Below, in pieces: positions 1 to 64,000 of a stretch of 64,000 nucleotides of DNA. Under the pieces are notes generated by a model that made no database searches, was not told where the DNA came from, and saw only the letters and a program-made list of their open reading frames with translations. Position 1 is the stretch's first letter; each line of letters opens with the position of its first letter. A program made the translations under genes and the position numbers. The stretch is from Pseudonocardiales bacterium (GTDB lineage Bacteria; Actinomycetota; Actinomycetes; Mycobacteriales; Pseudonocardiaceae), in assembly GCA_023252195.1 (NCBI GenBank), contig JAHEXI010000001.1:434001-498000 (forward strand), read 5' to 3'.

Positions 1-348
1 GTGTGCCAGTACCTGGCCGCCCAGCGCACCGCGGAAGTCACGCCGACAGTCGCCGCGCTACGCAAGCGCGCGGCCGAGGTGGTGGACGCGGAATTGCTGC
101 GGCTGGACGGACGGCTGCCGGGACTTGATGCCGGGGTGCGCGACGAGCTAGCCCGGAGTGTCCGTCGGGTGGTGGACAAGCTGTTGCACGCCCCGACCGT
201 GCGGGTCAAGCAGCTCGCCGAGGCCGGTGGCGGGCAGGCTTACGCCGACGCGCTGCGCGAGCTGTTCGAACTCGACCCGCAAGCAGCTGCCGCCATCGCC
301 GCGCCGATTCGCCCAGCGTCGACCGATGATCCACCCGGGACTCGGTGA
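1..348 (+). CDS. hemA: Glutamyl-tRNA reductase, C-terminal part (cut by window edge)
   Basis: The last 115 residues of an alpha-helical, Ala/Arg-rich C-terminal domain are visible, including the run [20 protein letters not shown], which fits the dimerisation domain of glutamyl-tRNA reductase. That enzyme reduces glutamyl-tRNA(Glu) to glutamate-1-semialdehyde, the first committed step of C5-pathway tetrapyrrole synthesis in the cytoplasm. The catalytic and NADPH domains lie outside the window, so the call rests on this C-terminus and on the directly following hemC, whose ATG overlaps the hemA stop (TGATG). The hemA-hemC-hemD order is usual in actinobacteria. The true start is upstream of base 1. 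Confidence 0.85.
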
Positions 349-1361
349 TGGCCGTGGCGAAACGGTCACCGTTGCTGCTGGGAGCCGGGGGTGGTGCGTT
401 GGCACTCGCCCAGACCGACTTGGTGGCGCAACGGTTGCGGGCCGCCGGCGTTGCGGTTCGTGTCGTGCCTATCGCCGGTGATGGCTACTCGGCGTTGCGT
501 GCGGCCCTGGCCGGGGGTGCAATTGATGTCGCGGTGCACTCCTACAAGGATCTGCCCATCGCGACGGATCCCCGCGTGGTAGTGGCCGCGGTACCGCATC
601 GCGCGGATCCACGCGATGCGTTAGTTGCCCGGGATGCAATGGTGCTGGGTGAGTTGCCCGCCGGGGCGGTGCTCGGCACTGGGTCGCCGCGGCGGTGCGC
701 GCAACTGCGGGCCCTGGGCCTGGGACTGCAGACGGTGCCGATCCAGGGTGACATCGACTCGCGGATCCGTCGCGTCGATGACGGCGAGGTCGACGGAGTG
801 GTGATCGCCGCTGCCGGGCTGGCCCGACTCGGACGCAGCGATCGTGCCACTGAGTTACTCGACCCGTTGCAGATGTTGCCCGCGCCTGGGCAGGGCGCGC
901 TGGCCTACGAATGCCGGGTCGATGACCTGGACACCGAGCATCTGCTGGGCACGCTGCTCGATGACGCCGGGGTGCGCGCCGCGGTCACCGCCGAGCGGGC
1001 ATTGCTTGCCACGGTGGCGGCCGCCTGCATCGCTCCGGTCGGTGCGCTCGCCGATGTCGTCGAGGACCTCGATGACGAGGGGCGGGTTGTGCTGCGGCTG
1101 TTCCTGCGCGGAGCTGCAGCCACTGTTGACGATGGAATGCTCCGGTCGTCGGCCACTGTGGCGTATTCCGATGGGCCGTATTCCGCTGGGCCGTATTCCG
1201 CTGGGCCGAATTTCGCTGGGCCGAATTTCGCTGGGGAGCCAACCGATGCCGAGAAGCTCGGCCGCCTGGTCGCGGCCGAGTTGCTGGATCTGGGTGCTGG
1301 CGCGCTGGGTGTGGACCCAGCGCTGCGCGGCCCGGGTCGCGGCCTGATGGGAAACGAGTAG
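348..1361 (+). CDS. hemC: Hydroxymethylbilane synthase (porphobilinogen deaminase)
   Basis: Polymerises four porphobilinogens into hydroxymethylbilane. The 337-residue product has the substrate-binding HSYKDLP motif (Asp68, equivalent to the catalytic Asp of E. coli HemC), the TGSPRR loop near 111-116 and the AACIAPVGA loop with Cys227, the dipyrromethane attachment site. ATG 348 overlaps the hemA stop; a GTG one codon upstream is possible. Unusual: residues 273-297 are five tandem pentapeptides (YSDGP, YSAGP twice, NFAGP, NFAGE) in the C-terminal domain, making the protein about 25 residues longer than typical. All catalytic residues remain, so it is probably functional. Confidence 0.97.
   Translation: MAVAKRSPLLLGAGGGALALAQTDLVAQRLRAAGVAVRVVPIAGDGYSALRAALAGGAIDVAVHSYKDLPIATDPRVVVAAVPHRADPRDALVARDAMVLGELPAGAVLGTGSPRRCAQLRALGLGLQTVPIQGDIDSRIRRVDDGEVDGVVIAAAGLARLGRSDRATELLDPLQMLPAPGQGALAYECRVDDLDTEHLLGTLLDDAGVRAAVTAERALLATVAAACIAPVGALADVVEDLDDEGRVVLRLFLRGAAATVDDGMLRSSATVAYSDGPYSAGPYSAGPNFAGPNFAGEPTDAEKLGRLVAAELLDLGAGALGVDPALRGPGRGLMGNE
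1164..1238 (+). repeat. Five-copy 15-bp in-frame tandem repeat inside hemC
   Basis: Five consecutive 15-mers of the form TATTCCGCTGGGCCG or AATTTCGCTGGGCCG. The first three and last two form two sequence subtypes, suggesting stepwise slippage. The 15-bp unit keeps the reading frame. Confidence 0.95.
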
Positions 1362-1365
1362 GTAG

Positions 1366-2895
1366 ATGAGCCGTGTCTGCAAGACCGCTGGACAGATTGC
1401 CTTTGTCGGTGCTGGTCCCGGTGACGCCGGGATGCTCACTGTGCGAGCGCAGCATCTGCTGAACTGCGCCGAGTTGCTGGTGACCGACCCCGACGTGCCG
1501 CCCGACGTGCTCACGCTGGCAGCCCCGAGCGCCGAGGTGCGTCCGGCGGTGGGGGAGCCCGGCGAGGTCGCCAAGGACCTGGTAGCCGAGGCCAACGGCG
1601 GCCGAGTCGTGGTGCGTCTGGTATCCGGGGACCCGCTCACCGCCGACGCGGTAGTCGCGGAGGCGCTGGCGGTGGCCCGCATGTCCACCCCGTTCGAGGT
1701 GGTGCCCGGGGTGCCGATGAGTACCGCGGTGCCGGCCTTCGCTGGGGTGCCGCTGGGCTCTGGGCACACGGAAGCGGACGTCCGAGCGGGCGTTGACTGG
1801 GCGTCGCTGGCCGCGGTACCGGGCCCGCTGGTGCTACACGCCACCGCGTCACACCTGGCTGAGACGGCCGCCGCGCTGGTCGAACACGGGCTGGCGCCGA
1901 ACACCCCAGTGGCGGTCACCGCGGCGGGGACCATGCCCACCCAGCACACGGTGGAGACCACGCTGGCATCGCTGAACGGTGACATCGGCGAGCTCGTCGG
2001 ACCGCTGGTGGTGACCGTCGGCTCGGTGGTCGGGCAGCGGACGAAGTTGTCCTGGTGGGAGTCGCGGGCACTGTATGGCTGGAAGGTGCTGGTGCCGCGG
2101 ACCAAGGAGCAGGCCGGCGCGATGAGCGACCGGCTGGCCGTGCACGGCGCGGTGCCCGTGGAGGTCCCGACTATCTCGGTGGAGCCGCCCCGATCTCCCG
2201 CTCAGATGGAGCGCGCGGTCAAGGGGCTGGTCGACGGTCGTTACCAGTGGGTGGTGTTCACCTCCACCAACGCCGTTCGGGCGGTCTGGGACAAGTTCGC
2301 CGAGTTCGGGCTGGATGCCCGCGCATTCGCTGGGGTCAAGATCGCCTGCGTCGGGGAAGCCACCGCGGAGCGGGTGGCCGCGATGGGGATCGTCCCCGAG
2401 CTGGTGCCGTCGGGCGAGCAGTCCTCCGATGGGTTGCTGGCCGACTTCCCACCCTTCGACGACATTCTCGACCCGGTGGACCGGGTACTGCTGCCGCGCG
2501 CGGACATCGCGACCGAGACGTTGGCGGCCGGGTTGCGCGAGCGGGGCTGGGAGATCGACGACGTGACGGCTTACCGTACGGTGCGGGCCGCCCCACCGCC
2601 CGCTGAGACCCGAGAGATGATCAAAACGGGTGGCTTCGATGCGGTGTGTTTCACGTCCTCATCCACTGTGCGCAACCTGGTCGGAATTGCCGGCAAGCCG
2701 CACACCCGCACGATCGTGGCCTGCATCGGCCCCGCCACTGCCGAGACCGCTATCGAGTTCGGCCTCCGGGTAGACGTCCAACCGGAGGTAGCCCAAGTCG
2801 GCGCCCTGGTAGACGCCCTAGCCGAACACGCCGCCCACCTCCGCGCCGAAGGTGCTCTACCACCCCCCCGAAAAGCCAAAAACCGCCGCCGCTAG
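1366..2895 (+). CDS. hemD: Fused uroporphyrinogen-III C-methyltransferase / uroporphyrinogen-III synthase
   Basis: A 509-residue two-domain protein. Residues about 10-240 form a SUMT/CobA-type SAM methyltransferase (glycine-rich FVGAGPGDAGMLTVRA near the start, VSGDPLTADAV and VVPGVPMSTA in the middle). Residues about 245-490 form the HemD synthase domain (WKVLVPRTKEQA, WVVFTSTNAVRA, VCFTSSSTVRNL), which closes hydroxymethylbilane to uroporphyrinogen III. This fusion is standard in actinobacteria and supplies both the haem and sirohaem/cobalamin branches. The start is 5 bp after the hemC stop. The tail is basic (PPPRKAKNRRR). Confidence 0.96.
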   Translation: MSRVCKTAGQIAFVGAGPGDAGMLTVRAQHLLNCAELLVTDPDVPPDVLTLAAPSAEVRPAVGEPGEVAKDLVAEANGGRVVVRLVSGDPLTADAVVAEALAVARMSTPFEVVPGVPMSTAVPAFAGVPLGSGHTEADVRAGVDWASLAAVPGPLVLHATASHLAETAAALVEHGLAPNTPVAVTAAGTMPTQHTVETTLASLNGDIGELVGPLVVTVGSVVGQRTKLSWWESRALYGWKVLVPRTKEQAGAMSDRLAVHGAVPVEVPTISVEPPRSPAQMERAVKGLVDGRYQWVVFTSTNAVRAVWDKFAEFGLDARAFAGVKIACVGEATAERVAAMGIVPELVPSGEQSSDGLLADFPPFDDILDPVDRVLLPRADIATETLAAGLRERGWEIDDVTAYRTVRAAPPPAETREMIKTGGFDAVCFTSSSTVRNLVGIAGKPHTRTIVACIGPATAETAIEFGLRVDVQPEVAQVGALVDALAEHAAHLRAEGALPPPRKAKNRRR

Positions 2896-2907
2896 CCCCT
2901 CCCTTCG

Positions 2908-2973
2908 CCGCGTTCTGGATGCAGACTGCTCCTATTCGGGGTCTGATTACCGCGTTTCGCATCCAGAACGCGG
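2908..2973. repeat. Inverted repeat with 15-bp perfect arms between hemD and hemB
   Basis: Arms CCGCGTTCTGGATGC (2908-2922) and GCATCCAGAACGCGG (2959-2973) are perfect reverse complements around 36 nt; inside them CAGAC (2922-2926) and GTCTG (2941-2945) can pair too. No T-tract follows on either strand. It lies directly upstream of the hemB ribosome binding site, so it could be a terminator, a hemB leader structure or a small palindromic element. Confidence 0.8.
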
Positions 2974-2987
2974 TGGGAGGGAGCGCG

Positions 2988-3959
2988 ATGTATCCGACGA
3001 GTCGGCCACGGCGGTTGCGGAGTACGGCGGCGATGCGGGGGTTGGTTCGGGAGACCACGGTGGGGGCGCGGCAGCTGGTGCTGCCGGTGTTCGTCAAGGA
3101 GGGCGCGGCGGAGCCGGTACCGATCCTGTCCATGCCGGGTGTCGTGCAACACACTCGGGACTCGCTGCGCAAGGCCGCAGCCGAGGCGGTGGCGGCCGGG
3201 CTGGGCGGGATCATGCTGTTCGGCGTGCCCGCTACCAGGGACGCCACCGGCTCCGGCGGGATCGACCCGGATGGCGTCCTCAACGCGGCTCTGAGGGATG
3301 TGCGCTGCGAGGTCGGTGACGACATCGTGATCATGGCTGACACGTGTCTGGACGAGTTCACCGATCACGGGCATTGCGGGCTGCTGGACGCGGCCGGCCG
3401 GGTGGACAACGACGCGACGCTCGCGGTGTACGGGCAGATGGCCGTCGCGCAGGTGCAGGCTGGCGCGCACCTGGTCGGGCCCAGCGGCATGATGGACGGT
3501 CAGGTCGGGGTGATCCGCGCGGCGCTGGACGCCGCGGGCCACCACGATGCCGGAATCCTGGCCTACAGCGCCAAGTACGCCTCGGCGTTCTACGGGCCGT
3601 TTCGCGAGGCGGTGGACTCCCAGCTGCGCGGCGATCGGCTGACCTACCAGCAAGATCCTGCCAATGCGCGCGAGGCGCTGCGCGAGACCGCGCTGGATCT
3701 CGCCGAAGGCGCCGACATCGTGATGGTCAAGCCCGCGATGTCCTATCTCGACGTGCTGCGCTCAGTCGCCGAGGTCGCCGACGTCCCGGTCGCCGCCTAT
3801 CAGGTCTCCGGCGAGTACTCGATGGTCGAGGCGGCGGTGGCGCGCGGCTGGCTGGACCGGCGGCGCACCGTGCTGGAGACGCTGACCTCCATCCGCCGGG
3901 CCGGTGCTGATCTGGTGCTGACCTATTGGGCGACGCAAGCCGCCGGCTGGTTGCGCTGA
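2988..3959 (+). CDS. hemB: Delta-aminolevulinic acid dehydratase (porphobilinogen synthase)
   Basis: Condenses two 5-aminolevulinates into porphobilinogen. The 323-residue product has both Schiff-base lysines: Lys196 in AYSAKYASAFYGPF and Lys248 in MVKPAMSYLD. The metal region reads DTCLDEFTDHGHCG: two of the three zinc-site cysteines are present and the middle one is Asp, a hybrid between zinc and magnesium types. ATG 2988 is preceded by GGGAGG at a proper distance; the open frame continues upstream through the inverted repeat without a better start. It sits between hemD and hemL, as expected. Confidence 0.97.
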   Translation: MYPTSRPRRLRSTAAMRGLVRETTVGARQLVLPVFVKEGAAEPVPILSMPGVVQHTRDSLRKAAAEAVAAGLGGIMLFGVPATRDATGSGGIDPDGVLNAALRDVRCEVGDDIVIMADTCLDEFTDHGHCGLLDAAGRVDNDATLAVYGQMAVAQVQAGAHLVGPSGMMDGQVGVIRAALDAAGHHDAGILAYSAKYASAFYGPFREAVDSQLRGDRLTYQQDPANAREALRETALDLAEGADIVMVKPAMSYLDVLRSVAEVADVPVAAYQVSGEYSMVEAAVARGWLDRRRTVLETLTSIRRAGADLVLTYWATQAAGWLR

Positions 3960-4005
3960 TCGAGCGCGGCCCGCGGGCCGCGGCGGAGTGGCTACACCGG
4001 CGATC

Positions 4006-4365
4006 ATGAGAGCGTGGGCGAGCGCTCTGCGACTCGTCGGCAGCGATCCGGGCGGGTGCGGGGCCGCCGATCACCTGCTGGGCATGCCATGGCAGGGTGC
4101 AAGCGTGGGTTTCGCAACGTGGGCGGGGCGTAGCCCGCTGCGGGCGGTGGCCGAGGTGTTGGTCGCGATCGTGCTGGGCGGGTTGACCTGGTGGTGCTGG
4201 CACCGCGGCGTCGTCTTCACCGCGACGCGCCGTGGCATTGCGCTCTACCGTATCGAGGGGCGTTGGTGGGCGATCGCCGTCGGCGCGGCCACGGTGGCGG
4301 GGATCCTGTTGCTCGACGCGGGACGGCGCATGACGGTGCAAGCATCCCGACAGAACTACCGATGA
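4006..4365 (+). CDS. Small membrane protein between hemB and hemL
   Basis: About 119 residues with two hydrophobic segments: one near [19 protein letters not shown] and one near [19 protein letters not shown], separated by a basic loop ([12 protein letters not shown]). Function unknown. Mycobacteria also carry small membrane proteins between hemB and hemL, so synteny supports a real gene. Its TGA overlaps the hemL ATG (ATGA), implying translational coupling. The start is uncertain: ATG 4006 is taken, but ATG 3988 or GTG 4105 are in frame. Confidence 0.7.
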
Positions 4366-5672
4366 CAGCCCAAGAGTCGGCTCAGCTCTTCGAGCGGGCC
4401 TGCGCTGTGATCCCCGGCGGGGTGAACTCCCCGGTGCGGGCTTTCGGTGCGGTCGGAGGAACGCCGCGCTTCATGGTCCGAGCAGCGGGACCCTACCTGT
4501 GGGACGCCGACGGCAACCGCTACGTCGATCTGGTCTCATCCTGGGGCCCGATGATTTTGGGCCACGCGCATCCCGCAGTGGTACAAGCGGTACAGGCGGC
4601 CGCCACCCGGGGGCTGTCCTTCGGCGCTCCCACCGCCGGGGAGACTGAGCTCGCTGAGGAGATCGTGCGCCGAGTCGAGCCAGTTGACCAGGTGCGCCTG
4701 GTCAACTCCGGCACCGAGGCGACGATGAGCGCGATCCGGCTGGCCCGGGGCGTCACGGGGCGCGCCGCGGTAGTCAAGTTCGCCGGGCACTACCACGGGC
4801 ACGTCGACGCGCTACTCGTCGCCGCCGGCTCCGGCGTCGCCACCTTCGGGTTGCCCAGCAGCCCAGGCGTCACCGGCGCGCAGGCCGCTGACACGATCGT
4901 GGCGCCCTACAACGACCTCGACGCGGTCCGTGCCGTGTTCGCCGAACGGGGCACCGAGATCGCTGCCGTCATCGCCGAGGCGGCTGCCGGGAACATGGGT
5001 GCGGTTCCGCCCGACTCGGGGTTCAACGCCGAGTTGCGTGAGTTGTGCCACTCCCACGGCGCGCTGCTGATCTTGGATGAAGTGATGACCGGATTTCGGG
5101 TCTCGGCCGCCGGCTGGTTCGGGCTCGAGCATGTGCCGGCCGACCTCTACACCTTCGGCAAGGTGATGTCCGGTGGGTTACCGGCGGCGGCGTTCGGCGG
5201 TTCGGTCGAGTTGATGTCCTACCTCGCCCCGGCCGGCCCGGTTTACCAGGCGGGCACGCTGTCCGGAAACCCGGTCGCGGTGGCTGCTGGGTTGGCCACG
5301 CTGCGGGCCGCTGACCGGGACGTCTACGCCCAGCTGGATGTGGCGGCGACCAGGCTGGCTGGTCTGCTCGATCAGGCATTGGACGCCCACAGCGTGCCGC
5401 ACCGGGTGCAGACCGCGGGCTCGATGCTCAGCGTGTTCTTCACCGCCCCCGCCGGCGGACCGGTGCGGGACTACGCCGGGGTCCAAGCCACCCAGACTTG
5501 GCGTTTCCCGGCGTTCTTCCACGCGCTGCTAGAGCATGGCGTCTACGCTCCACCGAGCGCGTTCGAGTCCTGGTTCGTCTCCGCAGCGCTGGACGAGGAG
5601 GCTTTCGCAGTGATCGCGGCGGCGCTGCCGCATGCCGCCCGGGCCGCCGCTGCAGCCAGGCGACCAGGATGA
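4362..5672 (+). CDS. hemL: Glutamate-1-semialdehyde 2,1-aminomutase
   Basis: PLP enzyme that converts glutamate-1-semialdehyde to 5-aminolevulinate, completing the C5 route begun by HemA. 436 residues, the usual length. Visible are the N-terminal [34 protein letters not shown] for PLP phosphate binding, [22 protein letters not shown] with the PLP-ring Asp, and [12 protein letters not shown] with Lys267 forming the internal aldimine. The start follows from the ATGA overlap with the small membrane protein gene; the 3' end overlaps the next gene in the same way. Confidence 0.98.
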
Positions 5673-6298
5673 GCCGCACCGTGGTCCACCTGCTGCGCCA
5701 CGGCGAGGTGCACAACCCGGACCGGATCCTTTACGGCCGGCTACCCGGCTTCGGGCTGTCCGCCGTCGGCGCCGGGCAAGCAGAGAAAGTCGCCGAACAT
5801 CTCGCCGATCGCGATGTGGTGCAGGTGGTCGCCTCGCCGCTGCTGCGGGCCCAGCAGACCGCGGCGTCGATCGCCGCCCGGCATGGGCTGGAGCTGCTCA
5901 CCGACGAGGGTCTGATCGAGGCGACCAACGTGTTCGAGGGGGCCCGGGTGTCGGTCGGTGACGGGGCGTTGAGCGACCCGCGAACGTGGCCCAAGCTGCG
6001 CAACCCGTTTCGGCCGTCCTGGGGAGAGCCCTACCAGCAGATCGCCAACCGGATGCTCGCCGCGACGTACCGGGCGCGCGACCGGGCCGCCGGGCATGAG
6101 GCGGTGTGCGTGTCGCATCAACTGCCGATCTACACATTGCGCCGGCACCTGGCCGGGCAGCGGCTCTGGCATGACCCACGGCGCAGGCAGTGCGCCCTGG
6201 CGTCCTTGACCAGCCTGGTCTTCGACGGCGACACGCTGCTCGAGGTGGTCTACAGCCAGCCTGCGGGCTGTTCGGACCCGAGGGTGACCGGGGCATGA
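5669..6298 (+). CDS. Histidine phosphatase / phosphoglycerate mutase family protein
   Basis: 209 residues with the LLRHGE catalytic motif (phospho-accepting His11), a second Arg/Glu region [10 protein letters not shown] near 52-61 and the second catalytic His in [10 protein letters not shown]. The fold removes or transfers phosphate from small molecules; the substrate cannot be read from sequence. A member of this family occupies the same place after hemL in mycobacteria. ATGA overlaps with hemL upstream and with the thioredoxin gene downstream place it in the haem/cytochrome operon. Confidence 0.9.
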
Positions 6299-6870
6299 GG
6301 CGGGCGTTGTTGTTCTTCGCAGCGGCTTTCCTGGTGGCCGGCTGCGCCACCGGGACCGACGCAGTGACCCACGGCGGCACCTTCGAATTCGTCACTCCAG
6401 GCGGGAAGACCGACATCTTCTACGATCCGCCGGCTAGCCGGGGCACGGTCGGCACGCTGGCCGGGGACAGCGTGACCGAACCTGGAACCACGGTGTCGCT
6501 AGCGGGGTATCCCAACCAGGCGGTGGTGCTCAATGTATGGGGCTCGTGGTGCGGGCCGTGCCGATCCGAAGCCGCCGATCTGGTGCGAGTGGCTGGTGCC
6601 ACATCGGCTCAGCGGGTGCAGTTCGTCGGGATCGACGTCCGGGACAGTCGGCAGGCCGGCGCGGACTTCGCCCGCGACTTCGGTCTCAGCTACCCGTCGA
6701 TCTTCGACCCTCCCGGCCGGACGCTGCTCGCGCTCAACGGTGTCCCTCGTTCAGTAGTGCCGCTGACCATCGTCCTGGACCGCCACCACCGGGTCGCCGC
6801 AGTATTCCTGCACGCCATCCACGCGCAGGATCTACAGCCCGTGGTGGAGCGTATTGCGGCGGAGGCCTGA
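6295..6870 (+). CDS. Membrane-anchored thioredoxin-like lipoprotein (ResA/TlpA type)
   Basis: 191 residues: an N-terminal lipoprotein signal with lipobox LVAGC (Cys17), then a TlpA/ResA thioredoxin fold with active site WCGPC (Cys86, Cys89) and a cis-Pro region PRSVVPLTIV. Acts outside the membrane, probably reducing apocytochrome c CXXCH cysteines before haem attachment, with electrons from the CcdA protein encoded next. The ATG overlaps the preceding stop (ATGA). A 66-bp gap separates it from ccdA. Confidence 0.93.
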   Translation: MRRALLFFAAAFLVAGCATGTDAVTHGGTFEFVTPGGKTDIFYDPPASRGTVGTLAGDSVTEPGTTVSLAGYPNQAVVLNVWGSWCGPCRSEAADLVRVAGATSAQRVQFVGIDVRDSRQAGADFARDFGLSYPSIFDPPGRTLLALNGVPRSVVPLTIVLDRHHRVAAVFLHAIHAQDLQPVVERIAAEA

Positions 6871-6936
6871 CCCCTTTCGCGCCCGCGTACGGGGTTGGTG
6901 CTACGTGACGAGCTGCCTCGACCTACGCTGAGCAAT

Positions 6937-7692
6937 GTGGGGCTCACCGAACTCGCCATCTCCGGACCGCTGTTGCTGGCGGCGGGGTTGGCGGTGGTGG
7001 CCGGTGCGGTGAGTTTTGCCTCGCCGTGTGTGGTCCCGCTGGTGCCTGGATACCTGGCGTACCTGACGGGGTTGGTCGGCGCTGAGGGCGCCGATCGCAG
7101 CCGGGGGCGGGTGTTCAGCGCGGTCGCGCTGTTCGTGCTCGGTTTCTCGGTGGTGTTCACCGCCAGCGTGGTGACGGTGCTCGGTGTCGCGGACCGGCTG
7201 ACCGTCAACGAGGTGATCCTGCAGCGCGTCGGTGGTGTGATCACCATCGCAATGGGGCTGGTGTTCGTCGGGATGGTGCCTACCCTGCAACGCGACCTGC
7301 GGGTGCACCCGCGATCAGGGTTGGGGCCCCGGCACCTGCTCGGTGCGCCGCTGCTGGGCGCGGTATTCGGTCTGGGCTGGACGCCGTGCCTGGGACCCAC
7401 GCTGGCCGGAGTGATAGCGCTGGCCGTCGGCACCCCCGGCGGTGGCCTCGCTCGCGGAGTGCTGCTGGTGGTGGCCTACTGCCTCGGCCTGGGAGTGCCC
7501 TTCGTGGTGCTTGCTTTCGGCGCAAGGCGCGCGGTCCGGGCGATGTCCTGGCTGCGCGTACACGTCCGCGGGGTCCAACTCGCCGGTGGTGCGTTGCTCA
7601 TCGCGGTCGGGCTTGCGCTGGTCACGGGGGTGTGGGCGGAGCTCATCGCCGTACTCCAAGGGCCGGTCCGGGGTTTCGAGACGCCGATCTGA
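6937..7692 (+). CDS. ccdA: Cytochrome c biogenesis membrane protein CcdA (DsbD-like electron carrier)
   Basis: 251 residues with six predicted transmembrane helices. The two conserved cysteines that shuttle reducing power across the membrane lie in SFASPCVVPLVPGY (Cys31) and GWTPCLGPTLAG (Cys151). CcdA passes electrons from cytoplasmic thioredoxin to the extracytoplasmic thioredoxin-like lipoprotein upstream. GTG 6937 is chosen because it gives a normal short N-terminus; a TTG at 6895 would add 14 residues. Its stop shares one base with the resB ATG. Confidence 0.94.
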   Translation: MGLTELAISGPLLLAAGLAVVAGAVSFASPCVVPLVPGYLAYLTGLVGAEGADRSRGRVFSAVALFVLGFSVVFTASVVTVLGVADRLTVNEVILQRVGGVITIAMGLVFVGMVPTLQRDLRVHPRSGLGPRHLLGAPLLGAVFGLGWTPCLGPTLAGVIALAVGTPGGGLARGVLLVVAYCLGLGVPFVVLAFGARRAVRAMSWLRVHVRGVQLAGGALLIAVGLALVTGVWAELIAVLQGPVRGFETPI

Positions 7693-9296
7693 TGAACCGA
7701 TTGGCGCAGTTGACGGCGTTGGCCCGCAATACCTGGCGCGGGTTGACGAGCATGCGCACTGCCCTGGCGCTGCTGTTCCTGCTGGCGCTGGGCGCGTTGC
7801 CGGGGGCTCTGCTGCCGCAGTACTCGCTCAACGCCCAGCGGGTGCGGACCTATCAGGCGCAGCACCCGATCTTGGCACCGGTGCTGGACCGGCTGGGTTT
7901 CTTTGAGGTCTTCGCCAGTCCGTGGTTCGCCGCGATCTACCTGCTGCTGTTCATCTCGCTGGTGGGTTGCGTGGTGCCGCGCAGCATCGACTACGCGCGG
8001 CAGCTGCGCCGGGCCCCGGTGGCCACCCCCCGCAACCTCGCCCGGCTGCCGCATCACGCTGTCGGTCAGACCGCCAGCACCCCCGCTGAGGTCATCGTGG
8101 CCGCACGGCGACGGCTGCGTGGTTGGCGAATCGCCGAGGGCGAGGAGCCCGGCGGCGTCCGGACGCTGTCCGCCGAGCGAGGCTACCTGCGCGAAGCGGG
8201 CAACCTCGTCTTCCACGTCGCCCTGCTCGGGCTGCTGGTGTCCTTCGCGATCGGCAAGCTGATCGGCTACGAGGGCCAGGTGATCGTGCTCGCCAACGGC
8301 TCACAGTTCTGCAACTCCGGCTCGCTGGCCTACGACTCGTTCCGCCCAGGGCGGTCGGTCGACGGCACCGCGCTTACCCCGTTCTGCGTGCAAGTCAACG
8401 CTTTCAGGCCGACCTACCTGCCCACCGGAGCGCCAGAAGACTACCGCGCCGCCATCACCTATCAGGGACCCGACGACATCGCCCCCGGCACGTGGCATCC
8501 CTACCTGTTGAAGGTCAACGACCCGTTGCGGATCGGCGGCACCCGGGTGTACCTGCTCGGCCACGGTTACGCGCCCCAGTTCACGGTCACCTTTCCGGAC
8601 GGGCAGCAGCGCAGCGCCGTAGTGCAGTGGCCGCCGGTGGAGCTGGGCACGATGTTGTCGGAGGGCACCACCAAATTCGACCCACCCGGGATCACCGACG
8701 ACGCGACCCGGCGTACCGGCCAGCTTGCGATCACCGGGCTGTTCGCGCCGACCGCGACATTCCGCGGTTCACTGCTGTCCTCGGCCTTCCCGGACATGCT
8801 CGATCCGGCCGTCGCCGTCGACGTGCTCAAGGGCGATCTGGGCAACAACTCCGGCCGCGGACAGTCGATCTTCTCCATCGATCAGTCCATGGTGGACTCG
8901 GGGCGCTTGAAGCAGGTGGCGCGACAGAACCTGCGGCCCGGTGAGCAGCTCACCCTGCCCGACCGCACGGTGGTGCACTTCGACGGGGTGACCCGCTTTG
9001 TGTCGCTGCAGGTCTCCTACGACCCGACGCAGCTCTGGGTGCTCGGCTTCGCGATGCTCATTCTCGGCGGACTTGGACTGTCCCTGATCGTCAAGCGCCG
9101 CCGATTGTGGGTGCGCGTCACAGCGGCGGAACTGGCCGGTACCGTGGTCGAATTGGGCGGGTTGGCCCGCACTGAGGCCGCTGGCTACGGCGAGGAATTC
9201 GAGCGGATCGCTGCTGACCTGCTGCCGCCCGGCCGGGCACAGCCACCGGTGCCTACCGTGGCGTCGAAGGCTGTTATATCGAAGGACGGGAGATGA
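7692..9296 (+). CDS. resB: Cytochrome c biogenesis protein ResB (CcsB-family haem lyase subunit)
   Basis: 534 residues. Begins MNRLAQLTALARNTWRGLTS, then three N-terminal transmembrane helices (near residues 22-42, 72-95 and 175-195), a large extracytoplasmic domain and a last helix near LWVLGFAMLILGGLGLSLIV before a basic cytoplasmic tail. With CcsA-type protein it forms the System II synthase that moves haem outward and attaches it to apocytochrome c. ATG overlaps the ccdA stop (TGATG). The gene pair with the following haem-handling protein is diagnostic. Confidence 0.95.
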   Translation: MNRLAQLTALARNTWRGLTSMRTALALLFLLALGALPGALLPQYSLNAQRVRTYQAQHPILAPVLDRLGFFEVFASPWFAAIYLLLFISLVGCVVPRSIDYARQLRRAPVATPRNLARLPHHAVGQTASTPAEVIVAARRRLRGWRIAEGEEPGGVRTLSAERGYLREAGNLVFHVALLGLLVSFAIGKLIGYEGQVIVLANGSQFCNSGSLAYDSFRPGRSVDGTALTPFCVQVNAFRPTYLPTGAPEDYRAAITYQGPDDIAPGTWHPYLLKVNDPLRIGGTRVYLLGHGYAPQFTVTFPDGQQRSAVVQWPPVELGTMLSEGTTKFDPPGITDDATRRTGQLAITGLFAPTATFRGSLLSSAFPDMLDPAVAVDVLKGDLGNNSGRGQSIFSIDQSMVDSGRLKQVARQNLRPGEQLTLPDRTVVHFDGVTRFVSLQVSYDPTQLWVLGFAMLILGGLGLSLIVKRRRLWVRVTAAELAGTVVELGGLARTEAAGYGEEFERIAADLLPPGRAQPPVPTVASKAVISKDGR

Positions 9297-9300
9297 GCGA

Positions 9301-10251
9301 GTGCTGATCAACCCTGTCGTGGAGTACTACAGTGATCTCGCCTATGGCACGGCGCTGGTTCTCTATCTCATCGCGATGGTCCTGCACGCAGTCGAATACT
9401 CAGTGGGCCGAGTTCCGGTAACCACCGCAGCGGCGCGGGTGGCCGTCGAGGGCAACGGGGCGGTCGCCACCCTAGCTCCTCCTGACAGCGAGGCACTGCG
9501 CGGAAAGCCCGAGCGGGTCGGTCGGTCCGCCGTGGCGCTTACCGGGCTTGCAGTGCTGGTGCACGCCGGCTCGTTGGCGCTGCGCGGCGCCGCTATCGGC
9601 CGAGTGCCGTGGGCGAACATGTACGAGTTCATCTCAGCGATCTGCTGCGTCGCGGTGGGCTGTTGGCTGATCGCGTTGTACCGCCAGCGCAGTGCTGCAA
9701 CTCTGTTGCGCCGGCTGGGAGTGTTCGTGCTGCTGCCCGTGGTGGTGCTGATGTTCTTGGGTGGCACTGTGCTCTACGCGCGGGCTGCGCCGCTGATCCC
9801 GTCGCTGAATTCATACTGGATCACCATCCATGTCTCCGCGGCCATCACCGCGACGGGGATCTTGCTGGTATCGGGGGTGGCCAGCGCCCTGTACCTGGTC
9901 GGCGCACCGGCCGGCTCACGGATCGCCGCCCGGCTGCCGGATATCACCACCCTGGACCGGATGGCTTACCGGACCGCGGTGGTCGCCTTCCCAATCTGGA
10001 CCTTCGCGATCATGGCGGGCGCGATCTGGGCCGAGGCCGCGTGGGGCCACTATTGGGGCTGGGATCCCAAGGAGACGTGCGCTCTGGTCGCCTGGGTGGT
10101 GTATGCGGGCTACCTGCACGCTCGGGCGACGGCCGGATGGCGTGGTTCACCAGCGGCCTGGATCAATGTTGTCGGCTTCGCAGTGATGCTGTTCAACCTT
10201 TTCTTCGTCAACATCGTCGTTGCCGGCTTACACTCCTACGCCGGGCTGTAG
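9301..10251 (+). CDS. ccsB: System II cytochrome c biogenesis haem-handling protein (CcsA/CcsB type, WWD domain)
   Basis: 316-residue polytopic membrane protein carrying the tryptophan-rich WGHYWGWDPKET signature near residue 250, flanked by periplasmic-facing His residues (for example WITIHVSAA near residue 178) expected to ligand haem. Works with the adjacent ResB to deliver haem to apocytochromes c. Starts with GTG 9301, four bases after the resB stop, with GGACGGGAG as a likely ribosome binding site. Actinobacteria call this protein CcsB or CcsA; the assignment to the family is secure, the symbol less so. Confidence 0.94.
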   Translation: MLINPVVEYYSDLAYGTALVLYLIAMVLHAVEYSVGRVPVTTAAARVAVEGNGAVATLAPPDSEALRGKPERVGRSAVALTGLAVLVHAGSLALRGAAIGRVPWANMYEFISAICCVAVGCWLIALYRQRSAATLLRRLGVFVLLPVVVLMFLGGTVLYARAAPLIPSLNSYWITIHVSAAITATGILLVSGVASALYLVGAPAGSRIAARLPDITTLDRMAYRTAVVAFPIWTFAIMAGAIWAEAAWGHYWGWDPKETCALVAWVVYAGYLHARATAGWRGSPAAWINVVGFAVMLFNLFFVNIVVAGLHSYAGL

Positions 10252-10280
10252 ATGCTGTCGCTCATCGGAGGCAACTAGGT

Positions 10281-11252
10281 GTGATCGGACGACCCGACGA
10301 GCTTGCGAGCGTGGACTCGTCGCACGACCTGTCCAGCGCGCAGTTACTCCGGCAGACTCGCAAAGCCCCGCGTTCCGGTTGGCGTCGGGCGCTGTTCGTC
10401 GCCTCTGGAGGCTCGGTCAATCTCGGGCAGAGCACTGCTGAACTGCAGCGCGCGGAACTGATCTCCCAGATCAACCAACCGCTCAACGGTTGTTACAAGA
10501 TCGCGATGCTGAGTCTGAAGGGCGGCGTCGGCAAAACTACGATCACCGCCACGCTGGGTTCGACCCTCGCGTCGTTGCGCGGTGACCGGGTGGTCGGGGT
10601 GGACGCCAATCCGGACCGGGGCACGCTGGCCCAGAAGATCCCGCTGGAGACCAGCGCCACGGTGCGGCATCTGCTCCGCGACGCCGACCGGATCCATCGC
10701 CATTCCGATATCCGGGCATATACCTCGCAGAGCTCCAGCCGCCTGGAGATCCTCGCCAGTGAGCAGGATCCTGCGGTATCCGAGGCGTTCAGCGAGGACG
10801 ACTACCGGCGCACGGTGAACGTGCTGGAGCGCTTCTACAACATCGTGCTCACGGACTGTGGGACCGGGTTGATGCACTCCGCGATGAAAGGCGTGCTGGA
10901 TCTGGCGCACTCCCTGGTCATCGTCTCGTCCAGCTCGATCGACGGCGCACGTTCAGCGTCGGCCACCCTCGACTGGTTGGATGCGCATGGCTATCGGGAG
11001 CTGGTCAGCCGGTCAGTCGCTGTGATCAACTCGGTGCGGCCGACCGCAGGCAAGGTTGACCTGGAGCGGGTCGCCACACACTTCGCCGCCCGCTGCCGCT
11101 CGGTCTGCCGGATGCCCTTCGATGAGCACCTCGAAGAGGGCGGTGAGATCGATCTCGACCGCCTCGGGCATGGCGCCCGACTGGCCGCGCTGGAGCTGGC
11201 GGCGACAGTCGCCGACGACTTCCCGCGGGCGGCCACCTGGGGCCGCGGATAG
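10281..11252 (+). CDS. MinD/ParA-like ATPase of the ESX-associated EspI type
   Basis: About 323 residues. After a polar N-terminal region (1-75), a deviant Walker A motif LKGGVGKTT (residues about 79-87) and the following VVGVDANPDRGTLAQK identify a SIMIBI-class ATPase of the MinD/ParA superfamily. The C-terminal TDCGTGLMHSAMKGVLD matches the Walker B region. Related actinobacterial proteins sit beside type VII secretion genes or, as here, directly after ccsB. The role is unknown; membrane-dependent positioning or regulation is inferred from the family. GTG 10281 is chosen, 30 bp after ccsB. Confidence 0.85.
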   Translation: MIGRPDELASVDSSHDLSSAQLLRQTRKAPRSGWRRALFVASGGSVNLGQSTAELQRAELISQINQPLNGCYKIAMLSLKGGVGKTTITATLGSTLASLRGDRVVGVDANPDRGTLAQKIPLETSATVRHLLRDADRIHRHSDIRAYTSQSSSRLEILASEQDPAVSEAFSEDDYRRTVNVLERFYNIVLTDCGTGLMHSAMKGVLDLAHSLVIVSSSSIDGARSASATLDWLDAHGYRELVSRSVAVINSVRPTAGKVDLERVATHFAARCRSVCRMPFDEHLEEGGEIDLDRLGHGARLAALELAATVADDFPRAATWGRG

Positions 11253-11258
11253 GGGGGA

Positions 11259-11492
11259 TCAGCTTTCGTCGCCGGGCTGCTGCCGCTTACGGTTCAGGCC
11301 TCGGAGGAACTCCGGATCGTCATCCGGTGCAAGCACTGAGCGCGCGACCGGACGCTGCGGTGCCAACGCCTTCCACAGCAGCGCAGCAATTCCACCAACC
11401 CCGATCGCCGCCATCACGTAGGTCACGGCGGCCACCTCCTCCACGTCGCCACCCAGCGTAGTAGCGTCGCGGGAAGTGGGCGAACCTGTCAC
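11259..11492 (-). CDS. Small hypothetical membrane protein
   Basis: Up to 77 residues with one hydrophobic helix (VTYVMAAIGVGGIAALLW) and a basic/acidic cytoplasmic tail ending in GLNRKRQQPGDES. It converges on the ATPase gene, ending 6 bp from it. No function is recognisable. The N-terminal 25 residues before the helix are low in character, so a shorter protein starting at the GTG of VTYVMAA is possible. Coding potential is moderate and rests on the clean membrane helix followed by a positive region. Confidence 0.5.
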   Translation of the reverse strand: MTGSPTSRDATTLGGDVEEVAAVTYVMAAIGVGGIAALLWKALAPQRPVARSVLAPDDDPEFLRGLNRKRQQPGDES

Positions 11493-11534
11493 CCGGATGT
11501 CATCCGGCGGCCCGGCGTCTTCGGCGCACCGGTG

Positions 11535-11762
11535 TCATCCAGCGGCTCTGCGGGAAGGGCGATCCAGTGGCGCCGGGGTGGTGAGCGAGGCGAGTAGCGC
11601 GCGTACCTCGGTTTCCCGGAACCGCCGGTGGCCGCCCGGGGTTCTAATCGAGCCGATCCGCCCGGCGGAGGCCCACCGGGTGACCGTTTTCGGATCCACT
11701 CGAAACAGTGCCGCTACCTCCCCTGGAGTCAGTAGGCGTTCAGTGGACTGTGGCTGGGACAT
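11535..11762 (-). CDS. bldC: BldC-like MerR-family DNA-binding protein
   Basis: 75 residues forming a single winged helix-turn-helix: LLTPGEVAALFRVDPKTVTRW followed by the wing IRTPGGHRRFRETEVRALL. This is the short MerR-type domain of BldC, which in Streptomyces binds direct repeats cooperatively to delay development. ATG 11762 is preceded by GGGGAGG at proper spacing, which decides the start against an in-frame TTG five codons upstream. The targets here cannot be read from sequence. A structured intergenic region lies upstream. Confidence 0.88.
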   Translation of the reverse strand: MSQPQSTERLLTPGEVAALFRVDPKTVTRWASAGRIGSIRTPGGHRRFRETEVRALLASLTTPAPLDRPSRRAAG

Positions 11763-11846
11763 CGCGGGCCTCCCCAAACTCGTCGACCTCGCAGTCGGGA
11801 CCTACCGGAGTATCGTGACAGGTCACGCGGTAGGTACTCGAACGGT

Positions 11847-11980
11847 GCTGTAGAGGTAAAGCGCCGGTAATGGGACTAAGCAGCCAAATCGGCCAGTACA
11901 GCAAGTCTGGGGCTCGAGTCCAGACCTGAGCAGGTCTGGACAGAGTTTGCCCCTGACCCTGATCATCTTGGGGCAGGGGC
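11847..11980 (+). ncRNA. Candidate structured RNA with competing hairpins and terminator-like end
   Basis: Between two leftward genes the plus strand can fold as GCTGTA (11847-11852) with TACAGC (11897-11902), enclosing GCCG/CGGC (11863-11866/11890-11893). Then GTCTGG (11905-11910) can pair with CCAGAC (11920-11925), but CCAGACCT (11920-11927) can instead pair with AGGTCTGG (11932-11939). A GCCCCTG/CAGGGGC stem (11949-11955/11974-11980) follows. Mutually exclusive pairing resembles an attenuator or small RNA. No known RNA family was recognised; the strand is uncertain because both flanking genes read leftward. Confidence 0.35.
11949..11980. terminator. Hairpin, possible terminator of the 12002-12655 gene
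   Basis: GCCCCTG and CAGGGGC arms with additional CCC/GGG pairing inside. On the plus strand CACTTCTTGT follows; on the minus strand AAACTCTG follows. It lies 22 bp past the stop of the leftward gene at 12002, so it may stop transcription from that gene. The T-tract is weak. Confidence 0.4.
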
Positions 11981-12001
11981 CACTTCTTGTGACGGAAATG
12001 A

Positions 12002-12655
12002 TCAGGCAGACAGCAGCCGTTGGAAGAATTCGCGGTAGCGCTGGAAACTCACCCGCAGGTCCTCGGTCGATGTGGGGTTGCCGGTCTGCCCGCGAGCGAC
12101 GTTGCGCTGGATCTCTTGCAATGTGCGGTCCACGAGCACGCTGGCCTCATGGACGGCGGACTGCGGGTCGTCGACGAACGTGCTCTGCACTCGTTGCCAC
12201 TCGTCCCGAAGGCCAGCCGGGTCGCTGAGGAGTCCTACCCGCTCGGCACTGCCATCGGCGGCGGCTTCTGCGCTCGAGCGGTCATGCGCGCGGCCGGCGG
12301 CCGGCTCATCGACGCTGGGATCGTGCGTGGGAAGACCGTGTGCGGGGGGTTCGGCCACCGAAGAACTGTGCGGTGCATCGACCGGCGCGGTGGTCACCGG
12401 GTGGGCGGTGCTGCCGGGTGAGTCGCCATGCGGGCGGTCGGTTGCCGATGGCCGATCGAACTCCGGGCCAGGAGTCGGTGGCCGATCGAACTCGGGACCA
12501 GGAGTCGCTGCACTGGGATGGACGGTATGGCCCTCGTCGGTCTCGCGGTCCTTTTTATCCATGGCACGGTTCAGTTCACTGTCGATGAAACGTCGTACTC
12601 GCCCGCCTAGACCTTCTCGCCGTTCGGGCTCTTCGGATTCCAGCTGAGTGTCCAT
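12002..12655 (-). CDS. Hypothetical protein with a C-terminal helical domain shared with its neighbour
   Basis: 217 residues. The N-terminus is charged, followed by a low-complexity Pro/His/Ser-rich linker (residues about 45-135) that contains a duplicated TPGPEFDRP. The C-terminal 80 residues (LRDEWQRVQSTFVDDPQSAV to LRVSFQRYREFFQRLL) match the C-terminal domain of the next gene: both have W-x2-VQ-x2-FVD-x-P and end with an LR-x-F-x-x-YR-x-x-F helix. Function unknown. No signal peptide is seen. The two genes are same-strand neighbours and probably arose by duplication. Confidence 0.75.
   Translation of the reverse strand: MDTQLESEEPERREGLGGRVRRFIDSELNRAMDKKDRETDEGHTVHPSAATPGPEFDRPPTPGPEFDRPSATDRPHGDSPGSTAHPVTTAPVDAPHSSSVAEPPAHGLPTHDPSVDEPAAGRAHDRSSAEAAADGSAERVGLLSDPAGLRDEWQRVQSTFVDDPQSAVHEASVLVDRTLQEIQRNVARGQTGNPTSTEDLRVSFQRYREFFQRLLSA
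12451..12510. repeat. Two-copy 30-bp tandem repeat inside the 12002-12655 gene
   Basis: Bases 12451-12480 and 12481-12510 differ at only three positions. The unit is a multiple of three and encodes the duplicated TPGPEFDRP segment. Confidence 0.9.
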
Positions 12656-12684
12656 GGGTACCTCCGAAAGTGATGTCTCGCGTC

Positions 12685-13230
12685 TTAGTGGTCGAGCACC
12701 AGCTCGTCGAACAGCGCGCGGTAATGCACGAACGCCTGCCGGAGCTCCTCGGTGTCAACGGCGCCAGGGCTGCCGTGATTGTCCCGTCGCGCAGCATGCG
12801 CCGCGCGGTAATGCTCAACGACCTGTGGATGGTCCGCGGCGACGAGCTCGGCGCGCTCACCGAAGTCCTCTACCGGGTAGCCACGGTCGCGCATCACATC
12901 GGTGATCAGCCGGTCAGCTTCATCGAGGGCCCCTGCGGGCCGGTCGACGAACTCGGACTGCACGGCCTCCCACCGTCGGGTGTAGCGGTCGCGGGCCGTC
13001 CGATCCAGCGGGCGGATGTCCAACTGGTCGCGGCGGTCCGCGACGTCGCTGAGGTGCCGCGTCGCGTCCCGCTCGCTACCGCGCGCGGCCACCTCGCGGT
13101 CATACTCAGGCCCGAATCGTTCCTGCAGCCGGGCCCGGTTCCGCGAGCGCATCGCCAACGCCGCCACGATGACTGCCAGGATAACTGCCAGGATGACGAT
13201 CCCCAGAATGATCCAACCGATCGTGCCCAT
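12685..13230 (-). CDS. Single-pass membrane protein, paralogue of its neighbour
   Basis: 181 residues: an N-terminal membrane anchor (IGWIILGIVILAVILAVIVA) followed by a charged region (RNRARLQERFGPEYDREVA) and the helical domain RWEAVQSEFVDRPAGALDEA ending LRQAFVHYRALFDELV, shared with the 12002-12655 product. ATG 13230 is preceded by GGAGG at proper spacing; an ATG four codons upstream overlaps that site and is rejected. The protein would display the domain in the cytoplasm or outside depending on topology; the positive residues after the helix favour a cytoplasmic C-terminus. Function unknown. Confidence 0.85.
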   Translation of the reverse strand: MGTIGWIILGIVILAVILAVIVAALAMRSRNRARLQERFGPEYDREVAARGSERDATRHLSDVADRRDQLDIRPLDRTARDRYTRRWEAVQSEFVDRPAGALDEADRLITDVMRDRGYPVEDFGERAELVAADHPQVVEHYRAAHAARRDNHGSPGAVDTEELRQAFVHYRALFDELVLDH

Positions 13231-13298
13231 GACCGCCTCCATGCACCAAGAGCTGTGTCGCTGGTCGTTAAGTACCCGTTGTCCGGACCGTTACACAT

Positions 13299-13634
13299 AT
13301 GTCACGACGTTCGGGCAAGTCGACTGGTTTAAGCTCAGTGGTCGTGGTGGCACCGCAGAACTCGTCGACCGGCCGAACTCTCGCTCGCGACATCGCCCTC
13401 TACACCGTTGCCCGGCTGGCGCTGGTGACCGTCGCGGCGTTGCTCTTATTCTTGGCCGGCGTTCCCCTGCTGGTATCGGCCCTGCTCGCGATGGTGTTGG
13501 CGCTTCCGCTGTCGATGGTGTTGCTGGGCCGGTTGCGGGGCCGGGTGAACACCGGGCTGGCCCTGGTCGCCGCGCGCCGGAAAGCGCAGCGGGACCGGCT
13601 ACGTGAGCAGCTCCATGGTGACAACTACCGATAG
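13299..13634 (+). CDS. DUF4229-type small membrane protein
   Basis: Up to 111 residues with two closely spaced hydrophobic helices (LALVTVAALLLFLAGVPLLV and SALLAMVLALPLSMVLL) and a basic Arg-rich tail. The core ARDIALYTVARLAL and the position convergent to menA match the actinobacterial DUF4229 family, whose function is unknown. ATG 13299 is the longest start, but GTG codons around 13338-13347 would give an N-terminus more like the family; no convincing ribosome binding site decides. Confidence 0.75.
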   Translation: MSRRSGKSTGLSSVVVVAPQNSSTGRTLARDIALYTVARLALVTVAALLLFLAGVPLLVSALLAMVLALPLSMVLLGRLRGRVNTGLALVAARRKAQRDRLREQLHGDNYR

Positions 13635-13651
13635 CGCTCGGTATGCGGCCA

Positions 13652-14533
13652 CTAGCCGCTGGTGAAGGCCAGCGCGGCAGCGGTGGCGGCGGCCCACACC
13701 AGCAACGCCAACCCGGTGTCCCGCAGCACACAGATCAACTCCGGTCCGGTTGCCCCGCTCCGGACCCGGCGCAGGGCAGGAACGGCGAAAACCAGGGCGA
13801 GCAGGGCGGCCAGCGCGGCCCACCGACTGACCGCCAAACCGAGAGTCACCGCGAACGGGACGGCCACCAGCGCGGTGAAAAGCAGCCTGGTCCGGTGATC
13901 GCCGAGCCGAACGGCAAGTGTGCGCTTGGCTGTCGCGGCGTCGGTGGGAATATCGCGCAGGTTGTTGGCCACCAGCACCGCAGCCGACATCGCTCCCACC
14001 GCAACTGCCGCGAAGCCACCGGTGAGGGTGATCCGTCCACCGACGACGTATTCCGTGCCCAGCACCGCGACCAGCCCGAAGAAGACGAACACGGCCAGCT
14101 CACCGAGCCCGACATAACCGTACGGGCGAGACCCGCCGGTGTAGTACCACGCACCGGCAAGACACGCCGCGCCCACCACCAGCAGCCACCACTGCCCGGC
14201 GAGTGCGATCAGCGTCAGTCCGGCCACCGCGGCAACCGCGAAGCTGGCCAGCGCGGCGGTGCGTACTGCAGCGGGCGCCGCAACACCGGAGCCGACCAGC
14301 CGCATCGGTCCCACTCGGAGGGCGTCGGTGCCCCGAATGCCGTCGGAGTAGTCGTTGGCGTAGTTGACCCCGACCTGCAGGGCGAGCGCCACGACCAGCG
14401 CGAGCAGCGCCCGCGCCCATTGTGATCCGGCGCCGAGTGCGGCGGCTGCGCCCCAGCCCGCGAGCACCGGGGCGATCGAGTTGGGCAACGTGCGGGGCCG
14501 CGCCCCCTGCACCCACTGCGCGACGTTCGCCAC
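13652..14533 (-). CDS. menA: 1,4-dihydroxy-2-naphthoate polyprenyltransferase
   Basis: Membrane-bound UbiA-family enzyme that attaches a polyprenyl chain to 1,4-dihydroxy-2-naphthoate, giving demethylmenaquinone. 293 residues, about eight hydrophobic helices. The two Asp-rich prenyl-diphosphate/Mg sites are visible as [14 protein letters not shown] and [16 protein letters not shown]. The N-terminal [16 protein letters not shown] is typical of MenA. Substrate comes from the MenB pathway encoded nearby; MenG encoded at 27 kb acts next. It converges with the DUF4229 gene. Confidence 0.96.
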
Positions 14534-14542
14534 GGTGCAACT

Positions 14543-15775
14543 CTATGGGGTCGCGCAGCGGGTACCCGGCGCTTGCGTACTGCTGAGAAGGACGTGCGCG
14601 GCCGAGATGTACTGCTTCGGGCCGATTCGCAGCCACCGATCCGTGGGTCCAGCGCCGCCGGTGGTGGTGCACTCGACGAGCAGTTTCGCGCGCTGCGCCG
14701 CCAGCCCCACTGCCGGGTACTGCGACCCGGGGCCGCTGTAGACGGGCAGGATCGGGAGTTGCACGATGGCCGGCGCCCCGTCGTTAGTCCACAGGTAGGT
14801 GACGGTGACCCAGCTGTTGTTGCGCAACCCCAGACCGTCCCAGAAAGTGCCGTCGGCCAGGTCGATCCCGGCCGGGTTGAGCACCTTCCTGCCGAACTGG
14901 TCCAAGCCGTCGTGATACCCGTCGTCGTGGGCGGTCTGTGCCTCGGGGGTTCCCTGCGGTACGTCAGGCCAGGACTCGCGGTCCTCGGCGGGGTTCCAGT
15001 AATCGTCGGTGGTGTTCCACGGACCGACGTCCCACACCGGTGCCCACTCGCACCGCCCGTTGCTCGCGCAGATCTTCACCGTGTAGTCACCCGAACCGCG
15101 GGGAGCCAGCCCCCGGCGTGAGGGCAGCGCGACGAAATGATCCCGTTCGTGGATCACGTGCCCGTTGGCCGTGGTCGCCCCGGTGAGACCCTCACGCGTG
15201 GCGAAAACCCGGTAGCTGCGAGCACCATGCGGACGGGCAGCGAGCAGCTGTATACCGGGTTGCGCGGTCAGCCGCAGTGATCGCACCAGTGGGCTTACCC
15301 CACCCGGGCCGGCGCGCAGCACGATCCGGGTCTGCACGCCGGTCACCGCGGCGCCCAGCCGTGCGAGTGTCTTCGAGCCGATCGCCACCCATTCGGTCCA
15401 CGATCCGTCGCCGCGAATTCCCCGGACGTCCACCGCGACGGCCGAGCCGGCGGGTTGATCGGCGACGAGCTCTGTCGCTATCTGACTGCTGAGCTCGGCC
15501 AGCGGCTGCACCGCGGTGATGAGCATGCCCTCGGGCCGGCCGGATCTGATGCTCGCCGGTCCGCCGGGGTGGGAGTCGAGGCGCAGGCCGTCGGCGTCGA
15601 AGCGCACGTTCGTGTCATCCCAGTCCGGGGCGAGACGGGCAGACCAGGTCGTGATCCGGTCTTGGGCGAGAGCCGGGAAATTCAACCCGCCAACAAGCGC
15701 GAGCACCGCGACGACGGCCGAGGCGGCAAGCCGGACCGTGCTGCGCGCACGGCGGCAGCGTCGAGCAGGCGCCAC
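14543..15775 (-). CDS. Secreted hypothetical protein with a C-terminal SH3-like region
   Basis: 410 residues. A twin-basic N-terminus and hydrophobic stretch (TVRLAASAVVAVLALVGGL) ending near ALAQ look like a signal peptide, so the protein is probably exported. The middle contains a beta-rich domain and the motif YTVKICASNGRCEWAPVWDV; the C-terminal part (LPILPVYSGPGSQYPAVGL to RWLRIGPKQYISAAHV) resembles a bacterial SH3-type cell-wall-binding domain. Two Cys pairs may form disulfides. No enzymatic residues are recognised. It is the gene immediately upstream of menA on the same strand, but a functional link is not evident. Confidence 0.8.
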   Translation of the reverse strand: MAPARRCRRARSTVRLAASAVVAVLALVGGLNFPALAQDRITTWSARLAPDWDDTNVRFDADGLRLDSHPGGPASIRSGRPEGMLITAVQPLAELSSQIATELVADQPAGSAVAVDVRGIRGDGSWTEWVAIGSKTLARLGAAVTGVQTRIVLRAGPGGVSPLVRSLRLTAQPGIQLLAARPHGARSYRVFATREGLTGATTANGHVIHERDHFVALPSRRGLAPRGSGDYTVKICASNGRCEWAPVWDVGPWNTTDDYWNPAEDRESWPDVPQGTPEAQTAHDDGYHDGLDQFGRKVLNPAGIDLADGTFWDGLGLRNNSWVTVTYLWTNDGAPAIVQLPILPVYSGPGSQYPAVGLAAQRAKLLVECTTTGGAGPTDRWLRIGPKQYISAAHVLLSSTQAPGTRCATP

Positions 15776-15925
15776 GGGATGCTCCTGACTGTCGAGCTAG
15801 CTGTTTCCAGTGTGACTGATGTGATTGTTGGGACGATAGGTAATACAGAACGCCGGTTACGGGCGCGCGTCCATACCCGGAGTGGGTGAACATGTACTTA
15901 ACGTGGGCGAAAAATGGGTAAGCGG

Positions 15926-17062
15926 TCAGCGGTTCCGGGCGACGAGCATGGTCCGGACGGCCCTGCGGTCCGGCTTGCCTACGCCGCGCAGCGGTAGCGC
16001 ATCGAGCAAGACGATCTCCTTGGGCACCTGTGCCCCGGTCAGCAGCCGGCAGGCGGCTAGCCGCAGCGCACCGGGCTCCGGAGGCCGCCCAGGATCGGTG
16101 GGTATCACCACAGCGGTAACCCGCTCACCCCAGTCCGGGTCGGGAAGGCCGACGACGCAGGCGGCGGCGACGCCGGGTAGACCGGTGAGAACGGCCTCCA
16201 CCTCAGCTGGAGCCACGTTGAGACCACCGGTGATGATCACGTCGTCGGCTCGCCCGAGCACCTGCAGTCGGCCCTGACCGTCACACCGGCCGAGGTCGGA
16301 GGTCTGGAACCACCCATCCCGGAACGCCACCGCGGTCTGCTCGGGAGCATCGAGGTATCCGGTGGCCAGCATCGGACCCGCCAGCTCGACGTTCCCGCTA
16401 CCGCCCGCGGCGATGTCCAGCCGGATTTTGACCCCATCCAGCGGCCATCCGTCGTAGACGCAGCCGCCGGCGGTCTCGGTCATGCCGTAGGTGGTCACCA
16501 CCTGCACTCCCGCTGCCCGAGCCCGGTGCAGTGGCCGCTCCGGGGTGACTGCGCCGCCGAGCAGCACGGCGTCGAATCCAGCGAGGCAGCCGGCATCGGT
16601 GTCCAGCAGCCGGACCAGCTGAGTGGGAACCAACGCCGTGTAGCACCGCCCAGCCGCGCTGGTCAGCCGGTGTGCTGCAGCGCTGAACCGGGCCGGGTCG
16701 AACCCGCCGCGTAGGTCGAGTAGTTCAGCCCGGTTGCCCGCGAGCGCCGCACGAACCAGCACTTGCACTCCGGCGACGTGCTCGGCGGGCAGCGCCAGCA
16801 ACCACCGGCCCGGGCCCCCGAGTCGCGCATGGGTGGCCTCGGCGGAGGCGCCCAGTGCAGCGGCGCTGAGCTGCACCCATTTGTGCCCCCCGGTGGAGCC
16901 TGAGGTGCCCAGCACCGCCTGGCTCGGGCCCGGGTCGCGGGGCGGGATCGCCTGCCCCAGCCCCACCGGAGCCACTGCCTCGCCTCCCGCCAGCATGGCG
17001 CGAAGCGCGGCGTCCAGCTCCCAGACCGCCTCGGGGGACCCGTCACAGTGAATCACCCGCAC
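15926..17062 (-). CDS. menE: o-Succinylbenzoate--CoA ligase
   Basis: Adenylate-forming (ANL superfamily) enzyme that activates o-succinylbenzoate with ATP and CoA for ring closure by MenB. 378 residues from GTG 17062, which matches the short actinobacterial MenE. Visible are the P-loop GTSGSTGGHKW (about 52-62), the TTYGMTETAGG adenine/acyl motif, the GWFQTSDLG hinge region and the C-terminal lysine in PLRGVGKPDRRAV. The frame stays open upstream but that part is Arg/Ser-rich without family similarity, so it is excluded. Confidence 0.93.
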   Translation of the reverse strand: MRVIHCDGSPEAVWELDAALRAMLAGGEAVAPVGLGQAIPPRDPGPSQAVLGTSGSTGGHKWVQLSAAALGASAEATHARLGGPGRWLLALPAEHVAGVQVLVRAALAGNRAELLDLRGGFDPARFSAAAHRLTSAAGRCYTALVPTQLVRLLDTDAGCLAGFDAVLLGGAVTPERPLHRARAAGVQVVTTYGMTETAGGCVYDGWPLDGVKIRLDIAAGGSGNVELAGPMLATGYLDAPEQTAVAFRDGWFQTSDLGRCDGQGRLQVLGRADDVIITGGLNVAPAEVEAVLTGLPGVAAACVVGLPDPDWGERVTAVVIPTDPGRPPEPGALRLAACRLLTGAQVPKEIVLLDALPLRGVGKPDRRAVRTMLVARNR

Positions 17063-18053
17063 TGCGGCACCTCTGTCGATACGCCGACCGCTACTGGTAC
17101 TCCGACTCCATCTGCTGGCTCGTCTGCTCCCCGGCTCCCGAACTCCGCACCAGGGTCGTTGGGCCGGCCGCTGACAACTCTGTTGTGAAGCTCGGGACAT
17201 CTGGAGCGCATCGGTCCTCCGCCAGTGCTTGGTTGATCTCCAACGGTACTGCTGCGTTACCCCGCGATGGCGCGCGGCCAAGCAGGCTCACGCGCGGGAG
17301 ATAACTCAACCGACGGCCGGCCGGGACCTAATTGGTTTTGCCGATTCGCCCAGCCGGGCCAGCCTCAACCAAGCCACGCCTAGGTGCGGGGAGACGCGAA
17401 TCAGAGCGAAGCGGCTTCCTCCTGGGTGACGAAGCGTGACAGTCTGTTCCGGCTCCCCAGGGTTCCTAATCGGTCAAAGGGTTTACTATGCCGACAAATC
17501 CGGCTACGATCCCAGACACGCTCTGGACCCTGGCGTTATGCGAGCTCGGTGAATCGCGCTGAGCACCTGCCGTCCGGGGGTTGTCATCCATCTTGCAGGA
17601 CTATCGCGATTGTCTGACGTCGCAACATCGCGCGAGTGACCCCTTGACGTCAGCATGCTGGCCCCGAGTGTGGCGGATACTCGTGGGTTGGCCTACCCAA
17701 GCTCCGGTCGGCTGTGGCCCGACCGGATTCAACGGCCGGCGGCCGAAACTCGAAGCGGGGGTTCGGGGGACGAGCACAGCGGCCGGTCCTGGCGGTGGCG
17801 CTGCCCTTGGCAGGGGGCATCGGTGGCGCCACCGCCTATCCACCACAGAGTCGTCGCCAGGCACCGCGCCCCACCGCCCGCGCTGATCGCACCACCGCCT
17901 CCGCTGGAGCGGCGGCCGCAGATCCTGAGCGCGTCGCAGCCGGCGACCGGACCGCCACCAGCCACCCGGCAGCGAGTGGTGCTCCTGCCACACGTCCGCG
18001 CCGAGCTCACCGACATCCGACCTAAGAGCCGTCGTACAGGAGGGGTTGCCGGT
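17063..18053. other. Long intergenic region without a supported gene
   Basis: About 990 bp between menE and the small gene at 18054. Several overlapping open frames occur on both strands, all Arg/Pro/Ser-rich and without recognisable domains. The only hint is a plus-strand stretch near 17780-17840 that would read PVLAVALPLAGGIGGATAYPP, like a signal peptide, but nothing protein-like follows. It may be degraded sequence. Confidence 0.5.
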
Positions 18054-18437
18054 ATGGACCAGGACAATTCGCCGCGGCAACACCCGCCGCAGAATGACGG
18101 CAGGACCCGCGTCATTGCCGCGAATCTGCAGTGGCACGACGCCGAGCTCGCGCTGAAGGTGGCTCGTCACTGCTTCGAGAGGCGGCGAGTCGCTGGCCCC
18201 CAGGACAGCCCGTTACCGGCCACCATGCACGCTTACCACACCCACGTGGCGCTGCACGAGGCATCGCGCGTCATCGCCGTGCTTATTGAAACGTTCCGTG
18301 TCGAGGCGAACGCCCGGATCACCACCCCGGGGTCCGGCGCGGGCATCCCTACGCCGCGCGGCGATCAGTCGATGGCCGAGAGCTCATCGACATCTCTTTC
18401 CACCACGTTGGCGGAGAAGTCGACGCAGCTATCGTGA
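18054..18437 (+). CDS. Hypothetical small protein
   Basis: 127 residues. ATG 18054 has a strong AGGAGGGG ribosome binding site 8-9 bases upstream, which supports translation. The middle (VIAANLQWHDAELALKVARH, then VALHEASRVIAVLIETFRVE) looks like two amphipathic helices; the C-terminus is Ser/Thr-rich. No family is recognised. It lies alone between menE and a decayed regulator. The frame is open far upstream, but that part has the composition of non-coding GC-rich DNA. Confidence 0.6.
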   Translation: MDQDNSPRQHPPQNDGRTRVIAANLQWHDAELALKVARHCFERRRVAGPQDSPLPATMHAYHTHVALHEASRVIAVLIETFRVEANARITTPGSGAGIPTPRGDQSMAESSSTSLSTTLAEKSTQLS

Positions 18438-18527
18438 ATGCTGTGTCACCAGGGGCGCACCAGGGGCACACGAGGCGCGGAGATGCACCGTCATCGGTAT
18501 CCGACGAACCAATAGTGCGGGGTGGGT

Positions 18528-19146
18528 TCAGGCCTGAGGATGCGTCGTCACCGTGGTCGTGTCGGCGATATTGGTTAAGTCGGCGACGTCGGGGTCCTGG
18601 GTGATCACCGCTTTGGCTACTTGTGAAAGTAGTCGATTGCGGTTGCGGGCGTAGCTGCGCATCAGCGTGAATGCGTCGGCGATGCCGATGCGTCGGCGCT
18701 CCGCGAGAATGCCTTTCGCCTGTTCGATCAGGATGCGACTGTTGAGCGCGCTCTGCAGTTGCTCAGCCACCACCTCGCTGTGCCGTAAGGCGCGGAGTTG
18801 CAGGATGCTGATAGTGGCCACGTTGGCGAAGGACTGCGCTACCGCGGTGACATCGGCGGGGATCGCGCTGGGCGCGCAACGGAATAGGTTCAGGGCGCCG
18901 AGGATCTGCTCGCGCAGGCGCATCGGCACTGCTTGGACCGCGGCGAAGCAGGCGGGTCTGCTCGGTGGAGGCCGCTACCAGGTTAAGGGTGCCCCGCTGG
19001 TCGACCCGCAGAATTCCCGCCGCGTCAACATCGAGTAGCTGCACGCAGCGCTCGGTGAGGGTATGCAAGAAGTCGATGCCGTCAAATCCCAGCACGAGTG
19101 TGTCGGCCAGTTCGACGAGAGTCTCGGTGATTCGTTCGTCCAACAT
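18528..19146 (-). pseudogene. GAF-ANTAR transcription antitermination regulator, frameshifted and internally deleted
   Basis: The 5' part (18965-19146) encodes the start of a GAF domain (TLVELADTLVLGFDGIDFLH, CVQLLDVDAAGILRVD, up to STEQTRLL). The 3' part (18528-18929 in another frame) encodes the end of the GAF domain (VPMRLREQILGALNLF) and a full ANTAR RNA-binding domain (LIEQAKGILAERRRIGIADAF). Roughly 50 residues of the GAF domain expected between them are missing and the frame changes, so the gene is broken. Intact proteins of this type bind paired hairpins in nascent RNA to prevent termination. Confidence 0.85.
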
Positions 19147-19410
19147 CTTCTGCTTCCTGCCCGTTTGATCTCTCAGTCGCCGGAACCCACTGCGCCTGCG
19201 GCGTCGGTATCTGGTTCAAACAGTAACCTGTGCTCGACCCAGTCACCCGCTACTGCGACAAGCGGCGGCCAGTGAGGTACGCGTGGGCATCAGGCCCAGC
19301 AAGGTTGCGCTTACCCAGCCTGACGCTAGCCCCCAGATCGCCGCGCAACGCCGATGAACGCTTGATCACTGGCGCAGGAGTGTGCAACAAGATGCGGGAA
19401 GTTGAGGAAC

Positions 19411-19596
19411 ATGCCAACGACCGAGGTGAAACCGCTTGTCGGCGAGCAAGGTGCTGGCGAGCAAACCGACCTCATCTGTGCCGTCTGTCCGCACGCATGG
19501 GACGTCCACGATCCGATCGGAATCAGGTACTGCTCCGCGACGGTTTCGGGTCAACTCCACCGAGGATGTGTCTGCGTCGGCAACACTTCGCAATAA
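19411..19596 (+). CDS. RGCVC-type small cysteine-rich protein
   Basis: 61 residues with the pattern CAVCPHAWDVHDPIGIRYC followed by RGCVC near the end, giving five Cys and two His in a compact arrangement that could bind zinc. This matches the small actinobacterial family named for the RGCVC motif; its function is unknown. ATG 19411 is chosen over a TTG three codons upstream; GAGG lies just before it, closer than ideal. Flanks show no operon partner. Confidence 0.75.
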   Translation: MPTTEVKPLVGEQGAGEQTDLICAVCPHAWDVHDPIGIRYCSATVSGQLHRGCVCVGNTSQ

Positions 19597-19692
19597 GGGC
19601 CGTCGGTAATCAGTACAGGAACAGCAATGGCCGCTGAGAGGGATCGCTGAGCTGGCAGGCGCGCTCGCTGTTTCCTCGCCGAACTGCCTCGC

Positions 19693-20592
19693 TTAGTAGT
19701 ACCACGGGAACGGCGACCAGTCGGGTGCCCGCTTCTCCAAGAATGAATCCCTGCCCTCGACGGCCTCGTCGGTCATGTACGCCAGTCTCGTCGCCTCACC
19801 GGCGAAGAGTTGCTGTCCGACCAGTCCGTCGTCGATCAGGTTGAACGCGTACTTGAGCATCCGCTGCGCGGTGGGCGACTTGGCGTTGATGGCGCCGGCC
19901 CACTCCAGCGCAGTCGTCTCCAGCGACGTATGCGGAACCACTTCGTTGACCATGCCCATCCGGTGCGCGTCGGCTGCGCTGTACTCCCGCCCGAGGAAGA
20001 ATATCTCCCGGGCGACCTTCTGCCCGACCTGTCTGGCGAGATAGGCCGAGCCGAACCCACCGTCGAAGGAGCCCACGTCGGCGTCGGTCTGCTTGAACCG
20101 GGCGTGCTCAGCCGAGGCTAGCGTCAAGTCGCAGACCACGTGCAGGGAGTGGCCACCGCCGGCCGCCCAACCCGGCACCACGGCGATCACCACCTTGGGC
20201 ATGAACCTGATCAGCCGCTGACACTCCAGGATGTGCAGCCGCCCGGCTCGCGCCGGGTCGATGGTGTCCGCTGTCTCCCCTGCCGCGTATTGGTAACCCG
20301 TGCGACCTCGGATCCGTTGGTCACCGCCGGAGCAGAACGCCCAGCCACCGTCGCGCGGCGAGGGCCCGTTGCCGGTCAGCAGCACGCACCCGACGTCCGG
20401 GGTCATCCTCGCGTGATCGAGCGCCTGGTACAGCTCGTCCACAGTCGACGGGCGGAAAGCGTTGCGCACCTCCGGCCGGTCGAAGGCGATCCGGACGGTG
20501 CCGTGCGCCACCGCGCGATGATAGCTGATATCGGCGAAGTCGAAGCCGTCGACGCTGCGCCAAGCGGACGGTTCGAACAGCTCGGAGACCAT
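19693..20592 (-). CDS. menB: 1,4-dihydroxy-2-naphthoyl-CoA synthase
   Basis: Crotonase-fold enzyme closing the second ring of menaquinone from o-succinylbenzoyl-CoA made by MenE. 299 residues. MenB hallmarks: FCSGGDQRIRG for the oxyanion hole, VVPGWAAGGGHSLHVVCDL, the DVGSFDGGFGSAYLAR segment and the C-terminal KRAPDWSPFPWYY. The start is placed at ATG 20592 (MVSELFEPSAW), because an upstream ATG at 20622 lies inside the 46-bp palindromic repeat. It diverges from menD. Confidence 0.96.
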   Translation of the reverse strand: MVSELFEPSAWRSVDGFDFADISYHRAVAHGTVRIAFDRPEVRNAFRPSTVDELYQALDHARMTPDVGCVLLTGNGPSPRDGGWAFCSGGDQRIRGRTGYQYAAGETADTIDPARAGRLHILECQRLIRFMPKVVIAVVPGWAAGGGHSLHVVCDLTLASAEHARFKQTDADVGSFDGGFGSAYLARQVGQKVAREIFFLGREYSAADAHRMGMVNEVVPHTSLETTALEWAGAINAKSPTAQRMLKYAFNLIDDGLVGQQLFAGEATRLAYMTDEAVEGRDSFLEKRAPDWSPFPWYY

Positions 20593-20608
20593 GCGGCACG
20601 CTAGCGTC

Positions 20609-20654
20609 CTCGTGAGTGGCATTCAGTGCTGGAACACTGTTTCGCACTCACGAG
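20609..20654. repeat. 46-bp palindromic repeat, copy A (between menB and menD)
   Basis: Outer arms CTCGTGAGTG and CACTCACGAG are perfect complements; inner CAGTG (20624-20628) and CACTG (20635-20639) also pair. Read in reverse it matches copy C at 44 of 46 positions. Confidence 0.95.
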
Positions 20655-20678
20655 CCTTACCGGGCATGCTGATCACTT

Positions 20679-22355
20679 GTGAACCCGTCCACCGCGCTGG
20701 CCACGGTGCTGGTCGACGAGTTGGTGCGGTGCGGGGTGCGCCGCGCCGTCCTTTGTCCGGGGTCGCGCAACGCGCCGCTGTCGTTCGCCCTGCACGCGGC
20801 TGAGCAGGCCGGCCGACTGACCCTGCATGTCCGGATCGACGAGCGTTCTGCAGCGTTCCTGGCACTGGGCCTGGCGTTGCGTTCCGCGTTGCCAGTGCCG
20901 GTGGTATGCACGTCGGGGACGGCGGCGGCGAATCTGCACCCGGCGGTGCTGGAGGCCCACCACGCCGGGATCCCATTGCTGGCGGTCACCGCCGACCGCC
21001 CGGCCGAGCTGGTCGGTACTGGGGCGAACCAGACGGTGCACCAAGCGGGTCTGTTCGGCGCAGCGGTGCGCGCGGCGCCGTCTCTGGCGGCACCGTCGGA
21101 CTGTGCGCAGCACACTCAGTGGCGGTCTGCAGTAGACCGGGCGGTCGCGGCCGCACGGGGTGCCCTGGGCGGCGGACCGGGCCCGGTGCATCTCAACGTG
21201 CCGTTCCGCGAGCCGCTGGTACCCCCGCCGAGTCCGGACGGTTCAGGGCCGGAGGTGTTGGCGGCCCTCAAAGGCCGGTCGACCAGCGCGCCCTGGACCG
21301 CGGTGTCGACCGGTTCACCGCTGCGCGCCGAGGTGGAGCTGGACTTTAGTCGGCGCACGCTGGTGATCGCCGGTCACGGCGCGCCACCGGCGCCGCCAGG
21401 GCTACCGCTGGTAGCCGAGCCCACCGCGCCCGATTGGCCGGACGCGCTGGCAGTCGGGCCGTGGCTGCTGGGCTCACCCGTAGTCGATCAGTTGCGACCC
21501 GAGCAGGTGCTGGTGCTTGGTCGCCCCACCCTTCATCGGTCAGTGCAGCGGCTGCTCGCTGACCCGACGGTGGCGGTCACCGTCCTCACCGACCGACCGG
21601 AGTGGACGGATATCGCGGCCACCGCGGTCGCGGTGGGCACCGCGCTGCGCTGCGTCGGATCCCCCGATCCGGAGTGGCTGCGCGGCTGGCAGCAGGCGGA
21701 TACCCGCGCCGCTGATGCGGTGAGCGCCACCATGGGGCGCCACCCACAGACCACCGGCCTCGGGGTGGCTCGGCTGCTGGTCGCCGCGCTGCCGGCCGGG
21801 GCGCTGCTGCTGCTCGGCTCGTCGAACCCGATCCGGGACGTGTCGCTGGCCGCCCGACCGCGGCGGGGTCTGACTGTGCTGGCCAATCGCGGTGTCGCCG
21901 GCATCGATGGGACGATCTCCACCGCGACCGGGGCGGCGCTGGTGCATGCCGGACCGGCCTACGCCCTGGTCGGCGACCTGACGTTCCTGCACGATTCGAA
22001 CGGGCTGTTGACCGCGCCGGACGAGCACCGTCCGGATCTGACCGTGGTGGTCGCCAACGATGATGGGGGCGGCATCTTTGCGCTCCTGGAACAGGGTGCC
22101 CCGGAGTATGCCGACGCTTTCGAACGCGTCTTCGGCACCCCGCACGGCACCGATCTGGCGGCGCTGTGCGCGGCGCACCACGTGCCGCACGTTCGGGCGT
22201 CGGCCAGTGAACTGGCGGAGCTGGCGGTAGCCCCCGGCCAGGGCCTGCGGGTTGTGGAGGTGCCCACGGAGCGGTCCGGGCTGCGTGCGCTGCACGATCA
22301 GATCCGGACCGCGGTGGCGACGTCGGTCGGTCCTTTTGTCGGTGGCAGCGCCTAA
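20679..22355 (+). CDS. menD: 2-Succinyl-5-enolpyruvyl-6-hydroxy-3-cyclohexene-1-carboxylate synthase
   Basis: ThDP-dependent enzyme adding the succinyl-semialdehyde unit from 2-oxoglutarate to isochorismate. 558 residues. Recognisable are the N-terminal RRAVLCPGSRNAPLSFAL, HVRIDERSAAF with the cofactor-activating Glu55, CTSGTAAANLHPAV, and the ThDP/Mg region NRGVAGIDGTISTATG with DLTFLHDSNGLL. Starts with GTG 20679, 25 bp after the palindromic repeat. Its substrate comes from the isochorismate synthase encoded two genes later. Confidence 0.97.
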   Translation: MNPSTALATVLVDELVRCGVRRAVLCPGSRNAPLSFALHAAEQAGRLTLHVRIDERSAAFLALGLALRSALPVPVVCTSGTAAANLHPAVLEAHHAGIPLLAVTADRPAELVGTGANQTVHQAGLFGAAVRAAPSLAAPSDCAQHTQWRSAVDRAVAAARGALGGGPGPVHLNVPFREPLVPPPSPDGSGPEVLAALKGRSTSAPWTAVSTGSPLRAEVELDFSRRTLVIAGHGAPPAPPGLPLVAEPTAPDWPDALAVGPWLLGSPVVDQLRPEQVLVLGRPTLHRSVQRLLADPTVAVTVLTDRPEWTDIAATAVAVGTALRCVGSPDPEWLRGWQQADTRAADAVSATMGRHPQTTGLGVARLLVAALPAGALLLLGSSNPIRDVSLAARPRRGLTVLANRGVAGIDGTISTATGAALVHAGPAYALVGDLTFLHDSNGLLTAPDEHRPDLTVVVANDDGGGIFALLEQGAPEYADAFERVFGTPHGTDLAALCAAHHVPHVRASASELAELAVAPGQGLRVVEVPTERSGLRALHDQIRTAVATSVGPFVGGSA

Positions 22356-22377
22356 GGTCAGTGCCGGGGAGGTAACC

Positions 22378-23859
22378 ATGCGCAAGCGAACTGGATTGCT
22401 GATCGGACCGGTGCTGGCGCTGCTGCTGGTGCTGGTCGCGTTGGCAATCCCGTGGCGGGCCTCGAAGCCCGCTCCGGCGACGCCCCCGCGGCCGCCTTCG
22501 GCCACGTCGGTGGCGACTGCGCCGCCGGTGGTCGGTGCCGACGGCATCGGGGACCCGTACTTTCCGCGCGCCGGCAACGGTGGCTACGACGTCACCGCAT
22601 ACGACATCGCAGTTCGCTACGACCCGCCCACCGACCGGCTCGAGGGCCACACCGCCATCACCGCCGCGGCCACCGAAAGCCTGTCCCGATTCAACCTGGA
22701 CCTCAGGTTGCCCGCGTCGGCTGTCACGGTGAATGACCAGCCGGCCACGATCCATCAGGACGGTGGTGAGCTGCAGGTCACTCCGGCTGTACCCGTGCCG
22801 TCCGGAGCGCAGATGACGGTGCGGGTGGCCTACGCCGGGGTGCCGTCGAGCGTCTCCGGCGGACCTGGGGTGCACTCGCCGTGGGTGCGCACCGCCGACG
22901 GCGCCGTCGCCGTGGGCGAGCCGGATATCGCCGCCTGGTGGTATCCCTCCAACGACCACCCGTCGGACAAGGCGACTTTCACGATCACCGCCGTCGTGCC
23001 CGCCGGCCTGCAGGTGATCTCCAACGGCGCCCTGCTCGGTGGACCGGAGGCGGTGGCGCCGGGCCTACAGCAGTGGCGCTGGCAGGAGACCGAGCCGATG
23101 GCCACCTACCTGGCCTTCGTCGCGATCGGCAACTACGACATCGTGCGCCGGGACACTCGCTTCGGTCTGTACCTGGCCGCCTACGATCGGGCCCTCGATC
23201 CGGCGATCGCGGACGCGGCACGTGCCTCGGTGGAACAGACGCCGCAGATCATCGAGTTCCTGTCCGGGATCTTCGGCCCCTATCCATTCCGCCAGCTCGG
23301 CGGGGTGGTCCCGGACGCCAGCCTTGGTTTCGCGCTGGAGGACCAGACCCGTCCGGTGTACGCGCCGACGTTCTTCGATGACGGCCAGAACGTCACAGTG
23401 GTGGTGCACGAGCTGGCCCACCAGTGGTTCGGGGACAGCGTCTCGGTGAGCCACTGGAGCGACATCTGGCTCAACGAGGGTTTCGCCACCTACGCCGAGT
23501 GGCTGTACTCCGAACGCCACGGCGGCCCCACCGCTGCGCAGACGGCAGCGCAGAACTACGCCCGTCATCCCGCCGGGGACGACTTCTGGCGAACCCCGCC
23601 GGGAGCTCCCGGTGCGGACTCGGTGTTCAACAACGCGGTGTATGTGCGCGGCGGGATGGCGCTGCAGGCGATCCGAGCCGCCCTAGGCGACCAGAACTTC
23701 TTCGCCGCTGTGCGCGCCTGGGCCACCGAGCGGGCCGGTGGCAACGGCTCGGTGCAGGACTTCCTGGCCCTGGTCAAGCACGTTTCCGGCAAGAACGTCG
23801 ATACCGTCGCGCAGACGTGGCTGCTCGGCCAGGGGCGCCCAGCAGCGCCGCCGGGATAA
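22378..23859 (+). CDS. Secreted or membrane-anchored M1-family zinc metallopeptidase
   Basis: 493 residues. An N-terminal hydrophobic segment (LLIGPVLALLLVLVALAIPW) followed by a Pro-rich stretch indicates export or anchoring. The catalytic zinc site is HELAHQWFGD (His344, Glu345, His348) with the third ligand in WLNEGFATYAEW (Glu367); ALEDQTRPVYAP replaces the GAMEN exopeptidase motif in altered form. Likely an aminopeptidase-like enzyme acting outside the membrane; substrate unknown. ATG has GGGGAGG upstream. Lies 22 bp after menD. Confidence 0.92.
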   Translation: MRKRTGLLIGPVLALLLVLVALAIPWRASKPAPATPPRPPSATSVATAPPVVGADGIGDPYFPRAGNGGYDVTAYDIAVRYDPPTDRLEGHTAITAAATESLSRFNLDLRLPASAVTVNDQPATIHQDGGELQVTPAVPVPSGAQMTVRVAYAGVPSSVSGGPGVHSPWVRTADGAVAVGEPDIAAWWYPSNDHPSDKATFTITAVVPAGLQVISNGALLGGPEAVAPGLQQWRWQETEPMATYLAFVAIGNYDIVRRDTRFGLYLAAYDRALDPAIADAARASVEQTPQIIEFLSGIFGPYPFRQLGGVVPDASLGFALEDQTRPVYAPTFFDDGQNVTVVVHELAHQWFGDSVSVSHWSDIWLNEGFATYAEWLYSERHGGPTAAQTAAQNYARHPAGDDFWRTPPGAPGADSVFNNAVYVRGGMALQAIRAALGDQNFFAAVRAWATERAGGNGSVQDFLALVKHVSGKNVDTVAQTWLLGQGRPAAPPG

Positions 23860-23867
23860 CCAGCCAC

Positions 23868-25106
23868 TCACAACCCCTCCAGAGCGTCGCGGATCGGGAC
23901 CAGCTTGGCGGCGGCTTCGGCGACCTCGGAGTCGGGATCGGATCCGGCGACGATTCCGCAGCCGGCGAACAACCGAGCGAACCGACCGACGACCTGGGCG
24001 CAGCGCAGTGCGATACCCAGCTCGCCGTCACCCGCGGCATCCACCCAGCCGACCGGACCCGCGTAGCGTCCGCGGTCCATCGCCTCCAGCTCACCGATCG
24101 CGCTGACCGCGGCCAGGGTGGGACTTCCGCCCACGGCGGCAGTGGGATGCACCGCGTCGGCCAGGGTGAGCAGCGGCGGCCCCAGCGGGTGCAGTACTCC
24201 GCGCACCTCGGTGGCCAGGTGCAGCACGTTGCGCAGTTCCAGCACGCTGGGCGTGGGGGGAACGACCAGTTCGGTGCAGAACGGCTGCAGCGCCTGGGCC
24301 AGTGAGTCGACCGCGTAGCGGTGTTCATCGTGGTCTTTGGCCGAGGCGAGTAATTCGACGGCCAGTGCTCCGGCATTGGCGCCGTCATGCGGCCAGGTGG
24401 TTCCGGCCAGCACCCTCGAGAGCACCTCGGTGCCGCGCCGGCGCAGCAGCAACTCGGGGGTCGCGCCGACCAGGTGGTCCACCGCGAACGTCCAGCACGA
24501 CGGGTACCGGGCCGCCAACCCGTGAAGCAGGAACCGGGGATCCAGCGGCTCATCAGCGACCGCCAGCAGGTCGTGCGCGAGGACCACCTTCGCCGGTGCC
24601 GCGCCGTCACGCATCCGCGATACCGCGCGCGCCACCGCGTCGCGCCATGCGGTCACCGGTAGCTCACCGTCGAAGTACCGCAGGCCACGGGGGCGGCTCA
24701 CCGGCACCACCGGACCGGTCGCGCGGCCGGTCTCGAACTCGGTGACCCAGGTCTGGTCGCCGCGCCGGCCGACCACCACTCGCGGCACCACCAGTACCGA
24801 GCTGCCCGGGGATTCGTCGAAGGCGAGGCTGGCGAAGGCAACCGGGCCACTGCCCGGAAGACCGACCTCATCACGGGTGTCGAGTTGGGTGCAGAACGAC
24901 GCCCACCAGTCCTGGGCCCGGGCGAAGCGGTGCGGCCCTTCGGTGCATACTCGGGCCACTTCCCCCCAGGCCACCAGCCCCTCGCCGGCACGGATCCAGG
25001 ACAGCGCCCCGCGAGGGGAGGGCAACATGTCGAGCAGATCGGTACCGCTGCCCGGCACCAGACGCGAGCGCACGACCAGCCGGTCGGTCAGCGGGGCGGT
25101 GGTCAC
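23868..25106 (-). CDS. menF: Isochorismate synthase (MenF/EntC family)
   Basis: Chorismate-utilising enzyme supplying isochorismate to MenD. 412 residues with the conserved core VLAHDLLAVADEPLDP, FAVDHLVGATPELLLR, VLAGTTWPHD, LLASAKDHDEHRYAVDSL, HPTAAVGGSPTLAAV and the C-terminal GCGIVAGSDPDSEVAE. The KDHDEH segment aligns with the Mg-binding SxKNxxEH motif of the family. The 3' end faces the peptidase gene. Starts with GTG 25106. Context within a menaquinone cluster favours MenF over a siderophore role. Confidence 0.93.
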   Translation of the reverse strand: MTTAPLTDRLVVRSRLVPGSGTDLLDMLPSPRGALSWIRAGEGLVAWGEVARVCTEGPHRFARAQDWWASFCTQLDTRDEVGLPGSGPVAFASLAFDESPGSSVLVVPRVVVGRRGDQTWVTEFETGRATGPVVPVSRPRGLRYFDGELPVTAWRDAVARAVSRMRDGAAPAKVVLAHDLLAVADEPLDPRFLLHGLAARYPSCWTFAVDHLVGATPELLLRRRGTEVLSRVLAGTTWPHDGANAGALAVELLASAKDHDEHRYAVDSLAQALQPFCTELVVPPTPSVLELRNVLHLATEVRGVLHPLGPPLLTLADAVHPTAAVGGSPTLAAVSAIGELEAMDRGRYAGPVGWVDAAGDGELGIALRCAQVVGRFARLFAGCGIVAGSDPDSEVAEAAAKLVPIRDALEGL

Positions 25107-25186
25107 GTCTCCAGCGTATTAGGGCCAGCCGCCGGAGGCGTGTTGCGCGTCGATCTACCGTTGTGACGGCCGCTAAGCTGCCGGCG

Positions 25187-25654
25187 ATGACCGCTCTGGT
25201 TACCGGGCCCGTTACCGGGTCCCCACGGCAGACCCGCCACCGCCGGCGATGGCCGGCGTGGTGGATGCTGCCCGCAGCAGCGGCCTTACTGACCGGGCTC
25301 ATCACGCTGGCGCTGGCAGGCGCGGCGCTCGATGACGCGGCCATCGATGCCCGCACCGGGCACGCCACCGCCCAGGTGCTTGCGGTGACGTCGATCCGGA
25401 CTCTGGTGCAGTTCACCACGCCCGACGGCAAGATCTACCGCCCGGACTCGGGGCTGGCGTACCCGTCCGGATTGCAGGTGGGGCAGCTGGTCCGGGTGGA
25501 ATATGACAGCTCCGATCCAACGGGGAACTTGCGGGTTGCTGGGCGCACCTGGGTGCAGGGGGTGGCTCCGGCATTGATCATCCTGCTGGCGTTGTGGGTG
25601 TTGGTAGTGCCGGCCAGCTGGTGGTTGCGTCGCCGCCAGGCTCGCGCTGTGTAG
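25187..25654 (+). CDS. DUF3592-type membrane protein
   Basis: About 155 residues with two transmembrane helices (MLPAAAALLTGLITLALAGA and APALIILLALWVLVVPASWW) around an extracytoplasmic beta-rich domain (VQFTTPDGKIYRPDSGL, VGQLVRVEYDSSDP), the DUF3592 layout. Function unknown. A homologue follows menD in Mycobacterium tuberculosis, so position supports identity. ATG 25187 is preferred over GTG 25163. It diverges from menF. Confidence 0.85.
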   Translation: MTALVTGPVTGSPRQTRHRRRWPAWWMLPAAAALLTGLITLALAGAALDDAAIDARTGHATAQVLAVTSIRTLVQFTTPDGKIYRPDSGLAYPSGLQVGQLVRVEYDSSDPTGNLRVAGRTWVQGVAPALIILLALWVLVVPASWWLRRRQARAV

Positions 25655-25700
25655 GCCCGTACCCGGTTGCCATGTCGGTCGATACCGCCTACTGGCTTTG

Positions 25701-26369
25701 TCAGCGAACGTCACTGCCTGATTTCGACCCGGACGCGGGCCGGGGATATGCGGCGACGAGCAGCTTCATGAGTTTCGGGAACGTGGGTGTGAAGCGACCC
25801 TGGCCCCATTCGAGGTCGGGCTCGTTGGCCATCGACTGGCTGAGCACCCCGACGAGCAGGGTCGATACGAGACAGATGGCCTCATCGGAGTCGGCCTCCG
25901 GGCCGAGCTGCCCTGCGCAAACGGCCTCGGCCATTGCGGCACGCTGCAGGGCGACCATCTCCACGCTGGGCGCGAACGCTTCGGCCGAGGGCGCGAAGCT
26001 GGGGACGGGTCGCCAGAACATCAGCTGGGCAATCGCCCGGTTGGCCAACGCCCAGCGCCCGCTGGCCTCCAGGCCGGCGGTCAAAGCGCCCAGGCCGCAT
26101 TCGGCGCCGGCCATGGCCTGACGCATGACATCGAGGTGTTCGAGTTGGCCGCGGAGGAAGAGGCTGTCGTAGATGGCCATGAGGGACGGGAAGTACTTGT
26201 AGATCGAGGGAGGCTGCACGCCGAGGCGGCGGGCCACCTCGGCCAGGCTCAGGCCGTTGACCCCCTCCTCGGTCATCACATCCTCAGCGATGTCGAGGAT
26301 CTCCTCGATGGTTTCCTGACGCCGCCGGGCCCGCCGATCGGATCGAGGGGGCGTATCGGTCTGTGCCAT
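25701..26369 (-). CDS. TetR-family transcriptional regulator
   Basis: 222 residues: an N-terminal helix-turn-helix (ILDIAEDVMTEEGVNGLSLAEV followed by LGVQPPSIYKYF) and a helical ligand domain with the WHG-like C-terminal pattern. It diverges from the SRPBCC gene at 26484, and the shared 114-bp region contains perfect inverted repeats likely to be its operators. By TetR-family precedent it represses itself and the divergent gene until a small ligand binds. Confidence 0.92.
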   Translation of the reverse strand: MAQTDTPPRSDRRARRRQETIEEILDIAEDVMTEEGVNGLSLAEVARRLGVQPPSIYKYFPSLMAIYDSLFLRGQLEHLDVMRQAMAGAECGLGALTAGLEASGRWALANRAIAQLMFWRPVPSFAPSAEAFAPSVEMVALQRAAMAEAVCAGQLGPEADSDEAICLVSTLLVGVLSQSMANEPDLEWGQGRFTPTFPKLMKLLVAAYPRPASGSKSGSDVR

Positions 26370-26397
26370 CACACCCTTCTACTGCATTCAGAAGATC

Positions 26398-26412
26398 AGA
26401 ATAACATATTCT
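26398..26412. promoter_or_regulatory. Inverted repeat AGAATA-N3-TATTCT, possible operator
   Basis: Perfect 6-bp arms around a 3-bp spacer, just upstream of the TetR start and of the -35-like TTGACA (26417-26422) that faces the SRPBCC gene. Confidence 0.55.
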
Positions 26413-26427
26413 CTTGTTGACAGCCAT

Positions 26428-26450
26428 AGCTAATTACATTAGCTTAAGCT
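26428..26450. promoter_or_regulatory. Inverted repeat AGCTAAT-N3-ATTAGCT plus AGCTTAAGCT, likely TetR operator
   Basis: Perfect 7-bp arms (26428-26434 and 26438-26444) followed immediately by a 10-bp perfect palindrome (26441-26450). The site covers the expected spacer and -10 region downstream of TTGACA at 26417, so binding would block the rightward promoter. Confidence 0.65.
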
Positions 26451-26483
26451 CATACTGTGTGCAGCAGAGAGGAGGACAGTTCA

Positions 26484-27029
26484 ATGCCTCTCAAGAACGG
26501 AAGGTGGTGGCTGACACAGGACCGGTACCAGATCGTCATGAACGCCGCCCCAGCGCGTATCTACGACCTCGTTGCCGATCTGCCGCGCATGGGCGAGTGG
26601 AGCCCAGAGTGCAAACGCGTCGAGTGGGCGAAAGGCACCACGGTCCCGGCGGTGGGAGCCAAGTTCGTCGGCCACAATCGGGGCGGACCGTTCAGCCTCT
26701 TCCGCTGGTCGCGCCATGGCCGGGTCCTCACCGCCGACCGCGGCCGGGAGTTTGCATTCGTTACCGAAGAGGGGGGCCGCGAGTCCACCGTGTGGCGCTA
26801 CCGCTTCGAGCCGGTCGAGGGCGGTACCCGGGTCACCGAGTCCTACGAAGTGAGGTGGATACCGGTCTGGGCCCGGATCGTCGACGTTCCAGCCAACCGG
26901 CACCGCGAGTTGCAAGACGCCATGCGCCACACGCTCGAGCAGGTCAAATGCACGGCGGAACTAGCGCACGGCGTGGACCCGGCGCAGGGTGGCCGGGAGG
27001 GACAGCGTGTTGCCCTCTCAGACGGCTAA
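26484..27029 (+). CDS. SRPBCC (START-like) family protein
   Basis: 181 residues. The pattern IVMNAAPARIYDLVADLPRM, EWSPECKRVEW, FRWSRHGRVLTADRGREFAF, YRFEPVEGGTRVTESYEV is that of the polyketide-cyclase/SRPBCC helix-grip fold, which binds hydrophobic ligands in a deep cavity. Ligand or reaction unknown. ATG 26484 has a GAGGAGG site upstream, preferred over a start at 26457. Divergent from a TetR gene with palindromic operators between, so probably induced by the ligand of that regulator. Confidence 0.88.
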   Translation: MPLKNGRWWLTQDRYQIVMNAAPARIYDLVADLPRMGEWSPECKRVEWAKGTTVPAVGAKFVGHNRGGPFSLFRWSRHGRVLTADRGREFAFVTEEGGRESTVWRYRFEPVEGGTRVTESYEVRWIPVWARIVDVPANRHRELQDAMRHTLEQVKCTAELAHGVDPAQGGREGQRVALSDG

Positions 27030-27122
27030 CCATGACTTTGTAGCACGGTTCCGTCGCAGGCCCGAGGCCGCTTTTAGCGGGGCTGGCGGTACTTGAAGGG
27101 CTACCAACCGTAGGGTGGCGCT

Positions 27123-27818
27123 GTGCCGAGAGCAGGGCTGGACAAGGATCCTCGCGACATTGCGGCAATGTTCGACGGCGTGGCTCGCCGCTATGACCTG
27201 ACCAACACCGTCCTGTCGTTCGGTCAGGACCGGTGGTGGCGACGGTGCACCCGGGTCGACGTCGCCGCCGGGCCGGGCGAGCGGGTGCTCGATCTTGCTG
27301 CGGGTACCGCCGTCTCCACCGTAGAACTGGCTCGTGCCGGGGCGTGGTGCGTGGCCGCGGACTTCTCGTTGGGAATGCTGCGCGCGGGCCTACACCGCAA
27401 GGTGCCGCTAGTCGGAGCCGACGCGTTGGCCTTGCCATTCGGCGACGGGGTGTTCGACGCGGTCACGATCTCCTTCGGCCTGCGCAACGTGGCGGACCCC
27501 GACGCCGCGCTGGCTGAGCTGGCCCGGGTTACCCGGCCCGGCGGGCGGCTGGTGATCTGTGAGTTCTCCACTCCCACCTGGCGGCCGTTTCGCACCGTGT
27601 ACCTGGAGTACCTGATGCGCGCGCTGCCGGAGGTCGCCCGGCGGGTGAGCAGTAACCCGGAGGCTTACGTCTACCTCGCCGAGTCCATCCGCGCCTGGCC
27701 CGATCAGGGCGCGCTAGCGCAGCGAGTGGCTGCCACAGGCTGGACCGACGTCGGCTGGCGCAACCTCACCGGCGGCATCGTCGCGCTGCACCGGGCCGTC
27801 AAGCCCGCACGCTGCTAA
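27123..27818 (+). CDS. menG: Demethylmenaquinone C-methyltransferase
   Basis: SAM-dependent UbiE/MenG enzyme performing the last step of menaquinone synthesis. 231 residues. The N-terminal [20 protein letters not shown], the SAM motif [44 protein letters not shown] and the [18 protein letters not shown] segment are typical. Starts with GTG 27123. It is separated from the remaining men genes by the TetR/SRPBCC pair, where M. tuberculosis has a mannosyltransferase gene. Confidence 0.95.
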
Positions 27819-28054
27819 AAGTTCAGCGCACTCGGACCTGTGCACAACTGGTGCAGCGGCGCCCGTCGATCGACAGCTGACCTCGGTTCGAATCAGGCGA
27901 GACGGTGAACGTCGTCGCTGCCGCGTTATGGCGAGCACCCTCAACTCGTAGGCATCGGTGCCCGCGGTCTTCAAGCTGGTAGAACGGCACCCGGTTTCCC
28001 CGCTCCGGTTCAGCCGACCGGTGCCTGCCCCGATGGCCACGGCGTCCACTCGTT

Positions 28055-28732
28055 ATGCCATGGGTACAAGCTAGGCTGGATGCTCGCCATCCTGCTCTGC
28101 GCCAGGAGCCTGCACTGACCCAGATCCGCCTGCCGATCCCCACCCGGATCGTTGTCCTGGTGTCCGGCACCGGCACGTTGCTGCAGGCATTGCTGGACGC
28201 CGCTGGCCCCGACTATCCCGCCCAGGTCGTCGCTATCGGTGCGGACCGGCCCGACGCCGCAGCGCTCAACCGTGCTGGGGAGTTGCCGACCTTCGTTGCC
28301 GACCTGGCCCAGTACCCTGACCGGGCTTCCTGGGACGCAGCGCTCACTGAGGCGGTTGCCGTGCACCAGCCGGATCTGATCGTCACGGCCGGCTTCATGA
28401 AGATCCTCGGGCCAGGGTTTTTGGACCGTTTCGGCGGTCGCATCCTCAACAGCCATCCCGCGCTGCTGCCCGCGTTCCCCGGCCGGCACCCGGTGGCCGC
28501 TGCGCTGGCGCACGGGGTCTGGCTGACCGGCGCGACCCTGCACCTCGTGGACGCCGGCGTGGATACCGGCCCGATCCTGGCTCAGCGCGCCGTCGAGGTG
28601 CTCCCGGACGACACCGAAACGCGGCTTCACGAGCGAATCAAGACAGTGGAGCGGCGGTTGCTAGTGGACGTCGTCGCTGAGCTGGCCCGCCACGGGTGCA
28701 CCGTCACCGGACGAAAGGTCTCCCTACCGTGA
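28055..28732 (+). CDS. purN: Phosphoribosylglycinamide formyltransferase
   Basis: Transfers a formyl group from 10-formyl-THF to GAR, step three of purine synthesis. 225 residues with [17 protein letters not shown] near the start, the catalytic Asn/His segment [17 protein letters not shown] and the Asp loop [13 protein letters not shown]. Family members often start about 25 residues later, so ATG 28055 may be too long, but no better start is visible. The stop overlaps the purH GTG (GTGA). The 236 bp before it hold nothing recognisable. Confidence 0.94.
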
Positions 28733-30300
28733 CTACCGAGGATCGCCGGCCGGTGCGCCGGGCGCTGCTGAGTGTGTCGGACAAGAGCGGGCTGCCGGAG
28801 CTGACCACCGGGCTGCACGCAGCCGGCGTGCAGATCGTCTCCACCGGCTCGACGGCGACCGTGATCGCCAACGCGAGTGTGCCGGTAACGACGATCGAGG
28901 AGCTCACTGGTTTCCCGGAATGCCTCGACGGGCGGGTCAAGACCCTGCACCCCCGAGTGCACGCCGGGCTGCTTGCCGACACCCGCAAGCCCGAGCATGT
29001 GGCCCAGCTGACTGCCCTGGACATTGAGCCGTTCGATCTGCTGGTCGTCAACCTGTACCCGTTCGAGGCCACCGTGGCCGCCGGGGCCGGTTTCGACGAG
29101 TGCGTCGAGCAGATCGATATCGGTGGCCCGGCGATGGTGCGCGCGGCCGCCAAGAACCACGCCTCGATGGCCGTGGTGGTGGACCCGGCGGCCTACGTCG
29201 ACGTGCTCGACGCCGTCGGCGCCGGTGGGTTCACCCTGGCGCAGCGCCGGGCGCTGGCTGTCACCGCGTATCGACACACCGCGGACTACGACATCGCCGT
29301 GGCGTCCTGGCTGGGATCATCGGACTGGATTGGATCATCGGACTCGGGCGAATTTCCGCCCTGGGTGGGCGCCTCCTGGCGGCGGGCGACGACGTTGCGC
29401 TACGGGGAGAACCCGCACCAGCAGGCGGCGCTGTACACGGCTGGTGGCACCCGAGGGCTGGCCCGCGCGCAGCAGCTGCACGGCAAGGAGATGTCCTACA
29501 ACAACTACGTCGACGCCGACGCCGCCTGGCGCGCCGCCTACGACCACGACGGCGTCTGCGTCGCGATCATCAAGCACGCCAACCCGTGCGGCATCGCGGT
29601 GTCGGCCGCCGGGGATGTCGCCGACGCGCACCGCAGGGCGCATGCGTGCGACCCGGTGAGCGCGTTCGGGGGCGTGATCGCGGTGAACCGCGAGGTCACC
29701 GTCGAGTTGGCCGAGCAGGTCAGCGAGGTGTTCACCGAGGTGCTGGTGGCGCCGTCATATGCCGACGGCGCGGTGGACGTGCTCGCTCGCAAGAAGAACC
29801 TCCGGCTGCTGCTGGCGGCGCCCCCCGACAGGGGCGGTATCGAGTTCCGGGCGCTGTCCGGGGGCCTACTGCTGCAGACCCGCGACGCGATCGACGCGCC
29901 CGGTGACGATCCGGCGTCCTGGACGCTGGCGACCGGTGCGCCGGTCACCGAGACGGCCCTGGCCGACCTCGCTTTCGCCTGGCGGACCTGCCGCGCGGTG
30001 CGCTCCAACGCGATCCTGCTCGCCGCGGATCAGGCCACTGTCGGCATCGGGATGGGGCAGGTGAACCGGGTGGACGCCGCCCGCCTCGCGGTCAGCCGAG
30101 CCGACGGGCGGGCGAGCGGCTCGGTGGCCGCGTCCGACGCGTACTTCCCTTTTCCCGACGGGCTGGCGGTGCTGCTCGACGCCGGGGTTCGCGCCGTGGT
30201 GCAACCCGGGGGATCGATCCGCGACGCCGATTCGATCGCCGCCGCAGCGGCCGCCGGCGTGCCGCTCTACCTCACCGGAACCCGCCATTTCGCGCACTGA
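28729..30300 (+). CDS. purH: Bifunctional AICAR formyltransferase / IMP cyclohydrolase
   Basis: Last two steps of IMP synthesis. 523 residues: the N-terminal cyclohydrolase ([44 protein letters not shown]) and the C-terminal transformylase ([41 protein letters not shown]). Starts at GTG 28729 overlapping purN. Oddity: a 13-bp segment is duplicated with an 18-bp period near 29314-29344, giving [11 protein letters not shown] in the linker between domains. The last 29 bp overlap the convergent FAD oxidoreductase gene. Confidence 0.97.
29314..29344 (+). repeat. Short 18-bp-period duplication inside purH
   Basis: GGATCATCGGACT occurs at 29314-29326 and again at 29332-29344, encoding the repeated GSSD in the interdomain linker. 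Confidence 0.85.
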
Positions 30301-31618
30301 CGCTGGTGACGAGCTCGGCCAGCTCGTCGCGGGTGGGTCCATCGGGTACAGGTGGACGCCAGCCGCTGGCGTAAATCTCCCGTGCTCGGGGTTCAACGGC
30401 GGCGAGGCTGGCGGGCAGGGCGAGCATGGCCAGGTAGGGCCCGACGACGTTGAGCATCTCGGGGTCGACCGCTGTGGCCGCCATGATCAGATCTGAGGGC
30501 AGCGGCCGGGTCAGGTCGATGTCGTGGCCGGACCAGCGCCGGATCAGCTCGGCGTCCCAATATACGTGGTCAGAGAACCACGGCTTGATGTTCGTCTCGC
30601 ACCAATGGTCGAACTCCAGGGAGCACGAGGTGAAGTCGCGCCGATGGTCGTCGATGAGCTGAACCAACCGTTGGGTCTGCATCAGAGAAGTGGTTACGCC
30701 GCGTCCGGCCACCGGGTTGGTCGTGCACACAGCGTCCCCGACGAAGATCAAGCCGTCGAGAGCGATCTGCCCGGCGGCGTTGCGTTGCCCCTGGTAGGTG
30801 TTGTGCAGCCGGCCCCCGGGTAGCACCGGGGTTATCGGCTGGGACCGGTCCGGGGCGCTCCATGCTGCCAGGGAAGGGATCGCCCCAATGGCGGCTTCGA
30901 ACACGTCCTGGGATCGCAGCGCCGCCATCTGACGGTCCGTGTTGGCCCGAGCGATGAGGATGGACACGATTCGGTTGTCGTGGATGAACACCACGGCCTG
31001 GTAGCCGGGATAACTCGTCACTATCCCGAAGGGGACGTTCATCGGTCCATGCTCGGCGCCCGGCAACAGCTGGTATTGCCGCGACACGTAGGCAATTCCA
31101 CAGTCACCGCCCTCGAGCGGCCCCCGGAAGGCCTGGGTGGCCTTGCCGGCACGGCCGGATGCGTCAATGACGAGATCGGCATCCACCTGGTGGCCGCTCA
31201 CCCGGATCCCGACGCCGCGTCCCTGCTCGGTGCGGACGTCATCGACGTGACCGGTCCGCAGCGTGACGCCGGGTTGAGCCTCGGCGGCTGACCGCAGGAC
31301 CCGTTCGAAGATCAGACGCCGGCAGCGCAATCCGATCACTCGCTCGGGCTGACCAGGTTGATCGGGCACGGTGGCCAGCTCAGCTCCCGCTGTGATCAAG
31401 CCATCCCAGACTTCCGGCATCTCGGCGAGAAGCGCTTCCCCGACCTGCTGACGGAAGGCGTGCGGGTGGTGAAACTGCATCACGCCCCGGCGTTTCCACG
31501 ACCCGTTCTGATCAGGCCCGGGATCGCGATCGATGACCGTGACCTCATGCCCGCGACGGGCCAGCGCGATCGCGGTGTAGAGCCCGGTCGGACCCGCGCC
31601 AACGACGGCTGTGTGCAT
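30272..31618 (-). CDS. FAD-dependent oxidoreductase (group A monooxygenase / halogenase-like fold)
   Basis: 448 residues. N-terminal Rossmann dinucleotide site [20 protein letters not shown] (from residue 5), a [11 protein letters not shown] segment, and the second FAD motif [20 protein letters not shown] near 315 place it among FAD-dependent hydroxylases/oxidoreductases such as styryl or tryptophan halogenase relatives. The halogenase WxWxIP signature is not seen. Substrate unknown. Its stop lies within the last codons of convergent purH, so the two genes share 29 bp. Confidence 0.85.
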
Positions 31619-31635
31619 ATCGGGCCCCTATCTGT

Positions 31636-31690
31636 CTGTCGGGTGATGTGAGCAACTCGATCTATCTGTCGGGTGATGTGAACAACTCGA
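31636..31690. repeat. 25-bp direct repeat, 30-bp period, at the 3' end of the SAM hydrolase gene
   Basis: Bases 31636-31660 and 31666-31690 are identical except for one base. The right copy contains the stop and last codons of the SAM hydrolase; the left copy repeats that gene end in the gap before the oxidoreductase start. Confidence 0.9.
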
Positions 31691-32480
31691 CCACGGCGCC
31701 GGGCTGCAGACCGGTGTAGTGCGCCGCCGAGCCTGCTCGACGGGCCACCGCGAGATGTCCCGCCGAATCGATCAGCAGGATCAGGTCCCCTTGCGCCACG
31801 TCGGCAAACGTCGTTCCGACAAGCACCTGCTGCGCGCGGGCTGACCACCGGAGTGTCGCCGACGTCCCGGCCGGTAAGCCGACCCTGGCCAACTCGGCTG
31901 CTCCGGCGGCCAGCGCCACGTTGCCGAAATGGTCCACGGCCAGCACCTCGGCGCGGATCCGGTCGTCGTCGACCAGGCACACCGGTGCCGGCAGTGTGAC
32001 CAGGGAGGCCGGGTCAACCGCGGGGCCCAGCGCGTCTGGCGGCACTCCGTGGGCCAGATGCGCGGCGGCCGGCGCGAAGACGTCGCGGCCGTGGAACGTC
32101 GCACTGACTACCGGCAGCCGGTAGGCGGGTGTGACCAGCTCATAGGCGGCCACCACCCCGCCTAGAGCCTCCGCCGCGGGGATCAGCAGCCCGTTGTCCG
32201 GGCCGATCAGCATCGCGTTACCGCTGACCAGAGCCAATCCGCGCCGCGCGGTACCGACCCCGGGGTCGACCACCGCGACGTGTACCGCCGGCGGCAGCCA
32301 GGGCAGCGTGTCGGCGAGCATTACCGAGCCGCGCCGCACGTCGCCCGGCGTGATCGCATGCGTGACGTCGAGCACTCGCGCCTGCGGCGCGATCCGGGCG
32401 ATCACCCCATGGCAGGTGGCCACGAACCCGTCCGCGTAGCCGTAATCGGTGCACAAGGAGATCCAGCCGAAGCCCGCCAC
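31662..32480 (-). CDS. S-adenosyl-L-methionine hydrolase (DUF62 / SAM hydroxide adenosyltransferase)
   Basis: About 272 residues. The N-terminal WISLCTDYGYADGFVA, VTHAITPGDVRRGSVMLA, VAVVDPGVGTARRGLAL, LIGPDNGLLIPA and FHGRDVFAPAAAHLA are hallmarks of the family related to fluorinase and chlorinase, in which water attacks SAM to give adenosine and methionine. GTG 32480 gives the usual short N-terminus; ATG 32549 is the next candidate and would overlap the VapB operator. Convergent with nothing; it diverges from vapBC. Confidence 0.9.
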   Translation of the reverse strand: MAGFGWISLCTDYGYADGFVATCHGVIARIAPQARVLDVTHAITPGDVRRGSVMLADTLPWLPPAVHVAVVDPGVGTARRGLALVSGNAMLIGPDNGLLIPAAEALGGVVAAYELVTPAYRLPVVSATFHGRDVFAPAAAHLAHGVPPDALGPAVDPASLVTLPAPVCLVDDDRIRAEVLAVDHFGNVALAAGAAELARVGLPAGTSATLRWSARAQQVLVGTTFADVAQGDLILLIDSAGHLAVARRAGSAAHYTGLQPGAVVELFTSPDR

Positions 32481-32512
32481 CGCATCGATTATGCGCCACG
32501 GTTGACGCGTTG

Positions 32513-32559
32513 ATGAGACGCACTCATCTTGTGAGGCAGGTATACTCATACCATGAGTA
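32513..32559. promoter_or_regulatory. Two ATGAG/CTCAT palindromes around the vapB start, likely VapBC operator
   Basis: ATGAG-N5-CTCAT at 32513-32527 and TACTCAT-N3-ATGAGTA at 32543-32559; the second has perfect 7-bp arms and covers the vapB start codon (32553). A -10-like TATACT (32541-32546) lies between. This fits autorepression by the toxin-antitoxin complex. Confidence 0.65.
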
Positions 32560-32807
32560 AGCGGTTGCAGGTGGTAGTCGATGAGCATGAGCTGATCGAG
32601 CTCCGCGCGATCGCCGAGCGCCACGGTACGACGGTGTCCGAGTGGGTCCGCCAGGTGCTGCGAGCGGCTCGGCGGCGGGAGTCTAGTGGCGACCCCGCGC
32701 GCAAGCTCGACGCCATCAGATTGGCCACGGAGCATGCGTTCCCGACCGCTGACATCGAGATCATGCTTGCCGAGACTGAACGCGGTTACTTGGGCGATAC
32801 GGGATGA
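32553..32807 (+). CDS. vapB: VapB-type antitoxin
   Basis: 84 residues. N-terminal [21 protein letters not shown] followed by [17 protein letters not shown] forms a ribbon-helix-helix-like DNA-binding domain; the C-terminal part ([19 protein letters not shown]) would wrap the toxin. The stop overlaps the toxin start (ATGA). Presumably neutralises the PIN toxin and represses the operon through the palindromes at its start. Confidence 0.88.
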
Positions 32808-33199
32808 TCCTGGTCGACGCGAACATCCCGATGTATCTCATCGGCGCCGATCATCCGAACAAGATTGCCGCTAGAGGGGCGCTGGAAGGGGCGGTCAATC
32901 GAGGAGAGCGACTGGTCACCGACGTCGAGGTGCTCCAGGAGATCCTGCACCGATCCACAGCCATCGACCGTCTCGCCGCGATCCAACCGGCGTTCGATGT
33001 GTTGCTCGCGGTTGTGGACGAGGTCTTGCCGATCGATGCGGAGGACGTGGAGGCTGCCAAGCGGATCGTGCTGGGCGGCTACCAACTCTCCGCCAGGGAC
33101 GCTGTGCACCTGGCCGTGATGAGACGACACGACATCGACACGATCATGTCGTTCGATCGTGGTTTCGACCGGTATCCGGGGCTGACTCGGATCGGATGA
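32804..33199 (+). CDS. vapC: VapC-type PIN-domain ribonuclease toxin
   Basis: 131 residues with the acidic PIN active site: Asp5 in [11 protein letters not shown], Glu/Asp cluster [13 protein letters not shown] (Asp40, Glu46), Asp99 in [11 protein letters not shown] and Asp118 in [16 protein letters not shown] toxins are Mg-dependent RNases that often cut tRNA or rRNA. Overlaps the antitoxin gene by four bases. All catalytic acids appear intact, so the module is probably functional. Confidence 0.92.
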
Positions 33200-33277
33200 C
33201 CATCGGAGTCTTCCCCGTAGCCAGCGCATCGCGGGTGTGACCTTGACGGTGCTCGACTGTTCGGGTTTACTGGTGAA

Positions 33278-33293
33278 TCGAACATATGTTCCC
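33278..33293. promoter_or_regulatory. LexA (SOS) box upstream of imuA
   Basis: TCGAACATATGTTCCC matches the actinobacterial SOS consensus TCGAAC-N4-GTTCGA at 10 of 12 specified positions. It is 75 bp before the imuA start. Confidence 0.85.
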
Positions 33294-33367
33294 CTGCGCT
33301 GCCTTCCCCGCAGCGGATCCGGGTGCGGTTGTCAGCGCGTACCCACCGTTTGGGAGGAGGCCGCCGG

Positions 33368-34048
33368 ATGGCGGTTGCGAGCGTCGCGTCGGTGCTGCAG
33401 CAAGCGCCGGTCGCACCGGCGTCGGCGCTGGAGAAGCGGCTCGACGTCCCGGGCGGCCGGCCGCCATTTCCGGTAGTCGAACCGGTCGCGCCACTGCTGC
33501 CCGGTGGGCTGCGGCCGGGATCGGTGGTCGCGGTGCAGGGCTCGATGGCGCTGCTGCTGGCGTTGCTGGCCGCGGCCACCGCGCAGGGGGCCTGGGCTGC
33601 GGTGATCGGTGCCGGAGATCTCGGCGTGTTGGCCGCAGCCGAGGCGGGGGTGGTGGTGCAGCGGCTGGCGCTGATCCCCCGACCTGGGCCGGATCCGGCC
33701 TCAGTGGCCGCGGCCCTGCTCGACGGGGTGGCCCTGGTGGCGCTGGCGAGCACTGATCGGATACCGCCTGGCGCGCGGCGATCCCTGGCCGCCCGGGCTC
33801 GGCAGCGCGGATCGGTATTGCTTCCGCTCGGTCGATGGCCGGGCGCGGACATCGAGCTGGACTGCCGTGCCGAGGCCTGGCATGGCGCGGAGGCCGGGCA
33901 TGGACGGCTGCGCAGCCGCGAGGTCGTGGTGCGCGCGGTCGGCCGCGGTGCGGCGGCTCGGCCTCGCACTGCCCGTTTGCTGCTGCCCGGTCCCGGCGGT
34001 CCGGTGGGGGAGGTGCTCGCGGACCTGACCATCAGAGCGGTGAGCTGA
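33368..34048 (+). CDS. imuA: ImuA, RecA-like accessory protein of the DnaE2 mutasome
   Basis: 226 residues. The core LLPGGLRPGSVVAVQGSMAL and LLAAATAQGAWAAVIGAGDL resembles a RecA fold with a degenerate P-loop, and the gene overlaps imuB (TGATG). In mycobacteria ImuA' and ImuB are needed with DnaE2 for SOS mutagenesis and damage tolerance. ATG 33368 follows a GGGAGGAGG ribosome binding site. A LexA box lies upstream, so damage induction is expected. Confidence 0.9.
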   Translation: MAVASVASVLQQAPVAPASALEKRLDVPGGRPPFPVVEPVAPLLPGGLRPGSVVAVQGSMALLLALLAAATAQGAWAAVIGAGDLGVLAAAEAGVVVQRLALIPRPGPDPASVAAALLDGVALVALASTDRIPPGARRSLAARARQRGSVLLPLGRWPGADIELDCRAEAWHGAEAGHGRLRSREVVVRAVGRGAAARPRTARLLLPGPGGPVGEVLADLTIRAVS

Positions 34049-35610
34049 TGACGCCGCCTCGGGTGGTGGTGGTCTGGTGCCCGGACTGGCCCGTGGTGGC
34101 CGGAGCGGTCGCTGCGGGTTTGGCTGCGCAGACACCGGCGGCGGTGGTAGCCGCCAATCAGGTGCTGGCCTGCTCGGCGGCCGCCCGGGCCCAGGGGGTG
34201 CGCCGCGGGCAACGCCGTCGTGAGGCGCAGGGACGGTGCCCGGAGCTGGTGGTGCTCGCCGACGACCCGGACCGGGACGCCCGAATGTTCGAGCCGGTCG
34301 TCGCCGCAGTCGAGGCCCTGGCGCCCGGGGTGGAGCTGGTGCGCCCGGGGCTGGTCGCAGTACCGGCTCGGGGCCCGACCCGGTACTTCGGTAGCGAACC
34401 CGCGGTGGCCGAGCGGATCGTCGATGTGGTCGCCGCGCAGGCCGGGATGGAATGCCAGATCGGCATCGCCGACGGCCTGTTCGCTGCGACCTTGGCCGCG
34501 CATCGAGGTCTGCTGGTGCCACCGGAGGATTCGGCCGGCTTTCTTGCCACCTTGAGCATCGCCGAGCTGCACCAGCCGGCCGCTGATCGGGCCGCCCTGG
34601 TGGACCTGCTGCACCGGCTGGGACTGCGCACCCTCGGTGCATTCGCCGCCCTGCCCGTTGACGATGTCGCCTCCCGGTTCGGTCTCGACGGGGTGCGCGC
34701 GCACCGGCTCGCCCAGGGGCTCGACGAGCGCCCACTGGCCCGCCGCGACCCGCCGGTCGATCTCACCGTCACTCGCCGGTTCGACCTGCCACTGGACCGG
34801 GTCGATGCGGCGGCATTCGCCTCCCGGGAACCAGCGCAGCAACTGCACGAGGCACTGGCCGCCCGCGGTCTGGCCTGCATCCGGCTCGGAATCAGCGCCT
34901 GGACCGAGGCCGAGGAGCAGCTACACCGGGTGTGGCGCTGCGCTGAGCCGCTGACCGCGTCCGGGATCGCCGATCGGGTCCGCTGGCAGCTCGACGGCTG
35001 GCTGACCTCTCGCGGATCACACCGCGGGGCGGGTATCACGCTGCTGCAGCTGATCCCGGAAGAGGCGATCGGCGGGCAGGCCCTGCAGCGCGGGCTGTGG
35101 GGGGAGTCGGGGGAAGACGACGAGCGGGCCTGCCGGGCCCTGGTCCGGGTGCAGGGGATGCTGGGACCCGAAGCCGTACTCATCGGAGTGCTCGGCGGCG
35201 GCCGCGACCCCACCGATCGGGTACGCCTGGTGCCCTGGGGCGAAGACCCAGCTCCGGCGCGCGACGCGGATTCTCCCTGGCCAGGCCAGCTGCCGGCGCC
35301 GTCCCCGTCTCGGGTGCCCGCCCGCCCGCTACCCGCCGCGGTTTTTGACGATGCCGGACGCGTCATTGGGGTGAGCGGACGCGGAAAGCTCACCGGCGTG
35401 CCGTACCGGATCACGGTGGACGGGAACCCGCCGCGCCGGGTGCTGACCTGGGCTGGGCCCTGGCCGGTCGAGGAGCGCTGGTGGGAGCCTGGCGGAGGAC
35501 GGCGCTGCGCGCGGTTGCAAGCGGTGCTCGACGCTGAACCTGCCGGGCCGCTCGCGGTACTGCTGGGCTGCGAGACGGGCCGCTGGAAGGTCGAGGGAAT
35601 CTACGAGTAA
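34048..35610 (+). CDS. imuB: ImuB, catalytically inactive Y-family polymerase homologue
   Basis: 520 residues in Y-family polymerase layout. The N-terminus VVVVWCPDWPVVAGAVAAG replaces the catalytic DxDxF(F/Y) motif, and the second acidic site is lost too (PTRYFG), as in known ImuB, which acts as an adaptor linking DnaE2 to the beta clamp. The helix-hairpin-helix region is LHRLGLRTLGAFAALPVDD. The C-terminal tail (LAVLLGCETGRWKVEGIYE) interacts with partners in mycobacteria. Translationally coupled to imuA. Confidence 0.95.
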   Translation: MTPPRVVVVWCPDWPVVAGAVAAGLAAQTPAAVVAANQVLACSAAARAQGVRRGQRRREAQGRCPELVVLADDPDRDARMFEPVVAAVEALAPGVELVRPGLVAVPARGPTRYFGSEPAVAERIVDVVAAQAGMECQIGIADGLFAATLAAHRGLLVPPEDSAGFLATLSIAELHQPAADRAALVDLLHRLGLRTLGAFAALPVDDVASRFGLDGVRAHRLAQGLDERPLARRDPPVDLTVTRRFDLPLDRVDAAAFASREPAQQLHEALAARGLACIRLGISAWTEAEEQLHRVWRCAEPLTASGIADRVRWQLDGWLTSRGSHRGAGITLLQLIPEEAIGGQALQRGLWGESGEDDERACRALVRVQGMLGPEAVLIGVLGGGRDPTDRVRLVPWGEDPAPARDADSPWPGQLPAPSPSRVPARPLPAAVFDDAGRVIGVSGRGKLTGVPYRITVDGNPPRRVLTWAGPWPVEERWWEPGGGRRCARLQAVLDAEPAGPLAVLLGCETGRWKVEGIYE

Positions 35611-35658
35611 CGGTGGCAGACGGCGCCCACGTCGGGCCTACGCCTACGCTTGGCGGTG

Positions 35659-36528
35659 ATGTCATCCTTCTACGAGTTGCACTCTCACCGCCCGTTCGAG
35701 TCGCCAGTGCTGCTCCTCGCGACGGAGAGCTGGGTCGACGCCGGCCTCGGAGCTCAAGCAGCGATCGCTCACACTCTTGAGAAGATCTCGACAGAGGTGC
35801 TGGTGACCTTCAACACGGACGAGCTCATCGATTTCCGGTCTCGTCGTCCCATCGTGCGGATCTGCGACGGAGTCGTCGATAAGTTGAGCTGGCCCGAGAT
35901 CCAGCTGCGGGCCGGTCAGGATGCTGCAGGCAGAGATGTTCTCGTCTTGGTGGGGCCAGAACCCGACATGGCGTGGCATGCCTTCGTGCGGGCCGTCGTG
36001 GACCTGGCCACGCAGCGAGGAGTGCGGCTGGTGGTCGGTCTCGGTGCCTTCGCCGCTCCTGTTCCGCACACCCGTCCGGTCAATCTGATGGCGATCGCCA
36101 CCACGGCTGCGCTCGCGGCGCAGGTGGGAGTGGTGCCTGGCACCGCGGAGATGCCGGCCGGGATCCAGACCGCGCTCCAAGAAGGTTTTGCCGCCGCAGG
36201 CATCCCCGCCATCGGGGTATGGGCGCGAGTGCCCCACTACTTGGCGAGCGTCCCGTACCCGGCGGCCTCCGCCGCGCTCGTCGACGCCCTGGCAGCCGTG
36301 GCCGGGCTGGAACTCGACGCTGCGGAGTTGCATGCCGCCGCCGGCAGTGTCTTGAACCAAATCAACGAAACTATCGCCGACAGCGAGGAATACCGTGAGT
36401 TGGTGCGTCGCCTCGAGGCCGCATTCGACGGCGAACTGACCACACCATTCGACTTCTCTGACCTTCCGTCAGGTGACGAGCTCGCCGCCGAGCTCGAGCG
36501 TTTCCTTCGCGGCGAGCAAGGGGAGTAG
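35659..36528 (+). CDS. PAC2-family protein (proteasome assembly chaperone-like)
   Basis: 289 residues with LATESWVDAGLGAQAAIAH, FNTDELIDFRSRRPIVRI, VLVGPEPDMAWHAFVRAV, LGAFAAPVPHTRPV and VPHYLASVPYPAASAAL, the pattern of actinobacterial PAC2 proteins. Function is unknown; the name comes from similarity to eukaryotic proteasome assembly chaperone 2. ATG 35659 is chosen; GTG 35656 and TTG 35650 are in frame. 48 bp after imuB, so possibly on its transcript, but no DNA repair role is known. Confidence 0.92.
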   Translation: MSSFYELHSHRPFESPVLLLATESWVDAGLGAQAAIAHTLEKISTEVLVTFNTDELIDFRSRRPIVRICDGVVDKLSWPEIQLRAGQDAAGRDVLVLVGPEPDMAWHAFVRAVVDLATQRGVRLVVGLGAFAAPVPHTRPVNLMAIATTAALAAQVGVVPGTAEMPAGIQTALQEGFAAAGIPAIGVWARVPHYLASVPYPAASAALVDALAAVAGLELDAAELHAAAGSVLNQINETIADSEEYRELVRRLEAAFDGELTTPFDFSDLPSGDELAAELERFLRGEQGE

Positions 36529-36575
36529 TCGAGACGCCTGATGACCCATACCCAGATCACCGATTGAGTGCGATG

Positions 36576-36957
36576 TCATGTCTGTACAGCGACCGTGTCG
36601 TGGCCTGCAGTGCCTCGATTCTTGCCAACTCCGCAGGTGAGGATGTCGGCGATGGTGTGCACTGTGAAGGGGTTTGACGGGGTGAGCTGGTCGGCTTCGG
36701 CGACCATGCTGTCCTGAACCTGGACGGGGATGACTTCGTCCTGGCTGGTGCGGATGTAGGTGCGCGGCAGCTGCCCCCACCTCGAGATCAACCCGGGCGT
36801 CGGCGAGGACGACTTGAAGCGGCTCGTCGGGTTGAGTGGCGTAGGCGAGAACCGCCGGAACCTGTAAAGGGTTCAGGTCGGCCATGAGCAGGGCGTGTTG
36901 CACGGCGAGCACGTCAGGGTCGGGGGTTCGGGGGTTGGTCCGCGAGACCCGGTCCAC
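36576..36957 (-). pseudogene. Alpha/beta-hydrolase (EstC-like esterase), C-terminal remnant
   Basis: Two frames together resemble the C-terminal third of a small-molecule esterase: DLNPLQVPAVLAYATQPDEP around 36840, then, after a frame change near 36790, WGQLPRTYIRTSQDEVIPVQ and MVAEADQLTPSNPFTVHTI. In intact relatives the HT segment is followed by an SSHSPF-type motif holding the catalytic His; here that is gone. No N-terminal part with the nucleophile is visible. Clearly a decayed fragment. Confidence 0.7.
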
Positions 36958-37552
36958 CCGGGATGACCGAGGAAGGCCATCCGCCGAGCTCGGCCAAGCG
37001 GGCTGTCAGGCGCCGGGGCGGTCGGAGCGTGGGCGAGCACGGTCGGGGAAGCGACGCAGCAGCACGCGCTTCGGGCCATCATCGCTCAAGGCAACAGATC
37101 CTGCCCTACCGCTTGTATTGGTGGTCGTTCGTCGCGCTGGTCCGATCGTGGCCGCGACCTCGCTGGCCGACCAGGTCGTAGCCTAGGCTGGGAGTAGATC
37201 CAGAGCCGCCTACGGTCAACGGGCCAATAGGCATAATCTCGGTCCCCGGCAGCGCTGGGGCCACTGGATCATCAGGTTCGACGACCAGGATCCGAACTTC
37301 TTGGAATCCGAGGCGCATCCGGTGCTCTGCTTCCACTGGGTAGGTCACGCATACTTCAGCGTGCCGTTGACCGCCGACGACCGCCTTTCGCGGGTCGTCG
37401 CGCGTGAGGTTGGAAGCGCGGAACCGTCGCAGGGTTGCTCGGACAGCGCGAGCCGTTCCCGACGTAACTCCGTCGGGCACACCTCCGGGACAACGACAGC
37501 GCCCAAGCCGGTTTCGGAAGTCCAGGTCCTTGGGTAGCCCGATGTGCTAGAA
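36958..37552. other. Intergenic stretch with no supported gene
   Basis: About 600 bp between the esterase remnant and the DUF222-HNH gene. Open frames on both strands (for example 37106-37480 minus) show no recognisable domain or ribosome binding site. The region may be debris from the same decay. Confidence 0.45.
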
Positions 37553-37568
37553 TCGAACGTATGTTCGG
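37553..37568. promoter_or_regulatory. LexA (SOS) box overlapping the DUF222-HNH start codon
   Basis: TCGAACGTATGTTCGG matches TCGAAC-N4-GTTCGA at 11 of 12 specified positions. The ATG at 37561 lies inside the box, so translation would start within the operator, as described for several mycobacterial 13E12-type genes. Confidence 0.9.
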
Positions 37569-39165
37569 TTACGGCACAGTCGAGGAGCTGCTCGTTGCGG
37601 GTATCCCGGTCGACGAGGACGCTTTCGACCCGGCATGGCTGGATGAGGCTGCCTGGTTGGCTGAGGCCTCGGGACCACTGGAGGCATCCCAGCCACCGGT
37701 GTCGGCGTGTGCACCGTCAGGGTGGCTGGCGTTGGAGTTGGATCACGGCTGCGCTGATCTCGCTGCGCTGTCGGATGGCGAGCTGATCGACGCGATGATC
37801 GGGTTCGATCGGGTGGCCTCGTGGGCATTGGCGCGCCAGGCAGTGTTGCTGGCCGAGTTCGCCCGGCGCCGTCCGGAAGATCATCCGCTGGCGGCCAATT
37901 CGGATACCCCGTCGCGGTGCAGCGAGTTTGCTCCGGATGAGGTGGCTTTGGCGTTGCGGTTGTCGCGGATGACCGCGACCGGACGGCTGGTGATGGCTCA
38001 GACCCTGGTCGGAGAGTTGCCCGGCACTCTGGCCGCGTGGGAGGCCGGGGCGATCGATTCGCTGAAGGCGAGGGCAATCACTGAGACTTCCTACCTCCTC
38101 CCAGAAGCACAGCGGGGAACGCTGGAGGCGCGGGTGCTACCCCGCGCTGGGGCCCAGACGATCGCTCAGTTGCGGGCCGCGCTGACCCGGGTGGTGCTGG
38201 CACTCGACCCCGAGGGGGCAGCTGCGCGCCACCAGCAACGTCGCCAGGATCGGCGGGTGGTGGTCTCCCCCGAAGAGGAAGGCATGGCGTCCCTGCGGGC
38301 GTTGCTGTCGGCTCCGGATGCCACCGCCGCCTATCAGCGGCTCTGCGACCTCGCCCGTGGGCTAGGCAGCGAGGACGCCCGCGGGATGGACGCTCGGCGC
38401 GCCGACCTGCTCGTCGAGCTGCTCACCGGGCGACGCTGCGCAGCCACCGGCTCCTGCATAGACCAGCAGCGTTCCGGCGACTGCGATCGTCCCGACGATG
38501 ACTGTCCCGACGATGCCAGCGGTACCGCGCCCACCGAGACCACGCCGGACCCGATCCCCGACCCCGCTGACCAGACCAGCCCCACCAATCCTCCCAACGC
38601 ACCAAGCCAGGGTGCCCACGGCTGCAGTTCCACCTCCGCCGCCGGGCCGGGCAAGCCGCTGGTCTCTGTGATTGTGCCGATCACCATGCTGCTGGGACTG
38701 AACGAACAGCCAGGAGAGCTGGTTGGCCACGGACCGATTCCCGCCGAGCTGGCCCGCGAAATCGCCGCGCAAGGCACCTGGCGGCGGCTGCTGACCGACC
38801 CGGTCTCGGGCACCCTGCTCGACTACGGTCGCACCACGTACACCCCACCGGCCGGCCTGGCGGACTTCGTCCGCGCTCGCGACGTGTTCTGTCGCAACCC
38901 GATCTGCGGCCAATCTGCCGCCCGGGCCGACCTCGACCACACCACCCCCTACCACCCCGACGGCACCACCAGTGAACACAACCTGCACGCCAGCTGCCGC
39001 CATCACCACCGGCTCAAGACCCACGCTCCCGGCTGGCAGGTCGAGCAGCATCTCGACGACCGGATCACCTGGACCACCCCCACCGGACACAGCTACACCA
39101 GTCATCCCCACGACTATCGACCCGGTCCGCACTCTCCACCCGGTGACGACCCGCCCCCCTTCTAG
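37561..39165 (+). CDS. DUF222 domain protein with C-terminal HNH endonuclease (13E12-repeat type)
   Basis: 534 residues. The N-terminal DUF222 part (LSDGELIDAMIGFDRVASW, LARQAVLLAEFARRR, VALALRLSRMTATGRL) is followed by a Pro/Thr/Asp-rich low-complexity insert (about 310-350) and a C-terminal HNH nuclease: RDVFCRNPICGQSAARADLD, HTTPYHPDGTTSEHNL, SCRHHHRLKTH. These multicopy actinobacterial proteins are SOS-induced in M. tuberculosis; biological role unclear. The gene ends 9 bp before dnaE2 and its only visible promoter signal is the LexA box at its start. Confidence 0.93.
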   Translation: MFGYGTVEELLVAGIPVDEDAFDPAWLDEAAWLAEASGPLEASQPPVSACAPSGWLALELDHGCADLAALSDGELIDAMIGFDRVASWALARQAVLLAEFARRRPEDHPLAANSDTPSRCSEFAPDEVALALRLSRMTATGRLVMAQTLVGELPGTLAAWEAGAIDSLKARAITETSYLLPEAQRGTLEARVLPRAGAQTIAQLRAALTRVVLALDPEGAAARHQQRRQDRRVVVSPEEEGMASLRALLSAPDATAAYQRLCDLARGLGSEDARGMDARRADLLVELLTGRRCAATGSCIDQQRSGDCDRPDDDCPDDASGTAPTETTPDPIPDPADQTSPTNPPNAPSQGAHGCSSTSAAGPGKPLVSVIVPITMLLGLNEQPGELVGHGPIPAELAREIAAQGTWRRLLTDPVSGTLLDYGRTTYTPPAGLADFVRARDVFCRNPICGQSAARADLDHTTPYHPDGTTSEHNLHASCRHHHRLKTHAPGWQVEQHLDDRITWTTPTGHSYTSHPHDYRPGPHSPPGDDPPPF

Positions 39166-39174
39166 GTCCACATC

Positions 39175-42100
39175 ATGGGCTGGAACAACCCGCCGGTGCA
39201 GTGGGCGGATTTGGAGCGGGCGCTGTCCGGGAGGACTGCCGGCAGATCAGGGAACCGCGACGAGAAGCAACCTGGTGACGGGGGGGACAGCCCGGCGTGG
39301 GCTCGTCACCGGGATCGCTATGAGCCACCGTCGCTGCTCACGTCTCCCCAGTTCTCGGAGATCCAACCGCGTATTCCCTATGCCGAGTTGCACTGCCACT
39401 CCAATTTCAGCTTTTTGGACGGGGCCAGCCATCCCGAGGAGCTGGTCGAAGAGGCGGCCCGGCTGGGATTGGATGCGATCGCGATCACCGACCACGACGG
39501 GATGTACGGGGTGGTGCGCTTTGCCGAGGCAGCCCGGGAGCTGGGCATCAAGACCGTATTCGGGGCGGAGCTCAGCCTCGGCCTTACCGCACCACAGAAC
39601 GGGATACCCGACCCGGAGGGTGAACACCTGCTCGTGCTGGCCCGCGACCCCGAGGGTTACCGCAGGCTGTCCCGGGTGATCAGCGAAGCCCAGATCGCCG
39701 GGAAAGAGAAGGGCAAGCCGGTCTATGACCTCAACGAGGTAGCAGCCGCTGCGGGTGGGCACTGGGTGGTGCTCACCGGTTGCCGCAAGGCTGGGGTGCG
39801 GGCAGCGCTGGAACGTGAGGGGCCGGCCGCCGCGGCCACCCAGCTTCGCCGACTGGCCGAGCTGTTCGGCCCGGACCACGTCGTCGTCGAGCTCACCGCG
39901 AACGGGCTGCCAGACGACACCGAGCGCAACGACGCACTCGCCGCACTGGCCGCAGCGCAGCGGCTGGACACCGTCGCCACCACCGCCGCGCACTACGCCA
40001 CCCCGTCACGGCACCGGCTGGCCACCGCGCTGGCCGCGGTCCGGGCCCGGCGCAGCCTGGACGAGATGGACGGCTGGCTACCGGCTGCGGCAACAGCACA
40101 CCTACGCTCCGGAGCCGAGATGGCCGACCGGTTCGCCCGCTGGCCCGGGGCCGTCGAGCGGGCCGCCGCGCTGGGCCGGGAGTGTTCTTTCGACCTACAC
40201 CTGGTGGCGCCGGACCTGCCGCCGTTCGCCGTCCCCGACGGTCACACCGAGGCCAGCTGGCTGCGCGAACTCACCTGGATCGGCGCGGCCACCCGCTACG
40301 GCAGCTACGACGAGCGTCCCGGTGCCTACCACCAGATCGAACACGAGCTGGCCGTCATCGAGGAAAAGAACTTCCCCGGCTACTTCCTCATCGTGCACGA
40401 CATCGTGGGATTCTGCCGGCGAGCCGACATTTTCTGCCAGGGCCGTGGCTCGGCGGCCAATTCCGCAGTCTGCCATGCGTTGGGCATTACGAGCGTTGAC
40501 GCGGTGGTGATGGACCTGCTCTTCGAACGGTTCCTCGCCCCGGATCGGGACGGCTACCCCGACATCGACCTGGACATCGAATCCGACCGTCGTGAAGAGG
40601 TCATCCAATATGTCTATGAGAAATACGGCCGGGACTGCGCCGCCCAGGTCGCCAACGTGATCACCTACCGGGCCCGCTCGGCGGTGCGGGACATGGCCAA
40701 GGCGCTGGGCTACTCGACCGGGACCCAGGACGCCTGGAGCAAGCAGATCGACCGCTGGGGGCCGCTGAACCGGGCCACGGACGACACCGATATTCCCGAA
40801 CCGGTGTTGGCGCTGGCCGCCGAGCTGGAGGGATTCCCCAGGCATCTGGGCATCCACTCCGGTGGCATGGTGATCTGCTCCCGGCCGGTGGCCGAGGTCT
40901 GCCCGGTGGAGTGGGCACGGCGGGACAACCGCTCGGTGGTGCAGTGGGACAAAGACGACTGCGCGGCTGCCGGATTGGTCAAGTTCGACCTGCTGGGGCT
41001 CGGCATGCTGTCGGCGCTGCACTACGCGGTCGATCTGGTGGCCCGCCATTACCGGCACCGGGTGCAGCTTTCGGACCTGCAGCCCACCGACCCGGCGGTC
41101 TACACGATGCTGGCCCGGGCCGACTCGGTCGGGGTGTTCCAGGTGGAGTCCCGCGCGCAGATGGCCACCCTGCCGCGGCTGAAACCGAGAACGTTCTACG
41201 ACCTGGTGGTCGAGGTGGCGCTGATCCGTCCCGGTCCGATCCAGGGCGACTCGGTGCATCCCTACATCCGGCGCCGCAACGGCCAGGAGGCCTGGGACTA
41301 TGACCACCCCCGGTTAGCGAACGCGCTGCGCAAGACGCTGGGGGTGCCGCTGTTCCAGGAACAGCTGATGCAGATGTCCATCGACGTCGCCGACTTCTCC
41401 GCATCCGAGGCCGACGAGCTGCGCCGCGCGATGGGTGCCAAACGGTCCACCGAACGAATGGAACGCCTCCGCGGGCGGCTGTTCGAGGGCATGGCCCGGC
41501 ATGGGATTCTCGGCGAGCTCGCCGAGAAGATCTACGCCAAGCTGCTGGCCTTCGCCAACTTCGGTTTCCCGGAAAGCCACTCGATCAGCTTCGCCTCGCT
41601 GGTCTACTACAGCGCCTGGTTCAAGCATTACTACCCGGCGGCGTTCTGCGCCGCCCTGCTACGAGCCCAGCCGATGGGCTTCTACTCCCCGCAGTCATTG
41701 ATCGCCGACGCCCGCCGGCACGGGGTCACCGTTCGAGGCCCGGACGTCAACGCCAGCGGCGTGCACGCCGGGCTGGAACCGGCCGCGGAGGGCGCGCCGG
41801 AGCATGCGGTGCGGCTAGGACTGGCCATGGTGCGCACCGTGGGCCAGCCGCTGGCCACCCGGCTGGTTGAGCAGCGGCACGCGCACGGCCGCTACCGCAG
41901 CATCGCTGACGTCGCGCACCGGGTGGGGTTGACCACCGCCCAGGCTGAGGCTCTGGCCACCGGTGGGGCGTTCGACGAGCTGACCCCGCAACGCCGGCAG
42001 GCGCTGTGGTCCGCCGGAGCGGTGGCCGCGCAGCGACCGGACCGGCTGCCCGGCACCGCAGTGGGGATCGTCGCGCCACCACTGCCGGGGATGAGTGCGT

Positions 42101-42504
42101 TGGAACTCGCCGCGGCCGACGTCTGGGCCACCGGGGTCTCGCCGGGCAGCTTCCCCATCCAGTTCCTCCGGGCCGATCTGGCCGAGCTGGGCGTGGTGCC
42201 CGCCGCGCAGCTGCGGGAGTGTGACGATGGGCAGCGGGTGCAGGTCGCCGGCGCGGTGACGCATCGGCAGCGCCCGGCCACCGCGGGCGGGGTCACGTTC
42301 CTGAACCTCGAGGACGAGACCGGCATGGTGAACGTGATCTGCTCACCGGGTTTCTGGGTCCGGTACCGCACCATCGTGCGGGCCTGCCCGGCGCTGCTGC
42401 TGCGCGGCCGGCTGCAGATCGCCGAAGGGGTGATCAACGTGCTCGCCGAGCATGCCGCAGCGCTGGACATGCGAGTGTGCTCGAACTCTCGCGATTTCCG
42501 GTGA
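39175..42504 (+). CDS. dnaE2: Error-prone DNA polymerase DnaE2
   Basis: 1109-residue C-family polymerase for SOS translesion synthesis. Starts MGWNNPPVQWADLERALSG, typical of DnaE2. An N-terminal PHP domain (AELHCHSNFSFLDGASHPEE, ITDHDGMYGVVRFAEA), palm with FCQGRGSAANSAVCHALGI and the catalytic acid cluster in YPDIDLDIESDRREEVIQY, and a C-terminal OB-fold (VTFLNLEDETGMVNVIC) are visible. It works with ImuA and ImuB encoded 3.5 kb upstream. No LexA box is seen immediately before it; it follows the LexA-box HNH gene by 9 bp. Confidence 0.97.
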   Translation: MGWNNPPVQWADLERALSGRTAGRSGNRDEKQPGDGGDSPAWARHRDRYEPPSLLTSPQFSEIQPRIPYAELHCHSNFSFLDGASHPEELVEEAARLGLDAIAITDHDGMYGVVRFAEAARELGIKTVFGAELSLGLTAPQNGIPDPEGEHLLVLARDPEGYRRLSRVISEAQIAGKEKGKPVYDLNEVAAAAGGHWVVLTGCRKAGVRAALEREGPAAAATQLRRLAELFGPDHVVVELTANGLPDDTERNDALAALAAAQRLDTVATTAAHYATPSRHRLATALAAVRARRSLDEMDGWLPAAATAHLRSGAEMADRFARWPGAVERAAALGRECSFDLHLVAPDLPPFAVPDGHTEASWLRELTWIGAATRYGSYDERPGAYHQIEHELAVIEEKNFPGYFLIVHDIVGFCRRADIFCQGRGSAANSAVCHALGITSVDAVVMDLLFERFLAPDRDGYPDIDLDIESDRREEVIQYVYEKYGRDCAAQVANVITYRARSAVRDMAKALGYSTGTQDAWSKQIDRWGPLNRATDDTDIPEPVLALAAELEGFPRHLGIHSGGMVICSRPVAEVCPVEWARRDNRSVVQWDKDDCAAAGLVKFDLLGLGMLSALHYAVDLVARHYRHRVQLSDLQPTDPAVYTMLARADSVGVFQVESRAQMATLPRLKPRTFYDLVVEVALIRPGPIQGDSVHPYIRRRNGQEAWDYDHPRLANALRKTLGVPLFQEQLMQMSIDVADFSASEADELRRAMGAKRSTERMERLRGRLFEGMARHGILGELAEKIYAKLLAFANFGFPESHSISFASLVYYSAWFKHYYPAAFCAALLRAQPMGFYSPQSLIADARRHGVTVRGPDVNASGVHAGLEPAAEGAPEHAVRLGLAMVRTVGQPLATRLVEQRHAHGRYRSIADVAHRVGLTTAQAEALATGGAFDELTPQRRQALWSAGAVAAQRPDRLPGTAVGIVAPPLPGMSALELAAADVWATGVSPGSFPIQFLRADLAELGVVPAAQLRECDDGQRVQVAGAVTHRQRPATAGGVTFLNLEDETGMVNVICSPGFWVRYRTIVRACPALLLRGRLQIAEGVINVLAEHAAALDMRVCSNSRDFR

Positions 42505-42534
42505 GAACCAGCAGCCACGACCTGTAGATCACGA

Positions 42535-42579
42535 TCTGTGTGACCTGGGCGACACGTTTTGTCGTCTACGTCACACAGA
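42535..42579. terminator. 45-nt imperfect hairpin after dnaE2
   Basis: TCTGTGTGAC (42535-42544) pairs with GTCACACAGA (42570-42579); inside, TGGGCGACA pairs with TGTCGTCTA with wobble pairs, leaving a 5-nt loop. No T-run follows, so it could be a factor-assisted terminator or an operator for the downstream gene. Confidence 0.5.
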
Positions 42580-42623
42580 CAGCGATCATGGTGGGCAAAG
42601 CGAGATCTGAGAAGGTGGCGGGT

Positions 42624-43253
42624 ATGCCCGAGACCGCTGATGATCACCTTGCCGAGGCCGAGCTCGCCGAGCTGGACTTCACCGACGCGGTCTTCGCCGA
42701 CCAGGAATGGGAGGAGCGCAGCTTTATCGGCTGCCGGTTCACCGAGGCTGATATGCGCGGGCTGCGTACCCGCAGCTGCCGGTTCACCAACTGCGACTTC
42801 ACCAACACCGACCTGGGCGCCTCGCAGCACCGCGCGACGGCGTTTCACAGTTGCACCTTCCAGCGCACCACGCTGACCGACTCGATGCTGGAGCACTGCT
42901 CCCTGCTGGGCAGCACACTCAGCGACTGCCGGCTGCGGCCGTGGACGCTGCGCGAGGTCGATCTGCGCCTCACCGGCCTCGGACACGCCGATCTCCGGGA
43001 GGTGACGCTCGCCGGGCTCAAGCTCACCGAGGCGAACCTGGTACAGACCGACCTGCGAGGCGCTGACCTGTCCGGAGCGGACCTCACCGGGGCTCGGCTG
43101 CTGGGCGCCCGGTTGGAAGGCGCCGACCTGCGCGGGGCCCGGCTGGACGCCGACGCGCTGGTGCAGGCGCGGCTGACCGGCGCCCGGATCGACGTGGACA
43201 CCGCGATCCGCTTCGCCGCGGCGAACGGGCTCCGGGTGGATCTCGGGACGTAA
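42624..43253 (+). CDS. Pentapeptide-repeat protein
   Basis: 209 residues built mostly of A(D/N)LxX-type pentapeptides: for example SFIGCRFTEADMRGLR, NCDFTNTDLGAS and ANLVQTDLRGADLSGADLTG, which fold into a right-handed quadrilateral beta-helix. Some relatives (MfpA, Qnr) mimic DNA and protect gyrase; others are of unknown role, and nothing here distinguishes them. ATG 42624 follows GAAGGTGG; the earlier in-frame start would read through the hairpin. Confidence 0.9.
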   Translation: MPETADDHLAEAELAELDFTDAVFADQEWEERSFIGCRFTEADMRGLRTRSCRFTNCDFTNTDLGASQHRATAFHSCTFQRTTLTDSMLEHCSLLGSTLSDCRLRPWTLREVDLRLTGLGHADLREVTLAGLKLTEANLVQTDLRGADLSGADLTGARLLGARLEGADLRGARLDADALVQARLTGARIDVDTAIRFAAANGLRVDLGT

Positions 43254-43277
43254 CGGGCGTAATGCAAGGATGCCCTC

Positions 43278-44132
43278 GTGACTGCGGTGCTGCTGGACGG
43301 CAAGGCAACCCGGGACGAACTCTTCGCAGATCTGCGGATCCGGGTGGCTGCGCTGCGCGGCAAGGGAATCACTCCTGGGCTCGGCACCGTCATCGTCGGC
43401 GATGATCCCGGCTCGCATGCCTACGTGCGGGGAAAGCACCACGACTGCACGAAGGTCGGCATCGCCTCGATCCGCCGCGACCTGCCCTCGACCACCACCC
43501 TCGACGAGCTGTTCGGGGTGATCGACGAGCTGAATGCGGACCCATGCTGCACGGGTTACCTGGTGCAGCTGCCGCTGCCCGTCGGGCTGGACGCCGGTGC
43601 AGTGCTTGAGCGGATCGATCCGAGCAAGGATGCTGACGGTTTGCATCCGGTGAACCTGGGGCGGCTGGTGCTCGGTGAGCCGGGACCGCTGCCCTGCACC
43701 CCGCGCGGCATCGTGGCGTTGCTGCGTCGCTTCGACGTACCACTGGCCGGCTCGCGGGTAACCATTGTGGGCCGCGGCATCACCGTCGGTCGTCCGCTGG
43801 GTTTGCTGCTGACCCGGCGCAGCGAGAATGCCACGGTCACGCTGTGTCACACAGGTACCCGGGACCTGGCCGCCGAGGTGTCCCGCGCCGACATCGTGGT
43901 CGCCGCGGCGGGACGACCCGGACTGATCACGCCGGAGAGGGTCAAGCCGGGGGCCGCGGTGATCGACGTCGGGATCACCCGCACCGACGCTGGGCTGGCT
44001 GGGGACGTCGATCCGGCGGTGGCCGAGGTCGCTGGGTACCTGGCGCCGGTTCCGGGCGGGGTGGGTCCGATGACTAGGGCGATGTTGCTGGCCAACGTCG
44101 TCGAAGCCGCCGAGCGGGCCGGCGCGTCATGA
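43278..44132 (+). CDS. folD: Bifunctional methylene-THF dehydrogenase / methenyl-THF cyclohydrolase
   Basis: Interconverts one-carbon folates, supplying 10-formyl-THF used by PurN and PurH. 284 residues. Conserved: [20 protein letters not shown] with the catalytic lysine region, [31 protein letters not shown], and the NADP site [18 protein letters not shown]-terminal [17 protein letters not shown] is typical. Starts at GTG 43278; the stop overlaps the DUF3017 gene (ATGA). Confidence 0.97.
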
Positions 44133-44416
44133 CCACCCGGACGAGTCTGCGCCCGCAGATGGCGTTCGGTCTGGTCCTGGCCGTGGTGGCGGTCGCCATG
44201 GTGCGCATCACGCAGTACCACTGGCGGGAGGGCACAGTGATCATCGGCGGCGCGCTGCTGCTGGCCGCGGGATTGCGGGCGGTGCTCCCGCCGGAGTGGA
44301 CCGGGTTGCTCGGGATCCGCCGCCGCGCCTGGGATGTGGGCACTTACTGCACCTTCGGGCTGCTGATACTCGCCGTGGCGCTGACGATCACCGGGGGACC
44401 GCTGACCATAGGGTGA
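44129..44416 (+). CDS. DUF3017-type small membrane protein
   Basis: 95 residues with three predicted helices ([51 protein letters not shown]). Actinobacterial DUF3017 proteins lie directly after folD, as here with a four-base overlap. Function unknown. Confidence 0.88.
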
Positions 44417-44447
44417 GCTCAGCAGGAATGGATCACGGGGAGGATCG

Positions 44448-45404
44448 ATGGCACGTTCCGGCACGGTCGCAGTCATCGGGGCCGGCTTCTACGGCTCGAC
44501 CACTGCGCAGCGGCTGGCCGAGTATGACCTGTTCGACACGGTCGTACTCACCGACATCATCGAGGGCCGGCCGGAGGGCTTGGCGCTGGACATGAACCAG
44601 TCCCGACCGGTGGAGGGCTTCGAGACCAGGATCGTCGGCCAGACCACCGGGCGCGACGGTTCCGGCTATGCAGCGATCGCCGGCAGCGACATCGTGGTGA
44701 TCACCGCCGGGCTACCGCGCAAACCGGGGATGAGCCGGATGGACCTGATCGAGGTCAACGCCCGGATCGTCCGGCAGGTTGCAGAGAACGTCGCCGAGCA
44801 CGCCCCCGACGCGGTCGTCATCGTGGTGTCTAACCCGCTGGACGAGATGACCGCGCTGGTGGCACTGGCCACGGGGTTTCCTCGACACCGGGTGATGGGT
44901 CAAGCCGGGATGCTCGACACCGCACGGTTCACCAACTTCGTCGCTGAAGAACTCGCCGTCCCGGTGTCCTCGGTGCGCACCCTGACGTTGGGCTCGCACG
45001 GCGACACCATGGTCCCGGTGCCCAGCGCCTGCACCGTGGATGGTGCGCCGCTGAGGGACCTGTTGCCCACAGACAAGATCGAAGAGCTGATCACCCGAAC
45101 GCGAAACGGTGGAACCGAAGTGATCGCCCTGCTCAAGACCGGGTCGGCGTACTACGCACCATCTGCAGCGGCGGCCCGCATGGTGCGCGCGGTGCATCAG
45201 GACTCCGGCGCCGTGTTGCCGGTGTGTGCCTGGCTCGATGGCGAGTACGGGATCTCCAATGTTTACCTGGGCGTTACCGCCGAGCTGGGTCGCCGTGGGG
45301 TAAACCGAGTGGTGGAAATCTCGCTGACCACGGGCGAGCTCGCGCAGCTAAAGCAGGCAGCGCAGGCCGTTGCGGCTAAACAGGCCGACGTGCGCGACCT
45401 ATGA
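44448..45404 (+). CDS. mdh: Malate dehydrogenase (lactate-dehydrogenase-like type)
   Basis: NAD-dependent oxidation of malate to oxaloacetate. 318 residues. NAD site VAVIGAGFYGSTTAQRLAEY, TDIIEGRPEGLALDMNQ with the NAD-specific Asp, substrate loop ITAGLPRKPGMSRMDL with its Arg residues, VSNPLDEMTALV, and catalytic His in LTLGSHGDTMVPV. The loop RKPGMSR favours malate over lactate. ATG has GGGGAGG upstream. Adjacent to icd, another TCA enzyme. Confidence 0.95.
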   Translation: MARSGTVAVIGAGFYGSTTAQRLAEYDLFDTVVLTDIIEGRPEGLALDMNQSRPVEGFETRIVGQTTGRDGSGYAAIAGSDIVVITAGLPRKPGMSRMDLIEVNARIVRQVAENVAEHAPDAVVIVVSNPLDEMTALVALATGFPRHRVMGQAGMLDTARFTNFVAEELAVPVSSVRTLTLGSHGDTMVPVPSACTVDGAPLRDLLPTDKIEELITRTRNGGTEVIALLKTGSAYYAPSAAAARMVRAVHQDSGAVLPVCAWLDGEYGISNVYLGVTAELGRRGVNRVVEISLTTGELAQLKQAAQAVAAKQADVRDL

Positions 45405-45438
45405 TCGGTGGTAATTCGCGACAGGAGAGTCCGTTCTC

Positions 45439-46686
45439 GTGGACAAGATCAAGGTAGTGGGAACCGTTGTCGAGCTCGATGGCGATGAGATGACCCGGAT
45501 CATCTGGCAGTTCATCAAGAACAAACTGATCCTGCCCTACCTCGACATCAACCTCGACTACTACGACCTTGCCATCCACCGCCGCGACGCCACTGACGAT
45601 CAGGTCACTGTCGACGCCGCGCACGCGATCGAAAGGCACGGAGTGGGGGTCAAATGCGCCACCATCACACCCGACGAAGCCCGTGTGGAGGAGTTCGGCC
45701 TGAAAAAGATGTGGCGCTCACCCAATGGCACGATCCGCAACATTCTCGGTGGGGTGATCTTCCGCGAGCCGATCATCTGCGCCAACGTCCCCCGTCTCGT
45801 GCCACACTGGACCAAGCCGATCATCATCGGTCGGCACGCGTTCGGCGACCAGTACAAAGCCAGCGATTTCACCGTTCCTGGACCGGGCACGGTGACGATC
45901 ACCTACACCCCCGATGACGGCCGGGCGCCGCTGGAGATGGAGGTCGCGAGGTTCGGCGAGGATGGCGGTGTCGCGGTTGGTATGTTCAACTACCGCAAAT
46001 CCATCGAGGACTTCGCAAGAGCATCGCTGCGCTATGGGCTGGCTCGTGAGTATCCGGTCTACCTATCGACGAAGAACACGATCCTCAAGGCATACGACGG
46101 CATGTTCAAAGACGTGTTCGCGGAGATCTATGAATCGGAGTTCAAAGCCGACTTCGAGGAACACGGTCTGCACTACGAGCACCGGTTGATCGACGACATG
46201 GTGGCCGCCGCGCTGAAGTGGCCCGGTGGCTACGTCTGGGCGTGTAAGAACTACGACGGTGACGTGCAGTCCGACACCATCGCGCAGGGCTACGGCTCAC
46301 TGGGCCTGATGACCAGCGTGCTGATGACCCCGGACGGCCGGACCGTCGAGGCCGAAGCCGCGCACGGCACCGTCACGCGGCATTTCCGGCAGCATCAGCA
46401 GGGCAAGCTCACCTCGACCAACCCGATCGCGTCGATCTTCGCTTGGACCGGTGGCCTACGCCATCGTGGCACCCTGGACTCGACTCCCGACGTCACCCAG
46501 TTCGCGCAAACCCTGGAGCGGGTCTGTATCGACACCGTCGAGAGCGGCAAGATGACCAAGGATCTAGCCTTGCTGATCGGCCCGGAAACCCCGTTCCTGA
46601 CCACCGAGGGCTTCCTCGACGAGCTCGACCGGGGATTGCGGGCTGCCATGCATGAAGATCGTCACAGCGTAGCCGGTGGAAAGTAG
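45439..46686 (+). CDS. icd: NADP-dependent isocitrate dehydrogenase (monomeric-eukaryote-like homodimer type)
   Basis: 415 residues in the family shared with mycobacterial Icd1 and eukaryotic NADP enzymes: [56 protein letters not shown] for isocitrate binding, [33 protein letters not shown], and [16 protein letters not shown] for cofactor. Converts isocitrate to 2-oxoglutarate, which also feeds MenD. Starts with GTG 45439; weak GGAG just upstream. Confidence 0.97.
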
Positions 46687-46690
46687 GTAG

Positions 46691-47014
46691 GTGGGTTTGA
46701 CCAGGCAGCGGTGGATCATCCTAGGAGTCGTGCTGGTGGGCGTACTGTTGTTGATCTCCGAACATAACCGCAACAACCCTGGTGGCGGCATCATTACCAG
46801 CAACGGTGCACGCCCGTGCACGGTGACGGTCACCGCGGATTTGCTCAACGTGCGGTCGAGTCCCGACGGCAATGCGCCCGTGGTTGACATCTTCGACAAG
46901 GGTGTGGTGGTGTCCGCCGACCGGATCACCCGCAACGGCTTTCGCCAGCTCGGGCCGGATCGTTGGGCCGCGCAGGAGTTCCTCGATCCGACGGCGGACA
47001 GTGACTGCGGCTGA
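46691..47014 (+). CDS. Exported SH3b-domain protein
   Basis: 107 residues: an N-terminal hydrophobic anchor (RWIILGVVLVGVLLLI) followed by a small beta domain CTVTVTADLLNVRSSPDG to QLGPDRWAAQEFLD with two cysteines, the bacterial SH3 pattern found in cell-wall-binding proteins. The role is unknown. Starts with GTG 46691, four bases after icd. Confidence 0.8.
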   Translation: MGLTRQRWIILGVVLVGVLLLISEHNRNNPGGGIITSNGARPCTVTVTADLLNVRSSPDGNAPVVDIFDKGVVVSADRITRNGFRQLGPDRWAAQEFLDPTADSDCG

Positions 47015-48085
<1,071 letters not shown>

Positions 48086-48115
48086 CCGGGCATTGCTTCA
48101 CTAGCCTAAGAGCGC

Positions 48116-49114
48116 ATGCGGGGAACCAATCCACAGCAGACGGACACCAAGCTATCCCCGCTGCAGCGATACCGACTGCGTTACTCCTGGTTGGACCATT
48201 TAGTACGCGCCGGCAAGTCCTACACCGCCAACCACGGCGACCATTACGCCGCGGCAATCACATTTTTCAGTGTGCTCTCGCTGGTGCCGCTGTTGATGAT
48301 CGCCTTTGCGGCGGCGGGTTTCGTGCTCGCCGGTGACCCGCAGCTGCTTCACCAGTTGCAGGATCAAATCCACTCCGCAGCGCCAGCGGGATTGGGTGCA
48401 ACTCTCGACCAGGTCATCGACGGGGCGATCAGATCTCGCAGAAGCGTGGGGATCGTGGGTCTGCTCGGCGCGCTGTACTCCGGGCTGGGTTGGATGGGTA
48501 ACCTCCGCGAGGCGCTCACCGCCCAATGGACGGGCGAGCAGCCGCCTGAAGCGGCGGGTTTCCTGCGCACCAAGGTGTTCGATCTGCTGGCGTTGCTCGG
48601 TCTGGGACTGGCGCTGATGGCGTCCTTCGCACTGACCGGTATCGGCACCGCGTTCGCGAGCCTCGTGCTGAACGCGCTAGGACTGGGGCGGATCCCCGGT
48701 GCCCGGCTGGTACTGGTCGCCCTCGCCGTGGCGGCGTCGGTGGCCGGTATGTGGCTGGTATTCCTCTGGGTGATCGCGCGGCTGCCGCGGGAGCCGGTAC
48801 CGCTGCGCAGCGCGACCCGCGCCGCTTGGTTCGGGGCGGTGGGTTTCGAGCTGCTGAAGCAGGCGTTTGCCATCTACCTGGATAGCGTCACCAACAGCCC
48901 CACCGGGCGACTGTTCGGCCCGGTGATCGGCCTGATGGTGTTCGCCTACTTCGTATCCCGGTTCCTGCTGTTTCTCACCGCGTGGGCTGCAGTGGTCACA
49001 AAGAGCGCCCCGGAGACTGAACCGGAGAACTTACCCGAACACCACCGCCCCCCCCAGCAGGTCCCCGCGCCCCAGGCCGCGCCGACCCCTCCCGGGGTAA
49101 GCGCCGAATCTTGA
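48116..49114 (+). CDS. YihY/BrkB-family inner-membrane protein
   Basis: 332 residues. After a charged N-terminus the signature ANHGDHYAAAITFFSVLSLV begins the first of about six transmembrane helices; LYSGLGWMGNLREALTAQW is also conserved. Family function is not established despite older ribonuclease BN and virulence-factor names. The C-terminus is a Pro/Glu-rich cytoplasmic tail. It commonly follows trpS in actinobacteria. Confidence 0.9.
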   Translation: MRGTNPQQTDTKLSPLQRYRLRYSWLDHLVRAGKSYTANHGDHYAAAITFFSVLSLVPLLMIAFAAAGFVLAGDPQLLHQLQDQIHSAAPAGLGATLDQVIDGAIRSRRSVGIVGLLGALYSGLGWMGNLREALTAQWTGEQPPEAAGFLRTKVFDLLALLGLGLALMASFALTGIGTAFASLVLNALGLGRIPGARLVLVALAVAASVAGMWLVFLWVIARLPREPVPLRSATRAAWFGAVGFELLKQAFAIYLDSVTNSPTGRLFGPVIGLMVFAYFVSRFLLFLTAWAAVVTKSAPETEPENLPEHHRPPQQVPAPQAAPTPPGVSAES

Positions 49115-49251
49115 GCGCGGTGTAGGGGAAACATCAGCCGGTCCAGGGTTTTACCCTGATACCGCTACGCTGCGGATGAGGTGTACTGGTCTCAGCGGGT
49201 TGACCCCCGATGTGATCCACTCGGGACCGCCCCAGATACGAGGAGACCACC

Positions 49252-49434
49252 ATGCAGACCCTTCTCAAGGTGCTCGGGATCATCGCGCTGATCTGGATCG
49301 GGTTCATGGTGTTGGGCGCTGTGTTCAAGTTCCTCATCTGGGCTCTGGTTATCGGTGCGGTGCTGTTCGTCGGGTCGGCCGCCTATGCCGCGGTGAAGAG
49401 CAAGTCAGACCGGCAGGCGCTCAACCGTCGGTGA
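49252..49434 (+). CDS. Small membrane protein
   Basis: 60 residues almost entirely hydrophobic: two helices (VLGIIALIWIGFMVLGAVF and LIWALVIGAVLFVGSAAYA) and a basic C-terminal tail (KSKSDRQALNRR). ATG 49252 has a strong GAGGAG site. Function unknown. Similar tiny proteins are common beside yihY or cinA in actinobacteria. Ends 3 bp from the convergent cinA gene. Confidence 0.8.
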   Translation: MQTLLKVLGIIALIWIGFMVLGAVFKFLIWALVIGAVLFVGSAAYAAVKSKSDRQALNRR

Positions 49435-49437
49435 TGA

Positions 49438-50724
49438 TCAGGCCGGGTCCCGCCTAGCCAGCACGCGTCGGACCAGGTGCATCGCGACGGTCACAGATCG
49501 ATCGCGGATCTCGGCCCGGTCGCCGGGTAGCACCGGGTCGCCGGCCAGCGCCGTGCCGTCGTTGGTGGTGACGCATACGCACACGTAGCCGACCGGCTTG
49601 GCGTCGGTGCCGCCACCGGGGCCGGCCACCCCGGTGATCCCCACGCCGACGTCGGCAACCAAACGGTCCCGGGCCCCGTCGGCCATCGCCCGGGCGACCT
49701 CCGGTGACACCGCGCCGTGCTGCTCGATCAGCTCCGGTGCCACGCCCAGCAGCTCGGTCTTGGCGGCATTGGAGTAGGCGACCACACCGCCGGCGACGTA
49801 GTCCGACGATCCTGGTTGCTCGGTGAGCCGGGCGGCGAGCAGGCCGCCGGTGCAGGATTCCGCGGTCCCGATCCGTCGTCCCCGCAGCAGGCCGGCGAGC
49901 TGCTGGTCCAGCGACGTGCCGTCAGTCGAGAACAGGTACCGGGCATGCTTGACGCGGATCTGCTCCACGAGCGCATCGCGGATCGCCTCGGCACCCGGCC
50001 GATGCCGGATGTCGATCACCAGTTCCGCGCGCCGCAGACACGTGGTGATCTCCAGCGGCGTCAGGTCCAGAGTCTCGCCCACCTCGCGCAGGGTCACCGC
50101 GATCTGCGACTCGGGCAGCCCGAACAGCCGCAGTTGCGCGGACTCGAAGGGCTGGGTGCGGGCCAACACGGCTTTGGCGGCCGGGGTGGCCAACGCCGCG
50201 GGCCACATCGTCTGCAGCTCACGGGGCGGTCCCGGCAACACGATCACGGTGGGTCCGCCGTCGACCTGCACCACCAACCCCGGTGCCGTCCCCACCGGGT
50301 CAAGGGCCTGCGCGCCGCGGGGCACCATCGCCTGCTTGCGATTCGCCGCCAGCAACCCTGCTGGATCGAAGCCTGACAGCCGGCGGAACCGGGCGAGGAT
50401 CACGGCGATCCGCTGTTCCATCAGCCCATCGAGCTCCAGTTCCACCCCGGCGAATCCGGCGACCACCTCGGCGGTCACGTCGTCGGCAGTCGGGCCCAGC
50501 CCACCGCTGGTGACGACCAGCTCGACGCCCTGATCAGCGAGGAACCGCAGCGCCGCAGCCAGATCCGCTGGCCGATCTCCGACGCGGAGCAGATGCGCTA
50601 CCTCGACGCCCAACTCGCCCAGTCGTTGCGCCAACCACGGACCGTTGCGGTCGGTGATCAAGCCGGTGAGCAGTTCCGTCCCGGTGACCACGATCCCCGC
50701 CCGGACATCGGTGCTGTTACTCAC
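49438..50724 (-). CDS. cinA: CinA-like protein with C-terminal NMN amidohydrolase domain
   Basis: 428 residues. The N-terminal MoaB/MogA-like part is seen in GIVVTGTELLTGLITDRNGP and VVTSGGLGPTADDVTAE; the C-terminal PncC-type deamidase in IGTAESCTGGLLAARLTEQP and VAYSNAAKTELLGV with VGITGVAGPGGGTDAKPVG. Recycles NMN in the pyridine nucleotide cycle in several bacteria. GTG 50724 is preferred over GTG 50733. The start region contains CTCGTGAGT, one arm of the 46-bp palindrome, without a partner. Confidence 0.93.
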   Translation of the reverse strand: MSNSTDVRAGIVVTGTELLTGLITDRNGPWLAQRLGELGVEVAHLLRVGDRPADLAAALRFLADQGVELVVTSGGLGPTADDVTAEVVAGFAGVELELDGLMEQRIAVILARFRRLSGFDPAGLLAANRKQAMVPRGAQALDPVGTAPGLVVQVDGGPTVIVLPGPPRELQTMWPAALATPAAKAVLARTQPFESAQLRLFGLPESQIAVTLREVGETLDLTPLEITTCLRRAELVIDIRHRPGAEAIRDALVEQIRVKHARYLFSTDGTSLDQQLAGLLRGRRIGTAESCTGGLLAARLTEQPGSSDYVAGGVVAYSNAAKTELLGVAPELIEQHGAVSPEVARAMADGARDRLVADVGVGITGVAGPGGGTDAKPVGYVCVCVTTNDGTALAGDPVLPGDRAEIRDRSVTVAMHLVRRVLARRDPA

Positions 50725-50771
50725 GAGACGCACGCTAGCGCGGCAGGCATGCTTGCCGCTGGGAGGCCACG

Positions 50772-51360
50772 ATGAGACTCCGGCGCACCGCTAGCCCCAC
50801 CTCGCCCGATCCGGGCACGCCGACGCTGATCGGCGTCGATGATCTCACAACTCCGTGGTGGGCGAAGGTCGGCGAGGACATGGCCGGTTCGAGCGCCGGC
50901 CGGATGCTGCGCGCGGCACCGGTGGCATTGGGCGTCCTGGTGCGGCTAGCTCGGCAGACCTCGCCGCGATTGACCTTGCTGGCAGCCGTTGTCCAGCTGG
51001 TCTCGGGATGTGCAACGGCGTTCGGGTTGCTGGCGACGGCGAACGTGTTCACCCAGCTGCGCGTGGTCTGTACCGGGATGCCCCCGTGCTCGTCGCCGAC
51101 GAGCCCACCGCCGCGATGGACGCCCGTGCCGAGCACGCGGTGTTCCAATCCCTTCAGTCGCTGCGGCGCACCGGCGCCGCAGCGGGCAACGGTTCCGCGG
51201 CTCATCGGACCACAGTGCTGATCATCCACCGGCTGGCCAATGTCCGCCACGCCGACCAGATCGTCGTCTTGGACCACGGCCGCATCACCGAGCAGGGCAC
51301 CCACCAGGAACTGATGGCCCGCGACGGCGGGTACGCCGAACTGTTCACTCGCCACCGAGT
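50772..51360 (+). pseudogene. ABC transporter (fused permease-ATPase), internally deleted
   Basis: The 5' part (50772 to about 51060) encodes the start of a membrane-spanning half-transporter (TPWWAKVGEDMAGSSAGRML, LTLLAAVVQLVSGCATAFGL). After a junction near 51065 the frame changes and encodes only the end of the nucleotide-binding domain: PVLVADEPTAAMDARAEHAV with Walker B and D-loop, TTVLIIHRLANVRHADQIVV with the H-loop, and DHGRITEQGTHQELMARDGG. Some 400 residues with Walker A and most helices are missing. Non-functional. Confidence 0.9.
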
Positions 51361-52114
51361 GCCAGAGATTGGCACTGGCACCGGTTACAACGCTGCGTTG
51401 CTGGCCGCTAGGCTCGGCGACGACGCTGTGACGCTACCAACCCACCATGGTTACCGGGGACGGCGCGGCCGGCTACCCGTCAAGAGTGCCGTATGACCGG
51501 ATCACTGCCACCGCATCCGTACGACCGGGTGAACTGCCCTGCACCTGGGTCGCCCAGATCCGACCTGGCGGAATAATCGTGACCCGCTGGGGCCCGGATT
51601 ACCACAACGGTGTGATGTCTCGTCTAGTCGTGCACGACGATGGCACCGCATCCGGCCACTTGTCGAGCAACCTGGCCTTCATGCGCTTGCGGGCTCAGCA
51701 GGACACCGCCTGCCCGCTCGATGACGGCGAAACCGGAGACGCGCAAGTCAGCACGACGAGCCTGTGGGTCTACGAAGTGGTCGGCGACTTCTCCGGCGCG
51801 CTCACCGTGGGCCTGTTGGTTCCGAACTGCCACAAGATCGCGGAAAGCGATGCCCACGACGAGTACCGCCATCTCGTTCGGGTCCATGACCCGACCACCG
51901 GATCTTGGGCAACGGTCGACGTGCACCGCGGGGGGGGGGGGCGGCCGCTCCAGTCCGCCAGCACGGCCCACGACGGCTGTGGGACGAGATAGAACAGGTC
52001 CACGTCTGGTGGGTCGAGCATGGCCGGCCGACGCATACCCGGCTCGGCGTGACGGTGACGAACACTCAGCAGTGGGCATGGCTCGACCACCCCGACCAAC
52101 GCGTGGCCCTCTGA
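51361..52114 (+). pseudogene. Protein-L-isoaspartate-type methyltransferase of a peptide-maturation system, decayed
   Basis: Fragments in three frames: EIGTGTGYNAALLAARLGDD (from 51365, in frame with the ABC remnant), then TMVTGDGAAGYPSRVPYDRI to LVVHDDGTASGHLSSNLAFM (51447-51930), then RRLWDEIEQVHVWWVEHGRP to the stop (51942-52114). This order matches PCMT-like methyltransferases found with ATP-grasp or FxLD peptide modification systems. About 25 residues are deleted between parts one and two, the N-terminus is lost, and the frame breaks at a 12-G tract. Confidence 0.8.
51930..51941 (+). repeat. 12-base poly-G tract at the frameshift point of the methyltransferase remnant
   Basis: An uninterrupted run of twelve G. 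The family-like sequence continues after it in a different frame; removing two or adding one G would restore continuity. Confidence 0.9.
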
Positions 52115-52135
52115 CCAGTGCCAGCCGCAGCTGCG

Positions 52136-53416
52136 CTAGCGGTGCCGCCCGCGGGAGACCAGCGCACCGAGTCCGGCGAGCACGGCGATCGCCAGACCGA
52201 TCCACAACGCCACCGGGAGCAGCGCGCCCCCTTGGCCGAAACCGGCCGTCGAGTTTCGGGACGCGGCGTTCACCCCGGCACCTGGCGGAGCGGCAATGGC
52301 ACCGGGAGCCCCGTCCGGGCTGGCGGTATCCGCTGGGGGAGTCTCGTCCACCAGTTGACCGACTGGGTGACCGGGAGCAAGCGCGAATCCGTAGTTGAGC
52401 AGTCTGGCCGCCTGTTCCGACATCGACACCGGCCGCTGCTCGCCGCGCATCAGCACCACGATCAGGCGCCGGCCGCCGCGCTGCGCGGCGTCGAGTTGGG
52501 TATGCCGGGCGTCGTCGGTGAAGCCGGTCTTGCCGCCCAGCGCGCCCGGGTAGGTGCTGAGCAGCTTGTTGTCGTTGCTGACCACGAACCCGGGTCGCTT
52601 GCCGTAGCCGGGAAAGTTCGCCTGCTTGGTCCCCATCAGCTCAACCAGCAGCGGACGGCTGAGCACCTGACGAAATGCCAACGCCAGGTCGTAGGCGGAC
52701 GCGCTCATGCCCGGGCCGTCCAATCCGGACGGGGTGGCGGCGCGGGTATCCAGTGCGCCCAGCCGAGCGGCCAACTCATTCATCTGCTCGACGGTCGCTG
52801 TGACCCCGCCCAACTGGCCGGCTAGGGCGTGGGCGGCGTCATTACCGGAGACCAGGAACAAGCCGGTGAGCAGCTGCCGGACGGTGTAGCGGCCGCCTGG
52901 GCCGATACCGACGCGGCTGCCGTCCTGGTCGGCATCGGCCTGCGTGCCGACGACGACCCGGTCGGTGGGCAGCTGGTCGGCGGCCAGCAGAGCGGTGAAC
53001 AACTTCAGCGTCGAGGCTGGACGGTTGCGCGCGTGGGGATCCTTGGCGGCGAGCACGTCCCCGGAGCCGGCATCAGCGATCAGCCAGGACATCGAGCTGA
53101 TCCCCGCCGGCGGGGCGGGCGCACCGGCGGGCAGTATCAACCCGCACTCGCCCATCCGGGGCCCGCCCACCGGACGGTCGGGAACCGACATCGGCGATGG
53201 CAGCGCAGTACCCGGAGCCGGGGCTTCTGAGGAGTCGACCGGTGGCGGCGGGGCGACCTGCTGCGAGCACGCGGTCTGCGCTGCGCTGGGTGCCGCGCCA
53301 AGCAGGGTCATCGCACCGAGAGCAACAACCAGCACCGCAAGTACTCGGGATCGAACCGTCCGCACCGGGCGAAGGTTAGCTGGGCGGCGGGTGAGGATCC
53401 GGTAGGGGATGCTCAT
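52136..53416 (-). CDS. D-alanyl-D-alanine carboxypeptidase (DacA/PBP5 family)
   Basis: 426 residues. Signal peptide (VLAVLVVALGAMTLLGAAPS), a Pro-rich linker, then a low-molecular-weight penicillin-binding protein: SxxK as PASTLKLFTA (Ser135, Lys138), SxN as VSGNDAAHAL (Ser190) and KTG as LGGKTGFTDD near 290. A C-terminal helix (LLPVALWIGLAIAVLAGLGA) anchors it in the membrane. Trims the terminal D-Ala of peptidoglycan stems. ATG 53416 is chosen. Confidence 0.94.
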   Translation of the reverse strand: MSIPYRILTRRPANLRPVRTVRSRVLAVLVVALGAMTLLGAAPSAAQTACSQQVAPPPPVDSSEAPAPGTALPSPMSVPDRPVGGPRMGECGLILPAGAPAPPAGISSMSWLIADAGSGDVLAAKDPHARNRPASTLKLFTALLAADQLPTDRVVVGTQADADQDGSRVGIGPGGRYTVRQLLTGLFLVSGNDAAHALAGQLGGVTATVEQMNELAARLGALDTRAATPSGLDGPGMSASAYDLALAFRQVLSRPLLVELMGTKQANFPGYGKRPGFVVSNDNKLLSTYPGALGGKTGFTDDARHTQLDAAQRGGRRLIVVLMRGEQRPVSMSEQAARLLNYGFALAPGHPVGQLVDETPPADTASPDGAPGAIAAPPGAGVNAASRNSTAGFGQGGALLPVALWIGLAIAVLAGLGALVSRGRHR

Positions 53417-53419
53417 TAG

Positions 53420-53648
53420 GTGAGCAGTCACACCAACCGGGGCATCGACTGGGACGCGCCGCGCCGCGCCGCAGGCCGCAGCGCTCGGTTACTGCCCCTA
53501 CTCGCGGCTGCAGGTCGGCGCAGCCGGGCTGTGCGATGACGGCCGGATGGTCACCGGCTGCAACGTGGAGAACGCCTCCTACTGGGTTGGCCCTCTGCGC
53601 GGAGTGCACGTGGACACGCCGCACGGCATCCGCCCAGTCGGCTTGTGA
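53420..53648 (+). pseudogene. cdd: Cytidine deaminase, frameshifted and truncated
   Basis: The start reads SSHTNRGIDWDAPRRAAG; after a frame change near 53480 it continues LGYCPYSRLQVGAAGLCDDG and MVTGCNVENASYW, the cytidine deaminase core with the zinc-site NxENAS motif. The second zinc ligands (PCxxC region) are missing: the sequence jumps to RGVHVDTPHGIRPVGL, like a C-terminal piece, and stops inside the palindromic repeat B. Non-functional. Confidence 0.88.
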
Positions 53649-53687
53649 GTGCCAAACAGTGTTATAGCACTGGTTAACACTCACGAG
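53642..53687. repeat. 46-bp palindromic repeat, copy B
   Basis: Arms CTTGTGAGTG and CACTCACGAG with inner CAGTG/CACTG stems, the same length as copies A and C and about 38 of 46 positions identical to C. It supplies the stop codon of the cdd remnant (TGA 53646) and of the convergent coiled-coil gene (at 53681). Confidence 0.92.
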
Positions 53688-54622
53688 GCGGCGTCGATCA
53701 CGACGCCTTCCTCCCCCGGCTCTGGCACCTTGCGAGCGCGGACCCGACGCTGGGCTGGGCGTGGTGGCGGCGGTGGGGTCGTGGGCAGGGGAGCGGGCGT
53801 ACCACCGCCCATGATGATTTCGGCGAAGGTGGCCATCGCCTCGTCCAGTTGCGCGGTGTAGCGCATCTCGGACTCTTGGTTCGCCTGCCGGACTAGGCCG
53901 AACAGCGAGTCGACATCGGGCCGGTTGGCCAGCGCGCCATCGAGCACCCCCAGACGCTCGGTGACTGAGCCGATCCGGCCGCCGACGCCTTCCTCCAGCC
54001 CATCGAGCCGAGTGGACAGGGCATCGAGCCGATGGGTGACCGACTCCAGTGCACCCGCCAGCAACTCGTGCACACCCTTGTCGACCTCGTCGAGCCGGCT
54101 CCGCAGTCCGGTCTCGGTGCTGCCGATCTGCTCGCGCACCGGTCCGTGCACGGCAGCGGGCAGCCCGTCGAGCCTGGCGTCCTGCCGGTCGAGGTGGTGA
54201 TCCAGGTCGTCGATCCGCTTGTGCAACCCAGCGATCCGGTCTTCCAGGCCGTCCATCCGCCCGGCGACGCCTTCGAACCGGCCCGCCATCCCGTCGAGCC
54301 GTCCACCGAGCTCGGCGAACGGGGTGGCCAGCTTGTCCACGATCGACTCGACGGCGCGGCACAGCCCGGCGATAGCGCTGTCCTGAGCCTCCAGCTTCGA
54401 CAGCGCCTCATCGACCCGTTCGGCCAGCACGCTGACCTCGGTGCGGTCCGGCATCTCCGACAGCCGCTTGCGAACCGAGCCCAGCGACTCCAGCGGAGCC
54501 AGCCGGGCGTGGATCTCGTCCAGTGCGTCGAAGATCTGCTGCTGTTCGCTGTCGCGGATCTCGGCGGCGCGCACGAGCATGCTGCGCATCCGATCGAAGG
54601 ATTGCGTCGCTGTGTTGGTCAC
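53681..54622 (-). CDS. Long coiled-coil protein of unknown function
   Basis: About 313 residues. From residue 10 to about 255 it is heptad-like and charged (RMRSMLVRAAEIRDSEQQQI, LGGRLDGMAGRFEGVAGRMD, RLDALSTRLDGLEEGVGGRI), predicting a long, possibly trimeric coiled coil resembling apolipoprotein-like repeats. The C-terminal 60 residues are Pro/Arg-rich (TTPPPPPRPAQRRVRARK). GTG 54622 is chosen; the frame is open further but the upstream part is not protein-like. It ends inside repeat B. No role can be assigned. Confidence 0.8.
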   Translation of the reverse strand: MTNTATQSFDRMRSMLVRAAEIRDSEQQQIFDALDEIHARLAPLESLGSVRKRLSEMPDRTEVSVLAERVDEALSKLEAQDSAIAGLCRAVESIVDKLATPFAELGGRLDGMAGRFEGVAGRMDGLEDRIAGLHKRIDDLDHHLDRQDARLDGLPAAVHGPVREQIGSTETGLRSRLDEVDKGVHELLAGALESVTHRLDALSTRLDGLEEGVGGRIGSVTERLGVLDGALANRPDVDSLFGLVRQANQESEMRYTAQLDEAMATFAEIIMGGGTPAPLPTTPPPPPRPAQRRVRARKVPEPGEEGVVIDAAS

Positions 54623-54767
54623 GGGCTTGGCCTTCGCTAAGGGGAACGGAGCGATCCTGGTGGGCGCGAATCCTAACCATCCCGGCAGCGGCTGCGGCAA
54701 CCGGGAGACCACGCTACGCAGTAGCGATCTCCCACGCCAGATCGCACTGTGGCGTACCGCCGGAGAC

Positions 54768-56003
54768 TCAGTGCACCTGCAGCCGATCTTCGAAACCGCC
54801 GACGAGGTCTCGCCAGGAGGTCGCTTCGGTATCGAAGGGAGCACTGGGCGCCAGCCGGGTCGGATCCGGCCGCACCAGGAAGGAGACCAGCCAGCCCAGT
54901 GGCTCCGAACTGGCCAACGCCTTGTCCGCGGTGTCCGAGCCAGCCCACCGCGAGGCGTCGGTGATCAGTTCCACAGCCAGCTCCAGCTGTCCGGGGTCCA
55001 CCGTCTCGGGACCACCGGCGAGGTCGTCGGCCAAGCCGGCGAGCACGTAGGTGTTGCCGTCGTCAACCGCCACCGCCAGCTCGCGATCCTGTGCACGCTT
55101 GGTCACCTGCGGCCAGGTGGACACCGCATCGAGGTCGTGGCCCTGCGGGGTGTCGGTAAGGTAGCGGGCCAGCGCACGCGGCGAACTGAAGACGTCGATG
55201 CGTCCGCCCCTGCCGAGAAAGACCGGCGCGTCGTCGAGGTAGCAGCGCAGCGTGTAGTGATCACCCAGATCACTGATGATCCGGATCGGGTCGATACCGA
55301 CCTCCGACCAGAACGCCAGCGCAGGATCGCCGGCGGTCTCGGCTTGAGCGGCGGCCTGCGCCTCGACGGCGGACTGCTCCTCGGACACTAGGGCCTCGGA
55401 CACCACGGCCTCGGACAGTTCGGTCGCCGCCGCGTCCAGCGCCGCCGCGTCGACGTCAGGGCTGCGAATCACCCCGTCGACGGCGTCGATCACCTGGTCC
55501 CACCGCTGCGCGATCACGGTGCATAACGCATCCCATCGCCGCGCGCCGTCCCGACCGCCGAAGGCCAGCGTGCCACCGTCGAGCATGGCGAACCCGGCAG
55601 TGGAGTCGAGCACCTCGCCGACCACCTCCAGACCGCAGACATCGGCCAGCGAGCGGGCGATCGACACCACGTCGGCGAGCTCGCCGATCACCCAGGTGTC
55701 CGGCGACTGCGCGACCAGTTCAGGTACTCCGACCAGGTCGTAACGATGGGAGTCCGTGGGCCGCAGGTCCGGCGCGGGCAATCGCGGGACCAGCCCCCAG
55801 GCCGGATGGTCGACCAGATCGTGAACACCGGCGGTGCGCACGAAACCGACCAACGCTGCGACGTCGGCGAAGGCGAACAGGTACTCCTCGTCGCCGAGGA
55901 ACGCCTCCCACTCCTCACCGTCAGCACGCCAGCGCGGCGCCCACAGCGTCACCAAGTCCCCAGCGGTCACCGACAGCTCAATCGGCACAATGTCCGCAGC
56001 CAT
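54768..56003 (-). CDS. Hypothetical protein, actinobacterial family
   Basis: 411 residues, acidic, no transmembrane helix or signal peptide. The N-terminal part contains ELSVTAGDLVTLWAPRWRAD and EAFLGDEEYLFAFADVAALV; the C-terminal part repeats similar elements (YTLRCYLDDAPVFLGRGGRI, FSSPRALARYLTD), suggesting two copies of one alpha/beta module separated by an Ala/Glu-rich linker (about 200-245). No catalytic motif is recognised. ATG 56003 is chosen because upstream sequence is the palindromic repeat C. Confidence 0.82.
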   Translation of the reverse strand: MAADIVPIELSVTAGDLVTLWAPRWRADGEEWEAFLGDEEYLFAFADVAALVGFVRTAGVHDLVDHPAWGLVPRLPAPDLRPTDSHRYDLVGVPELVAQSPDTWVIGELADVVSIARSLADVCGLEVVGEVLDSTAGFAMLDGGTLAFGGRDGARRWDALCTVIAQRWDQVIDAVDGVIRSPDVDAAALDAAATELSEAVVSEALVSEEQSAVEAQAAAQAETAGDPALAFWSEVGIDPIRIISDLGDHYTLRCYLDDAPVFLGRGGRIDVFSSPRALARYLTDTPQGHDLDAVSTWPQVTKRAQDRELAVAVDDGNTYVLAGLADDLAGGPETVDPGQLELAVELITDASRWAGSDTADKALASSEPLGWLVSFLVRPDPTRLAPSAPFDTEATSWRDLVGGFEDRLQVH

Positions 56004-56019
56004 GCGCGGCAGCGTAGTG

Positions 56020-56065
56020 CTCGTGAGTGCCAAACAGTGTTCCAGCACTCAATGCCACTCACGAG
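56020..56065. repeat. 46-bp palindromic repeat, copy C
   Basis: Perfect outer arms CTCGTGAGTG and CACTCACGAG; 44 of 46 positions identical to the reverse complement of copy A. It lies between two leftward genes: just upstream of the 54768-56003 start and ending 2 bp before the stop of the TetR gene. Confidence 0.95.
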
Positions 56066-56067
56066 CT

Positions 56068-56661
56068 CTATTTTCGCCAGCCGTCGAGGGTGGCGCGGAT
56101 CGCGGCCTCGAACAACTCACCGGGTGCGCCGGCCCCAGCCGGCATCGCGCAACCCAGCTCCAGTGACACCAGGCCGTGCACGTTCGCCCACAGCGCGGTG
56201 GCGATCAGCTCCGGGGCGACATCGCGTAGTAGACCTGCCGCGACCGCCCTGCGGACCGTGTCGAGCAGCGGGGCGAAGGTGGCCTCGGCGTGCGCGTAAT
56301 CCTCCGGGGCGGGCTCGAAGCCGGGCACCGGCGAACCGAACATCACCGCATACAGATGCGGATCGGCGAGCGCGCTGGCGCGATAGGCGCGGCCGAGCGC
56401 GAGCAGGTCGGCCAGCGGATCGTCCGAGGGCGTCACCGTGTCCAGGTGGGCCGCAAACCTGGTGAACGCCTCGATGAACAGCCCCCGAAGGATTCCCGGC
56501 TTGCCGCCGAACAAGGCGTACACCGCACTAGTCGAAGTGTCCGCGGCGGCCGCCAGCCGGCGCAGACTCAGCGCATCCGGGCCCTCGGCCGTGAGCAGCG
56601 TCCCCGCGACGTCGAGCAGGCGGATCCGCAGCGCATCATCGTGCAGTTTCGGTCGAGCCAC
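56068..56661 (-). CDS. TetR-family transcriptional regulator
   Basis: 197 residues. N-terminal helix-turn-helix: LLDVAGTLLTAEGPDALSLR then RLAAAADTSTSAVYALFGGK. The C-terminal ligand domain includes LWANVHGLVSLELG, the WHG pattern of TetR_C subfamilies. Ligand unknown. A palindrome directly upstream of its start is the likely operator, implying autoregulation. Flanked by pnp, which reads in the same direction. Confidence 0.92.
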   Translation of the reverse strand: MARPKLHDDALRIRLLDVAGTLLTAEGPDALSLRRLAAAADTSTSAVYALFGGKPGILRGLFIEAFTRFAAHLDTVTPSDDPLADLLALGRAYRASALADPHLYAVMFGSPVPGFEPAPEDYAHAEATFAPLLDTVRRAVAAGLLRDVAPELIATALWANVHGLVSLELGCAMPAGAGAPGELFEAAIRATLDGWRK

Positions 56662-56681
56662 CCGCTGAGCCTATCGCAAAC

Positions 56682-56697
56682 ACTGTTTTATAACAGT
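56682..56697. promoter_or_regulatory. Inverted repeat ACTGTT-N4-AACAGT, likely operator of the adjacent TetR
   Basis: ACTGTTTTATAACAGT lies about 20 bp upstream of the TetR start, between it and the pnp stop, in an AT-rich patch that contrasts with the surrounding GC-rich DNA. Confidence 0.6.
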
Positions 56698-56705
56698 ATT
56701 TCCGG

Positions 56706-57512
56706 TTAGAGTCGGGTGAGGAGGTCACGCAGGAGGGTGCCCATCCGAACCGCGGCGGTGGCGGCGGTGGCGATCATCTCCTGCGGGTCCAGGGGGGCAC
56801 CGGTGAGGCCGGCGGCGAGGTTGGTGACCAGCGAGATGCCCAGCACTTCGGCACCCTCGGCACGCGCGGCGATGGCCTCCAAGACGGTGGACATCCCGAC
56901 CAGATGCGCACCCAGCACTCCCAGCATGCGGATCTCGGCCGGCGTCTCGAAGTGCGGACCGGGGACCCCCGCGTAGACGCCCTCGACCAGGCTCGGGTCG
57001 ATCTCCCGGGCCAGCGCGCGCAGCCGGGGGGAGTAGGTGTCGGTGAGGTCGACGAACCGGGGCCCGACCAGCGGCGAGGTCGCGGTGAGATTGAGGTGGT
57101 CGCAGATCAGCACCGGCTGGCCGACCGACAGCCCCTCGGTGATTCCACCAGCGGCGTTGGTGAGCACCACCACCCGCGCTCCCGCCGCACAGGCGGTACG
57201 CACCCCATGCGCGACCTGCCCCGCGTCATGGCCCTCGTAGCCATGCGCGCGACCGAGCAGCACCAGGATGCGGCGCTCGCCCAACGGGCCGCCCAGCTGC
57301 ACCGAGCGGACCGTCCCGGCGTGCCCGATGACCTGCGGTACAGCGAACCCCGGCAGCGCGCTGACCGGCATCTCGACGGCGGGAGCGCCCAACACGTCAG
57401 CCGCGGGACGCCAGCCGCTGCCGAGCACCACCGCGATGTCGTGCGAGGGTGCCCCAGTGCGTTGGGCCAGCACCGCGGCGGCATCTTGGGCCAGTTGCGC
57501 CGGGTCAGTCAC
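56706..57512 (-). CDS. deoD: Purine-nucleoside phosphorylase
   Basis: Trimeric (family I) PNP, 268 residues, cleaving inosine and guanosine with phosphate for purine salvage. Conserved: [17 protein letters not shown] with the phosphate-binding Ser, [56 protein letters not shown] and [34 protein letters not shown]. Starts with GTG 57512. The cdd remnant nearby suggests a former nucleoside-salvage cluster. Confidence 0.96.
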
Positions 57513-57559
57513 GACCGGCAGCCTAGGGTCAGCGTGTCGGGGATCTATGGGCCGGGGAA

Positions 57560-59257
57560 CTACGGGCCGGGAGCGAACTCCGCCACCACCGGCTCGAACA
57601 GCTTCATCCGCCCGGCGCCCTCACGTTCGGTTGGCACAGTGACCGAGACCATCCACAGGTCTGCCTTGACTGGGACCAGCCGCAGGTACGTGGTGCGACG
57701 CAGCTCACCGCCCTCCTGGGTCCGAAACGTGGCGTCCAGCGCGCCGCCGGACAGTTTCTGTCGCTGGGTCTCGACGAGCTCCGGCACCGCCTGTGCCAGC
57801 TTGCGCAGATAGGTGGTCAGGTATTGGTCGACGCCGCCGCCGGTGAGCGCTCCAGTGACCCGCTCTACGGCGACGACCTCCGAACCGTCCGGGGACACGA
57901 AACGCGCCATGGTGTCCGCGGCCGATCCCAGTCCGCGCTGCTCGAGGAACACTGGCCAATCCTGCGCAACGGTGACGGTGAACCGTGCCGGCGGGGTGCC
58001 GGCCGGTTCGACGACCTGCAGCGTCCTGGGGATGAGCACCCCGTCATCGACGGTGTCGCCCGGGGTGTGCTGACCCCCCAGACTGGGGACCGCCGGCCGC
58101 CCGCCGGCCACCCTGACGGCACCGAAGCCGGTGATGGCGGCACCGAGGAACGCCACCACGGCCAAGATCCACAGGATTGCTCTGCGTCCAGCGCCTGTGC
58201 CGTTGGCGCGACGTGCCGTGGTGTGGCTCGTAGCGGTGTGCGGATCAGCGTCCGACGCCACGGCGAAGGGCAGCGGACCCGGGTCAGTCGCGAGTTGGGC
58301 GGGCCGGCGGGGCGTCTCGGGCGCTGCCGGGATGTCTCCGGCGACGCGCACCCGGCCAGTGGTCGCGACGGTACGCATCGCTGATCGGGGTGCAGCCGGG
58401 TCGGGCGGTGCTCCCAGCAGCTGGCGTACTTGCGACAACGGGATCCGGCGTGCTGGATCCTTGACCATCAACCCGCTGATCACCACGGCGAGTGGTCCAG
58501 AACACGACGGTGTGGGTACCTCGTCGTGCACCACCGCAGCCACCGTCGCCATCGCGGTACCCGCGTCGTAAGGGGGCCTGCCCTCGACCGCTGCGAACAG
58601 CGTCGCGCCGAGCCCCCACAGGTCTGCCGCCGGATTGATCGGCCCACCGGAGGCTATCTCCGGAGCGATGTAAGCGGGGGAGCCCAGCATCAGACCCGTC
58701 GCGGTCAACGTCTGATCGGCCGGATTGCGGGCGATCCCGAAGTCGGTGAGCTTGATCCGGCCATCGTGTGCCATCAGCACGTTGCCGGGCTTGACGTCGC
58801 GGTGGGTGATGCCCGCGGCGTGCGCGGCCTGCAGGGCCGCCGCCACCGCGGCTCCGATAGCGACCACCCGATGCGGTGGCAGCGCACCGTCGCGCAACAG
58901 TTCCGCCAGGCTGGCCGACGCCACCAACTCCATCACCACGAATGGCGCCGCGCCCTCCCGGGCCACGTCGTAGAGGGTCACCACGTTGGGATGCGACAGC
59001 GCGGCGATCGCTCTGGCCTCCCGCAACGACCGCTCGCGCAGCGCGTCCGCTTCGGCGTCGGGGATGCCGGGCGGCAGCAGCACTTCCTTGACCGCCACCG
59101 GCCGCCCAAGCACCTCGTCGTGTGCTGACCACACCGTGCCCATGGTTCCCCGGCCCAGCACCGCGCCGAGCCGGTAGCGCCCGGCCACCAAGCGGGGTGC
59201 GATGTTGGTCACCGGCCCATGATGCCCTGCGTTGTGGTCGCCGCCGGTGTGTGTCAT
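57560..59257 (-). CDS. Membrane-anchored serine/threonine protein kinase
   Basis: Up to 565 residues. Kinase domain first: glycine loop [20 protein letters not shown] with the catalytic Lys, [25 protein letters not shown] and [14 protein letters not shown] linker leads to one transmembrane helix ([20 protein letters not shown]) and an extracytoplasmic beta-rich domain of about 190 residues with no PASTA motif. Signals sensed outside would be passed to cytoplasmic phosphorylation. Starts: ATG 59257 or GTG 59212 ([13 protein letters not shown]); the latter leaves room for a promoter because a divergent gene starts at 59267. Confidence 0.93.
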
Positions 59258-59266
59258 ACAGATGTG

Positions 59267-60874
<1,608 letters not shown>

Positions 60875-61034
60875 TCGCACAGGCTGATTACCGGGACAGT
60901 CCCACCTACTAACCTGTAACGCAACCTGCAGGCTTGTCGATGAAAACGACAGATGAACCGAGGCCGTTCACTTCACGATCGCTCGCCTGAAACTGTGAGG
61001 TGATGCGGCGCAGCCGACACCCTGGAGGTTGCCC

Positions 61035-61400
61035 GTGCAGACTCACGACAGTGACCAGACGAGTGGTCCCATCTACGTCTCACCGAACGCGCCAGCGGGG
61101 TCCTTTGACGAACGCGTGAGCGATGACGAGTGGAGCTTGTACTCGAATCGTCACGGGTTTGCTGAAAGTCTTGATCAGGTAGTGCGCCATATCCAGTCCG
61201 CCGACAGTACCACCTCGCTCACATTCGCGGTGTACGGTAGATGGGGAAGCGGAAAATCAACGGCCCTTAAGTATCTCGAACGCAGCCTCGCGCCCGACGC
61301 CGAAGGTGGCCGGATCACGATCTGCCGGTTCGACCACGTTCAGCAGAGCGAACGTGATGTCTTTGCTCTCATGTGTAGGATTTGCCATGAAATTGATTAG
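61035..61400 (+). pseudogene. KAP-family P-loop NTPase, N-terminal fragment
   Basis: 121 residues from GTG 61035, which has a GGAGG site. It reaches the Walker A motif AVYGRWGSGKSTALKYLERS and the following ITICRFDHVQQSERDVFALM, then stops at 61400. KAP NTPases are usually 400-700 residues with Walker B and membrane helices in the middle, all missing here. Family members include phage-exclusion proteins (PifA). Composition is less GC-biased than the neighbours, hinting at acquisition before truncation. Confidence 0.8.
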
Positions 61401-61445
61401 GAAGCCGGGCCATCTCGTCGGCCGCAGTCGACCGGTAGCGAGCTA

Positions 61446-61464
61446 CACGGCGTTGAACGCCGTG
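61446..61464. terminator. Hairpin after the KAP fragment
   Basis: CACGGCGT and ACGCCGTG form a perfect 8-bp stem with a 3-nt loop, 45 bp after the fragment's stop. A TTTC stretch follows on the plus strand but no long T-run. Confidence 0.35.
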
Positions 61465-61522
61465 AACGGCTTTCTCGTCACCCACAGTGTCGGTGATGCC
61501 GCCGGTCAGGCACACTCACGGA

Positions 61523-61705
61523 ATGAGCACCGAGGCAGCGATCCTCGCCGCCGCTGTCGACCGGCGAGCCGGCAGCGTGCGCGCGCTGTTCCGCGGCTTT
61601 CCTGTCGAACCCGAGCTGGCTGCCGAGCACCGCAGTAAGCGTCCCCGACGAGTCGGAGCTCGACGCCGCGGGGCGTCGGCGACCGCCGTGGGAGGTGCTG
61701 GGTGA
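61523..61705 (+). pseudogene. M20 amidohydrolase paralogue, N-terminal remnant
   Basis: Begins MSTEAAILAAAVDRRAGSVR, then FRGFPVEPELAAEHRS, which parallels the N-terminus of M20 amidohydrolases (a His-x-x-PELA-x-x-E-x-x pattern, also seen in the next gene as RRQIHANPELAYQEH). The frame then becomes Arg-rich and ends at TGA 61705, overlapping the next start (GTGA). Mycobacteria carry two adjacent M20 genes (amiA, amiB), so this is probably what is left of the second. Confidence 0.65.
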
Positions 61706-62928
61706 CACTGCCGGGCTCCGGTCTGCTCCCCTATGTCGGAGCGCCACTGGATATCGCCGCCGGTCGAGGTCCGACCTGGCTGGACTGGTGGTTGTCTAGC
61801 CATGGCGGGAAGCTGACGGCCTGGCGCAGACAGATCCACGCCAATCCGGAACTCGCCTACCAGGAACACGCCACCACCGCAGTGATCACCGGGTGCCTGC
61901 GCAGCGCCGGTCTGGCGCCCACCGTGCTGCCCGGTGGCACCGGTCTGATCTGTGACGTCGGCACCGGTACCCGGTGTGTTGCGCTGCGCGCCGACATCGA
62001 CGCACTGCCCATCTCGGAAGCCACCGGGCTGCCGTTCGCCTCCACTGTCGACGGCAGGATGCACGCGTGCGGGCACGACGCGCACACCGTCATCCTGCTC
62101 GGCGCAGCGCTTGCCCTGGCCTCGGCTCCGGCACTGCCCGGCCGGATTCGGATGGTCTTTCAGCCGGCTGAGGAAGTGATGCCCGGCGGCGCATTGAGCG
62201 TGCTCGCTGCCGGCGCTGTGTCCGGTGTGGAGCGGATCTTCGCGCTGCACTGCGATCCCCGGTTGGGAGTCGGTCAGGTGGGTACCCGGGTCGGACCGAT
62301 CACCTCGGCGTCGGACCTGGTCGAGCTGCGGCTGTCGTCGCCCGGTGGGCACACGGCACGCCCGCACCTCACCGCCGATCTCGTGCATGCGCTCGGAACC
62401 GTGATCACCGGCCTGCCTGCGCTGCTGTCCCGGCGGGTCGACCCACGGTCAGGCACTCTGCTCGTGTGGGGGGCGGTGCAAGCGGGCGACGCCGCAAACA
62501 TCATCCCGCAGGAGGGGCTGCTTCGTGGCATCCTGCGCACCGCAGACCGAAGGATCTGGGCCGATCTGGAGCCACTGATCCGCGAGCTGGTCACCGCTCT
62601 GTTGGCGCCCTCCGGGGTGGGTTTCGACCTGAGTCATGTCCGCGGCGTTCCGCCGGTGGTCAACGAGGCGGTCAGCACCGAGCTGCTGCGTGACGGTGTC
62701 TCCGCGGCGCTCGGTGGTGATGCGGTGGCGGCTACCGAACAGTCCTCCGGTGGCGAGGACTTCGCTTGGTACCTCGAACACGTGCCCGGGTCGATGGGCC
62801 GCCTTGGCGTCTGGGCCGGCGAAGGCGCGCAGCGCGATCTGCACCAGTCGACCTTCGACCTCGATGAGCGCGCGCTGCCGCTCGGCGTGCGGGTCATGGT
62901 GCACACCGCACTGGCCGCGCTCGGCTGA
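61702..62928 (+). CDS. M20-family amidohydrolase (AmiA-type, N-acyl amino acid hydrolase)
   Basis: 408 residues. Two-domain metallohydrolase: IHANPELAYQEHATTA at 45-60, metal site RMHACGHDAHTVILLG (Cys123, His125), VFQPAEEVMPGGALSVLAAG with the catalytic Glu pair, the dimerisation lid HTARPHLTADLVHALG, and the last ligand near SSGGEDFAWYLEHVPG. Releases amino acids from N-acyl or amide-linked compounds; exact substrate unknown. GTG 61702 overlaps the stop of the preceding remnant. Confidence 0.93.
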   Translation: MTLPGSGLLPYVGAPLDIAAGRGPTWLDWWLSSHGGKLTAWRRQIHANPELAYQEHATTAVITGCLRSAGLAPTVLPGGTGLICDVGTGTRCVALRADIDALPISEATGLPFASTVDGRMHACGHDAHTVILLGAALALASAPALPGRIRMVFQPAEEVMPGGALSVLAAGAVSGVERIFALHCDPRLGVGQVGTRVGPITSASDLVELRLSSPGGHTARPHLTADLVHALGTVITGLPALLSRRVDPRSGTLLVWGAVQAGDAANIIPQEGLLRGILRTADRRIWADLEPLIRELVTALLAPSGVGFDLSHVRGVPPVVNEAVSTELLRDGVSAALGGDAVAATEQSSGGEDFAWYLEHVPGSMGRLGVWAGEGAQRDLHQSTFDLDERALPLGVRVMVHTALAALG

Positions 62929-63496
62929 CGGCACCTACTGAGTGAAAACAAGCGCTGGAACGACTAGGTGGTCGCGCGGTGCGCAGGGTGCTAGGCGCGA
63001 GGTCGACGCTGCGTCATCGGAACGTCATTCTGTGTAGTCGGATTCCGTGCACGCTAGGTAGTCATCGCCGGTGTTCCCTGGTAGTGCGCTGCCAGCTCCT
63101 TCGCAATCGTCGCAGGTCCTGCCGCACACCAGAGGCAACGGGCTCGCCGCCCAACGGGTAACGGGCCGCACCGCAGCGGCGTACCTACGCCTGTGCCCAC
63201 CGCCCCGGCATGGCGTCTCACCAGCGGCGGTGGGATCGGTTGGCAGCTGAGCAGCGGCGAACGGCGGCGCCCGCGTGGGTACCAGTCGCGGTGCCGTCGG
63301 TAAGTCCGCGCCAATGAGTAGGTAATCGAAAAAAACGGCTTTACGGCATAGGTGACGACATTCGAAATTAGGTGGCGAATAGATGTTGTCAGGAGACCTC
63401 CTGCTCGCCAGAGTATGTATTAGCCAAATCGGCAAGAGGAAGTCGAAGAGGCACTTCTGTCCCGGCCCATTGTGGGCAATTTCAAGGAGGATATTC
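62929..63496. other. Intergenic region upstream of the glycine-rich peptide gene
   Basis: About 570 bp without a supported gene. The right 190 bp are AT-richer than the surroundings. They contain TTGTCA (63386-63391), the palindrome CAGGAG-AC-CTCCTG (63390-63403) and TATGTAT (63414-63420), which together could form a regulated promoter. A long minus-strand open frame here is not protein-like. Confidence 0.4.
63484..63490 (+). promoter_or_regulatory. Strong ribosome binding site AAGGAGG of the glycine-rich peptide gene
   Basis: Perfect Shine-Dalgarno six bases before ATG 63497; it sets the start of the 93-residue product against the long upstream frame. Confidence 0.85.
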
Positions 63497-63778
63497 ATGT
63501 CTGACGTATTGAGCTACGCCGACGTCGATGGCCAGCACGTGGAGCTGCTCCCGGCTCGTACCGTCATGTCGATGTTCCACGCCGGCTGTGGCTGCGAGGG
63601 TGGCGGTGGCGGCGAAGAGGCCGGCGACGGCGGTGTCGGCGGTAATGGTGGCTCCGCGCAGGGTGGCCTCGGCATCAACATCCTGAGTGGCCTCGGCGTC
63701 CTGGGGACTGGCACCGCCAGCGCGGGTGACGCGACCGGCGGCAACGGTGGCTCCGCCAACGGCGGCGGCGTTCACTGA
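63497..63778 (+). CDS. Small glycine-rich peptide with leader-like N-terminus, candidate RiPP precursor
   Basis: 93 residues. Residues 1-27 form a compact leader-like segment, MSDVLSYADVDGQHVELLPA then RTVMSMF. From residue 28 the product changes abruptly: HAGCGCEGGGGGEEAGDGG with two Cys, then GGNGGSAQGG (49-57), a hydrophobic GINILSGLGVLGTGTASAG and GGNGGSANGG (81-90), ending GVH. A two-part layout of polar, charged leader and Gly/Ser/Cys/Asn-rich core is what a ribosomally made, modified peptide would show. Strong ribosome binding site and a perfect terminator 170 bp downstream support expression. No maturation enzyme is encoded in the window. A structural Gly-rich protein is the alternative. 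Confidence 0.75.
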   Translation: MSDVLSYADVDGQHVELLPARTVMSMFHAGCGCEGGGGGEEAGDGGVGGNGGSAQGGLGINILSGLGVLGTGTASAGDATGGNGGSANGGGVH

Positions 63779-63858
63779 GTCAACGGTAGCTGAATTAAGC
63801 CGGTATCACGTGCGGTGTGCGTTTGCTAGGGAACGGGCACCGTCAATAGCCGGCGGCA

Positions 63859-63921
63859 ATGCTGAAGGTGGTGCTGGGGCAGCCGACTACCCTCCAGTCG
63901 TGCAGTACCTCCGCGCGATGA
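63859..63921 (+). CDS. Possible 20-residue micro-ORF between the peptide gene and its terminator
   Basis: ATG 63859 opens MLKVVLGQPTTLQSCSTSAR before TGA. It contains Thr, Ser and Cys residues like a small core peptide, but has no Shine-Dalgarno sequence and is short enough to arise by chance. Listed because it falls on the same predicted transcript. Confidence 0.15.
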   Translation: MLKVVLGQPTTLQSCSTSAR

Positions 63922-63947
63922 CCCGATCGCGTGTAATGCCGTCGGCA

Positions 63948-63988
63948 CTGAAGGGACGGCCGCAATGCGGCCGTCCCTTCAGCTTTTT
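63948..63988 (+). terminator. Strong Rho-independent terminator after the glycine-rich peptide gene
   Basis: CTGAAGGGACGGCCGC (63948-63963) pairs perfectly with GCGGCCGTCCCTTCAG (63967-63982): a 16-bp stem with an AAT loop, followed by TTTTT at 63984-63988. Confidence 0.95.
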
Positions 63989-64000
63989 ACCCGGGTATTT

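Follow-up and report, generated by a model that had tools for sequence, protein, structure and literature searches.

A peptide precursor with a Gly-rich core in Pseudonocardiales belongs to an apparently undescribed actinobacterial family that adjoins a putative RRE-containing membrane protease

RRE domains are usually taken as a sign of modification chemistry. Prochlorosin-like sets comprise many scattered precursors with one leader and few enzymes, and the mycobacterial PE_PGRS proteins combine a conserved N-terminus with Gly-rich repeats of the GGNGG type. In epipeptides, the M50 protease EpeP, related to the proteases considered below, is believed both to cut EpeX and to carry it out of the cell. 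In daptides, the RRE-dependent intramembrane peptidase MpaP removes the leader (PMC10036551), and the combination of RRE, site-2-type protease and precursor is already known from them. The gene described here belongs to a large and apparently undescribed family of peptide precursors in actinobacteria, all with one common recognition tag. Open-access papers turned up neither this leader family nor its broad distribution in the absence of tailoring genes, nor its expansion to about 20 Gly-rich members; an earlier mention is possible, the RRE family lists on which PMC10036551 draws being one candidate place.

The gene (P0001) lies near the right end of the window, the whole 64,000-nucleotide stretch of DNA that was analysed (Table 1). 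A sequence-only reading had described a two-part peptide of 93 residues bracketed by a ribosome-binding site and a terminator, and most of that description holds: the open reading frame is real and intact, its leader-core layout is borne out, and 29 of residues 28-93 are Gly (more than 40 percent had been claimed) against a single Gly in residues 1-27. The reported GCGC begins at residue 30 and the two repeat units, GGNGGSAQGG and GGNGGSANGG, at residues 48 and 81, with the hydrophobic centre GLGINILSGLGVLGTG between them. The ribosome-binding site is present 6 nt 5′ of the ATG. The stem of the terminator, put at 16 bp, was measured slightly longer; it starts about 170 nt beyond the stop codon and may serve two genes, since a convergent gene (64034-64486, minus strand) lies on its far side. 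A longer in-frame alternative starts at 63383; the start at 63497 is supported by the constant spacing of the family, in which the distance from start to LPxR is identical in 61 of the 63 precursors recovered within the genus (three genomes). P0001 has no Pfam match at E <= 10.

Table 1. Features of the precursor locus, in window positions
Feature	Position	Strand	Remarks
Precursor gene P0001, 93 aa	63497..63778	+	Intact ORF; 21 leader matches in own genome
Leader, residues 1-27, MSDVLSYADVDGQHVELLPARTVMSMF	63497..63577	+	On average 70% identical between pairs of the 60 own-genus precursors compared; end approximate
Core, residues 28-93, 44% Gly	63578..63775	+	Residue composition and family comparison
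Ribosome-binding site AAGGAGG	63484..63490	+	GGAGG-type sites also precede most paralogues
Possible small hairpin GCCCA/TGGGC before RBS	63465..63477	+	Weak enrichment
Upstream dyad GCCAAATCGGC (consensus GCCGAATCGGC)	63423..63433	.	Common to many paralogues
Promoter-like block TTGTCA ... TATGTA	63386..63421	+	Similar in paralogues, by-eye alignment
Terminator-like inverted repeat and T-run	63948..63982	.	17-bp arms around 1 nt

The leader has many relatives. In the organism's own genome (4.74 Mb, 48 contigs) a DNA search returned 20 places and a leader profile 21 (E 6e-21 to 1e-7), some in arrays and some scattered; one of the 21, on contig C37, is partial and has an unclear start. Two other genomes of the genus hold 26 and 18 leader matches, and nine family loci occur among public Pseudonocardiales metagenome assembly records. 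From the three genus genomes 63 precursors were recovered and 60 kept for comparison. Their pairwise identity is 70% over the first 27 residues and 33% over the C-terminal part (28% when one partner is composition-shuffled), and in 1760 of 1770 pairs conservation is higher in the leader; the proposal that the leader is kept while the core varies had been put forward as a check, and it is borne out. In 171 close pairs (with similar cores, and not independent of one another) the leader has a dN/dS of 0.18 and the C-terminal part one of 0.34, which indicates that both are under selection. The Gly share of the 60 cores spans 7% to 51%, and leader identity persists even in genomes where the cores are not Gly-rich at all (G017, G428). 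The core is not freely variable, because that of P0001 is also conserved among ten close relatives, orthologues of the window locus. One precursor of the own genome (G000:C44, L162:6026-6544) has a core made of a long GGDK repeat with an assembly gap (a run of N) inside it.

Precursors with this leader adjoin a membrane protein of 416-491 residues in G000, G002, G048, G012, G046, G017 and G428. The motif FHExGH is present in 25 of 25 of these proteases tested and LDGYY (DGYY) in 20 of the 25, and hydrophobic stretches flank the active site. In a profile comparison the N-terminal part resembled PqqD with 94.3% probability and a score of 41.6 (best of 100 column shuffles: 15.9); the PqqD side of this comparison consisted of 15 of 20 PqqD loci, five having been removed by a motif filter. 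The Pfam PqqD model gave no match on the proteases, and Pfam M50 stayed below its cut-off. The NCBIfam model daptide_HExxH matched all eight proteases scanned (E 1e-22 to 3e-30); the same eight scored 80-106 bits against a cut-off of 300 with NF041824 (daptide protease) and 26-44 bits against 225 with NF058609 (LiaK/YydH). Judged from these profiles, the partner looks like a membrane protease of the HExxH type that carries a PqqD-like (RRE) domain at its N-terminus, is distantly related to the daptide leader protease and seems made for recognising the leader tag and taking it off. A relative among solved structures was sought and rejected, as there were two weak, unrelated-looking matches only.

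Like daptides as described in PMC10036551, the family has short precursors with several per cluster, an E-L-E-x type of leader motif ending in Pro (ELExMEAP in daptides, E-L-(D/E)-x-Q-x-x-E-L-L-P here) and an intramembrane protease of the site-2 type whose N-terminus is an RRE. There are also multiple differences. First, the leader motif is ELxxQxxELLPxR rather than ELExMEAP; written E-(I/L/V)-(D/E)-x-Q-x-x-E-L-L-P, it is the putative RRE-recognition motif. Second, the invariant C-terminal Thr is missing: none of 62 readable own-genus precursors ends in Thr. Third, DapB, DapC, DapD, DapM and transporters are not among the recurring neighbours (the DapB model was silent in the own genome, and so was its control). 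With motif, C-terminal Thr, cluster genes and the NF041824 cut-off all at variance, membership in the daptides was rejected. The epipeptides (EpeX/YydF with EpeP/YydH) share a membrane HExxH protease thought there both to cleave and to export; they differ in that no radical SAM epimerase was recognised among the recurring neighbours here and the NF058609 cut-off was missed. Scattered precursors with one leader recall the prochlorosin-like sets, but no lanthionine enzyme is linked to these. The conserved N-terminus and the GGNGG-type repeats of P0001 recall PE_PGRS proteins, but Pfam recognised no PE domain in it at E <= 10, and its 27-residue leader is tied to an RRE protease.

How closely are leader and protease associated? 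Among 60 family-level genomes the leader was found in seven and the protease in eight, with an overlap of seven; 52 of the other 53 had no protease. Counted by genus, the leader is present in four, the protease in five and both in four of 46. For the co-occurrence p is 2e-8 when genomes are counted and 3e-5 when genera are, values to be read with the fact that six of the seven genomes supplied the protease alignment: because profile A2 was built from their leader-adjacent proteases, the complete overlap is partly by construction, and G052 is the independent case. Across 396 genomes of the phylum the protease matched in 43 at E <= 1e-10 and in 25 at E <= 1e-90. In 23 wider protease regions from 18 genomes a leader-type ORF adjoins the protease every time, and in the 12 of the 25 strong-protease genomes that were taken with wide regions it is adjacent in 12 of 12. 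Thirteen other strong loci had never entered the leader profile, and eight of these exceed the best chance score, 4.3 bits (obtained in the window and right flank with P0001 left out; 21 control loci gave 3.6). The remaining five are within chance by score: L133 (4.2) and L137 (2.9) are leader-like by eye, and L122, L126 and L138 show no leader. A narrower leader profile matched five of the 396 genomes, G000 and G428 convincingly. The 47 wider leaders were chosen by a pattern requiring LP.[RK], with one false row removed, so that their invariant L, P and R are there by construction; left out of this set were the ALPDKE/ALPAKE-type clusters of G027, G133, G067, G144 and G285. Long precursors of 211-285 residues also occur (L171:8094-8729, L179:9429-10175, L180:9029-9808, L181:9448-10152, L182:7127-7984), with ALPDKE/LPAKE leaders, AAPIDLAVAAN-type cores and larger paired proteases of 769-891 residues. 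Both Streptomyces plasmid matches, one in Streptomyces sp. NBC_00557 and one in S. changanensis, carry precursor and protease, annotated as hypothetical proteins. A viral home was rejected: viral contigs offered 30 candidate stretches, and none held up.

The window gene itself stands apart from any protease. Maturation enzymes had been proposed just right of position 64,000, and none was recognised in 19.9 kb of flank (19 genes called by a simple script rather than an annotation pipeline, nine of them scanned with Pfam); the genes there include a gamma-glutamylcyclotransferase, a glycerol kinase, an MFS protein, a glycerol-3-phosphate dehydrogenase and a biotin carboxylase. A tblastn search with ten proteases found no match in the window or its flanks. 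The general expectation that such a precursor would have maturation genes nearby is correct for its relatives, which adjoin the RRE-HExxH protease, and fails for P0001. The neighbours of P0001 are housekeeping genes in an arrangement that recurs in L009, L012 and L014, and the GlpK, GlpD and cyclotransferase part of it is also present in G012. As the protease is absent from the whole 653-kb contig C31 and these housekeeping neighbours are conserved elsewhere, the window gene is best seen as an old orphan member of the family. The own genome encodes proteases on C5 and C44, and C13 carries the decayed remains of a protease gene. Beside these three sit six of the 21 leader matches (four on C5, one each on C44 and C13), and 15 lie away. 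The C13 remnant (G000:C13:8329-8556 and 8886-8981) is short, has an internal stop and sits beside a precursor, a decayed pair. The window precursor is probably served in trans by the C5 or C44 protease.

Scattered members appear to share upstream sequence. The dyad GCCGAATCGGC, at up to two mismatches and 60-86 nt 5′ of the start, precedes 39 of 61 own-genus precursors (expected from 11-mer frequencies of the window: about 3.7 of 61), and by eye a TTG(C/T)C...-type block lies 5′ of it in paralogues. That dyad and block are common to the precursors suggests one regulon, spread by whole-cassette copying. A strong stem before the ribosome-binding site occurs in 34 of 61 paralogue leaders (shuffles: mean 22.4, maximum 30); a strong conserved 5′ hairpin was rejected, the 61-sequence alignment having no consensus structure and the enrichment being weak, and a search for an Rfam element found none. 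Close to the protease, two genus members encode a LuxR-type ATPase regulator (L021:12966-15512, L102:1533-3914), a candidate for control through the upstream element.

Clustering of 316 neighbour proteins returned the protease as the commonest type (18 genomes), followed by two precursor types (nine genomes, and a Gly-rich type in four) and then by LuxR/response-regulator proteins (five genomes). No recognisable tailoring enzyme recurs in at least two of the 18 genomes (23 regions; names mostly given by eye), nor does any ABC exporter or immunity gene. With no recognisable modification enzyme besides the protease recurring nearby, leader removal is the sole processing indicated, and the sequence-only claim of a modified peptide is so far not supported. 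In terms of a RiPP in the broad sense, the sequences have a conserved leader with a variable core and an RRE-type partner domain, and no recognisable modification enzyme beyond the leader protease recurs in the 23 regions. A LanKC-like gene, seen in G027 only, speaks against a reading wholly free of modification.

The reading we consider likely is that of a minimal precursor-plus-protease system, in which leader-guided proteolysis matures the peptide and sets its core free outside the cell, where it may form part of the surface. The RRE domain would dock the E-L-x-x-Q-x-x-E-L-L-P part of the leader, so that what follows LPARTVMSMF is presented to the active site in the membrane. The protease would then cut the leader off, and the Gly-rich core, possibly otherwise unmodified, would emerge on the outside, perhaps by way of the protease itself. 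Docking, cleavage and exit are inferred by analogy with the related proteases; the cut residue, export by the protease and the function of the core are likewise proposals. The weakest step, which could perhaps go either way, is the role of the core, most likely that of a Gly-rich component outside the cell or on its surface. Composition speaks for this role, and so do Gly-rich extracellular neighbours: proteins with signal-like N-termini and Gly-rich sequence occur near clusters in G002, G012, G046 and G135. A structural Gly-rich role, offered earlier as an alternative to a precursor, may be what the core does once processed. A distant actinobacterial genome encodes, beside a protease, two Gly-rich and secreted-looking proteins of very large size (L183:2089-4854 and 5038-7056), carrying GGNGGKAVGG-like units that resemble the P0001 core. 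A DUF2807 lipoprotein-like gene lies 3′ of the protease in G000, G002 and G048, all of one genus. Near clusters with cores that are not Gly-rich, secreted-looking proteins were seen (L186:7791-8483, L097:12832-13431, L178:5744-6412, L176:7761-8453, L177:7439-8164), several with CxxC and AYQ motifs and four grouping with C-terminal extensions of the protease; a secreted-looking protein resembling that extension clusters with the protease in G017, G060, G095 and G295. Such proteins are a possible third component of the system.

The core might instead be a bacteriocin or signalling peptide matured in the same way and not a surface component. Daptides and EpeX, which have related proteases, are reported to act on membranes; several cores contain a hydrophobic stretch, and the number of variants in each genome would be in keeping with an arsenal. 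The cores, however, are long (about 33-84 residues), rich in Gly, Asn and Ser and not clearly cationic, and the lack of a recurring exporter or immunity gene also weighs against this role, which we regard as unlikely. A conventional RiPP pathway, in which a tailoring enzyme encoded elsewhere modifies Ser, Thr or Cys of the core before the protease acts, seems somewhat more doubtful still. A class III lanthionine synthetase is indeed encoded in the own genome (bit score 774.6, cut-off 575), Cys is present in 16 of 60 cores, and daptide clusters can add LanKC/LanJC and YcaO (PMC10036551). In G027 a gene that looks LanKC-like by eye lies 237 bp past the protease on the opposite strand (L171:11285-13813), but a small peptide is also encoded between the two. 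The LanKC of the own genome likewise adjoins a RamS-like 40-aa peptide and two ABC transporters of its own, and for that peptide's sake its action in trans was rejected as the main reading. The locus in question (G000:C23, L209:6360-12832) runs from the synthetase through the RamS-like peptide to two transporter-like genes, a SapB-type cluster. YcaO is absent from the own genome (its control was positive), the Daptide_RRE model had no match there (its control was equally silent), and the neighbour clusters hold no recurring tailoring enzyme. That the product is an unprocessed structural Gly-rich protein, its N-terminus having another role and the protease other substrates, fits the composition of the core taken alone and the position of most copies away from the protease, but is very improbable given that the leader is kept while cores change, even to ones that are not Gly-rich, and that leader-type ORFs and protease stay together phylum-wide.

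The minimal precursor-plus-protease system would bear on how RRE domains are understood. Finding one with a protease and peptides alone suggests that leaders might serve purely as addresses, directing proteolysis and export. More speculatively, and with less confidence than in the system itself, the RRE-fused intramembrane protease might be a leader-reading exit gate for structural peptides across Actinomycetota, free of modification and independent of Sec signals and ABC exporters; in this uncultured genus the route would have grown into a regulon with some 20 Gly-rich surface peptides behind one upstream element, served by two proteases in trans. If leaders do act purely as addresses, the system would give small extracellular peptides a further way out of the cell in a phylum with a wealth of secreted natural products, would explain genes now labelled "hypothetical" in cultured Streptomyces and would offer a testable system of one protease and many cores.
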